Shown: positions 1-40,888, counted from the first letter of the stretch. The stretch is DNA of 40,888 bases from Candidatus Bathyarchaeota archaeon (GCA_018396635.1 JAGTQE010000012.1:1-40888), one strand, 5' to 3'. The notes: a model not told the origin generated them from the sequence alone. Numbers and translations: made by a program.

Positions 1-184
1 GGGTGCAATGATGAGTAACAACGCTCTTAAAGGTCTTTGGATAAACCTTGCGTACCCCAAAAAGGCAATGATATTCACCATTAACATTCACAACATCCTC
101 GTACTCGGAAACCCACCAACCCTTCTCTCTGCATCTGATCTTAAACTGACTTATTAGATCCCAAACTCTAGGAACTTTAACCAT
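1..184 (-). CDS. Partial unknown protein (N-terminal 61 residues)
   Basis: An open frame runs leftward off the window from an ATG at 184. A purine-rich GGGGGAG about 11 bases upstream could act as ribosome binding site, which supports this start. The visible part begins MVKVPRVWDLISQFKIRC and is rich in aromatic and basic residues, with two adjacent His and a Cys near the cut end. I do not recognise the family and the rest is outside the window. It is divergent from the fuculokinase-like gene, with about 250 bases of A/T-rich DNA between them. Confidence 0.5.
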   Translation of the reverse strand, partial: MVKVPRVWDLISQFKIRCREKGWWVSEYEDVVNVNGEYHCLFGVRKVYPKTFKSVVTHHCT

Positions 185-315
185 TCTTACTTTTACTCCC
201 CCAAATAAAATTTGAGAGATTATAAAAATAATTTTAACATTTTCCTAAAAACTTGCCTAAATAAAAAATTAGACTTTACATCAAATTTTAATAAAAGTTC
301 TGAAGAAAAATGTGC

Positions 316-331
316 TTAATTTGCAAATTAA
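316..331. promoter_or_regulatory. 16-bp perfect palindrome upstream of fucK-like gene
   Basis: TTAATTTGCAAATTAA reads the same on both strands. It lies about 100 bases before the kinase start and about 130 bases before the divergent partial gene. A perfect 16-bp A/T-rich palindrome is the usual shape of a site for a dimeric helix-turn-helix regulator. The role is inferred from symmetry and position; no regulator gene is seen in the window. Confidence 0.35.
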
Positions 332-432
332 AGCAGATTCAGGGATCTCTTAAATTGCAGGTTCGATTAGAAGGAACTTCCCAAAAAAGCATATTTTCAA
401 CCTCAATAGATTTTATTTAGGGGTTAATCTTT

Positions 433-1953
433 ATGCGGCCTTGCGAGGAAGACTTCGTTCTAGTTTTTGATTGCGGGTCAACAAATATTAGAGCTGTCGC
501 AGTTAACCCTGCTGGAAATATTCTGGCGTTCTCAAGCCTACCAAATAGTCCCTGTCAGCAGCCAGACGGTAAACCCGGCTGGCTTATTTGGGACATGGAG
601 GATATTTGGCATAAGATATGCGTTGTCTCTCGCAACGTTTTGGAGCATGTCAGACCGGAGAAAATTAAAGCAGTTACTGTGATAACTTGGGGCGCTGACG
701 GTGCGCCAGTCAAGCGTAGTGGTGAACCAACCTATCCTCCTATTTCATGGCAATGCCAGCGGACGAAGGAAGTTGTGGACGAGGTTACCAAGCAAATCAG
801 TGCTTGGGAAATATTCAGGATTACCGGATACCAGATAATACCTTTTAACACGTTATTCAAGATTATTTGGCTTAAGAAAGAGTTTCCTGAAGCGATAGAA
901 GAAGCCTACACATGGCTCATGATGCCAGGCCTGATAGCTAATAGACTTACGGGAGAATTTCATATAGATCCTACCTCTGCATCTACAATGATGGCTATGG
1001 ACCTTGGAAAAAGAAGGTGGTCCAATAGGATGCTTGAGATCGCGGGAATAGATGAATCCTTCTTTCCAGATTGGAAGGAGCCGGGAGAAGTACTAGGATA
1101 CGTTACTGGGGAGGCTGGAAGAAATTGTGGTGTACCTCCGGGAACGCCCGTCATAGTGTGTGGACATGATACGCAATTCGCAATATTCGGCTCAGGAGCC
1201 AAACCAGGTGAACCAGTACTCTCAAGCGGAACCTGGGAAATCTTAGGTGTTAGAGTTAACTCTTTTAACCCCACCAAGAAGGGATTTGAGGAGGGATTAA
1301 TAATTGAGGCTGATGTTGAGAGGGGGCTCTGGAATCCTCAGTTCCTCATGATAGCCTCAGCTGTCGTAGAATGGGTTCTCCAAAACTTCTTCCGTGATCT
1401 CGGCGAAAGAAGATATGATGCTATAATCAGTGAGGCTGAAAGGGTTCCGCCTGGTTCTAACGGTCTAATTTTTATACCAAGCTTTGTAAGAGAGAGTGGC
1501 CCCCTCAAAAAGTACAGTGTTATGGGATCTATACTTGGATTAACATTGCATTCCTCCCGCAGCCAAATAGTCCGCGCAGTCTTTGAGGGGCTTACATTTC
1601 AGATGAGGGAGGCCCTAAAAAATCTGATTGAGGCTCTGAACATTGAGGTTAATTGTATTCGTGTTGTTGGGGGTGGGTCGAGAAATGATATGTGGAATCA
1701 GATGAGGGCTGATGCTACAAGGCTTCCAATTATAGTTCCGGCGCAGAGGGAAACCGCAACTTTAGGAGCGGCAATAATATCTTTTGTAGGATCTGGATAT
1801 TATAAATCCATTGATGAAGCGAGAAAGAGGTTCTTCAGTGAGGAGAGAATATTCTATCCAAACCCCGATAACAGCAAGATATTAGATAAGATATTCGAGA
1901 AATATCAGAAAGTTCTAGATAGCCTTAGGCATATTTACGGAGTAGAAGACTAA
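433..1953 (+). CDS. fucK: FGGY-family sugar kinase, L-fuculokinase-like
   Basis: Predicted to phosphorylate a ketose, most likely L-fuculose to L-fuculose 1-phosphate, in the cytoplasm. The 506-residue length fits the FGGY family. The N-terminal phosphate loop VFDCGSTNIRAVAVN, then NTLFKIIWLKKEFPE, GHDTQFAIFGSGA with EPVLSSGTWEILGVR, and the late VVGGGSRNDMWNQ all follow bacterial FucK closely, better than glycerol or xylulose kinases as I remember them. It stands alone: no fucose isomerase, aldolase or transporter lies next to it, and it converges with a HAD phosphatase with a 4-base overlap. Bacterial origin by transfer is an inference. The exact sugar is uncertain; rhamnulose or another deoxyketose is possible. 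Confidence 0.8.
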   Translation: MRPCEEDFVLVFDCGSTNIRAVAVNPAGNILAFSSLPNSPCQQPDGKPGWLIWDMEDIWHKICVVSRNVLEHVRPEKIKAVTVITWGADGAPVKRSGEPTYPPISWQCQRTKEVVDEVTKQISAWEIFRITGYQIIPFNTLFKIIWLKKEFPEAIEEAYTWLMMPGLIANRLTGEFHIDPTSASTMMAMDLGKRRWSNRMLEIAGIDESFFPDWKEPGEVLGYVTGEAGRNCGVPPGTPVIVCGHDTQFAIFGSGAKPGEPVLSSGTWEILGVRVNSFNPTKKGFEEGLIIEADVERGLWNPQFLMIASAVVEWVLQNFFRDLGERRYDAIISEAERVPPGSNGLIFIPSFVRESGPLKKYSVMGSILGLTLHSSRSQIVRAVFEGLTFQMREALKNLIEALNIEVNCIRVVGGGSRNDMWNQMRADATRLPIIVPAQRETATLGAAIISFVGSGYYKSIDEARKRFFSEERIFYPNPDNSKILDKIFEKYQKVLDSLRHIYGVED

Positions 1954-2714
1954 GACGCATTTATCCGAAGCAATCTTAAAATCTCTTTCAGGCTGCTTAC
2001 TCTAAAATCTGGTTCATCCTCAATCCTGCTAATTCTAGTATTTCCACGCTCCACCAATATCGTTTTCATTCCAGCCGCTTTAGCTCCCCTAATGTCTATA
2101 TCTGGCGTATCACCTACAAAAATGGAGCGTGCCGCCTCAACACCTAAAGCCCTCAACGCCACAGAAAAGATTTCTGAGCTGGGCTTACGCCTATTAACCT
2201 CGGCTGAAATAATCACAACGTTAAGAAGGCCTTTAAGCCCATGTAGAGATATGAGCTTATGTGCACATTCCGGAATCGCAAAGTTTGAGATAATCCCTGT
2301 CTTATACCCATGTTTGAGCAAAATCCGCAAGACAAAAGCAGCGTCCTCGTCTGGATAAACATGCCGCATAAATTCTTCTGAGTATGCGTTGGCCGCCCCC
2401 ACAACTATTGGGCTGTTTGGAGGATAGTTATAGCCGAGCATAATCAGAACCTGGGAGATCCTATGAGTGAAGTGAGGCTCCTCAAAATTCTTATATATTC
2501 TTTCGTAGAACTGGTTTCGAATCTCACGATATGCCTGCCTAAAATTCTCATATGAAATGTTAATCCCATTCATGTTAAGGAATTTATAAACTTGTTTTAG
2601 GCATTCCTCATTAACTTTGACAGAGTTCTTATCGCGTTCCACTATAAGCAAAGTATCAAATAAGTCAAAGAGCACAGCCTCAACGTTAGCCAAAGCGTTA
2701 CTTGAAAAGATCAT
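1950..2714 (-). CDS. HAD-superfamily hydrolase (phosphatase)
   Basis: A haloacid dehalogenase-fold phosphatase with all four motifs: VLFDLFDTLL (nucleophile Asp and acid Asp), GIISNF, a Lys in RRKPSSEIF, and the metal site FVGDTPDIDIRGAKAAGM. The helical cap sits between motifs I and II. I prefer the ATG at 2714 because GAGAGGCG lies about 9 bases upstream and motif I then falls close to the N terminus (254 residues). A GTG at 2744 or ATG at 2738 would add eight to ten residues. It overlaps the end of the sugar kinase by 4 bases on the opposite strand. The substrate cannot be told; small sugar phosphates or phosphoglycolate-like compounds are usual for this type. Confidence 0.8.
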   Translation of the reverse strand: MIFSSNALANVEAVLFDLFDTLLIVERDKNSVKVNEECLKQVYKFLNMNGINISYENFRQAYREIRNQFYERIYKNFEEPHFTHRISQVLIMLGYNYPPNSPIVVGAANAYSEEFMRHVYPDEDAAFVLRILLKHGYKTGIISNFAIPECAHKLISLHGLKGLLNVVIISAEVNRRKPSSEIFSVALRALGVEAARSIFVGDTPDIDIRGAKAAGMKTILVERGNTRISRIEDEPDFRVSSLKEILRLLRINAS

Positions 2715-2841
2715 ATCGACACGCCTCTCTTCCCGCATACGCACTTCACTCTTATCTCAGGTTGATTGCGGCAATAATATAATCTTATTCCAAAAAATAG
2801 ATATTTTTAGGCAACCCAGAAACCCTTGAAGGTGCGTCAGT

Positions 2842-3657
2842 TTGCATATAAATTGCCCTATAGTAGCGGTTATTGGTAGGAAAGCCTCTGGAAAAACTAC
2901 AGTTATTGAAACTTTAGTTCCGGAACTCATCAAAGAGGGTTTTTCTGTGGCATCCATCAAACATATTGCACATGAAGGCTTCTCGAGCGATAGGGAAGGA
3001 AGCGATACATGGAGGCATTGGAGAGCTGGCGCCAACCCTGTAATAGCGTTCTCTAAGAGTGAGGTTAACGTAATAGTCAGGGACTCTAGTATTTCGCTGG
3101 ACAAAATTTTTGATGTTTCTTCACTCTTTGGCGCTAAAGTAATCATCTTAGAGGGCTTCTCATCAATGGTTTTGGATGATAGGAGCATAGGTAAGATCAT
3201 ATGCGTGAAGAACATAGAGGAGTACAGAGAATATAAAGAACATGTTGAAAAAGACTTAATAGCATTCTGCTCACTACAAAAAATTAACGAGCAAATACTC
3301 AATATTAAAGAGAACCGCGCGATAATTGTTGAAAGAACCTTAAATTTCATTAGGAGAAAACTAAAGATACTTGAGATCTTGGGATCTCTCGCTAGACTGA
3401 ATTGTGGTAGATGTGGAAGAAAGATGTGTGAGGATCTCGCTGAAGAAATATACTGTGGCTCAGCAAGTATTGATGATTGCGTTGTAATCAGGATGAAGCC
3501 TAAAGTGAGCGTAAGGTTAAATGTTTCTGGAGAAGATATTCCTCTTCAGCCCTTTGCATCAGAGATTATCAGAAAAGCTGTTTTAGGTATGGTTTCCTCA
3601 TTAAAGAATGTTAGAATACGCGGCGATGAGAAAGTTGATATAAGTATTTCAAGTTAG
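2842..3657 (+). CDS. mobB: MobB-like GTPase with C-terminal Fe-S domain
   Basis: A P-loop protein of the molybdopterin-guanine dinucleotide family (MobB), an accessory factor in molybdenum/tungsten cofactor maturation. The phosphate loop GRKASGKT is at residues 12-19, followed by the family's KHIAHEGF and SDTWRHWRAGA segments. Residues about 188-213 carry Cys at 188, 191, 196 and 213, the C-x2-C-x4-C-x16-C spacing of the Fe-S domain found in RnfB and the corrinoid Fe-S protein. The start is TTG at 2842 with GAAGGTG seven bases upstream; no in-frame ATG fits. It is divergent from the HAD gene and precedes a polyferredoxin, which suggests a shared redox or molybdoenzyme context. Confidence 0.82.
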   Translation: MHINCPIVAVIGRKASGKTTVIETLVPELIKEGFSVASIKHIAHEGFSSDREGSDTWRHWRAGANPVIAFSKSEVNVIVRDSSISLDKIFDVSSLFGAKVIILEGFSSMVLDDRSIGKIICVKNIEEYREYKEHVEKDLIAFCSLQKINEQILNIKENRAIIVERTLNFIRRKLKILEILGSLARLNCGRCGRKMCEDLAEEIYCGSASIDDCVVIRMKPKVSVRLNVSGEDIPLQPFASEIIRKAVLGMVSSLKNVRIRGDEKVDISISS

Positions 3658-3726
3658 AGCTGTCGAAGTATCGAGAAGCTTAAATGCTTGTCTTAATCTA
3701 AGATTAAGAATTAAAAAGCAAAAATC

Positions 3727-4383
3727 ATGGGGGATCAGAGTCATATGTCACATAAAATAGGCTTAGTTGGTAGGAATTTCGTGGTGGTCGACCCAAGCAA
3801 ATGCATAGGCTGTAGTATATGTGAATTTGTATGCGCCTTAGAGAAGGAGGGTGAACCGAACCCGGCCAAGTCTAGAATAAGGGTTATTCATTTAAATCCG
3901 GCGCTAAACCTTGCTGTAACGTGTCGCTTCTGTGAGAACGCTCCCTGTATAAGGGCTTGCCCCCATAATGCCATTAAGCAATCTGAGAGGGGCGGCATCC
4001 TCATTATAGATGAGGAGAAGTGTGATGGGTGCGTCTTATGCATTCAGGCATGCCCCTATGGTGGGATAATGCTTAATCCTGATAAAATGGTTGTTATAGC
4101 ATGCGACCTCTGTGATGGGAAACCTCAGTGTGTTGATTTCTGCCCTGAAGAGGCTTTGAAGATCGTTTCAGACGACAAATACTTCAACGAGATGTTATAC
4201 TCAACAATAGAGAAGTTGCCAAAAACGCTTGAGGAAATCTCTGGTATAATTAGGAGCGGAAAATTAGATAGGATATTCATCGAAGCGGAGGAGAGAGGTC
4301 GAAGAATAGAGGAGAAGCTTAAAGCCTTGAGAATGAAAGGAATCAAAATGCAGGTAAAGAAAACATTTTCATCCACAAAATAA
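3727..4383 (+). CDS. Four-cluster 4Fe-4S ferredoxin subunit (DmsB/AOR-partner type)
   Basis: An electron-transfer protein with four Cys-rich motifs in order: CIGCSICEFVC, CRFCENAPCIRAC, CDGCVLCIQAC and CDLCDGKPQCVDFC. This is the layout of the Fe-S subunit of DMSO-reductase-type and aldehyde ferredoxin oxidoreductase-type enzymes, where it passes electrons to or from a molybdenum or tungsten catalytic subunit. No such subunit is in the window. The last 60 residues form a charged helical tail without Cys. A TATA-like CTTAAATG lies near 3679. An in-frame ATG at 3745, preceded by GGGGGATC, is a credible alternative start. The neighbour upstream is the MobB fusion, 69 bases away. Confidence 0.82.
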   Translation: MGDQSHMSHKIGLVGRNFVVVDPSKCIGCSICEFVCALEKEGEPNPAKSRIRVIHLNPALNLAVTCRFCENAPCIRACPHNAIKQSERGGILIIDEEKCDGCVLCIQACPYGGIMLNPDKMVVIACDLCDGKPQCVDFCPEEALKIVSDDKYFNEMLYSTIEKLPKTLEEISGIIRSGKLDRIFIEAEERGRRIEEKLKALRMKGIKMQVKKTFSSTK

Positions 4384-4414
4384 ACGCGAAACCTTTCATT
4401 GAAGTTACGTATCT

Positions 4415-4582
4415 TTAGATATACTTTACCTGAAATTCAGAGCCACACTTAGGGCACCTGACATATTCGCAGCTCAATGAGGACAGTATTTTGCTACAGC
4501 CCTGACAAGAAACTGTTCTAGCATATAAAATATCAAACCTGAAACCACATTCGGGACACGTTATTATTCGTCCTTTCTTCAT
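4415..4582 (-). CDS. Small double zinc-ribbon protein (55 residues)
   Basis: A 55-residue reading frame from ATG 4582 to TAA at 4415, with Cys pairs CPEC (9-12), CQGC (26-29) and CPKC (43-46) and one extra Cys at 38. The pairs sit in knuckle-like settings, CPECGF and CPKCGSEF, so it should bind one or two zinc ions. Such proteins act as nucleic-acid or protein adaptors in archaea, but this one's role is unknown. An A/T-rich box ATTTAAAT near 4602-4609 fits a promoter. It converges with the ferredoxin and diverges from the next gene. Confidence 0.72.
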   Translation of the reverse strand: MKKGRIITCPECGFRFDILYARTVSCQGCSKILSSLSCEYVRCPKCGSEFQVKYI

Positions 4583-4717
4583 CACTTCACATACCTTCTT
4601 TCATTTAAATTTTATAATATTATTCAGGGATAAAACTATTTTGCATAAACCTTACTAATTATGCTTAAATACTGATTATGATATAGTACAATTAATGGAC
4701 AATTGGCGGAAATAATT

Positions 4718-5116
4718 ATGGAGAAGTTTTTGCCAATACTTGATGTTATAAGATCTAGGCTTGCTGAAATTCTCTCTAAGAACAGGGACGGTATGTGTTC
4801 GTGGGATCTTGAGAAGCTTAGGAATGTAGGCGACGATTTAATTAAATTATCCTCGGATGTATATCCACGTTTACTTGAAGTTGGTCATAGAATACTCTAT
4901 CAATCTATAAGGGAGGCTGGATTGGGAATAATATGGAGAGTATCTCTTATTGAGAAAAATGGAGAAGTTAAGGCTGAGGATAAAGAGTATTTTGCGAACG
5001 TCTATGAGGCGCTACAGAATATACATATGAAGATTGAGAGTGGAGAATATTACAGGGCTCTGTTGGAGATCGCAAACAAAAGAAGGCGGGATGAGAAAGA
5101 ACAATTCATCCTATAG
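4718..5116 (+). CDS. Unknown helical protein, 132 residues
   Basis: I do not recognise this family. The frame is open from a TTG at 4703; I prefer ATG 4718 because GGCGGA lies just upstream. The protein is mostly helical and charged, soluble, with no signal peptide or membrane segment, and ends in a Lys/Arg/Glu-rich tail. One Cys and one Trp are close together near residue 25. A run of acidic and hydrophobic residues around 80-110 looks like a helix pair. It converges with the AAA-Lon gene, with 20 bases between stop codons. Codon use resembles its neighbours, so it is likely a real gene. Confidence 0.6.
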   Translation: MEKFLPILDVIRSRLAEILSKNRDGMCSWDLEKLRNVGDDLIKLSSDVYPRLLEVGHRILYQSIREAGLGIIWRVSLIEKNGEVKAEDKEYFANVYEALQNIHMKIESGEYYRALLEIANKRRRDEKEQFIL

Positions 5117-5136
5117 ATAGCTTTGGGTTTTCATTG

Positions 5137-7869
5137 CTATTCATTATTGCTTAGAAAGATACCCCTAACTTTCTCAAAGTCAAGTAATGCTATTGAAGCC
5201 GCCTCAAGAAATGTTTGGACTGGAACTATTTTTATACCGTGCTCGTAAAGTAGCTTTTCTACGCCAAAGTCCTTTAACTTATCATAGTTATATTTCGGTA
5301 TAACCAATACCTTAGCGTATTGATCTGATAATGCAGCCTCAATTTTACCCATTCCACGATAATCTAAACCGCCAACTGGCCAAACTTCACCTAGAGCTGT
5401 TATGGCACCAGTCATAACGACAGCTGGATCCACCTCAACTCCGGTGAAAGCTGAAAGCATTGACACGGCTATTGCGAGGCCAGCAGACGGTCCAGAGACT
5501 GGTGCCCTTGTTACCCCCAATCCAGCAACCTGCTTCTCCATCCCCTTTGCGGGCGTCACTATCTCAACGTAGACATCGTAGTCTTTAAATTTCCAGTTAG
5601 AGATCGAGTTTATATGTATGAAGGCGTCGTAGGCACTTGCAAGTATGCTCTCGCCAGTTTCACTGCCAATAACGTGTACCTTTCCTGAACCTTTCGGATT
5701 AACAACAACCTCTATAACACCAATGAGCCCGCCAAGTTCTCCACGTTCACCTAAAGCTATAAGCCCATAGCTCTTTCCAACCTCAGGCTTTGGTATTCTC
5801 ACGGTCTCAAAGACCATCCTCTTCGCCTCTTCAACCGCTTCATCATAAGTTTTCTCTAAGGCTTTTTCAAAGTGATATAGTTTTAGCGGGTAGTTCTCGG
5901 GGCTTACTCGCTCAAGTTTTGCTAGAAGGTCTGGGTCATCTGGCTTAATGTTTAGTACTGAAAATAGACGCTCTAAATCAGCTTCATAAAGCTTCCTAAT
6001 CTCATCAACCTTCTCAGGCCTATACTTTATTGCCTGTACAAGCCGAAGGCAAGCTTCGAGCTCCTTCGTTCTAAGGCGGTTAGCATCATCGATCGTATCC
6101 GCAATCTTTCTTGGGCTTAGTATTTTCTTCTCGAATACTCTCAATATATCCTCAGGAGTTATATTCTTTTCCAGGTGATGTTTATATCGCCTGAGGTGAA
6201 TCTCTATTATCTCAAGCTTCTCCTCCCTATTCTTCGGATAAGTAAATTCGAAGTGTCTCGTAAACCTTTCAAGCAGGGCGGGATCTAGAACATCGATGCG
6301 GTTTGTTGCCCCAATAACGACTACGTTTGTGAGCGGCGTAAAGCCGTCTATTTCCGTGAGCAATTGAGCAACAACTCTATCAATAACGGGATCGTGCGTT
6401 CCCCTTCTAGGAGCAATGGCATCTATCTCATCAAAGAATATTATTGCGGGAGCATTCTTACGAGCGTCCTCAAAGATGTCACGTATAGTCTTCTCAGGAT
6501 CACCGTAATGTCCTTGGAGAATTGATGGACCATTAATATTATAAAACCAAACATTATTTTCTCCAGCTATAGCCTTTGCTAGTAAAGTCTTACCAGTTCC
6601 AGGAGGACCATAAAATATAAAACCTTTCGGCGGCCTATAACCTGCTTTAACAGCCAGGTTGGCATCTAATGCTAGAGAAATCTCTTTAATTATCTCCTCC
6701 TTTATTCCATGGAGACCACCAACATCGCTATACCTCTCTTTTGGTGTTATTCTTACTATAGCCCTCTTCGCAGCCTCTGTCTTCTCCACAGTCGTATAGC
6801 TCTTTAGTTTACGCGCAGCCTCCCTAAAATCGCTCAAGTTCACTTCTATATTTTCATTTTTATCCTGCGGATCACCTTTAGATATTAATCCATGCAAAAC
6901 TCTGTTTATGATGCTGCGTTGGATTGGCTTAGCCTTCTCATTCATAACTATGTCAAACGCGTTGCATATATCTGCAGGCGTTAGCTTGGTTCCACCAACG
7001 CTCCTCAATGCATCCTCAAGAGTGTCCACTATCTCGCTAGGGTTAAGATGTATCTTATACTTTTCACACTTTCTTTTAGCAATTTCAACAAGCATAGCCC
7101 TGTTAATTCCAGCATCAAGGTCTATCGTCCCAACAATACCCCTACGCCTGAGGGACTCGGTAATAGTTTCATATTCATTGGTGGATATTAATAGAATGCA
7201 CCTATAATTCTTCTTTTGGAGATCATCTATTTTCTCCAAGAAGACCGTTTGAACTCTTTTCTCCTCCATACCGACCTCAGTTGAGGATGTAAAGCGGCTT
7301 CCAAAAGCATGAAACTCATCAATCAATATAATACTTGGCCTCTGAAAAGCCTCCTCAAAAAATGCGCTAAGCTGCTGAGCGCTCCTACCATACCACATAG
7401 TGTAAACTTCCTCTGGCCTTAAAGAGGCATAGTAAACTATTAGTCCATATTTTAAGCCGGCCTCAAAGACCTCCCTTTGGCACGCCTCAGCAAAGAATGT
7501 TTTTCCGCTGCCTGAACTACCCTTTAATACAAAGATTTTTGGCGGTGGAACTGGACTATTTTTCCGAACCTCAGGATCCCTAAATATATGGTAGTGAGCG
7601 CTCAAGAGAACTTTTTCAAAATCCTCATCTCTTCCAATAACATCATTTCTTGTAACTCTTGGAAAATCAATCCTTTTTCTTATAGCCTTAGCCCTTTTTT
7701 CAACCTCAGCTCTTCTCTTATCGGGAGGCTTTTGCAGAAATCTCCATAGCCTATACTGCCAAGAAGTCAAGTAGAGTAACGGTGAGAAAAATTTCCTTAA
7801 CATGTATCGATTATACCACCATTGATTTGTGAATTCAGCCTCCTTTTCCTCATCATATTCACTCTGCAT
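5137..7869 (-). CDS. AAA-AAA-Lon fusion: ATP-dependent protease
   Basis: A 910-residue protein with three recognisable parts. The first AAA+ module has Walker A GSSGSGKT at 117-124 and Walker B ILIDEF at 181-186. The second, CDC48/PAN-like, has GPPGTGKT at 421-428, IIFFDEID at 476-483 and ATNR at 521. The C terminus, from about 690, is a Lon (S16) protease domain with catalytic Ser795 in GPSAG and Lys842 in GKIEAA. The Ser-Lys spacing is 47 residues, not the usual 43, because of a short loop after PVGG. It should unfold and degrade proteins. An aromatic, basic N terminus (17-47) may bind membrane. The gene follows a membrane protein by 18 bases, so an operon is likely. It differs from archaeal LonB, which has one AAA+ module carrying a membrane insert. 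Confidence 0.85.
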   Translation of the reverse strand: MQSEYDEEKEAEFTNQWWYNRYMLRKFFSPLLYLTSWQYRLWRFLQKPPDKRRAEVEKRAKAIRKRIDFPRVTRNDVIGRDEDFEKVLLSAHYHIFRDPEVRKNSPVPPPKIFVLKGSSGSGKTFFAEACQREVFEAGLKYGLIVYYASLRPEEVYTMWYGRSAQQLSAFFEEAFQRPSIILIDEFHAFGSRFTSSTEVGMEEKRVQTVFLEKIDDLQKKNYRCILLISTNEYETITESLRRRGIVGTIDLDAGINRAMLVEIAKRKCEKYKIHLNPSEIVDTLEDALRSVGGTKLTPADICNAFDIVMNEKAKPIQRSIINRVLHGLISKGDPQDKNENIEVNLSDFREAARKLKSYTTVEKTEAAKRAIVRITPKERYSDVGGLHGIKEEIIKEISLALDANLAVKAGYRPPKGFIFYGPPGTGKTLLAKAIAGENNVWFYNINGPSILQGHYGDPEKTIRDIFEDARKNAPAIIFFDEIDAIAPRRGTHDPVIDRVVAQLLTEIDGFTPLTNVVVIGATNRIDVLDPALLERFTRHFEFTYPKNREEKLEIIEIHLRRYKHHLEKNITPEDILRVFEKKILSPRKIADTIDDANRLRTKELEACLRLVQAIKYRPEKVDEIRKLYEADLERLFSVLNIKPDDPDLLAKLERVSPENYPLKLYHFEKALEKTYDEAVEEAKRMVFETVRIPKPEVGKSYGLIALGERGELGGLIGVIEVVVNPKGSGKVHVIGSETGESILASAYDAFIHINSISNWKFKDYDVYVEIVTPAKGMEKQVAGLGVTRAPVSGPSAGLAIAVSMLSAFTGVEVDPAVVMTGAITALGEVWPVGGLDYRGMGKIEAALSDQYAKVLVIPKYNYDKLKDFGVEKLLYEHGIKIVPVQTFLEAASIALLDFEKVRGIFLSNNE

Positions 7870-7887
7870 GTCTCTTCACCTCTAAAT

Positions 7888-8670
7888 TTACTCTATAATT
7901 ACCTGATAGATGTAATACAACACGTAGAGACTGACCACAATTAGTAAAATAATTAATACCCAGCGAGTCTTTGAAATTTCTTCAGTCTTACTCCTAAAGT
8001 ATGAGTCTATTACAAAGAAAGCGTTAACATAGGCGATGGATGCACCTATCAAAGCGAAGAACACCATGCTTATTGGAGCGGGAAACTTAATATTAAAGAG
8101 CCCTGCAGCTGAGAGACTTATGTTCTGGGCAATAATAGATATAATGATCCTGTAGTTCGCTGTCTGATTGTTATTAGGTTTCATTTTAATTGTACGTAAT
8201 TCTATGAAGTATCCTTGAGGCGTTAAGGAAGATTGTTTATTTTTACCATAAAAATCATAGTTAAGTGTGTAAACTCCAACGGTGCCGTTCCACTCGTTGC
8301 TCGAATAAAACGATAGCAGAAGGTTGTATATGCCTTCGGTTTTAGGCTGCATATAAATAATGGAGCATCTCCGTCCAGCCTGGACCTCATTGGTGGAGAA
8401 TGAAACCCTAAAGTCACTTGACCTTGATGCGTTACATTTAACCCATAGGCCTTCAATAGGTGGGAAAATGAAAACAGCAATCCAGTCGCCTACCTGAATA
8501 ATTTCGCTGAAAGATGTTTCATGCACTGCATAACTCTCTTCTGCATGAACTATTGTCAGCTCGGTATATGATAATGATGTAATAATACCTAGAAGGAGCG
8601 TTAACGATATGAGTTTAGAGATAAATCCTGAGCGTGAGAAGAGTTTATTAAAACTCTTTAGTTGTATCAT
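7888..8670 (-). CDS. Membrane protein of unknown function, partner of AAA-Lon
   Basis: 260 residues. The N terminus has a signal-peptide-like helix at about 18-43 ending near VHAEES. A beta-rich extracytoplasmic part follows (about 45-190, with N-glycosylation-type sequons such as NGT and NQT). Two membrane helices lie near 200-224 and 236-258, with a short charged loop SKTEEISKTR between them. I do not recognise the family. It sits 18 bases upstream of the AAA-AAA-Lon gene on the same strand, so it may be an anchor, adaptor or substrate of that protease; this is inference from the operon. It is divergent from the HD phosphohydrolase. Confidence 0.72.
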   Translation of the reverse strand: MIQLKSFNKLFSRSGFISKLISLTLLLGIITSLSYTELTIVHAEESYAVHETSFSEIIQVGDWIAVFIFPPIEGLWVKCNASRSSDFRVSFSTNEVQAGRRCSIIYMQPKTEGIYNLLLSFYSSNEWNGTVGVYTLNYDFYGKNKQSSLTPQGYFIELRTIKMKPNNNQTANYRIIISIIAQNISLSAAGLFNIKFPAPISMVFFALIGASIAYVNAFFVIDSYFRSKTEEISKTRWVLIILLIVVSLYVLYYIYQVIIE

Positions 8671-8790
8671 TTCTAGCCTTCCAAGATAAAATATTTATCT
8701 TCTTCACAATAAATGTTTCTCCTTAGAAAAAGAAAGAGATTAATCATTCAAAAATAATTATTATGTCGATTTTGGGCGGATTGATAGCTC

Positions 8791-10077
8791 ATGTCTAAGC
8801 GTAAATATTGGGGTGAGATTAAGGACCCTATTTACGGATACGTTTATATAACTGAGGCTGAGAGGAAAGTGATTGATTCATTTCCATTTCAAAGACTACG
8901 CAGGATAAGGCAGCTGGCTGGCGCGGAATATGTTTACCCAGGAGCAAATCACACCAGGTTTGAGCATTCGATCGGTGTTATGCATCTAGCTGGCTTGATT
9001 GTTGATAATCCGCAAATATCTCAAATTCTATCTGAGGATGAGGCGCAAATGATAAGGATAGCTGCTTTACTTCACGATGTTGGACACGGTCCTTTCTCTC
9101 ACATTTTTGAACATATACTCACTAAGTTCCTAGGTAAAACCCATGAAGATATGACATTCTGGATAATCACGACCTCTGAGTTAAGGGATATTATAAGCGA
9201 TTTAGGTTATGATCCCAAAGTTATCGGCGCTCTATCTATTGGGCGCTTGAATAAGCCTAGTATGGCTTTTATGGATCAAATAATTAGGAGCGCTGTAGAT
9301 GCCGATAAACTGGATTTTGTTGTGCGGGACACATATCATACTGGAGCGGAATACGGATTTGTGGACGTCATACGATTAGCACGCACACTAGATGTTATTG
9401 ACGGAAACCTATCGGTTAATGTGAGCGCTCTATCCGCGCTGGAATCGTTCATACTGGCGCGTATAGAATCATTTAAGAGTATTTATTTCCATAGGGTTGG
9501 CAGAGCCGTCCAAATAATGCTTGCCATGGCGATGGAACGTGCCAAAGATGATCTAAACCTGACAAATTTTAGGTCTCCTGAAGAGTATCTTTCTCTAAAC
9601 GACTATACCCTGTGGACAAAGCTTAAAGAGTGTGAAAAATCAAGGGAGATAATTGAGAGGCTGGAGAGAAGAAAGCTTATAAAATGTGCCTATGACCCCC
9701 CACCATTCTACATTAGAGATAAGATCGTATCTGTGATCTTAAATGTGGAGGGTATAAGGAACCGTATAAGGGATCAGATAGCTGAGGAGGCAGGAGTTGA
9801 CCCAGAAAGCGTAGTAATTGACGTACCAACGTTGCCTTCAGTTCCATACCATCACGCTTTCCCCGCGGAGCCAATGGAGATCCCAGTGTTCCAGAAGGCT
9901 AGAGATGGCAGAAAGATTTCCGGTAGACTGAGCGATGTCTCAGGAATATTCGATTTACTTAAAGGCTTCATGAATATATTGAGAGTCTATACTGAGGAGG
10001 AATACTTAATGAGGGTTCAAGAGGTTACTGAAAGGATCTTCGGCGAGATGCCATTCTCGGCAAGAATCTCCTATTAA
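8791..10077 (+). CDS. HD-domain phosphohydrolase (dNTPase-like)
   Basis: A metal-dependent phosphohydrolase of the HD superfamily, in the group that includes deoxynucleoside triphosphate triphosphohydrolases. The motifs are RIRQLAGAEYVYPGANHTRFEHS with metal His59, LLHDVGHGPFSH with His95-Asp96, and SAVDADKLDF with the last Asp at 170. At 428 residues the length is normal for archaeal members. The substrate is not set by sequence alone: dNTPs are the best guess, and regulatory nucleotides are possible. ATG 8791 is the start, in a divergent promoter region with the membrane protein. The AcnX genes follow about 30 bases downstream and could be co-transcribed. Confidence 0.85.
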   Translation: MSKRKYWGEIKDPIYGYVYITEAERKVIDSFPFQRLRRIRQLAGAEYVYPGANHTRFEHSIGVMHLAGLIVDNPQISQILSEDEAQMIRIAALLHDVGHGPFSHIFEHILTKFLGKTHEDMTFWIITTSELRDIISDLGYDPKVIGALSIGRLNKPSMAFMDQIIRSAVDADKLDFVVRDTYHTGAEYGFVDVIRLARTLDVIDGNLSVNVSALSALESFILARIESFKSIYFHRVGRAVQIMLAMAMERAKDDLNLTNFRSPEEYLSLNDYTLWTKLKECEKSREIIERLERRKLIKCAYDPPPFYIRDKIVSVILNVEGIRNRIRDQIAEEAGVDPESVVIDVPTLPSVPYHHAFPAEPMEIPVFQKARDGRKISGRLSDVSGIFDLLKGFMNILRVYTEEEYLMRVQEVTERIFGEMPFSARISY

Positions 10078-10105
10078 TTAAGCGTCATTGATTTGGTGGG
10101 GAAGG

Positions 10106-10507
10106 ATGGAAATGATTTTAAAGGGGCGACCCATAGTTCCCGGAGCCGCGAGCGGAACCGCGCTAGTTTCAACAAAGCCTCTCAGTTTTTTAGGTGGGGT
10201 AGATCCAAAAACTGGGATCATTATCGAAAGAGATCACGATTTATATGGTAGGAGCATTAAGGGTTTTATTTTATGCTTTCCACATGGGCATGGCTCTACT
10301 GTGGGCAGCTATGTTCTGTATTCGCTCGCTAAAAACGGTCTTGCCCCTAAGGCTATAGTGAATATGCTATCCGACCCGGTCGTGGTTGTTGGCGCAATTA
10401 TTGCCAATATACCTATGGTTGATAAGATCGACATTACGCAGATAAAAACGGGAGACGTTGTTGAAGTTAACGGCAGCTTGGGCATAGTAAAAGTCTTCAG
10501 GAGGTGA
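10106..10507 (+). CDS. Phosphomevalonate dehydratase small subunit (aconitase X swivel)
   Basis: The small, swivelling-domain subunit of an aconitase-X enzyme (DUF126). In archaea the AcnX pair dehydrates mevalonate 5-phosphate to trans-anhydromevalonate 5-phosphate. The family features are KGRPIVPGAASGTALVS, FPHGHGSTVGSYVLY and the closing GDVVEVNG. The frame is open from TTG 10088, but ATG 10106 (or 10112) follows a GGTGGGGAAGG stretch and matches the usual short N terminus. The stop at 10507 abuts the start of the large subunit at 10508, so the two are translated together. The 133-residue length is normal. Confidence 0.88.
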   Translation: MEMILKGRPIVPGAASGTALVSTKPLSFLGGVDPKTGIIIERDHDLYGRSIKGFILCFPHGHGSTVGSYVLYSLAKNGLAPKAIVNMLSDPVVVVGAIIANIPMVDKIDITQIKTGDVVEVNGSLGIVKVFRR

Positions 10508-11695
10508 ATGAAGAGATTGTATTTAAGTAGGGAGGAGGAGCGGATTTACAATGGAGATTTTGGATGGGCTTATGAGATCTCCATGAAAATACTTGTTAAG
10601 TTGGGTGACCTTTACGGGGCTGAGCGCCTTATACCCATTGAGTCGGCGCACGTCTCCGGCGTATCATATAAGACTATTGGAAACGCACCTATAGAGTTTC
10701 TTGAAGCGCTAGTAGCCTCTAATGGAAGAGTTAAGGTGGATTCGACAATAAATCCGTCAAGCATAGACTTTGAGGATCCATCATTCAATCTTCTTCCAGG
10801 AGAACTTATTGAGAAACAAAAAAGGATAATAGATTTGTATAGTGCCTTAGGGATTGAACCAACTCTAACATGTACACCATATTATATTAGGCAAATCCGC
10901 ACGGGTTCTCACGTATCTTGGGCAGAGTCATCAGCCGTTATATATGCGAACTCAATCCTTGGAGCGTGGACGAATCGTGAGGGTGGACCGAGCGCCCTCG
11001 CCTCGGCGTTAATAGGTAAAACGCCAGACTATGGCTTACATCGGCCGGAAAACCGTCGCGCATCTGTGCTTGTTAAAGTTGAAGCCGACATATTAAGCGA
11101 GTCTGATTATGGTTCTTTAGGCATCTATTTAGGTAAGGTTTTGGGCGATAGCATACCGGTAATTCAGGGTAAAATTGTTAGAGAAGAATGCTTTTTAAAG
11201 CAGATGGGTGCTGCGATGGCTACGAGCGGTATGGTATCAATGTTTTATCTAAACGGATTGGATGGTGTTTCACAAATAGAGGAGAAGATAACTGTTGATA
11301 ATAGAGATATTAGGAGGAGCTATGAAGAGCTATCCTCAGCATTTGAGAAGCCAGACTTAATCTTTATTGGGTGTCCTCATTGCTCTCTAGAGGAGATTAA
11401 GAGTATCTCAAGTCTCTTATATGGGAGGAGGATTAAAGAGGACATCAAATTATGGGTTTGCACGCCGAGGTTCATACGGAGTAGAGCCTATGATTGCGTG
11501 AAAGTTATTGAGGCTTCGGGAGGTCGTGTTATATCGGACACATGTGCTGTTGTCACATGGTTGAGGGAGCTCGGCGTAGAAACCTTAGTAACGAACTCAG
11601 CAAAAACAGCATATTATGCTCCACTAATGAGCAATGTTAAAGCTATTCTCTTACCGCTTAAGAAATGCATTGAAGTTGCTTTAAGGGAGGTTTAG
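10508..11695 (+). CDS. Phosphomevalonate dehydratase large subunit (aconitase X catalytic)
   Basis: The catalytic subunit of aconitase X (DUF521), holding a 4Fe-4S cluster. Probable cluster Cys are C122 in TLTCTPYY, C289/C292 in FIGCPHCS and C346 in SDTCAVV. The conserved ESAHVSG near 45 and NSAKTAYYAP near 363 are also present. Length is 395 residues, normal for the archaeal two-subunit form. It acts with the preceding gene in the archaeal mevalonate pathway described for Aeropyrum pernix, in which anhydromevalonate phosphate is then decarboxylated by a UbiD homologue. That homologue lies directly downstream on the opposite strand, 2 bases after this stop. cis-3-hydroxy-L-proline dehydratase, another AcnX activity, is less likely in this setting. 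Confidence 0.9.
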   Translation: MKRLYLSREEERIYNGDFGWAYEISMKILVKLGDLYGAERLIPIESAHVSGVSYKTIGNAPIEFLEALVASNGRVKVDSTINPSSIDFEDPSFNLLPGELIEKQKRIIDLYSALGIEPTLTCTPYYIRQIRTGSHVSWAESSAVIYANSILGAWTNREGGPSALASALIGKTPDYGLHRPENRRASVLVKVEADILSESDYGSLGIYLGKVLGDSIPVIQGKIVREECFLKQMGAAMATSGMVSMFYLNGLDGVSQIEEKITVDNRDIRRSYEELSSAFEKPDLIFIGCPHCSLEEIKSISSLLYGRRIKEDIKLWVCTPRFIRSRAYDCVKVIEASGGRVISDTCAVVTWLRELGVETLVTNSAKTAYYAPLMSNVKAILLPLKKCIEVALREV

Positions 11696-11697
11696 CG

Positions 11698-13044
11698 TTA
11701 AATTTTCAGGTTGTCTATTATCCTTATAGCTCTCTCCGTTAACGGTATCCTTGCCTTCTCAAACTTTTCCTTCTCAGCCCCTAACGGACGCGTTGCATCT
11801 ATACCAACCTTAGTTGTTAAGCCTGTTTCCATATCTGCTGATGGATCGAGCGTTGACCCCCTTGCATTGCGTATTATAAGGAGATCTTCGTCGCCCTGAA
11901 ATCTTGTGGCAATCGCCCATTCGACCTCCTCCGGATTGAAGACATTTATATCAGCGTCTACGATGACAGCGTGCTTTAAACTTGGATGTGCTGCGAAAGC
12001 TGCCAGTAAAGCGTTTTTCGCGTCTCCATCTGTCTGCTTTTCAATTGATATTATGGCATGAAGCCATCCGCATCCCCCAAATGAGAGGTTAACAGCCTTA
12101 ACCGTTGGTACAATCTTTGATACAGCGTCGTAGATCATAGCTTCTCTGGGTAGACCCATAAGCAGCATATGTTCTGGTCCTCCTGGCAGAAGAGCTTGAT
12201 AAATGTATTTTTCTCTACGCATAACATTAACAATCTCGATGATCGGCTGACGCCTAGGGATATCGTATGCCCCGGTTATATCCACAAACGGTCCCTCCAT
12301 AGTCTCCTCTTTGCATGAAATTCTGCCCTCAAGAACTATCTCGGATTCGGCTGGCGCGTACGCGTGGATCTTTTCGCATTCTATTAGCTTAAGTCCGCCC
12401 TTAAGCAGGCTATTAGCCACCCAGTATTCGCTGACTCCGAAGGGTGGTGATGAAGCCGCCGCCAGGAGTATGGCTGGATGAACCCCTATAGATATTGCAA
12501 CGTCAAGATCTTTGCCAGCATCTTTAGCCATACTCCAGAGCTTGAAGAGATGTCTTGGAACGAGTCTTATGACCAGCCGCCTATCGTCTAAAACCAGCAA
12601 TCTATGGATCGAAACATTTTCAATCTCCCCATCTGGACTTTCCGCTGAAATTATTGCTGAAGTAATATATGGTCCTGCGTCACGCTCATAGTGCCTTAGA
12701 ACAGGTATTTTCGAGAGCTTAGGCTCCTCAATAATCTCTTTAACTGGTGAGTCATCAACGATTTTGGGCTTCTCCGGCCTATTTATCGCATTAATAATCT
12801 CTCTATGTAAACTATCCTCTGTCACGCCTAAAGATGCGCATATTCTTTTCCTTGTCGCACAAACGTTTCCGACAACCTTTGCATCCTCGTATCCCTCAAC
12901 ACTGTTAAAGAAGACAATAGGAGCGTTTGCTGACAATAGGCTCTTCATTATGGCTGGAATCTCAAATATTGGTGAAAGGCTTTCCTCGATGTGAATTACT
13001 TCATTGAGATCTTCCATGTTCTTGAGAAATTCTCTGAAGCTCAT
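11698..13044 (-). CDS. UbiD-family decarboxylase, likely anhydromevalonate phosphate decarboxylase
   Basis: A prenylated-FMN decarboxylase of the UbiD family, 448 residues. Family landmarks are the N-terminal segment SFREFLKNMEDLNEVIHI, the middle ESPDGEIENVSIHRLLVLD, EGPFVDITGAYDIPRRQP with the acidic residues used in decarboxylation, and the late VDADINVFNPEEVEWAIATR. Placed tail to tail with both AcnX subunits, it most likely makes isopentenyl phosphate from trans-anhydromevalonate 5-phosphate. It needs prenyl-FMN from a UbiX enzyme that is not in the window. Its ATG overlaps the stop of the PAC4-like gene by 4 bases, so the two are translationally coupled. Confidence 0.88.
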   Translation of the reverse strand: MSFREFLKNMEDLNEVIHIEESLSPIFEIPAIMKSLLSANAPIVFFNSVEGYEDAKVVGNVCATRKRICASLGVTEDSLHREIINAINRPEKPKIVDDSPVKEIIEEPKLSKIPVLRHYERDAGPYITSAIISAESPDGEIENVSIHRLLVLDDRRLVIRLVPRHLFKLWSMAKDAGKDLDVAISIGVHPAILLAAASSPPFGVSEYWVANSLLKGGLKLIECEKIHAYAPAESEIVLEGRISCKEETMEGPFVDITGAYDIPRRQPIIEIVNVMRREKYIYQALLPGGPEHMLLMGLPREAMIYDAVSKIVPTVKAVNLSFGGCGWLHAIISIEKQTDGDAKNALLAAFAAHPSLKHAVIVDADINVFNPEEVEWAIATRFQGDEDLLIIRNARGSTLDPSADMETGLTTKVGIDATRPLGAEKEKFEKARIPLTERAIRIIDNLKI

Positions 13045-13397
13045 GTCTTTACCCCCTTCAAAATTTTCTCAAGGAGTCTTATGAAGATCTGTCCAGCCTT
13101 AACTTCATTAATGCTCCTCAGAAATACTGAAACTAAAACTATCTTGTTAGTTATGGCCGCAAGGCGCTCAGCTATTAGCCTAGCTGTGATTGCGTTTCGT
13201 TCCCCTAAGAGGATTGAAGAGAGCGGCAGTCTAGATAGCCCAAGCTGAGATGGTATCGAAGCCGCAAGAGTCCCAAGATTCTCTTCATCGCCCTCACTTA
13301 GCAAAACCATGTAAGAGTTTCCTAACTCAATTACCGTGGCCAATAGTCTCTTTCCTTCCTCAACAGTCTCCTCATGATAAACCTTTACTCCGCCCAA
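13041..13397 (-). CDS. PAC4-like (proteasome assembly chaperone 4) small protein
   Basis: 118 residues starting from a TTG at 13397. The stretch LGTLAASIPSQLGLSRLPLS, then ILLGERNAITARLIAERLAA and TNKIVLVSVFL, resembles the core of eukaryotic proteasome assembly chaperone PSMG4/PAC4 as I remember it (LGDLAVAM, TSLLGD, ARRLARKTNKQVFVS). The likely fold is a small beta sandwich with two helices that forms dimers. If this is right it may help assemble proteasomes or another complex. Its place, overlapping the UbiD start by 4 bases and 26 bases after the aldolase gene, is not what a proteasome gene would predict, so a role with UbiD cannot be excluded. Similarity is from memory and not tested. 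Confidence 0.6.
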   Translation of the reverse strand: MGGVKVYHEETVEEGKRLLATVIELGNSYMVLLSEGDEENLGTLAASIPSQLGLSRLPLSSILLGERNAITARLIAERLAAITNKIVLVSVFLRSINEVKAGQIFIRLLEKILKGVKT

Positions 13398-13423
13398 AGC
13401 TATCAGATCCTTATCGATGTTGG

Positions 13424-14218
13424 TTAAATTTTAGAGAAGATTTTCCTCACTTCTTCACCATTTCTCCTCCACCAATTAAAAAGAATTCTTAAATCGATGC
13501 CTAAGTTAAAGTTTCGAACCCCAAGAGCGATATACCTTTCAGCCTCCTCTGGGCTCCCTATCTCCGCCCTTGGCGCAACATCCATCTTTAGAGCTGTTTT
13601 AATGACCTTTTCTTCAGCCTCTCTAACCTTTGGATGATTTACTTCCCCGGGCAAACCTATGCTCACTGAATAGTCCATGGGGCCAAACTGCACCATATCT
13701 ATGCCCTTAACTGAGAGTATTTCTTCTAAGTTTTCGACAGCCTCCTTCTTCTCAATCATTAATGCAACTACAGCATCGTCACAGATCTTCACGAGATCTG
13801 CAGCCGATGCCAGAACACCTGTATAGCCAACTCTTCTATCCAGCCTATAACCGTTTATGCCCTTTGGCTCCATTCTAACAGCCTTAACAGCCTCTTCCGC
13901 ATCATCAACTGTCCTTATATCCGCGAATAGGACATTTTGTATCCCAGCCGCCAATGCTCTCTCAGCAAGATATACTCTAGGCTGCTGATCTATCTTTATC
14001 ATAGTTGAGAGCCCAACCAGATCTGCGGCTCTCGCCAAATTATCCAGGTCATGCAAGTCATACGGTCCATACTCGCTTAGAAACTCAACGTAATCATATA
14101 TGCCTGTATATCCAATCACTTCAACTATACCGGGCCATGGACAAATAATCCTCGTTCCAAGAGTCGGTTCACCTCTCCTTAAAAGCTCCCTAAGCTTATT
14201 AACCTTCATAGATGACAC
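13424..14218 (-). CDS. HpcH/HpaI-family aldolase
   Basis: A class II pyruvate aldolase-type TIM barrel, 264 residues. It shows EPTLGTRIICPWPGIVEVIG at the N terminus, the central EPKGINGYRLDRRVGYTG, the paired-acid region around VVALMIEKKEAVENLEEI and the late MVQFGPMDYSVSIGLPG, all family hallmarks. Members cleave 2-keto-3-deoxy sugar acids or 4-hydroxy-2-oxo acids to pyruvate and an aldehyde using a divalent metal. It is the first gene of a minus-strand operon with the PAC4-like gene and the UbiD decarboxylase. Which 2-oxo acid it acts on is unknown. A link to fucose breakdown (2-keto-3-deoxy-fuconate) is conceivable given the fuculokinase-like gene 12 kb away, but is not supported by position. 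Confidence 0.82.
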   Translation of the reverse strand: MSSMKVNKLRELLRRGEPTLGTRIICPWPGIVEVIGYTGIYDYVEFLSEYGPYDLHDLDNLARAADLVGLSTMIKIDQQPRVYLAERALAAGIQNVLFADIRTVDDAEEAVKAVRMEPKGINGYRLDRRVGYTGVLASAADLVKICDDAVVALMIEKKEAVENLEEILSVKGIDMVQFGPMDYSVSIGLPGEVNHPKVREAEEKVIKTALKMDVAPRAEIGSPEEAERYIALGVRNFNLGIDLRILFNWWRRNGEEVRKIFSKI

Positions 14219-14319
14219 CTTCCCAACACATTTTTCAGTAGGACAATAATTGTAAATCTCCTTATTAAGACTTTAAACTAAAACAAAACATAAAACGAAC
14301 TTCTTGGGAAGCTAATAGT

Positions 14320-15024
14320 ATGAGTGAGACAAGCATCCCTTCCGTGGATGAATTATCCCAGAGAGCTAGGAAAATACTTGAGGTTTTAAGGGGTGTCTTT
14401 TCTGTTCCCGACATCTCAGACATTTCAGGGGAACCATTTAAAGTTTTAGTGAGAACAATTATAAGCCAGTCAACGTCAGAGGTAAATACTCGAAGAGCTT
14501 TTGAGAATTTACTTGCTAAGATGCCAGTAACCCCTCAAAGTCTATCTGAGGCTGATGTTAAGTGTATTGAAGAGGCTTTAAGAGTTGCCGGCCTACATAA
14601 AAATAAATCCGTTACTTTGAAGGAAGTATCACGCATAGTTGTTGAGAAATTTGGGGGTAGTCTTGACTTCATATATTCATTACCGCTGAACGAAGCTAGA
14701 GAGAGGTTGATGAGTTTGCCGGGAGTGGGGCCAAAGACTGCTGATATAGTTCTCCTCTTCTGCGCTAAGAAGTCGGTTTTACCCGTAGATACGCATGTGA
14801 GTAGGGTTTCAAAAAGGCTTGGGTTAGTTCCTAAAGAGGAAAATAGATACGAATCTATTAGGGCGAGAATTGAGAAATTATATTCTCCAAAAGATTATTT
14901 TGATGTTCACATGCTCTTTATAGCTTTAGGGAGAAAATTCTGTAAATCTATTAAGCCCCGCTGTCATCAATGTGTAATCAATTATCTATGTCCCTCCTAT
15001 GGATCCTTTAGAGACAACCTTTAA
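14320..15024 (+). CDS. nth: Endonuclease III (DNA glycosylase/AP lyase)
   Basis: A base-excision repair enzyme that removes oxidised pyrimidines and nicks the abasic site. The helix-hairpin-helix LPGVGPKTAD at 133-142 contains catalytic Lys139. Catalytic Asp157 is in VDTHVSRV. A C-terminal 4Fe-4S loop has Cys at 208, 215, 218 and 224 (C-x6-C-x2-C-x5-C). The 234-residue length is slightly above the bacterial 211 because of an N-terminal extension. Its last 39 bases overlap the end of the Clp1-type kinase gene on the other strand, so the two genes share coding DNA in opposite directions. Confidence 0.93.
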   Translation: MSETSIPSVDELSQRARKILEVLRGVFSVPDISDISGEPFKVLVRTIISQSTSEVNTRRAFENLLAKMPVTPQSLSEADVKCIEEALRVAGLHKNKSVTLKEVSRIVVEKFGGSLDFIYSLPLNEARERLMSLPGVGPKTADIVLLFCAKKSVLPVDTHVSRVSKRLGLVPKEENRYESIRARIEKLYSPKDYFDVHMLFIALGRKFCKSIKPRCHQCVINYLCPSYGSFRDNL

Positions 15025-16287
15025 ATGAGCCTCTATTTCGCTTCCTTTCTCGCTCAGCCTTATTTGTCCAACGCAAACTCTGGATACAGTTTCATCAACA
15101 TTAGTGTACACTTTAAGTATTCCCCGATCATATTCAATGGAGTTTATTATTCCAATCCCTAAAAACTTCCCTTCGCTACCCTCTAAGGAGACTAGTAGAC
15201 CTCTCTCCTCGCCCTCGCAGATAACTCTAACTGGCCTATTAAACTCTGAGGCGATCTTAAGCTTTTCATCCTCACTAAGCAAGAGCCCCTCTTTCAATAC
15301 TAAAATTATTGAGCTCTGTGAGCTCTCGCAATATACTAATTTGTTGCCTATAATCTCCTCAAGCCTTCTTTTCAGGGTCTGGTCAACCCTACCGCTAATT
15401 TCAAGATTTCCATACATCTTTATCCAGCTTAATGGTATTGTACGAACTTTAGCATCCTTTAAATATCGCTTGTATAGTGTTTCTCTAATTATTCTCCTCA
15501 TCTCTCGATCTCTCTTCTTTACATTCTTAGGTGTCTCAACCGCCAATAAATGCGTCTCAACATTCATTAAAGAGTTTATCAGCGGGTTTAGTGAGCCGTC
15601 ACCCTGCAAAACTACAGTAAACTTGGGTTTAAGGGAGCTAATTAATTGATACTTATATTTTATGGCTTCAGCACCATCAACCCAGCCGTCAGTGTTAACT
15701 ATAATTAAATTCGAACCTTTTTTCTCAGCTTCGCATTTTAGCTTCAATAAGCCACTTATAATTTTGTCTATCACGTTATATGGGCTTGTATTGCCTATAA
15801 AGACTGCATCATCCAACGGGAGATTAACTAAATCGATAACCGACCGCCTTACGAAGCTTAGACCTAATGTTCCTGGCGGTCCAACGTCAGATTGGCCTAA
15901 ATCTCCATCTACAAGGGCTACGCTACGCCCACCATTCAAACCGATATTAACCAGATAAGTACAAAAGCTTGTCTTTCCAGAATCCACTCCACCTAAAACT
16001 GCGACAGTTATGCTCCCGTCGGTTGCCAGTATCCTATTGGCTGCATCCTTCCACGACTGCGGTATTGGATCTTCATCTATTATGCTAAAGGAAGCTGAGT
16101 TTCCAAGCAATATTTCAATCTGAGAGTCTTCTATCGCCTCAAAGGGAATCCTCTTCCCCCATCTGACAACAAAATGGTCTCCAGCCTTTATTAGGGCTCC
16201 AAATGACCTCATTGATCCAAATTGGAGAGCGACACATGCCGGTCCATCTATCAGAATAGTCTTTCCTTTTTTAATCTCCTGCCTCAT
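14986..16287 (-). CDS. Clp1/Grc3-type polynucleotide 5'-hydroxyl kinase
   Basis: A P-loop kinase that phosphorylates RNA or DNA 5'-OH ends, likely in tRNA or rRNA processing. Walker A GGVDSGKT is at 99-106, followed by LVDGDLGQSDVGPPGTLGLS, the typical Clp1/NOL9 substrate-metal segment, and later NTDGWVDGAEAIKYK. An N-terminal beta domain and a C-terminal beta domain flank the kinase core (433 residues, the archaeal size). The start ATG overlaps the stop of the RNase H-fold gene by 4 bases, so the pair is co-translated. The 3' end overlaps endonuclease III by 39 bases. Confidence 0.88.
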   Translation of the reverse strand: MRQEIKKGKTILIDGPACVALQFGSMRSFGALIKAGDHFVVRWGKRIPFEAIEDSQIEILLGNSASFSIIDEDPIPQSWKDAANRILATDGSITVAVLGGVDSGKTSFCTYLVNIGLNGGRSVALVDGDLGQSDVGPPGTLGLSFVRRSVIDLVNLPLDDAVFIGNTSPYNVIDKIISGLLKLKCEAEKKGSNLIIVNTDGWVDGAEAIKYKYQLISSLKPKFTVVLQGDGSLNPLINSLMNVETHLLAVETPKNVKKRDREMRRIIRETLYKRYLKDAKVRTIPLSWIKMYGNLEISGRVDQTLKRRLEEIIGNKLVYCESSQSSIILVLKEGLLLSEDEKLKIASEFNRPVRVICEGEERGLLVSLEGSEGKFLGIGIINSIEYDRGILKVYTNVDETVSRVCVGQIRLSEKGSEIEAHLKVVSKGSIGGT

Positions 16288-16916
16288 TTACTAGCATCCC
16301 TCCTAAATCTTTCACCCCTCCTTGAAGCTATCCTTATAGCAGATTCAGAGTCGCTAAGTTTTCTTTTAAAACCACCCTCCTTCGAGGTGCTTGTACCCTC
16401 TTCGCTGACTATCTCGATCACCACATTTCCTGGGAGGGCCCTTCCTAACCTGCGCGCTATCTCTTCTGCCAAGTCAGGCATGCCTCTTCCGATTCTAACT
16501 TTCTTAACTTTTGATGGAAGATTTATTTCAGTCAATACAAAGTTTATCATATTATCTATGTTTGAAAACTCCTCTCTTTTGATAGTCTTACCATCAGCAA
16601 GCACCGCGATGCCAAATGTTTTTCCAGGGTCTATCCCAATAATAAGCTCTTCATAAAAATCTTTGCCCGCAATTATTTTCTGTGCCTCATTTATAATGAT
16701 TGAAGGGTCAGAATCTATATCGTAAACTAAAACTTGCGGATGATTTATTAAATGTTTCTCATTCTCAGTTGTTATGACAACTTTAATTGATGATGGAATG
16801 GTCTCTCCTGGAACTATACTCAGAAATAGGATTCCCCTACTCTTGAGTTCATTAACAAGCTTGTAATACGCTTTTCCGTTAACTGTTGAGACAGCTACTT
16901 TCGCCCTAACCCTCAT
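16284..16916 (-). CDS. RNase H/RuvC-fold protein, predicted nuclease
   Basis: 210 residues. The middle holds LIIGIDPGKTFGIAVLADG (about 91-109), the first strand and metal Asp of the RNase H/RuvC/YqgF fold. Later come GRGMPDLAEEIARRLG and a basic tail rich in Ser/Arg/Lys (SKEGGFKRKLSD onward) that could bind nucleic acid. The N-terminal 85 residues look like a separate alpha/beta domain. I cannot confirm all catalytic acids, so it may be a nuclease or a non-catalytic relative. It is the first gene of an operon with the Clp1-type kinase (4-base overlap) and divergent from radB through a shared A/T-rich promoter, which suggests nucleic-acid processing. Confidence 0.7.
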   Translation of the reverse strand: MRVRAKVAVSTVNGKAYYKLVNELKSRGILFLSIVPGETIPSSIKVVITTENEKHLINHPQVLVYDIDSDPSIIINEAQKIIAGKDFYEELIIGIDPGKTFGIAVLADGKTIKREEFSNIDNMINFVLTEINLPSKVKKVRIGRGMPDLAEEIARRLGRALPGNVVIEIVSEEGTSTSKEGGFKRKLSDSESAIRIASRRGERFRRDASK

Positions 16917-16947
16917 AAGGTTACCAACTATCTACTACGAAAAGACT

Positions 16948-16967
16948 AAATTTAAATTTTTTAATAT
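16948..16967. promoter_or_regulatory. Bidirectional TATA region between radB and the RNase H-fold gene
   Basis: The sequence AAATTTAAATTT (16948-16959) is its own reverse complement and continues into an A/T run. Its centre is about 30 bases before the radB start and about 37 bases before the divergent gene. Each direction places a TATA element close to 26 bases before the expected transcript start, so radB may be leaderless. The call rests on position and base content only. Confidence 0.5.
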
Positions 16968-16983
16968 TTAGTTTGTGAGATAA

Positions 16984-17688
16984 TTGAGGCGCTGGATACC
17001 AACCGGCTGTTCCTCGCTTGACAACGTGTTGGAGGGTGGGTTAAAGCCGGGCGAATTAACGCTTATATATGGGGAAGCTGAGACCGGGAAAACTAGCCTA
17101 GCTATTCAGTGCTCTGTAAATTCTGCGAGGATGGGATATAAGACAATATTTGTTGATGCTGATGGAACATTTTCGCCGCAAAGACTCTCTCAAATAGCTG
17201 CGCAAGACTTTGAGGTGGTTGCGCAGTCCCTAATTCTCTTCATGCCATCAAACTTCAAAGAGCAGTCAAAAATAATAGATGAGATGGAGAAATTTATTGC
17301 TGGAGAAATGGGCTTAATAGTTTTCGACACGATAACTTCACTATATCGTGCAGAGATTGGGAGTAAAGAAGAGGCGTTCAAGATGAATAGGGAACTTAAC
17401 CGTCAAGTTGCGACGCTAACCCAGGTCGCTAAAAAATTCCAAGTACCGATTTTAATCACAAGCCAGGTGAGAAGCGCTATAACAGATATTGATGTGCTTA
17501 TTGAACCTGTGGCCTCAAGAGTTCTTAGATATTGGTCAACTTCAATTATCGGTCTCTTCAAGACTAGTAAACCTAACATTGTCAGGGCTATTGTTGAGAG
17601 GGTTTATGGTTTAGAGAAGAAAGTGACGTTCTATCTATCTATAGATGAGTCAGGTGTCCGAGAATATAGTAAGATGAGATTCACTTAA
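16984..17688 (+). CDS. radB: RadB recombinase paralogue
   Basis: An archaeal RecA/RadA paralogue involved in recombinational repair and thought to help load RadA. It lacks the N-terminal helix-hairpin-helix domain of RadA, starting directly with RRWIPTGCSSLDNVLEGGL. Walker A GEAETGKT is at 30-37 and Walker B LIVFDTIT near 113. The 234-residue length matches RadB. The start is TTG at 16984, only about 30 bases after the TATA element, with no strong ribosome binding site, so translation may be leaderless. CarS follows 10 bases downstream in the same direction. RadB is best known from Euryarchaeota, which is worth noting when placing the organism. Confidence 0.87.
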   Translation: MRRWIPTGCSSLDNVLEGGLKPGELTLIYGEAETGKTSLAIQCSVNSARMGYKTIFVDADGTFSPQRLSQIAAQDFEVVAQSLILFMPSNFKEQSKIIDEMEKFIAGEMGLIVFDTITSLYRAEIGSKEEAFKMNRELNRQVATLTQVAKKFQVPILITSQVRSAITDIDVLIEPVASRVLRYWSTSIIGLFKTSKPNIVRAIVERVYGLEKKVTFYLSIDESGVREYSKMRFT

Positions 17689-17698
17689 CGGTGAAGAT

Positions 17699-18217
17699 AT
17701 GAGCGTCGAAAACGAAATATTTCATGCACTTTACTATATTTTTCCAGCCTACTGCGCAAACGCTGCACCAGTAATCTTTGGAGGTGGAAAGCCAATCGAT
17801 TTTGGAAAAAAGTTTATTGATGGAAGGCCAATTTTCGGTCCGAATAAAACATACAGAGGCTTAATCTCAGGCCTACTAGTTGGCGCACTTGTTGGGTATG
17901 TTCAAGGAATTATTTCACCTATATACAATTTACCAGGGAGCAGCATCCTCCGCGGCTTTATACTGTCGACTGGGGCGCTCATAGGCGATTTAGTAGGATC
18001 ATTTTTAAAGAGGAGGTTAGGTCTTAAGCCAGGAGCCCCCCTTCCAGTGATTGATCAAATATCTTTCGTTGTCTTCGCTCTAATATTCTCGTTGGCTATT
18101 GAGCCGGAAGCAATATCCCCTTTAGGAGCAGTATTAGTAATCGTCTTGACAGCCCCAATACATGTTCTGGTTAATGTTATAGCCTATTTGCTACGATTGA
18201 AGGAGAAACCTTGGTGA
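17699..18217 (+). CDS. carS: CDP-archaeol synthase (CarS)
   Basis: An integral membrane enzyme that joins CTP to unsaturated archaetidic acid (digeranylgeranylglyceryl phosphate), making CDP-archaeol for phospholipid head-group attachment. Family signatures are YCANAAPVIFGGGKPIDFG, FGPNKTYRGLISG, GALIGDLVGSFLKRRLGLKPG and PVIDQISFVVFAL. About four to five hydrophobic helices fill the 172 residues, a normal length. It follows radB by 10 bases. Its presence proves archaeal ether-lipid synthesis and complements the AcnX/UbiD mevalonate genes 5 kb away, which supply the isoprenoid chains. Confidence 0.93.
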   Translation: MSVENEIFHALYYIFPAYCANAAPVIFGGGKPIDFGKKFIDGRPIFGPNKTYRGLISGLLVGALVGYVQGIISPIYNLPGSSILRGFILSTGALIGDLVGSFLKRRLGLKPGAPLPVIDQISFVVFALIFSLAIEPEAISPLGAVLVIVLTAPIHVLVNVIAYLLRLKEKPW

Positions 18218-18280
18218 AATCGGTGGACTCTATCTATCCTTATATCGGGCACTTTAGAAATATTGTATTAATAGAGAGTT

Positions 18281-19168
18281 ATGGGTTTACCATTATTTAA
18301 CGTTGTAAAGGGATCCTTTTGCACCTGTCTGCCAAAATACAATATAAATCCTTATTTGGGTAGATGTGCACATAACTGTATATATTGTTATGCCATTAAA
18401 TTTCCAAGATTTGTGGGCCCAACCATCCCGAGGTTTAGCCTTAAAGAAAATATACTTAAAATTGTTAAGAGAACCAAAGTACGTCTACCAGTAATGCTCA
18501 GCGACTCCACAGATCCCTATCAGCCGCTTGAGAGAAACTATGAAATAACAAGGAGATGTATAGAGGTTTTGGCTGAGCATGGTTTCCCTCTACTTATAGT
18601 CACAAAGTCGGATTTAGTTGTTAGAGATATTGATATCTTAAGGAAGACGCCTACCGTTGTTTCGATGACAATAACTACCAGCCGAAATGATATTGCAAGC
18701 ATTATAGAGCCAAATGCTCCAGACCCGAGTACGCGCTTCCATGCATTAAAAAGAATAATTGATGAGAATATACCGACAATCGTTAGAATAGATCCAATAA
18801 TCCCATCAGTTAATTCAGATTTTAAGGATCTTGAGAGGATTATCTCCAGATCCTCTGAAATTGGCGTTAAGCAAATAACAGCCTCAACAATGAAAATTGT
18901 TAAAGGCTTGATCCAAACTATAAGCAGTATAAATCCCAGCTTATCAAAAAGGCTTGTAGATCTTTATAGAGATGGCGAATGGATTGGAGGCTATAAATAT
19001 CTGAGCAGAGATCTTAGGCGGGGCGTGCTGATGAGACTAAAAGCTATTGTGGAAAATTATGGATTAGAATTTGCAGTATGCAGGGAGGGTTTCCCAGAAC
19101 TTAACACCACAATATGTGATGGTACAGCATACTGCCGTAAAACCCTAAGCGATTTTTTAGGCGCTTAA
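18281..19168 (+). CDS. Radical SAM protein, SplB-like
   Basis: A radical SAM enzyme of the spore-photolyase-like group (COG1533 type). The cluster motif CAHNCIYCYA has Cys29, 33 and 36 in C-x3-C-x2-C spacing. Next come LSDSTDPYQPLERNYEITRR and LLIVTKSDLVVRDIDIL, which are typical of this group. Two more Cys near the N terminus (CTCLPKYNINPYLG) and a CRE/C-rich end (VCREGF, TICDGTAYC) could bind a second cluster. Members outside spore formers have unknown substrates, so repair of DNA damage is only a guess. The 295-residue length is normal. It converges with the EF-2-like gene with 7 bases between stops. Confidence 0.82.
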   Translation: MGLPLFNVVKGSFCTCLPKYNINPYLGRCAHNCIYCYAIKFPRFVGPTIPRFSLKENILKIVKRTKVRLPVMLSDSTDPYQPLERNYEITRRCIEVLAEHGFPLLIVTKSDLVVRDIDILRKTPTVVSMTITTSRNDIASIIEPNAPDPSTRFHALKRIIDENIPTIVRIDPIIPSVNSDFKDLERIISRSSEIGVKQITASTMKIVKGLIQTISSINPSLSKRLVDLYRDGEWIGGYKYLSRDLRRGVLMRLKAIVENYGLEFAVCREGFPELNTTICDGTAYCRKTLSDFLGA

Positions 19169-19175
19169 AATTAAC

Positions 19176-21299
19176 TTAACCCTCCTTTAGGAAACCCTTC
19201 CTAAGCCTTATAGACTCTAGTGTTTTAGGCATATGTTCTTCGGGAACTCTCCCCCAGTGGGAGAATCTACTTTGCCAAAAGGCTCTTCCAGAAGAAGCTG
19301 ACCTGATCTCATCTGCAAGGCCTAGGGACTCAACCACCGGCATAAATCCATCAACTATCAGAAGCGGGCCCCTCTGCGATACTGACGAAACCTTTCCACG
19401 CCTCTTCATTATTAAATGAATAATGCTACCGATTTGCTCAGCCGGAGTGGAAATCTGAATTGCGCATACTGGTTCAAGCAGTACTGGATTAGCCGTCATA
19501 AAAGACTTGAAGATTGCTCTTCTAACAGTCGGCGTTATTTGAGCATGCCCCCTATTTTTTTCCTCGGGAGCCAGGTTAGCGTCAACTAGAACCACTTTTA
19601 CACCTCTAAGCGGCTCACCACAGAGCGGCCCTGATCCACATGCCCACTTAAACCCGCTTACTATTGCGCTTAAATCCTCTTCAGAATAGTGCTCTCCAGA
19701 AATATCCAAAAGCACATTTCCATTATCATCAATAGAGAGCACTCGCCCAGCCCCCCTAAAAAGTTCAGCATCAGCCTTAGAAAATGAGCTTAAATTCTCC
19801 TCAATAGGTTCAACCCTTATTGAGATGCTGTTCAGCCCATTGGGGCTTGTCACCGTAGCTGTCGCGCCGACTTTACTGACGCTCTCCCTATAAGATATTA
19901 TAGGTTTGGAGATGATTACTTCAACATCGGGTATGCTCTCCCTCAACGCCTTTATGGAGATATCTAAGTGTAGCTCGCCCACACCACTGAGGAGGAATTC
20001 CCCGGTCTCCTTATTTACTGAAAGTGATAAGTTCGGATCTTCTATAATGAGGGATTCAAGGGCTTCTAAAAGACGTGGCAGGCCTGATGGATCTTTGGGC
20101 TCGATAGAGACTGTAATTACTGGCTCAGAAATATATGTGATCTTTTCAAAAGGCGCCATTTGATCTTTGTACTCCACATCAACTATAGTTTCGCCAGACT
20201 TTATGGTCTTAAAACCTGAAAGGGCAGCTATGTTGCCAGATCCAATGCGATTTGCTCGCTCCCTAAAGGAACCCATGTAGACTGAAACTTTACTAATAAT
20301 GCACTCATCTCCCGCATTAAGGAGGTAGACTCTATCACCCTCTTCTATTTTTCCAGAAAATACTCTTCCAGTAGCAATTAAACCTTCAGCGGGATCCTTC
20401 TTGACGCTAACCACGCATATTGTTGTCGGCCCATTCGGGTCACACTCAACCATAGCCCTGCCAACTTCAGAGTCAAGATTCCCTGCCCATATCTTTGGCA
20501 CACGGTATCTTTGGGCTTCAATGGGGCTCGGCAGAACCTTTATGATCGACTCAAGAACAATTTTATGGAGCGGAATAATTTCCTGAAGTCTATGCCACTC
20601 ATTTTCACTATATATTTCAATTATATCATTGAATTTTATGTTCTTTCTTCTAGCAACCTCAGCATTCAATCCCCATTTATGCAACGCTGAACCAAAGATA
20701 ACGTTTCCTTTGAACACGTCGACTTTCCATTTATCCTTAAACTGCGGCTCACAGTAAATCTCTATAAGATCATTAAAGTTTTGGACTATGCGCGATAGCT
20801 TTGCGTAAATTTCCTTTGCTGAGAGCCTTAGCTCAGTAATTAACCTGTCAATCTTGTTTATGAGAAGGATTGTTTTGACACGCTCATTTAATAGCTGCCT
20901 GGTTACTACCTCCGTCTGCGCCATAATCTCTTCAACGGCGTCCACCAGAACTATTGCGCCGTCAACAGCCCTCAATGCCCGCGCAACCCTACCCGTAAAG
21001 TCGACGTGACCCGGAGTGTCAATAAGATTCACGACATATTTTTCTCCATTGAGTCTATATAACAGCGATATATTTCCAGCCTTTATAGTAATTCCCCTTT
21101 TACGCTCCTCCTCAAGATAATCTAGCACTCTTATCTCGCCGGCCAAATCATGAGGTATTAATCCGGCTTCAGCTAGTAGTAAGTCTGTCAATGTTGTCTT
21201 ACCATGATCTATATGGGCTACTACGCATACGTTGCGAACTCTATCTCTCCTATCCATAATTGCCAACATTTCCTTTATGTCGTCAGTTGTCCTTAGCAT
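19176..21299 (-). CDS. aEF-2-family translation GTPase lacking the diphthamide His
   Basis: 707 residues with the five-domain layout of archaeal/eukaryotic elongation factor 2. The G motifs are AHIDHGKTT, RGITIKA, DTPGH and NKID, and the family-specific FGSALHKWGLNAE and CDPNGPTTICVV segments are kept. At the tip of domain IV the usual HRGPAQ reads NRGHAQ: Asn582, codon at 19554-19556, replaces the His that becomes diphthamide. Translocation may therefore work without the modification, or this may be a specialised paralogue (an EF-2p type or ribosome-recycling factor). A TATA-like ACTTTAAATC at 21341-21350 on this strand fits its own promoter. eL41 lies 102 bases upstream and dph6 is 1.3 kb away. 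Confidence 0.9.
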   Translation of the reverse strand: MLRTTDDIKEMLAIMDRRDRVRNVCVVAHIDHGKTTLTDLLLAEAGLIPHDLAGEIRVLDYLEEERKRGITIKAGNISLLYRLNGEKYVVNLIDTPGHVDFTGRVARALRAVDGAIVLVDAVEEIMAQTEVVTRQLLNERVKTILLINKIDRLITELRLSAKEIYAKLSRIVQNFNDLIEIYCEPQFKDKWKVDVFKGNVIFGSALHKWGLNAEVARRKNIKFNDIIEIYSENEWHRLQEIIPLHKIVLESIIKVLPSPIEAQRYRVPKIWAGNLDSEVGRAMVECDPNGPTTICVVSVKKDPAEGLIATGRVFSGKIEEGDRVYLLNAGDECIISKVSVYMGSFRERANRIGSGNIAALSGFKTIKSGETIVDVEYKDQMAPFEKITYISEPVITVSIEPKDPSGLPRLLEALESLIIEDPNLSLSVNKETGEFLLSGVGELHLDISIKALRESIPDVEVIISKPIISYRESVSKVGATATVTSPNGLNSISIRVEPIEENLSSFSKADAELFRGAGRVLSIDDNGNVLLDISGEHYSEEDLSAIVSGFKWACGSGPLCGEPLRGVKVVLVDANLAPEEKNRGHAQITPTVRRAIFKSFMTANPVLLEPVCAIQISTPAEQIGSIIHLIMKRRGKVSSVSQRGPLLIVDGFMPVVESLGLADEIRSASSGRAFWQSRFSHWGRVPEEHMPKTLESIRLRKGFLKEG

Positions 21300-21340
21300 A
21301 GTTATTCACTTATGTACTGCTTATTATAGTCTAAAAGCAA

Positions 21341-21350
21341 GATTTAAAGT
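21341..21350 (-). promoter_or_regulatory. TATA box of EF-2-like gene
   Basis: On the minus strand ACTTTAAATC is centred about 46 bases before the ATG at 21299. That puts a start site near 21320 and a leader of about 20 bases. It suggests the EF-2-like gene is transcribed on its own as well as, possibly, from the eL41 promoter. Confidence 0.4.
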
Positions 21351-21401
21351 AGTGGAGTGCCCTGCAAAAATAGTTTAAGTATTCGCTTTAAATTCATCCT
21401 G

Positions 21402-21479
21402 TTATTTATATCTTTCACGCCTTTTCTTACGCTTCCTTTTTTCGCGGCGCATCCTCTTCTTCTTCCATTTAGCCCGCAT
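21402..21479 (-). CDS. rpl41e: Ribosomal protein eL41
   Basis: A 25-residue, almost entirely Arg/Lys peptide beginning MRAKWKKKRMRRE and ending in ERYK. This is the length and sequence pattern of eL41, the smallest ribosomal protein, which forms one helix in the ribosome. GAGGATGAG lies just upstream of the ATG as ribosome binding site. An ATATTTAAG element around 21513-21521 on the same strand fits a promoter. It precedes the EF-2-like gene, so two translation genes are neighbours. It is easily missed by gene finders because of its size. Confidence 0.88.
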   Translation of the reverse strand: MRAKWKKKRMRREKRKRKKRRERYK

Positions 21480-21606
21480 CACTCATCCTCTTCCATACGA
21501 TAGAATTTTCATTAAACTTAAATATGAAACTTTAAGGACTCTAAAAAGGTCTCTATAATAAACTTATTAATTTTTCGGGTTAGTGCTTCGTCCCTTTTGA
21601 CACTAA

Positions 21607-21628
21607 ACTTATAAAACCGGAGGTTTTA
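21607..21628 (+). promoter_or_regulatory. TATA element with inverted repeat before DUF89 gene
   Basis: ACTTATAAAACC is a good TATA element about 40 bases before the ATG at 21653. It overlaps a perfect 7-bp inverted repeat, TAAAACC-GGA-GGTTTTA (21612-21628). A repressor bound here would block transcription factor binding. The repeat could also be chance in A/T-rich DNA, so only the promoter part is firm. Confidence 0.4.
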
Positions 21629-21652
21629 AAAGCGGTGTGAGGAAAAGTCTAA

Positions 21653-22564
21653 ATGAAGGGTCATTTGCTTTGTATACCGTGCACATTAAGGGCTGCGTAT
21701 GACATCGCTACTAAGGCAACAGATAACGAGGATTTACATAGAAGGGTTCTAGCGGAAACCTTAACTTGGCTAACTAATACTGATAGTTTATTAAATGTGC
21801 CTCCTACAATGCTACATACGTATGTTTTCAGGCTAGTCCAAAGGATCACTGGGAACAACGACCCCTTCGCAAAACTGAAGGTAGAATCAAACAGGGTTGC
21901 TATGCGCTTAATATCAATTTTGGAGAATGAGATTAAAGGAAAACCCCTTGCAGAGACATTTAGACTGGCAGTTTTGGGAGCTATATGCGGAAACTCTATA
22001 GACTTTGAGGTTGAGGGCTATCAGATGTCCCTTGATGATCTTGAGAAATCCTTAATAAGCTGCTTTAGAAGCGGCTTAGCTTTAGATGACACTAACATGC
22101 TTATGGAGGCTCTTTCAAGATCCAGTAAAGTCTTGTATCTTTTAGATAACGCTGGTGAAATAGCCTTCGACAAATTGCTCATGAAAACGATCAGCAAGAT
22201 GTATCCAATTAAAATTTATGCTGCCGTAAAGTCTGGACCAGTCATGAACGATGCGACGATGGATGATGCATTACAAGTGGGCTTGAATGATGTTGCTGAG
22301 GTTATTACAACCGGCAGCACATCAATAGGGTTAAACCTAGAGGAGTGTTCACCTGAATTCATGAGACATCTTGAGGAGGCTGAGGTTATCATTGCTAAAG
22401 GCCAGGGATACTATGAAAGTCTGACTGAAATTGAGGGCATTCTTAAGAAGCCAATAATATATATGCTTAGAGCAAAATGTTCAGCTGTCGCCAGAACCCT
22501 CAACGTATCTAAAGGAGCAAATGTTGTCAAGGCCGCAAATTTTGGTCAATTGCGCCAAGAATGA
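21653..22564 (+). CDS. DUF89/ARMT1-like damage-control phosphatase
   Basis: A metal-dependent phosphatase of the DUF89 family, thought to clear damaged or excess phosphometabolites. Landmarks are the N-terminal CIPC pair with TLRAAYDIA, LYLLDNAGEIAFDKLL with the metal Asp and Asn, VKSGPVMNDATMDDA and the late EEAEVIIAKGQGYYESL. The 303-residue length fits the archaeal single-domain subfamily. It opens a plus-strand operon: dph6 starts 7 bases after its stop, and the glutaminase-like gene overlaps dph6. Substrate unknown. Confidence 0.85.
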   Translation: MKGHLLCIPCTLRAAYDIATKATDNEDLHRRVLAETLTWLTNTDSLLNVPPTMLHTYVFRLVQRITGNNDPFAKLKVESNRVAMRLISILENEIKGKPLAETFRLAVLGAICGNSIDFEVEGYQMSLDDLEKSLISCFRSGLALDDTNMLMEALSRSSKVLYLLDNAGEIAFDKLLMKTISKMYPIKIYAAVKSGPVMNDATMDDALQVGLNDVAEVITTGSTSIGLNLEECSPEFMRHLEEAEVIIAKGQGYYESLTEIEGILKKPIIYMLRAKCSAVARTLNVSKGANVVKAANFGQLRQE

Positions 22565-22570
22565 TGGTCT

Positions 22571-23251
22571 ATGAGACTAGGCGCTCTATTTTCAGGCGGA
22601 AAAGACTCATGTCTAGCTATCTATAAGGCTCTTAAGTTCCACGAGATTTCCTGTTTAATAAGTCTGATTCCAAGGAGCGAGGAGAGCCGTATATTCCATT
22701 ATCCCAATATTTGGGTAACTAGATTTCAGGCAGAAGCTATGGGTCTGCCGATAATCCAAGTGGAAACAGAGGATGGTGAAAAGGAGGAACTTTCCAGCCT
22801 ATATAGGGCGCTAAAATTAGCTGTTAAAAAGTTTAGGATTGAGGGTGTCGTCACAGGGGCTATAAGATCTGTGTATCAGGCGAGCAGATTTCAGAGAACA
22901 TGTGCCAAGCTTAAACTTTGGTGCTTTAATCCGCTGTGGCTTATGGATCAAACCGAAATACTTAATGAAATTATAAGGGAAGGGTTCCAAGTCATAATCT
23001 CGGGGATATTCGCTTACCCGCTTGATGAGAGCTTCCTTGGCAAACACATAAACCATGAAACAGTGAGGAGAATTTTAGAGTTAAGTGAGAAGTATGGTAT
23101 AAGCGTTGCCGGTGAAGGAGGTGAGATGGAAACGACCGTTCTAGACGCCCCATTCTTTAGGAAGAGAATTGAGGTAACGGACTATGAAGTGCATTACAAA
23201 GATTACTCCGGGATATTTAAAATTAAAAATTTGAGGTTAACCGATAAATGA
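22571..23251 (+). CDS. dph6: Diphthine--ammonia ligase (Dph6)
   Basis: An ATP-pyrophosphatase that carries out the last step of diphthamide synthesis, amidating diphthine on EF-2 with ammonia. The PP-loop FSGGKDS is at residues 7-13. It is followed by the Dph6-specific HYPNIWVTRFQAEAMGLP, GVVTGAIRSVYQASR, NPLWLMDQTEIL and the conserved VAGEGGEMETTVLDAPFF. The 226-residue length is that of the archaeal form without extra domains. The gene sits between the DUF89 phosphatase and a glutaminase-like protein. The nearby EF-2-like protein lacks the His target, so its real substrate should be another EF-2 encoded elsewhere. Confidence 0.9.
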   Translation: MRLGALFSGGKDSCLAIYKALKFHEISCLISLIPRSEESRIFHYPNIWVTRFQAEAMGLPIIQVETEDGEKEELSSLYRALKLAVKKFRIEGVVTGAIRSVYQASRFQRTCAKLKLWCFNPLWLMDQTEILNEIIREGFQVIISGIFAYPLDESFLGKHINHETVRRILELSEKYGISVAGEGGEMETTVLDAPFFRKRIEVTDYEVHYKDYSGIFKIKNLRLTDK

Positions 23252-23793
23252 GTATGCTTCTAATAAGTTTATGCTGTGATCCCTTAAGCGAGTTGGAGTT
23301 CGTTAGACCAGTGGCTCGAATCTTAGGTAAGTGTGGTATAAATCATCATGTAAAGCATTACTTAGAGGTCACTCCAAAAGATATTCACTCCATGGATAAA
23401 GTTATTATCTGTGGATCCGCATTAAAGGATGAGAAGTTTCTGAAGGGCGAATGGTTTAGGTGGCTGGAGAACGTTGATAGGCCAGTTTTAGGGATAGGTT
23501 CGGGCTTTCATGTTATTGCTAAGGCTTTTGGCTGCCCATTAATAAATAGGACGAGAATAGGCATCTTTAATGTGAAACTAGTCAAAGAGAATAGGTTAAT
23601 AGATGAGAGAAATTTCTATGCGTATTTTCTAACAAAGAGGGTTGCAAGGATAATGAGACCGCTGAAGACCTTAGCTAAAACTGGAAACTTGGATTGCATT
23701 ATTGCTCATGAGTCGAAGAGTATTTATGGTTGTCTCTTCCATCCCGAGGTCACAAAACCCGAGATTATCTTGAACTTTGCTTTAAGAATCTAG
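23248..23793 (+). CDS. Class I glutamine amidotransferase-like protein without catalytic Cys
   Basis: A glutaminase-fold protein of 181 residues. The nucleophile turn, normally GICxGHQ, reads GIGSGFH at 82-88, so the Cys is Gly84. The HPE triad end is kept (His165, Glu167), as is the general shape KVIICGSALKDE and PVLGIG. It is therefore unlikely to release ammonia from glutamine unless Ser85 substitutes. It overlaps dph6 by 4 bases and is surely co-translated with it. Dph6 needs ammonia, so a regulatory or channelling partner is an attractive but untested idea. Its end overlaps the TatD gene by 12 bases on the other strand. Confidence 0.75.
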   Translation: MSMLLISLCCDPLSELEFVRPVARILGKCGINHHVKHYLEVTPKDIHSMDKVIICGSALKDEKFLKGEWFRWLENVDRPVLGIGSGFHVIAKAFGCPLINRTRIGIFNVKLVKENRLIDERNFYAYFLTKRVARIMRPLKTLAKTGNLDCIIAHESKSIYGCLFHPEVTKPEIILNFALRI

Positions 23794-24561
23794 CCTAATT
23801 TTAAAGATTTTCTTTGCATTCTCAGTAGTCTCTTCCGCAACAACCTCAGCGTTCACACCCTTAATCTCAGCAACCGCATTTAACGCCTTAATTATGTGGG
23901 CTGGCTCAGAAACTTCTCCTGCATAAACTACAGGTGAATCAGTCTCAAGAATTATGTTCTCTAAGGGTACTTTAGCTATAACTCTCCTATGCTCCTTGCT
24001 ATATGCTGCCGCTGGCGTAGCAGAAACACAATATCCATGATCTAAGAGCCTTTTTAGGGCTCCATTTGGACCACTAAACCAGTGAAAAACGGCTCTCTTC
24101 ACATCAGCCTCTATAACCATTTCGACACAATCCTCCCAGGCCCCTCTGCTATGAATTGAAACAGGCTTATCGCTTCTCCTCGCCATACTAAGTATCTTCC
24201 TAAAGATTTTCCTTTGTAATTCCCGCCTGTCCTCGCTTTTCCTGGCATCTTTATCCCAGTAATCTAAGCCAACCTCGCCTAGAGCTACAGCTCTACTAAT
24301 GTTTCTCTCGATAAATCTCAGCGTTTCCTCAACTTTTGATGGATCAAGGCCCCATGGATGGAGACCAAGTGCTGGATAAATCCTTAATCCCTCAACCTCA
24401 TATTTTCTACTCTCAGTTATCACCCAAACATTAGAATTATAATCCGAACCCACGGAGATTATCGCCACGACCCCCAGCTCAGCAGCTCTCTTAATAGCGT
24501 TCTTTAGGTCATTAACTCCCTCTAAATGCGCATGGGTATCTATTAGGTTCATGATATGCAC
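23782..24561 (-). CDS. tatD: TatD-family metal-dependent hydrolase
   Basis: An amidohydrolase-fold TIM barrel of the TatD family, whose members act as 3'-5' DNases or RNases. It has NLIDTHAHLEG at the N terminus, ALGEVGLDYWDKD, PVSIHSRGAWEDC, AVFHWFSG and ILETDSPVVY, which supply the metal-binding His, Glu and Asp. The 259-residue length is normal. An in-frame ATG three codons in (MNLIDTHAH) is an alternative start. It runs in the same direction as the hydrogenase genes but starts 55 bases before them in the opposite sense of the operon, that is, it follows their end. No functional link is evident. Confidence 0.9.
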   Translation of the reverse strand: MHIMNLIDTHAHLEGVNDLKNAIKRAAELGVVAIISVGSDYNSNVWVITESRKYEVEGLRIYPALGLHPWGLDPSKVEETLRFIERNISRAVALGEVGLDYWDKDARKSEDRRELQRKIFRKILSMARRSDKPVSIHSRGAWEDCVEMVIEADVKRAVFHWFSGPNGALKRLLDHGYCVSATPAAAYSKEHRRVIAKVPLENIILETDSPVVYAGEVSEPAHIIKALNAVAEIKGVNAEVVAEETTENAKKIFKIRLDS

Positions 24562-24616
24562 CCATTAATAATCTTCTTTAATGAATACTCCGCCACCCCT
24601 ACATATTTAAGAGATC

Positions 24617-26071
24617 TTATCTCTCTATCTTTCTGACAAGTCTCCTATGGCTATCGTATACTTCTATGGTTAGTGGCATTTGACCGACCGCGAAGTGCGT
24701 AGCGCATGCGAGACATGGATCGTATGCCCTAAAGACCATCTCCACCATATTAAGTAACCCCTCATCAATTTTTTCGCCATGTATCAGGCCTTTAGCGGCA
24801 TTACGTATTGAAATATTTATCGAGGGCGCATTATTTACCGTAGCGACTATAAGATTAACATCCTTAATTAGGGCGCTTTCATCCAATATGTAATGATGGA
24901 TTAGCGTACCCCTAGCCGCCTCAACTACCCCAATGCCCTCGCTTGGCTTGCCCGGCATATTACGAATATTCTTGCTAATTATCTCTGGATCCCTTGCAAG
25001 ATCAACCGCGCGCTCAGCTGCATAAAGCAGCTCTATGAGCCTGGCCCAGTGGTAAGCTAACGTTGAGTGTATTGGCCTTTCACCCAATGTCTTGTACATA
25101 AACCGATATTCCTCTTCAGCCAATGGGGTTGCCATTCCATTGGAGACGTTAAGTCTGGCTAGTGGTCCGACACGATAAATACCACTTTCAGGACCATCGA
25201 GGAAACCTTTCCATCCAACCCTCCTCAAATATGGGAATTTAACGTAAGTCCATTCCTCAACGTGCTCGGCTATATGGTTTAAGTAATCTTTTGCGTCAAA
25301 CTTCGCAAATTCATTACCATGTGGATCGACAACCCTTATCTTCCCATCATAAAAATTGACCTTATTTTCCTTGTCAACTAAACCCATATAGTAGGTGCGT
25401 AACGAGTAAACATCACTCTTGATCATGTCAATGTAGTTAGTGCTCTCTAACACTATTTTATGGAAGAGGTCTAGCGTGAACTTTGCAAATTCCACGGATG
25501 ATAAAGCCATTTTCTCGATTTCTCGCCTATTCTCCTCGCTTAATGGCTTAGACAGCCCGCCCGGCAATCCGCAGACTGGATGTGTTGCCTTTCCACCTAT
25601 AATCTCCACAATCCTCTGCCCATAGGCCCTATGCCTTATAATCTCCTTACCAATATCTAAGCCCAGCCTCTCAATCACGCCCAAAATATTTCGTTTTTCT
25701 GGGGGGGCTCTCGGACCCACTATGAAATCTGGCCCACCAAGATAATAAAAGTGTAATATGTGATCGTAAATTATGTAGCCGCAGTACATGAGCTCTCTGA
25801 GTTTCTTAGCCGGCTCAGGCGGCTCAACATTAAAGGCAGCGTCAAGGGCCTTCGTTCCAGCCGTATGATGCGCCACTGGACAAACTCCACATATCCTGCT
25901 CGTTATTACAGGCATGTCTTCAGCTTTCCTTCCAATGCAAAATCTCTCAAAACCACGTAGCTCTGGAACCTGCATATAGGCGTTTTCAACCTCACCTCTC
26001 TCGTCCAAAAATATCACTATTTTACCGTGGCCCTCAAGTCTAGTGATCGGGTTTATATCTATCCTCTTCAT
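24617..26071 (-). CDS. [NiFe] hydrogenase large subunit (group 3, MvhA-like)
   Basis: The catalytic subunit binding the NiFe site. The N-terminal L1 motif RICGVCPVAHHTAG gives Cys61 and Cys64; the C-terminal L2 motif DPCLACATH gives Cys453 and Cys456. Twenty-five residues follow His459, the expected tail removed by a maturation endopeptidase after metal insertion. The 484-residue length and the RLEGHGKIVIFLD, PELRGFERF and THPVCGLPGG segments point to the cytoplasmic F420-non-reducing (Mvh) or related group 3 enzymes. It overlaps the small subunit's stop by 4 bases. A maturation protease gene is divergent from the pair. The exact subgroup needs a tree. Confidence 0.92.
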   Translation of the reverse strand: MKRIDINPITRLEGHGKIVIFLDERGEVENAYMQVPELRGFERFCIGRKAEDMPVITSRICGVCPVAHHTAGTKALDAAFNVEPPEPAKKLRELMYCGYIIYDHILHFYYLGGPDFIVGPRAPPEKRNILGVIERLGLDIGKEIIRHRAYGQRIVEIIGGKATHPVCGLPGGLSKPLSEENRREIEKMALSSVEFAKFTLDLFHKIVLESTNYIDMIKSDVYSLRTYYMGLVDKENKVNFYDGKIRVVDPHGNEFAKFDAKDYLNHIAEHVEEWTYVKFPYLRRVGWKGFLDGPESGIYRVGPLARLNVSNGMATPLAEEEYRFMYKTLGERPIHSTLAYHWARLIELLYAAERAVDLARDPEIISKNIRNMPGKPSEGIGVVEAARGTLIHHYILDESALIKDVNLIVATVNNAPSINISIRNAAKGLIHGEKIDEGLLNMVEMVFRAYDPCLACATHFAVGQMPLTIEVYDSHRRLVRKIER

Positions 26072-27078
26072 TCGCGAACAAACCTCCTCTTAAGGGTTGA
26101 GGATGGCAGAACATACATGTAAAATGTTCCGGCCGGATCCGCTATACTATTTATGATTCTTCTGATCTCATTGAGAGATCTTTTCTCCTCAGCGCTAATT
26201 ATGGATGCTAAGGCGCTTAGCATGGCTGCGCCTTGGTCCGAGACGTTTGGACACGGCCCACCGCATCCCGTACATGGCATATCGACATTCAAGCATCTGG
26301 CCCCACAACCACCTCTGGTTGCCGGACCCATACATATTATGCCCTGCTCAAGCAGGCACTTTTCTGGGCTAGGGATCTTCTCGTAAACTCGGCATATATG
26401 AGAGATCTTTTTGTTCTCCTTTACTTTCGGACACTCATCACATACGGATTTTTGCGGGGCTAAAACGGAGCCTTTTGGAGGAAGCTCTCCCTTAAGTATC
26501 GCCTCAAGCGCAAATACTGTCCTTTCCACGGCTGGTGGGCATCCTGGAATATAGTAGTCTACCTCAACATTCTGATTAAGAGCTTTTACCTCATCATAGA
26601 GAACTGGAAGTTCTAGCTCGCCTTCTCTGACGTGGACTACGGGTTTGGGGATAATGTTCTCTGGGTTAACCGTAGAAGGGGTTTTAATATATATTTTTTC
26701 AAGAATCTCCCGTCCACTATAAAGGTTTGCAAGTCCAGGGATCCCTCCAAAGCAAGCGCAGGATCCATATGCGATCAATATTTTAGACTTCTCCCTTAAT
26801 AGCCTCGCCATACGATCCTGCTCGCTGTTACGTATGCCGCCATTAAAGAAGCATACATCTATATATTTATCAGGCATCTTTTCAACATCACCATACTTTA
26901 CGTCTATTGCCGCTGGCCAAAAGACGATGTCCGCGGTCTGCACTACTTCCAGAATTTTCTCATTTATGTCAAGCACTGCTATTTCACATCCGCCACAGCT
27001 CGCAGCCCAGTAGAAGGCTAATCTGAGTCTTCCTCCATCCAAGCAGCATCCCTTGAAAACTTTTACTCTACACTCCAA
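26068..27078 (-). CDS. [NiFe] hydrogenase small subunit (group 3, MvhG-like)
   Basis: The electron-transfer subunit with 4Fe-4S clusters. Proximal-cluster Cys lie in AASCGGCEIAVLD, YGSCACFGGIPG and YIPGCPP. A Cys-rich second half (CDECPKV, ICRVYEK, IICMGPATRGGCGARC, MPCTGCGGPC) would hold two more clusters. There is no Tat signal or membrane anchor, so it is cytoplasmic. At 336 residues it is somewhat longer than methanogen MvhG, with about 20 extra residues at the end. It is the first gene of the minus-strand pair. The true start could be slightly downstream of 27078, but the Cys motif needs most of the N terminus. Electrons likely pass to the MvhD-type protein encoded divergently. Confidence 0.9.
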   Translation of the reverse strand: MECRVKVFKGCCLDGGRLRLAFYWAASCGGCEIAVLDINEKILEVVQTADIVFWPAAIDVKYGDVEKMPDKYIDVCFFNGGIRNSEQDRMARLLREKSKILIAYGSCACFGGIPGLANLYSGREILEKIYIKTPSTVNPENIIPKPVVHVREGELELPVLYDEVKALNQNVEVDYYIPGCPPAVERTVFALEAILKGELPPKGSVLAPQKSVCDECPKVKENKKISHICRVYEKIPSPEKCLLEQGIICMGPATRGGCGARCLNVDMPCTGCGGPCPNVSDQGAAMLSALASIISAEEKRSLNEIRRIINSIADPAGTFYMYVLPSSTLKRRFVRE

Positions 27079-27151
27079 TTTAAAAGCTTTTGATAAATTG
27101 GATTTTCATAAGATAAAGCTAAAATTCCACTTCAAGTCATTTGTAGTCGAT

Positions 27152-27640
27152 ATGAGGGAGGCAGTCAAGAGAGAACTGGCGAAGTGGCTTTCTGGAGCGG
27201 AGAGGGTTGTCGTAGTAGGAATTGGAAACCCCATCCGCATGGATGATTATGTTGGCATCATTGTTATTCGAAGTCTTAATGAGAGAGTATCTGGGAGGGC
27301 TCTGCTACTTGAATGTGAAACTGTTCCAGAGAACTATATTCAGCAAATAGTAGAGTTTAAGCCAACACACATCCTTCTAATAGACGCCGCGATTCTAGGC
27401 TTAAGGCCCGGAGAAGTAGAGCTTCTGGAGCCTAAAAATATAGAGTTATCCTCAGCGTTCTCAACTCACGCCTTACCCTTAAAAGTCTTCTGCGAATATC
27501 TCTCTAGGACAACAAACGCGAAAATATTGCTTCTTTTAATACAGCCCAAGAAAACGGATTTTGGTGAGGGTTTAACTCCAGAAGTTCTCTCATCTGGAAT
27601 AGAAATTGCGGACTTTTTATCTAAAATCCTACCACGCTAA
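27152..27640 (+). CDS. Hydrogenase maturation protease (HycI/FrcD family)
   Basis: The endopeptidase that trims the large subunit's C-terminal tail once nickel is in place. It shows VVVVGIGNPIRMDDYVGIIV, with Asp for nickel sensing, ALLLECETVPENY, LLIDAAILGLRPGEVELL and STHALPLKVFCEYL, with the second metal ligand His. The frame is open from 27053, but that would overlap the small subunit start, and the family begins close to the glycine-rich strand, so I choose ATG 27152 (162 residues). It is divergent from its likely substrate and leads into the MvhD-MetV-MetF genes, linking the two halves of the locus. Confidence 0.88.
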   Translation: MREAVKRELAKWLSGAERVVVVGIGNPIRMDDYVGIIVIRSLNERVSGRALLLECETVPENYIQQIVEFKPTHILLIDAAILGLRPGEVELLEPKNIELSSAFSTHALPLKVFCEYLSRTTNAKILLLLIQPKKTDFGEGLTPEVLSSGIEIADFLSKILPR

Positions 27641-27768
27641 AGGGATAGTAGGGGGTTCTCTGAACGCTCGGATATTTAGAGGTAGAAAGAGATAAATTAT
27701 TTCAGGGCTTAGAAGAGAAGAATAGATAAAGTTAAGAAAGCGCCCTATAGTTTGTGGAGAGAATTTGG

Positions 27769-28941
27769 ATGTTGGCTGAGAACAGTGTAAGAATCCGCAA
27801 CGAATATTGCAGTAAATGTTTAATATGTTCCTCAATATGCCCTTTTGAGGCAATATCCATTGACAAGGAGACTGGAGAGATCCTCCTGAATATAGAGAAG
27901 TGCCAAGTTTGTGGAATATGTTTCAGCGCATGCCCCTCATCCTCAATCGACATAGCCTACTATAAAACCGACATCCTCTCCGAATATATTAGAAGGGCGC
28001 GAAAAGATAATTTAATCTTAGTATGTAGAGGGGCGGTAATAAGGCCTGAGTTGAGAGAGAGATTAGAGAAACAAGGCGTGCTCAACAATTTCATTCAGTG
28101 GTATGTGCCCTGCATTGGCCGTATACCACTAGAGCTTCTGCTTAGAGCTTTGGAAGGTGGCGTAAAAAGGATAGTTATAGTGCCATGTGAAGATAATAAG
28201 TGCCGATTTAAATTTGGAAGTAATGTAGGCTTATCCCGGCTACTATTATTACAAGAGCTGCTCAGCCAGATTGGATTAAATCATGGCGTGCTATCTTTTG
28301 CTAGGAGCTCTATAAGGGCATACATTAATAGGAATCGGTGCATAGGTTGCGGAAACTGCGCATATATATGTCCAAGCAACGCTGCAAGGCTTGTATCGCC
28401 GGGCGTAGCGGAAATTGATGGTGCTGCCTGTTCTGGCTGCGGCGCATGCACGGCTGTCTGCCCATCCCTCGCAATAAATTTAGAGAGTTTTGAGAATAAA
28501 GTGATTCTCGAGGAAATTTCTAGGCATCGCCAATTAATTAGCGATTTAAGGGCGAAGGGTCTGCCAGCCGTAGCCGTATTTTATTGTCATTGGGCAAGTT
28601 TCCCTGCTCTTGATGAATATGGAGCCTATGCCAAAGAGAACGTTGTATTCTTTGAGGTCCCATGCTCAAGCATAATTAACCCACTTTATATTCTCAGAGC
28701 CTTCTATGAAGGGTTTGACGGCGCCCTAGTGATGGCGTGTAGGAAGAGTGAGTGCAAGTTTGAGAGGGGGAATGAGTTGGCTGAGAGACAAGTGAACGCC
28801 ATTAAAAATCTCCTTAGGCAGGTTGGCTTAGAAGGTAGGCTTGAGATATGTTTCGTTTCCCCAAAATATTTAGGTGAGGCCGAGCATCAGATTAAACTAT
28901 TTATGGATAAAGTAGCAGCTATGGTTGGGGTGTCGAAATGA
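27769..28941 (+). CDS. Tandem ferredoxin-MvhD protein (two Fd-MvhD units)
   Basis: A redox relay built as a repeat. Residues 14-55 hold two 4Fe-4S motifs (Cys 14, 17, 20, 24 and 45, 48, 51, 55). Residues about 80-170 form an MvhD-like domain (Cys86, 115, 140, 145). Residues 191-231 hold two more clusters (191, 194, 197, 201; 221, 224, 227, 231), and residues 268-375 form a second, more typical MvhD domain (FYCHWASF, VPCSS, MACRKSEC). MvhD passes electrons from [NiFe] hydrogenase to heterodisulfide reductase-type partners; here the next genes are metV and metF. ATG 27769 is preferred because GGAGAGA lies 6 bases upstream; GTG 27754 is the alternative. It overlaps metV by 4 bases. Confidence 0.85.
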   Translation: MLAENSVRIRNEYCSKCLICSSICPFEAISIDKETGEILLNIEKCQVCGICFSACPSSSIDIAYYKTDILSEYIRRARKDNLILVCRGAVIRPELRERLEKQGVLNNFIQWYVPCIGRIPLELLLRALEGGVKRIVIVPCEDNKCRFKFGSNVGLSRLLLLQELLSQIGLNHGVLSFARSSIRAYINRNRCIGCGNCAYICPSNAARLVSPGVAEIDGAACSGCGACTAVCPSLAINLESFENKVILEEISRHRQLISDLRAKGLPAVAVFYCHWASFPALDEYGAYAKENVVFFEVPCSSIINPLYILRAFYEGFDGALVMACRKSECKFERGNELAERQVNAIKNLLRQVGLEGRLEICFVSPKYLGEAEHQIKLFMDKVAAMVGVSK

Positions 28942-29630
28942 TAGTTGTTAAAGGGAAGCCTCTTGATGAAATATTGAGTTTTCTCCTACCCTACAAGAAT
29001 GTGCTTATTGTTGGCTGTGATGGCTGTACGCAGCCGCCAAGGGGGCTGAGAGAGGCAATGACCTACGCTATGCTCGTTGAGATGGGAGCTAAGCTCAGAG
29101 GTAAAACAGATCTTAAATGTAGGGCCACAACGGTAGCTAAGCAATGTGACAACCATATTTGCTCAACAACATTAACGCCCCAATTAGAGGGCGTCGATGC
29201 CATCCTATCTCTCGCATGTGGCGTGGGAGTTCAAACTTTAGTAGAAGTCTTTCCAGAAGTCCCTGTTTATCCGGGTCAAAACACGACGTTCATCGGCTCA
29301 CAGGAAAGGGAGGGGAGCATGTTATATGAGAAGTGTAAGGCTTGTGGGGAATGTTTACTCGGAGAGACTGGCGGCATATGTCCAATAACTAACTGTCCGA
29401 AGGGTATATTAAATGGGCCATGCGGTGGCTGCGTCGATGGGAAGTGTGAGGTCCCCTTTGAGATAAGAGATGAGACTGGGAAGGTTGTGAAGACCGTCGC
29501 TAAGGACTGTGCTTGGTATCTAATATATCAAAGGTTAAAGAAGTTAAACAGGTTAGATTTGTTCAGGAAATATAGGCCTCCAAGGAATAGGGCTATTTCA
29601 AGTTCACCAAGACTTATGGAGGTTGTTTAG
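28938..29630 (+). CDS. metV: MetV, methylene-tetrahydrofolate reductase partner subunit
   Basis: The Fe-S subunit that accompanies MetF in acetogens (MTHFR C-terminal domain family). The first part has VLIVGCDGCTQPPRGLREAM and CDNHICSTTLTPQLEGVDAI. The end is a Cys cluster, KCKACGECLLGE, GGICPITNCPKGILNGPCGG and CVDGKCE, expected to bind Fe-S and/or zinc. The 230-residue length is normal. It brings electrons to MetF's FAD. It overlaps the tandem MvhD gene by 4 bases and is followed by metF after 2 bases, so the three products almost certainly form one complex. Confidence 0.92.
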   Translation: MIVVKGKPLDEILSFLLPYKNVLIVGCDGCTQPPRGLREAMTYAMLVEMGAKLRGKTDLKCRATTVAKQCDNHICSTTLTPQLEGVDAILSLACGVGVQTLVEVFPEVPVYPGQNTTFIGSQEREGSMLYEKCKACGECLLGETGGICPITNCPKGILNGPCGGCVDGKCEVPFEIRDETGKVVKTVAKDCAWYLIYQRLKKLNRLDLFRKYRPPRNRAISSSPRLMEVV

Positions 29631-29632
29631 GA

Positions 29633-30568
29633 ATGGTTCAGGCATTCTCAAACTTGATGAGAAATATATTGGACGGCAAATTCGTTTATACTGGAGAGCT
29701 GGAGCCACATAAGTCGATAGATTTATCTGAAGTTATTTCTTGGGCGAAAACTCTGAAGGAGACCGGGAGGATAGTTGCCGCAAACGTTACGGATAACCCG
29801 AAGAGTGTGGGATCTATAAGTAGTCTTGTTGCAAGCTACATAATTCAGAGGGAGACGGGACTAGAGATAATATATCAGCTTAGGTGCAGCGATAGGAATC
29901 GTTTAGCACTTGTTTCGGACCTATTGGGCGCAGCAGCCTTAGGCATAAGAAATGTTCTAGCACTGACTGGCGATCACCCCAGGCAAGGCGACATGCCAAC
30001 CGCCATGCCAGTATATGACCTAGACGGAACTCAGCTCGTAGACCTAATACATAGAATGGTTTATGAGGGGAAGGATATCAATGGAAATGAAATTCATGGA
30101 CCACGTCCGCAATTTAATATTGGGGCTGCGGCAAACCCAAACTTTAAGCCACTTGAAGTTGAGGTCCTAAAGATTGAGCGGAAGGCGGAAGTTGGAGCGG
30201 AATTCTTCCAGACACAAGTAGTTTTCGACGTTAATGTTGCGCTAGAATTCCTAGATGCCGTCAAGCACGTAAACGCCGCATTTCTAATAGGAATATTCCC
30301 ACCGAGGTCATATGGTCAGGCGGAGTATTTTGCTAAGTACGTTCCAGGGGTTCAGGTTCCGGCGGAGTTTCTAGATAACCTGAAGAAGATATCTGAAATA
30401 TCTGACAGGAAGGAGCGGAGGAAAAGAATCGATGAGTATAATATAGAGTATTTCTCAGAGTTCATAAGGGCTGTTAAAAAGAAGCCGTCCTGTAGGGGTA
30501 TTCATATAATGGCTGTGGGTTATCCTGAGGTTGTGGGTCCATTGATCGAGAGCGTTGAAGGCTCTTAG
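29633..30568 (+). CDS. metF: Methylenetetrahydrofolate (or H4MPT) reductase, MetF
   Basis: A flavoprotein TIM barrel that reduces a 5,10-methylene-pterin to the 5-methyl form. Family motifs are VYTGELEPHKSIDLSEVISW with the catalytic Glu, NVTDNPKSVGSISSLV, YQLRCSDRNRLALVSDLLGA, NVLALTGDHPRQGD and FNIGAAANPNFKP. The 311-residue length is right. Paired with MetV and an MvhD-type relay, it fits the methyl branch of a Wood-Ljungdahl pathway with H2 as electron source. Whether it uses tetrahydrofolate or tetrahydromethanopterin cannot be read from sequence; MetF has been proposed to replace Mer in ANME-1 archaea. No mer, acs or mtr gene is in the window. Confidence 0.92.
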   Translation: MVQAFSNLMRNILDGKFVYTGELEPHKSIDLSEVISWAKTLKETGRIVAANVTDNPKSVGSISSLVASYIIQRETGLEIIYQLRCSDRNRLALVSDLLGAAALGIRNVLALTGDHPRQGDMPTAMPVYDLDGTQLVDLIHRMVYEGKDINGNEIHGPRPQFNIGAAANPNFKPLEVEVLKIERKAEVGAEFFQTQVVFDVNVALEFLDAVKHVNAAFLIGIFPPRSYGQAEYFAKYVPGVQVPAEFLDNLKKISEISDRKERRKRIDEYNIEYFSEFIRAVKKKPSCRGIHIMAVGYPEVVGPLIESVEGS

Positions 30569-30607
30569 CTAAAGTCTAAGCGGTGATTTTAGAAATAAAA
30601 CCCTCCT

Positions 30608-31957
30608 TTATTTGCCTGATAGCTTTACATCCCTAATCTTTACTGCTGGGAAGAAGTGCCCCCTACCGAATGTTCGCCCCTCCTTAGAGATTGTCTCGAT
30701 ATTCCTGAATAGGTCTAGTATATGCCCGCCAGCCATGAGGTTTTTCACCGGATGCTTTTTCTCGCCGCCCTCTATTAAAAAGCCCTCATCTATAGTTGTT
30801 GAAAATTCTCCGGAAACCATGTTGGGAGAGAATGATGCACTAGCAACTAAAATGCCCCTCCTCGTCTCAGATATTATTTCATCTAGGGCTTCATCACCGG
30901 GTTTAACTCTAATATTACTTGGCCCTGCGCCAACCTGCCCGCTATAGCCTCCCCTAATGGCGTGTCCCGTTGACTCAACGTTCATTATTCCAGCGGAGTA
31001 GGAGTTGTGGAGAAATGAAAGAACCTTGCCTTTCTCAACAACCTTTAATGGTCTCTTCGGAACGCCCTCACCGTCATATGTACTACTCGCTATTGCTCCC
31101 GGAATGGTTCCATCATCAACTATCTCAAGGTTTTCTGGGCCTATCTGCCTGCCCAAAATGTTGGAGGCAAACGTTCTTCCCTTAACGGCTGCCTCTCCTG
31201 ATAATGCTACAAGAAGGCTGGAAAATAGTGAGCTGGAGGATTCTGGGAGAAGGATTAATGGCAGAGAGCCGCTCTCAACCCTTTTAGAGCCGAGCTGTTC
31301 TATCGCCTTTTCAGCTGCTTTCCTCCCAATCCAGCGTGGATCGATATCACGCAGTGAAACACTGTAGTCGAACTCGTAGGAACTCCCGACATCATCCCCC
31401 TCCCTATATACGGGCTGAAGATAGGCTGATATTGAGGTCTTCTCAACCCCAACATCAACTCCTGTTGAAGTCACTAGATGCCCCTTACCATAAACTGCGC
31501 TGAAACCACCAAAGTACATAGCGCCCCTACGAATCTCCTCAGATGCATCGATCATCTCTCTTGAAATTCTACTTGCATCTTCAAGGGTTAAGTGGACTAT
31601 TTCGCTATCACACAATCCTGGAATCTCGGGTGCCCTTGAGGGGGCTGGTAGACCCTTAAAGTATGGATCTGGCTGCGCAATGCTAGCGAAACTAACGGCC
31701 CTATTAACAGTTGTCTCCACATCAGAGTCATCTAGGCTTTGTGAGAAGGCCACTCCCATACCCTTATTTTTAAAGACCCTAACTCCTATGCCAACATCTA
31801 CCCTCGAGTAAGCCTCTCTGACTCCTCTACCAAGTATAGTGACGCTTATGTTTCGGGAGAAAGAAGCGAACACATCATAGAAGTCTATATCAAGCCTAGA
31901 AAGGAGGCGGGAAGCTTTCTCAACAGGCGTAATTATATCTACTTCAGCCATTCTCAT
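30608..31957 (-). CDS. tldE: TldE/PmbA-family protein
   Basis: The partner of TldD in the heterodimeric TldD-TldE peptidase, which cleaves unfolded or modified peptides. It has the PmbA layout: VDIGVGVRVFKNKGMGVAFS, FASNILGRQIGPENLEIVDD, RGGYSGQVGAGPSNIRVKPG and FLIEGGEKKHPVKNLMAGG near the end. It lacks the HExxxH zinc motif of TldD, as expected for the non-catalytic subunit. The 449-residue length is normal. Its start overlaps the stop of tldD by 4 bases. It converges with metF, 39 bases away. Confidence 0.9.
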   Translation of the reverse strand: MRMAEVDIITPVEKASRLLSRLDIDFYDVFASFSRNISVTILGRGVREAYSRVDVGIGVRVFKNKGMGVAFSQSLDDSDVETTVNRAVSFASIAQPDPYFKGLPAPSRAPEIPGLCDSEIVHLTLEDASRISREMIDASEEIRRGAMYFGGFSAVYGKGHLVTSTGVDVGVEKTSISAYLQPVYREGDDVGSSYEFDYSVSLRDIDPRWIGRKAAEKAIEQLGSKRVESGSLPLILLPESSSSLFSSLLVALSGEAAVKGRTFASNILGRQIGPENLEIVDDGTIPGAIASSTYDGEGVPKRPLKVVEKGKVLSFLHNSYSAGIMNVESTGHAIRGGYSGQVGAGPSNIRVKPGDEALDEIISETRRGILVASASFSPNMVSGEFSTTIDEGFLIEGGEKKHPVKNLMAGGHILDLFRNIETISKEGRTFGRGHFFPAVKIRDVKLSGK

Positions 31958-33357
31958 CTCCTCCCACCAACAACTATACCATCTATCCTGAAGTGTGGTG
32001 CCCCAGCATCAACAAACATGCTCTGTCCAGCTTTACCGCACATTCCAGGCATCTCTATCCTTAAGTCTTTTCCAACAGCACTTATATTTTTAAGGGCTTC
32101 TAAAGTTAACCCACTTATTGCCACATCCCTTAAATGCTCAGTAAGCTCGCCCCTTTCTATTAGCCACGCCTCCTCAACCTTACATGTAAACTGTCCCTTC
32201 TCCGATTCAACATAACCGTACTGTGAGCCAGACAGGTAAATGCCAGCGTTGATATCTTCGAGTATCTCTTCAAGGGTCATATCTCCAGGGGCTAGGTACG
32301 TATTTGACATGCGCACAATGGGTGGATAATGATGTGATTGAGCTCTTGCACTTCCTTCAGGCTTACTTCCGAGCTTAGCGGCAGATTCAAGTGAATGTAG
32401 GAAGCCAACTAAAACGCCATCTCTTATTATTATATGCGGTCTAGCTCGCACTCCCTCATGATCATAAATAAAATGTCCATAACCAACTATTGTTGGATCA
32501 TCAATTATTGTTACAAGGTCGCTAGCTATCTTCTGTCCAAGCTTATCAGATATTATTGATCCGCCACTAAAAACGTGATCACCCTCACTATTATGTCCAA
32601 TAGCCTCATGAATAAATAGACCTCCAACCCTAGGATCCACAACAACAGTATACGTACCCCTCGGAGGGGGCTTAGCGCTCAATAAGCTAACGGCCCTCTT
32701 AGCTGCCCTTAAGGAGAAGTTCTCTACGGATATGCCCTCGATTAATTCGTATCCGGCAACGCATCCAACTCTTTCATAGCCCTCCTGCATATTATCACCC
32801 TCTCTCGCTATTACCCGACATGATATATGTGTTCTTGGAGTTATCTCCTCAACAAACGTTCCAAAGGAGTTGCACACGATAACCCTCGTCAAAACATCTC
32901 TGTAGACTACGAATGCATCCTTAACTCTATCGCTGAATTCTCTCGCAGCTCTCTCTAGCTCAAGTGCCTTTTTAACCTTCTCTTCCGGGCCAACATCCTC
33001 AGGGTTAATTTTAACATCATGTTTGATGAAGTCCACTGAAGGGTCAACTTCAACTATCTTTGCCTCCTCTCCTGCATGAGATGTTATGGCTCTAGCACAT
33101 CCTATAGCGTCAATCAGAGCTCTCTCAGCGCTCTCTCTTGTAACGACATTTGTGGATGCAAAGCCCCAACACTTATTAGCGATAACCCTCACCCCTATAC
33201 CCCTCAAAATTCCCGAAGACAATATTTTTGCAACACCATTCTCAACGCTTACGCTGCTACCCCTCTCCTCAAAATACCTAACTTCACAGAAGCTGGCCCC
33301 TTTCTTTAACCCGCTCTCAACAACTAATTCGAGAAGATCTCTCAAAGATGGCACCAA
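31954..33357 (-). CDS. tldD: TldD-family zinc metalloprotease
   Basis: The catalytic subunit of TldD-TldE. The zinc motif HEAIGH is at 250-255 in LFIHEAIGHNSEGDHVFSG. Other family segments are RGIGVRVIANKCWGFAST, RARPHIIIRDGVLVGFLHS, and GMCGKAGQSMFVDAGAPH near the end, which carries the third zinc ligand Cys. The 467-residue length is normal. It acts on partly unfolded peptides threaded through a tunnel and in bacteria also matures some modified peptides. An A/T-rich AATATAAAAA around 33391 on the opposite sense fits its promoter. No peptide substrate gene is evident nearby. Confidence 0.92.
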   Translation of the reverse strand: MVPSLRDLLELVVESGLKKGASFCEVRYFEERGSSVSVENGVAKILSSGILRGIGVRVIANKCWGFASTNVVTRESAERALIDAIGCARAITSHAGEEAKIVEVDPSVDFIKHDVKINPEDVGPEEKVKKALELERAAREFSDRVKDAFVVYRDVLTRVIVCNSFGTFVEEITPRTHISCRVIAREGDNMQEGYERVGCVAGYELIEGISVENFSLRAAKRAVSLLSAKPPPRGTYTVVVDPRVGGLFIHEAIGHNSEGDHVFSGGSIISDKLGQKIASDLVTIIDDPTIVGYGHFIYDHEGVRARPHIIIRDGVLVGFLHSLESAAKLGSKPEGSARAQSHHYPPIVRMSNTYLAPGDMTLEEILEDINAGIYLSGSQYGYVESEKGQFTCKVEEAWLIERGELTEHLRDVAISGLTLEALKNISAVGKDLRIEMPGMCGKAGQSMFVDAGAPHFRIDGIVVGGRR

Positions 33358-33416
33358 CCTATTCTAAACATTAGATATTGGAAAGAGGACAATATAAAAA
33401 TTGGCCAATGAAGAGA

Positions 33417-33426
33417 ATATTTAAAT
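33417..33426 (+). promoter_or_regulatory. TATA box giving a leaderless transcript for 33448 gene
   Basis: ATATTTAAAT is centred about 26 bases before the GTG at 33448, so transcription should start at or next to the start codon. No ribosome binding site precedes the GTG, which agrees with leaderless translation. Confidence 0.5.
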
Positions 33427-33447
33427 GTTCTGAGAAAGCTTTTAGCT

Positions 33448-34245
33448 GTGAAGAGCTACTCCATTGGAGCGCCTAACGAATTGAGAATTGGCAATATTGG
33501 AATTATTTCACTGCTATTTGTTTTAATTGTCTCCACATTACTATACTTTCTTCCAGTAAATGAGAATCCCATAATTTCTCCCAGCTCCAGGTGGTGTTAC
33601 CATTATAGAGAGACGTTAATTCATGATGGTAAGCCCATATATGAAAAAAGCGAGGTGTTAAGATACTTTAGCGTGAACATCACTAGAGGAGTTTTAATTG
33701 TAAGGATGGAGCGCACCTTTGAATGGAAAATCTTCCATGAGAATAGAACTGAAGTTATAACATCTAATGCTTCTGAGGAAACTCTGTTTCTAGTCGATGT
33801 TAGCAGCCGCATGTACTTCGACGGCTCCTATACGAGCTGGTGGATTCCAACAAACATTTTCATTGGCAGCTCAATTCCCATATGGACCATTAATTTTAAC
33901 GTTAAGGGTTTCTCTTGGATTATGTTTAATGGAAAAATTCTCGAGTGCTGGGTTCTGGAATATAGGAGCGCTGTGGAAGAATACATCCTATTATATGAGC
34001 GGGTGACAGGAATATTTATTAAATATGAAATTAGGGAGATCGCCAGCTCGTCTCAGCAATTATTAAGGGAGAGGTGGCTTACAGATTCTGATATAGAGTG
34101 GCCTATACTCGCATTTATAAGACCATTCCTACTACTACCCATCATCGCATCTCTCCTAGTTCTGGTATCATTACTCATCAAGAAAATACGAGGGCATCTT
34201 ATGGTTAAAAAGAAGAGCTTAAACCAAGACTACCTGCTAATATAA
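33448..34245 (+). CDS. Membrane protein of unknown function, 265 residues
   Basis: I do not recognise this family. A membrane helix lies near residues 16-36 (IGIISLLFVLIVSTLLYFLP) and a second near 218-242, followed by a basic cytoplasmic tail (KKIRG, KKKS). Between them, about 175 residues rich in Trp, Tyr and Ser/Thr should face outside, with sequons such as NIT, NRT and NAS. The overall plan resembles an extracytoplasmic beta-rich sensor or cell-surface protein. It starts at GTG 33448 from a leaderless promoter and stands alone, divergent from tldD and convergent with the metallo-beta-lactamase-fold gene. Confidence 0.65.
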   Translation: MKSYSIGAPNELRIGNIGIISLLFVLIVSTLLYFLPVNENPIISPSSRWCYHYRETLIHDGKPIYEKSEVLRYFSVNITRGVLIVRMERTFEWKIFHENRTEVITSNASEETLFLVDVSSRMYFDGSYTSWWIPTNIFIGSSIPIWTINFNVKGFSWIMFNGKILECWVLEYRSAVEEYILLYERVTGIFIKYEIREIASSSQQLLRERWLTDSDIEWPILAFIRPFLLLPIIASLLVLVSLLIKKIRGHLMVKKKSLNQDYLLI

Positions 34246-34331
34246 GCTATATTCAGAAATCTATTTCTAAAACCCACTTATAGGGATTATGTGAAGTGCT
34301 TAACGGTAGCTTAAGAGATACCTAAATGCCG

Positions 34332-34353
34332 ATGTTGCAGCACTATGCAACAT
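34332..34353. repeat. Perfect 8-bp inverted repeat in a convergent intergenic gap
   Basis: ATGTTGCA and TGCAACAT flank the 6-base loop GCACTA, forming a perfect hairpin in the 191-base gap between two convergent genes (34246-34436). There is no run of T on either side, so it is not a usual archaeal terminator. I find no tRNA and no convincing small gene in this gap. It could be a transcript-end structure, part of a small RNA or chance. Confidence 0.35.
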
Positions 34354-34436
34354 TGAGATGACCGATTATCCTCTACAATTTCGCATACAATTTATGTGCC
34401 AACTAAAACGGTAAGGTAGACTTCCCACGAATTTAG

Positions 34437-35426
34437 TTAAATCGGTGGAGGAAAAGCTTTCTTCTTTGCTGACGGCTTCTTTGACCATTTGATGAAGTCT
34501 TCCGAGGGTGGTTCGCTTTCATAAAGCCTCTTTCTGAAAGCTTCGAGAAGGTTATTTTCTTTACCCGAAAACTCAGCAGAGGTTAAAACCCTATGGCCTA
34601 CACTTTCCGCCGCTTCACTTACTATCTTCATGAAGGCTTCCCAATTTTCGTCCCGTAGTATGTGATGGTCAAGGATTAATGTAGGTACTCGTTTAGCGAT
34701 CACCTTTAGATTCTCCAAGGCTAAATCTATTATGGTGTAGTTTATCCTGAAGTCTGCAAGATATATTGGCGGCCCGCCTATAATGGCCATTTGGGGTTTC
34801 TCCTCAAGGATTATGGATAATGTCTCCTGAGATATTGGCCCCTGAACGTCCGGCGCAAATAAAACGCTTTCACCTTTATATCTGATAACCGACATTATAA
34901 CCCATCCAAGGTCTGACTCCTCAGGTCCATGGAAGACTGGTTTAGAGAAAGATATTAATGTGCTGCCAAACATAAACGTTCTATTGTCAGCAATCTCGAA
35001 CCTTTCAGCGTACTCGCCACATGTTTTAGCGAATAACCATCCACGCCGCCTCTGACTGAAGTTAATATGATCCTTATAGTTCTTTGCCAGAATAATCTTC
35101 CCCTTATAAATCCTTTCAGCTATCTCAGCTGAACACCAATTATATGCCCAGTCGGTAAAAGATGGCGTATGATGGTCAAAGTGATAGTGGCTAACAGTTA
35201 TTACCTCAGATCTCTCGGCAAATCTAATAATTTCTTCGCGCCTATCCTTGAGGGCCTTATATTCCCTTGGATGGGGAGGAAGACCAAATCGAATTGGCCC
35301 GAGAGAGACGCCGGCATCCAAAAGAATCCTCACATCTGGTGTTTCAACGTAAGTGCACATGGATCTAACACCTAAGCTCTCGAAGGCAATTGGTATCACG
35401 GTGATCTCTCTAAGACTACAGTTCAT
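34437..35426 (-). CDS. Metallo-beta-lactamase-fold hydrolase (UPF0282-like)
   Basis: A zinc hydrolase of the metallo-beta-lactamase superfamily, resembling the archaeal UPF0282 group. The core motif SHYHFDHHTPSF gives His80, His82, Asp84 and His85. Earlier come SLGVRSMCTYVETPDVRILLDAG, and later FGSTLISFSKPVFHGPEESD, FAPDVQGPIS and LILDHHILRD with the remaining metal ligands. The 329-residue length is normal for that group. The biochemical role is unknown; relatives act on nucleic acids or small esters. It follows a 62-residue ORF by 26 bases on the same strand, so the two may share a transcript. Confidence 0.82.
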   Translation of the reverse strand: MNCSLREITVIPIAFESLGVRSMCTYVETPDVRILLDAGVSLGPIRFGLPPHPREYKALKDRREEIIRFAERSEVITVSHYHFDHHTPSFTDWAYNWCSAEIAERIYKGKIILAKNYKDHINFSQRRRGWLFAKTCGEYAERFEIADNRTFMFGSTLISFSKPVFHGPEESDLGWVIMSVIRYKGESVLFAPDVQGPISQETLSIILEEKPQMAIIGGPPIYLADFRINYTIIDLALENLKVIAKRVPTLILDHHILRDENWEAFMKIVSEAAESVGHRVLTSAEFSGKENNLLEAFRKRLYESEPPSEDFIKWSKKPSAKKKAFPPPI

Positions 35427-35452
35427 CTCCTCACCGCAAAAATCTAAAAAGA

Positions 35453-35641
35453 TTACTCTTCATATGAAACTTCATAGGTAACACTAACGTAAGGGAACCT
35501 TTCCTTAACATACTCAATTATGTCTAAAACGTGCTCCCTTCTACATCTTATTATAATCACGGCGTCGTATTCATTCCAATGTTTCCTGTCCAAGCTTCCC
35601 CCTCTTTTGCGGACGTTCAAAGCGTGCGGTAGGCTCTGCAC
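35453..35641 (-). CDS. Small unknown protein, 62 residues
   Basis: The frame runs from GTG 35641, directly after an in-frame stop codon, to 35453. The C-terminal two-thirds (YDAVIIIRCRREHVLDIIEY, then a beta-rich VSVTYEVSYEE) looks like a compact beta-alpha-beta fold, while the first 15 residues are basic and less convincing. It is overlapped at its start by a 26-codon ORF in another frame (35617-35697). The pair may be translationally coupled, or a single gene split by a frameshift. It is 26 bases upstream of the metallo-beta-lactamase-fold gene. Family not recognised. Confidence 0.45.
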   Translation of the reverse strand: MQSLPHALNVRKRGGSLDRKHWNEYDAVIIIRCRREHVLDIIEYVKERFPYVSVTYEVSYEE

Positions 35642-35697
35642 TCAAGATCTACATCATGGACATGCTCAGAAGGGTCAGATTCGTCATCACCTACCAT
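35617..35697 (-). CDS. Possible 26-codon leader ORF or frameshifted N terminus
   Basis: ATG 35697 to TGA at 35617 encodes an acidic peptide beginning MVGDDESDPSEHVHDVDLEC. It overlaps the 62-residue ORF by 25 bases in a different frame. Its bias to Asp/Glu/His with a plausible Cys is unlike random translation of this DNA, and the next ORF begins inside it, so it may be the true N terminus of that gene displaced by one indel, or an upstream coupled peptide. Evidence is weak. Confidence 0.25.
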   Translation of the reverse strand: MVGDDESDPSEHVHDVDLECRAYRTL

Positions 35698-35779
35698 CAG
35701 AATTTAAGATGAACGTGCTTAAATCCATTCCTGTAACAAGTGTGCAAAATATATTGTAGGACGTTATTATTTTAAGCTG

Positions 35780-36400
35780 GTGAAAAACGTGTCATACTGT
35801 CCAAAATGCGGCATAAAGCTTCCAAAAGAGGAAGGCATTAAGTTCTGTCCAAACTGCGGATCCTTAATCCATTTAGCTTGGTCATGTTCGCTGCGGACAA
35901 GAGTAATAGTTTTCTTAGCGGTCCTGTTTCTTTGCTTTATATCAACAATTCTCGGTACTTTAGCAAGAGTTAATTTAACAGAGGCATTAAGAATAGAGAG
36001 AGATGTTGAGAACCTTAGGACAGCAATAAGAGTTGTTGGGGTTCAGGTTATCTTTGGCAATAATTTTATGTATACAATGATAATGTTTGTTCCTGTGATT
36101 GGGCCGGGATGGGGATTCTTTATTCTCTATAATACTGGCAGGGTTATTGCGGCGATCGCCGCAATAAATAGGGTAAATCCTATTTTCCTTCTCTCATTGC
36201 TATTCTTGCAGATGCATGCATGGATGGAATATGTCTCGTATTCTCTTGCGATATCAGAGAGCCTAATATTGACGTACTCTATAATTAAGCGCAGCTTTAA
36301 GAATGAACTAAAAAATATGTCAGTAATACTCACCATATGCTCAATAATTTTATTGCTCGCAGCAATAATTGAGTTTGCCGCAATACTCTATTTGATTTAA
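35780..36400 (+). CDS. Zinc-ribbon membrane protein, SpoIIM/DUF95-like
   Basis: The first 30 residues are a zinc ribbon (CPKC at 7-10, CPNC at 23-26). The rest is an integral membrane domain with about five helices. The segments IFGNNFMYTMIMFVPVIGPG, FFILYNTGRVIAAIA and LQMHAWMEYVSYSLAISESL resemble the SpoIIM (stage II sporulation M) family, where a helical bundle with an Asn-Asn start and a His/Glu pair is typical. Archaeal members are common but have no known role; sporulation is not implied. The start is GTG 35780. It stands alone between the mini-ORFs and rfcS. Confidence 0.72.
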   Translation: MKNVSYCPKCGIKLPKEEGIKFCPNCGSLIHLAWSCSLRTRVIVFLAVLFLCFISTILGTLARVNLTEALRIERDVENLRTAIRVVGVQVIFGNNFMYTMIMFVPVIGPGWGFFILYNTGRVIAAIAAINRVNPIFLLSLLFLQMHAWMEYVSYSLAISESLILTYSIIKRSFKNELKNMSVILTICSIILLLAAIIEFAAILYLI

Positions 36401-36478
36401 AATTTAAAAGGAGTCGATGGCTGCCAATACACTTTAATTGTACACATCTAATGTCTAGGTGATTTTAAATAAAACGGC

Positions 36479-36487
36479 TTTTATACA
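36479..36487 (+). promoter_or_regulatory. TATA box of rfcS
   Basis: CTTTTATAC is centred about 29 bases before the GTG at 36513. The likely transcript start is therefore at or within a few bases of the start codon, which fits leaderless translation of rfcS. The assignment rests on position only. Confidence 0.4.
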
Positions 36488-36512
36488 GCCATTAAAAATA
36501 CTATAATTTAAG

Positions 36513-37496
36513 GTGTTCGGCTTGGGCTATGAGATGTGGACTGAGAAGTATCGACCGCGCACACTAGATGAGATAGTTGATCAGGAGGAAATAGTTGCCA
36601 GGCTTAAGAGCTTCGTTAGGGCTAAAAATGTGCCTCACTGTATATTTGCTGGACCTCCTGGAACTGGAAAGACTACTGCAGCCCTTTGTCTAGCGCATGA
36701 CCTTTATGGTGAAAATTACCGTGAATATATAATGGAGCTTAACGCTAGTGATGAGAGAGGTATAAACGTCATTAGGGAGACAGTTAAAACCTTCGCTAGG
36801 ACAAAACCAATAGGCGACGTAACATTTAAACTGCTCATTCTAGATGAAGCCGATAATATGACTGATGATGCTCAGCAGGCTTTAAGGCGGACGATGGAAC
36901 GTTACAGCGAGACTGCTCGCTTCATATTAATAGCAAATTATAGCGGTAAAATAATTGAACCCATTCAATCACGCTGCGCACCATTCAGGTTCACATATCT
37001 GCCAGCTGAGGCCATAGCTAAAAGGATCAAATACATCTGTGAGAGGGAAGATGTTGACATTACTGAGGACGGTATAGAAGCCATAATAGATCTTAGCGGG
37101 GGTGACTTAAGAAAGACGCTAAATATCCTTCAGACCGCGGCCTCGGTTGGTAAAACTGTAACGGCTGATTTAGTTTACGCTGTTGTTGGAAAAGCTAACC
37201 CAGCGGATATTAGGGAGATGATGCTTACAGCTCTTAACGGCGACTTCATATCCGCGAGGAACAAGCTTAGAGAGTTAACCCGCAAATATGGTCTTGCCGG
37301 AACAGATATAATAAGGCAGATCCATGGCGAAGTATTCAGGCTAAATATTCCAGATGCATGGAAGGTCAAACTGGCAGATTTTATTGGCGAAGTAGACTAT
37401 AGGCTTGTTCGAGGGGCGACTGAAGAGGTGCAGCTCAGTGCTCTGCTCGCTAAGCTTGTTGAGGCTGGCTACGAGATGAAGAAAGGGGCCAAGTGA
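36513..37496 (+). CDS. rfcS: Replication factor C small subunit
   Basis: The clamp-loader subunit that, with RfcL, places PCNA on primed DNA. It starts near WTEKYRPRTLDEIVDQEEI (RFC box II), has Walker A GPPGTGKT at 47-54, Walker B LLILDEADNMT, and the SRC motif with arginine finger in IEPIQSRCAPFRFTY. The C-terminal collar of helices completes 327 residues, a standard size. The start is GTG 36513; ATG 36534 would begin at MWTEKYRP and is possible. It overlaps rfcL by 4 bases, which sets up joint synthesis of the 4:1 complex. Confidence 0.95.
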   Translation: MFGLGYEMWTEKYRPRTLDEIVDQEEIVARLKSFVRAKNVPHCIFAGPPGTGKTTAALCLAHDLYGENYREYIMELNASDERGINVIRETVKTFARTKPIGDVTFKLLILDEADNMTDDAQQALRRTMERYSETARFILIANYSGKIIEPIQSRCAPFRFTYLPAEAIAKRIKYICEREDVDITEDGIEAIIDLSGGDLRKTLNILQTAASVGKTVTADLVYAVVGKANPADIREMMLTALNGDFISARNKLRELTRKYGLAGTDIIRQIHGEVFRLNIPDAWKVKLADFIGEVDYRLVRGATEEVQLSALLAKLVEAGYEMKKGAK

Positions 37497-38749
37497 GGCT
37501 GCGCCATCCCATGTCTTCCTCACCCTATATCCCATGGACTTTAAAGTATAAACCTAGATCTTTATCAGAAATTATAGGGAACGAGGAGGCGAAAAAGAAG
37601 ATTCTTGAGTGGATGAATTCTTGGAAGAAGGGTATACCGGAGAAGAGAGCACTATTCATATATGGTCCGCCGGGAGTTGGCAAAACCGCAACGGTTGAGG
37701 CGCTGGCAAATGATCTGAACATGGAGTTAGTTATGACTGATGCAAGTACTTATAGAACTGAGGAGAATGTTAGGCGCTTCGCTGGGAGGGCTTCACAGTA
37801 TGGCTCATTGTTTGGTCGGGGTAAGATCATAGTGTTTGATGAGGTAGACGGTATAACTGGCTCAGCTGACACCGGCGGGCTAGCTGCTATAATAGATGTG
37901 ATAAAGAATACGAGGGTGCCAGTTATATTAATCGCTAATGACGCTTATGATCCAAGGTTCGCTCCTCTAAGAAACCTCTGCCTACTAGTTGAATTCAAAA
38001 GGCTCTCTGTAACCGAGGTTGCTAGGCACTTGGCTAGAATATGCGCTAGGGAGGGTATTGTCGCCGATGAGAAGGCTTTGAGGTTTATAGCGGAAAGGAG
38101 TAGTGGAGATATTAGATCAGCTATCCTAGATCTTCAGGCGTTGGCGCAGGGTAGAAGTAGACTAACTTATGAAGATGTCTCCTGGCTGGCTGCACGCGAC
38201 AGGAAGGAGGAAATATTTAATGTTCTAAGAATGATTTTCTACGCTAAAAGTGCCTCCTCGGCTAAGAGCGCTGTGAACATGGCTGATGTAGACGTAGACA
38301 TGCTCTTTGAGTGGATATATGAGAACATTCCATATCACATCAAGAATCCGCCCGAGCTCGCTGCCGCAATGGATGCCTTAGCCAAGGCAGATATTTATCG
38401 TGGGGCCCTTAAGGAGACTGGAGACTGGTCTTTTCTACGCTACATTATCGACCTGATGACTGCTGGAGTAGCCTTCTCATGGAGTAGAAAGGCTTCAGGA
38501 TGGGTGCCCTTCAAGTTCCCTGAGCGTATAAAAATCGCGTCTGCCACTAAGGAGGAGAGGGAGATGCTTGAAGAGATTGGGAAGAGGATTGGGAAGAAGT
38601 GTCATCTATCATCCTCACGCGCAATAGTTGAGGTTCTACCATATCTACGGATAATTCTTCAGAATAACCCTAAGGTCGGTAAGAGAATAGCGAGATGGCT
38701 GAACCTCACTGATGAGATGGTATCCTACATCTTAAGCATGTCAGGGTAA
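37493..38749 (+). CDS. rfcL: Replication factor C large subunit
   Basis: The large clamp-loader subunit. It begins with PWTLKYKPRSLSEIIGNEEA, has Walker A GPPGVGKT at 58-65, Walker B IIVFDEVDGI and a collar domain ending at residue 418. The start GTG 37493 overlaps the rfcS stop; ATG 37511 gives a protein six residues shorter. Many archaeal RfcL proteins end in a PIP box (Q-x-x-L-x-x-FF) that binds PCNA, but here the end reads VSYILSMSG and I see no such motif. This is slightly short for the family and may mean PCNA is contacted in another way. Confidence 0.94.
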   Translation: MRLRHPMSSSPYIPWTLKYKPRSLSEIIGNEEAKKKILEWMNSWKKGIPEKRALFIYGPPGVGKTATVEALANDLNMELVMTDASTYRTEENVRRFAGRASQYGSLFGRGKIIVFDEVDGITGSADTGGLAAIIDVIKNTRVPVILIANDAYDPRFAPLRNLCLLVEFKRLSVTEVARHLARICAREGIVADEKALRFIAERSSGDIRSAILDLQALAQGRSRLTYEDVSWLAARDRKEEIFNVLRMIFYAKSASSAKSAVNMADVDVDMLFEWIYENIPYHIKNPPELAAAMDALAKADIYRGALKETGDWSFLRYIIDLMTAGVAFSWSRKASGWVPFKFPERIKIASATKEEREMLEEIGKRIGKKCHLSSSRAIVEVLPYLRIILQNNPKVGKRIARWLNLTDEMVSYILSMSG

Positions 38750-38765
38750 AATCGAGAATTTTAAG

Positions 38766-39296
38766 TCATTCACGAGCATGCATTACTATATGCCCAACCT
38801 CAGGCAATATTATCTCTTTAAGTGCCAAGGATGCGCTCTGAGGAGATCCGGGTAGACAAAATATGGCTTTCCCCCCAGAAACACCAGCTATAGATCTCGT
38901 TAAAATCGCCGCTGAGCCTATTTTCTGATAGCTAAGCAGCCTGAAGATTTCGCCGAAGCCGGGAAGCTCCTTCTCAAGCAGCGGTCTAACAGCCTCTATG
39001 GTTACGTCTCTAGGGCTTATTCCTGTCCCACCGGATATTATTATCGCATCAACCTTACGTGACCTTAAGGCTCTCATAACAGTCTTCTGAATTGTCTCCC
39101 TATCATCTGTAACTATTTTCCGTAGAGTCACCCTATGCCCATTCTCCCTAAGTATCTGGACTATTATGTCTCCACTCAAATCATTTATCCTACCAGTCTC
39201 AATATACTCTTTATAGCGGGACGTGCTGCAAGTTATTACCGCAAAATTTAATGTTTTTGGGGCCTCAGACTTATGCTTAAGCACTGTTTCGCTCAA
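38766..39296 (-). CDS. moaB: MoaB/Mog-family molybdopterin adenylyltransferase
   Basis: Adenylates molybdopterin before metal insertion in molybdenum/tungsten cofactor synthesis. Family motifs are FAVITCSTSRYKE, VDAIIISGGTGISPRDVTIEA (nucleotide-binding), FRLLSYQKIGSAAILTRS and the late FCLPGSPQSASLALKEI. The 176-residue length is normal. The start TTG at 39296 follows the moaC stop at 39297 without a gap, with GAAGGAG just upstream inside moaC, so the two are coupled. It converges with rfcL. Confidence 0.92.
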   Translation of the reverse strand: MSETVLKHKSEAPKTLNFAVITCSTSRYKEYIETGRINDLSGDIIVQILRENGHRVTLRKIVTDDRETIQKTVMRALRSRKVDAIIISGGTGISPRDVTIEAVRPLLEKELPGFGEIFRLLSYQKIGSAAILTRSIAGVSGGKAIFCLPGSPQSASLALKEIILPEVGHIVMHARE

Positions 39297-39731
39297 TTAC
39301 TCCTTCACCTTTCTAATGACTCGTATATCTTGAATCAACGTATATGGATATTGCCCCTCCTGATCTTTTTCGTATTGTTTAACCATGTCCCATATTGTTA
39401 GTAATGCGACCGCTGTTGCGGTTAATGCCTCCATCTCTACGCCTGTTTGAGCTTGGGTTTTAACCGTTGATTCAACCTCAATAGTATTTTCGTCAATGAT
39501 TCTCACGTCCACATTAACATTTGTTATGGCGATCGGGTGGCAAAGCGGTATTAGCATGGGGGTATTCTTAGCCGCCAATATGCCCGATATCTTGGCCGTA
39601 TATAACGGATCACCCTTCTCAATCTTTCTCTCCTTAATCAACTTCACAGTCTCAGCTCTTAATTTTATCCGTCCGCTTGCCGTGGCTTCACGATATACTT
39701 CAGGCTTGCCGGTTATATCCACCATAGCCAT
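39297..39731 (-). CDS. moaC: Cyclic pyranopterin monophosphate synthase (MoaC)
   Basis: Converts the MoaA product to cyclic pyranopterin monophosphate, the second half of the first step in molybdopterin synthesis. It has MVDITGKPEVYREATASGRI at the N terminus, the active-site LIPLCHPIAIT with Cys and His, and TGVEMEALTATAVALLTIWDM. The 144-residue length is typical. moaB follows directly. With the MobB-like gene 36 kb away, this shows that the organism makes a pterin metal cofactor, though in many archaea it carries tungsten rather than molybdenum. moaA and moeA are not in the window. Confidence 0.94.
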   Translation of the reverse strand: MAMVDITGKPEVYREATASGRIKLRAETVKLIKERKIEKGDPLYTAKISGILAAKNTPMLIPLCHPIAITNVNVDVRIIDENTIEVESTVKTQAQTGVEMEALTATAVALLTIWDMVKQYEKDQEGQYPYTLIQDIRVIRKVKE

Positions 39732-39765
39732 ATTCAGACACCAAATCTCAAATATCTAATTTCCA

Positions 39766-40377
39766 TTAAGCCTGCTGAAACTTTAATATCTCCTCTTCAA
39801 CTCTATTCAACTGTTTAAGAAACTCCTGAACTGATTGTTCAAGCCGAAGTAAGCTCATTCTAAGATTTTCAATGCTTTTTCGAAGATATTCAAGTCTAGC
39901 GTAAACTGTTTCTGGAATAGAAACCTTCGAGAGATAATCTTTTGCCTCGCTGATCTCTTTAAGCCTCAATATTTCAAGGATCATTTTTGAGGGATCTTTA
40001 ATGATGCTTCTGGCTAACTCGACAAATTCCTGCCCTTCTGTGACAGCCTTTCTCAAGTAGTCCAGCGCTTGTTTTGACACGTTTTGGCGCGTCTCACTTC
40101 GCTTCTTCAAAACTTCGAAGAAGCTATTTATCGAGTGCGCAAACTCTCTCTGAGCCCTCCTCACTGAGGAAGCTCTTTCAGGCTTAAGGAGGAGCATAAT
40201 GTCCTTCATTTCCTCAGCTAATTTCTTTGCATCACTTACATCGGTCTCCGATTTAGCCAGTAACTCTTCCGGGGAAACTCTTTCATATGAGACTTTGGCC
40301 AATATTTCGGTTGAAATTCTCTGCAGCAGACTTTCAAAGCGAATCGTCTTAGACTCCAGATCTCTAATTGCCAACAT
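39766..40377 (-). CDS. Coiled-coil protein of unknown function, 203 residues
   Basis: An almost fully helical protein with Leu/Ile/Val and Lys/Glu heptads from about residue 5 to the end, no Cys, no membrane segment and no catalytic motif I can see. The start MLAIRDLESKTIRFESLL and the end LKQLNRVEEEILKFQQ are typical of a long coiled coil. The pattern recalls Snf7-like or SMC-like helices in general, but I see no specific feature of CdvB/ESCRT-III, so I do not assign it. It lies 34 bases upstream of moaC on the same strand and is divergent from the thermosome gene. Start ATG 40377. Confidence 0.6.
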   Translation of the reverse strand: MLAIRDLESKTIRFESLLQRISTEILAKVSYERVSPEELLAKSETDVSDAKKLAEEMKDIMLLLKPERASSVRRAQREFAHSINSFFEVLKKRSETRQNVSKQALDYLRKAVTEGQEFVELARSIIKDPSKMILEILRLKEISEAKDYLSKVSIPETVYARLEYLRKSIENLRMSLLRLEQSVQEFLKQLNRVEEEILKFQQA

Positions 40378-40461
40378 TCATCACACAATATATTGGATAG
40401 GCTTTAAGAGATAAAAGGCTTGCATATTATTAATAAGGTTAAGAGAAATATCTTCATCGAA

Positions 40462-40475
40462 AAGTATATAAAAAG
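40462..40475 (+). promoter_or_regulatory. Strong TATA box of thermosome gene
   Basis: AAGTATATAAAAAG is a near-ideal archaeal box A. Counting 26 bases on puts the transcript start near 40495 and a leader of about 30 bases that contains GAGGGAG (40511-40517) as ribosome binding site. The strength fits an abundant heat-shock protein. Confidence 0.6.
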
Positions 40476-40525
40476 ATGTTTATTTGAGTATGCTATGCTT
40501 AAGTAGGTTTGAGGGAGTGTTGAGT

Positions 40526-40888
40526 ATGGCGGCTGTTACTGGTAGAATCCCTGTCTTGATATTGAAGGAGGGTTCTACGAGGAGTAGGGGTAGGGAGGCT
40601 CAGCATAATAATATTATGGCTGCTAGGGTTATTGCTGAGGCTGTTAGGAGCTCTTTGGGTCCTAAGGGTATGGATAAGATGCTTGTTGATAGCTTGGGTG
40701 ATGTGACGATTACTAATGATGGTAAGACTATTCTTGATGAGATGGAGGTTGAGCATCCTGCCGCTAAGATGATGGTTGAGGTTGCTAAGGCTCAGGATAA
40801 GGAGGTTGGCGATGGGACTACCAGCGTCGTTGTTGTTGCAGGCGAGCTCCTCAATAGGGCTGAGGATCTCTTGAACAAGAATATTCAT
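40526..40888 (+). CDS. Thermosome subunit (group II chaperonin), N-terminal part
   Basis: The first 121 residues of an archaeal group II chaperonin, cut by the window end. It starts [20 protein letters not shown] and includes the family motifs [27 protein letters not shown] and [16 protein letters not shown], which bind ATP. ATG 40526 is chosen because GAGGGAG lies 8 bases before it; in-frame GTG 40517 and TTG 40520 are too close to that site. Codons are strongly biased to those ending in T (GCT, GTT, GGT), unlike neighbours, as expected for a very highly expressed gene. A strong TATA box precedes it. Confidence 0.93.

Follow-up and report, generated by a model that had tools for sequence, protein, structure and literature searches.

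Four MTHFR classes have been distinguished in acetogens, namely MetF, MetVF, RnfC2-MetVF and HdrCBA-MvhD-MetVF (PMC9430772). The Hdr-type enzyme of Moorella thermoacetica and Sporomusa ovata combines a MetVF core with MvhD-type electron input, and H2 is the ultimate reductant of methylene-THF in Sporomusa membranes (PMC9430772). Which physiological donor supplies electrons to MetVF-type reductases is disputed, and one group argues that ferredoxin cannot fill this role in vivo (PMC8760232). Among archaea, the MetFV of ANME-1 was proposed to substitute for Mer on H4MPT, with its electron partner left open, and that of Syntrophoarchaeum occurs with HdrA and MvhD (PMC9012536). A survey of hot-spring Bathyarchaeia found Mer missing and reported an 'alternative and unknown complex' (PMC8407382). 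In the HdrABC-MvhAGD complex of methanogens (5odc), an MvhAG-like hydrogenase feeds an MvhD domain and then the C-terminal ferredoxin domain of HdrA.

The window analysed here is the whole of contig C4 (40,888 nucleotides) of a 99% complete, Bathyarchaeia-like genome of 1.45 Mb (G000). Six of its genes (Table 1) were read as encoding an HdrA-free, non-bifurcating H2:methylene-H4MPT oxidoreductase, to which a probability of roughly 0.55 was assigned. Most likely the locus represents a variant form of the Hdr-type MetVF reductase known from Moorella and Sporomusa, from which it differs in having a cytoplasmic-type hydrogenase and no hdrABC at the locus, in the duplication of MvhD plus ferredoxin domain within one protein, and in a pterin that is probably H4MPT. 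It shares the hydrogenase-to-MvhD input with HdrABC-MvhAGD but lacks the HdrA FAD domain, HdrB and HdrC, and its acceptor would be MetFV instead of heterodisulfide and ferredoxin. With ANME-1 and Syntrophoarchaeum it shares an archaeal MetFV proposed to replace Mer, whereas no hydrogenase partner was described there and NADPH or Hdr was proposed (PMC9012536). A search of the open-access literature returned no account of an archaeal hydrogenase-metVF cluster or of the tandem adaptor.

Table 1. Features of the hydrogenase-MetFV locus, in window coordinates.
Feature	Position	Strand	Evidence
HydL, MvhA/HydL-type [NiFe] hydrogenase large subunit, 484 aa	24617..26071	-	PF00374 3.6e-39
HydS, MvhG-type small subunit, ~324 aa	26068..27042	-	PF01058; VhuG model 232 bits
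Divergent intergenic region, conserved block CTCTACACTyCrATTTAAAAGCTTT	27043..27151	.	window/L020 alignment
HycI-family hydrogenase maturation protease, ~162 aa	27152..27640	+	PF01750 9.1e-14
FdMvhD, Fd-MvhD-Fd-MvhD tandem adaptor, 395 aa	27754..28941	+	PF02662 (two stretches) and Fer4
MetV, Fe-S/zinc subunit of MetVF-type reductase, 230 aa	28938..29630	+	PF12225 3.9e-26
MetF, methylene-pterin reductase, 311 aa	29633..30568	+	PF02219 1.9e-31

The gene layout given in the earlier note, with hydL and hydS overlapping by 4 bases and facing away from the protease, FdMvhD, metV and metF genes, was confirmed in all coordinates and Pfam domains, as was the lack of hdrABC from the unit. FdMvhD and metV overlap by 4 bases and metF follows metV after 2 bases. 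Translation of hydS likely begins at the TTG at 27042 (324 aa, equal to the length in L020; the longest ORF reaches 27078), and the protease start is likely the ATG at 27152, judged from the same relative. Upstream of hydS, within the intergenic block conserved between the window and L020, lies a TATA-like element that may serve as promoter. Gene order was identical in another species of the genus (G105, locus L020; 69-94% protein identity over the six products, HydL 85%) and matched in the 'Ca. Bathyarchaeota SKW196' MAG (locus L015), whose contig stops before the hydrogenase; the maturation protease was 70% identical in both. Since the locus recurs in these genomes, an assembly chimera was ruled out. 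The earlier note had named an hdrA gene beside the locus in close relatives as evidence against its proposal; none adjoins it in G000, G105 or SKW196.

Both Ni-binding active-site motifs expected of a group 3c MvhAG-type hydrogenase are intact in the HydL translation (RICGVCPVAHH and DPCLACATH), and a C-terminal tail for protease processing follows the His, with the HycI protease gene adjacent. HydS has Cys ligands for three [4Fe-4S] clusters, and C107, C180, C213, C216, C241, C249, C258, C262, C269 and C272 were invariant in alignment A5. HydL scored 430 bits against the VhuA equivalog, below its cut-off of 800, and its best solved relatives were 7t2r_D (407 bits) and MvhA (5odc_F, 394 bits). 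HydSL is predicted to be a group-3-type [NiFe] hydrogenase. The bifurcating [NiFe] hydrogenase HydABCSL (7t2r), which supplied the closest solved large subunit, carries NuoF-like flavin subunits; the window locus encodes none. Other hydrogenases in G000 were HoxEFUYH (C2), a membrane group 4 enzyme (C30) and HdrB-linked group 4-like clusters (C31, C18).

The double MvhD protein postulated earlier was borne out and extended. In FdMvhD the C-terminal part of HdrA2 occurs twice (NCBIfam NF040770, two stretches, the best covering positions 568-771 at 1.1e-52), with four [4Fe-4S] sites and two four-Cys MvhD ([2Fe-2S]) sites, or six predicted clusters. The FAD-binding thioredoxin-reductase domain of HdrA2 is absent, the 395 aa being covered solely by Fd and FlpD domains; the presence of both FlpD domains in one protein whose gene overlaps metV provides the link between MvhD and MetVF. 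All 24 Cys (16 ferredoxin and four per MvhD domain) were invariant in alignment A1 of seven MetFV-linked copies. An AF2 model (pLDDT 85.5, pTM 0.82) returned the MvhD chains of 5odc, 5odh, 8rvu and 7bkb as top Foldseek matches.

MetF and MetV (DUF5981) are encoded as adjacent subunits, with PF02219 and PF12225 above cut-off; no solved relative of the window MetV was found by phmmer. G000 encodes Fwd, Ftr, Mch, Mtd and CODH/ACS, that is, an H4MPT Wood-Ljungdahl pathway, so the search for cdh/acs proposed earlier was positive and supplied, with the cytoplasmic H4MPT pathway, the substrate context. The corresponding search for mer found no Mer in G000. Its sole luciferase-family protein scored 56.8 bits against F420_mer, far below the cut-off of 348.7, and was rejected as the missing reductase. 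Because the genome has a single MetF match and no Mer, MetFV is the only candidate methylene-pterin reductase found in it, with H4MPT as the most likely pterin. True Mer was encoded near metVF in two other genomes (G066 and G025).

In the preferred reading, HydSL, matured by the adjacent protease, would exchange electrons with H2. From the three [4Fe-4S] clusters of HydS, electrons would move to the six clusters of the flavin-free FdMvhD and onward via the Fe-S clusters of MetV to the FMN of MetF, where methylene-H4MPT and methyl-H4MPT would be interconverted. The complex would thus stand in for F420-dependent Mer in the archaeal Wood-Ljungdahl pathway. It could run in either direction, consuming H2 to support acetyl-CoA synthesis or evolving H2 from methyl groups. 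Gene content, conserved linkage, cofactor ligands, the lack of Mer and the recurrent linkage in relatives are observed, whereas complex formation, electron path, H4MPT as the pterin and absence of bifurcation are inferred. A simple two-electron transfer is favoured over bifurcation, since a doubled HdrA2 C-terminus without the FAD domain makes up the adaptor. The potential of H2 is about -414 mV and that of methylene/methyl-H4MPT about -320 mV, a gap of only ~0.1 V. Dropping the bifurcating flavin would therefore cost little and the step would stay reversible. The corresponding gap to methylene-THF (E0' -200 mV; PMC9430772) is ~0.2 V.

Of 121 genomes of the class, 39 had MetV, and 43 metV loci were examined. 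Several arrangements paired MetFV with hydrogenase genes: metV-metF-hydS-hydL in G001 and G008, where no MvhD match was found in the whole genome; FdMvhD-[MetV-MetF fusion]-HydS-HydL with ftr or CODH/ACS genes nearby in G022 and G032; the same arrangement on a contig ending in hydS (G010); and HdrA-HdrA-MvhD-HydS-HydL-MetV-MetF (L029). Elsewhere, FdMvhD-metV-metF followed fwd-mch (G003) or stood between fwd/mch and mtd (G147), and at three loci (L023, L025, L028) metV was partnered by HdrA-MvhD and HdrBC. Under a simple random-placement model, applied to loci that are not fully independent, 1 of the 43 loci would be expected to have HydL no more than 6 kb from metV, whereas 8 did (P 5e-6; at genus level 4 of 20, P 9e-4). 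For FdMvhD no more than 4 kb away the count was 11 of the 43 loci, with 0.2 expected. Hydrogenase-linked MetFs did not form one clade but occupied at least three positions in the MetF tree (3 changes; AU p 1e-47), a result by which a single inherited operon was rejected, and the hydrogenases linked to MetF also fell in separate clades. As both halves are scattered, the pairing arose repeatedly, at least three times. The best argument for a joint function of the two halves lies in this repeated assembly together with linkage above random expectation, and the independent rebuilding suggests that H2 drives the methyl step directly, without a bifurcating flavin protein. The synteny comparison advocated earlier recovered a linkage conserved in G105 and SKW196 and rebuilt repeatedly in other lineages.

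Against an HdrA-free reading weigh the Hdr genes elsewhere in the genome, the HydSL-HdrCB arrangements in other genomes, the linkage of FdMvhD to NfnAB and the divergent transcription. The genome-wide search for hdrABC had a mixed outcome: none is at the locus, where HdrB and HdrC are likewise not encoded with metVF, but HdrA2-MvhD with polyferredoxin is encoded on C1 and HdrCB on C9 only, with other HdrB on C31 and C18. The earlier note took the bifurcating flavin of HdrA to be missing or supplied from elsewhere; it is missing from the locus, and the distant HdrA2-MvhD and HdrBC make a shared or trans complex conceivable. HdrABC in trans could be an additional or an alternative partner of HydSL. 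The fullest form of this account, judged unlikely, is that HydSL mainly serves a bifurcating HdrABC assembled from the HdrA2-MvhD of C1 and the HdrCB of C9, that FdMvhD-MetFV is separate and ferredoxin-fed, and that the neighbourhood reflects regulation. It draws on the HdrCB or HdrA-HdrCB neighbours of window-type HydSL in most other families across the class, on the placement of the G000 HdrB in the clade of hydrogenase-linked HdrBs with a maturation protease gene alongside, and on the finding that hdr genes can function away from mvh genes (PMC6085437). However, HdrA2 was conserved at 92-94% identity in genus members G056 and G108, in which the window hydrogenase had no close relative by PF00374 search, so HdrA2 does not depend on HydSL. 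Within the genus, moreover, HydSL left HdrCB and joined FdMvhD-metVF, and hydrogenase and MetFV are paired elsewhere without nearby Hdr, in two lineages without detectable MvhD.

About 85 of 257 class genomes carried the tandem FdMvhD. Specificity of this protein for MetFV was rejected, most copies examined adjoining NfnAB: most of 20 extra loci showed FdMvhD-NfnA-NfnB, the commonest arrangement. In family f11, whose HydL is 68% identical to that of the window, the order was HydS-HydL-protease-FdMvhD-NfnA. At the equivalent chromosomal site after a TatD gene, NfnA-NfnB adjoined a different metF-metV in G056 and G108, and FdMvhD-NfnA-NfnB occupied the site in G236. Because FdMvhD was seen with hydrogenase, NfnAB and MetFV in different sets, it appears to be an exchangeable adaptor joining them in varied combinations. 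These arrangements, and the NfnAB on contig C6 of G000, also speak for an account, considered quite improbable, in which hydrogenase and MetFV meet via FdMvhD while NfnAB or HdrA2 contributes a bifurcating flavin in trans, so that H2, methyl-H4MPT, NADP(H) and ferredoxin are coupled. Yet MetFV-linked and NfnAB-linked FdMvhD split cleanly into separate clades (100/99) with the window copy among the former, no MetFV-linked copy had adjoining nfn genes, and the H4MPT step leaves only a small energy margin. A fortuitous neighbourhood of functionally unrelated hydrogenase and MetFV, compatible with the divergent orientation of hydSL and metVF and with the several bathyarchaeal metVF pairs that lack a nearby hydrogenase, is very improbable for an arrangement shared by two or more species, assembled anew in other lineages and more frequent than random placement predicts.

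For MetVF, the window locus and the related loci point to one concrete candidate donor, namely H2 via a flavin-free wire. It is an even call whether they represent a further class of methylene-pterin reductase, with a hydrogenase-driven, HdrA-free MetFV acting on H4MPT through a flavin-less wire made of duplicated HdrA C-termini, the tandem wire serving in Bathyarchaeia as a plug-in adaptor for hydrogenase, NfnAB and MetFV and simpler lineages docking hydrogenase directly on MetFV. Within one genus, a single chromosomal site carries Hyd/FdMvhD/MetFV, NfnAB/MetFV or FdMvhD/NfnAB, an exchange that offers a natural experiment in modular redox wiring. When FdMvhD copies were compared between partner groups, the second Fd/MvhD half showed the larger fall in identity; few positions were group-specific, and this gives no more than a weak hint about docking.

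Operons encoding FdMvhD (the tandem ferredoxin-MvhD adaptor), NfnA and NfnB are common across Bathyarchaeia (see table) and represent a variant of NfnAB, apparently undescribed so far, whose tandem MvhD subunit is predicted to carry six clusters; some of these operons adjoin HydSL hydrogenase and HdrA genes (L126). By its matches to NfnB (~420 residues) and HdrA-MvhD (~210 residues), the 709-aa protein is possibly a fusion of the two. The HdrA2-MvhD fusion and its polyferredoxin were kept in all family f1 genomes examined, whatever their hydrogenase content (L153-L155, L160).

The MetV-MetF fusion gene was placed between FdMvhD and hydS-hydL, and the genus carrying it also had another metV-metF pair in which the two genes are separate, in the vicinity of ftr, mtd and fwd genes. 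True Mer genes were located a few kb or less from metV-metF in L026, L029 and L070; both methylene-H4MPT reductases are therefore encoded in some genomes.

Two paralogous clusters of soluble group-4-like hydrogenase genes were also observed in G000, the genome containing the window, and are similar to the HdrB-interacting hydrogenases Ehd, Ehe, Drh and Ehg described previously (PMC9723716).

Coordinates of adaptor, hydrogenase and reductase features
Feature	Location	Remarks
709-aa protein, NfnB and HdrA-MvhD matches	L071:4138-6267	Divergent from metV-metF, beside CODH/ACS genes
HdrA2-MvhD fusion with 303-aa polyferredoxin	L010:9551-12891	
FdMvhD-NfnA-NfnB operons	L111, L114-L116, L118-L123, L125-L128	Spread over numerous bathyarchaeial families
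Group-4-like (NuoB/C/D-like) [NiFe] hydrogenase, HdrB, ferredoxin	L012:7139-11221	G000 contig C31; soluble
Paralogous group-4-like (NuoB/C/D-like) [NiFe] hydrogenase, HdrB, ferredoxin	L059:1-1982	G000 contig C18
Natural MetV-MetF fusion, about 545 aa	L039:3607-5247; L052:1144-2775; L053:2693-4327
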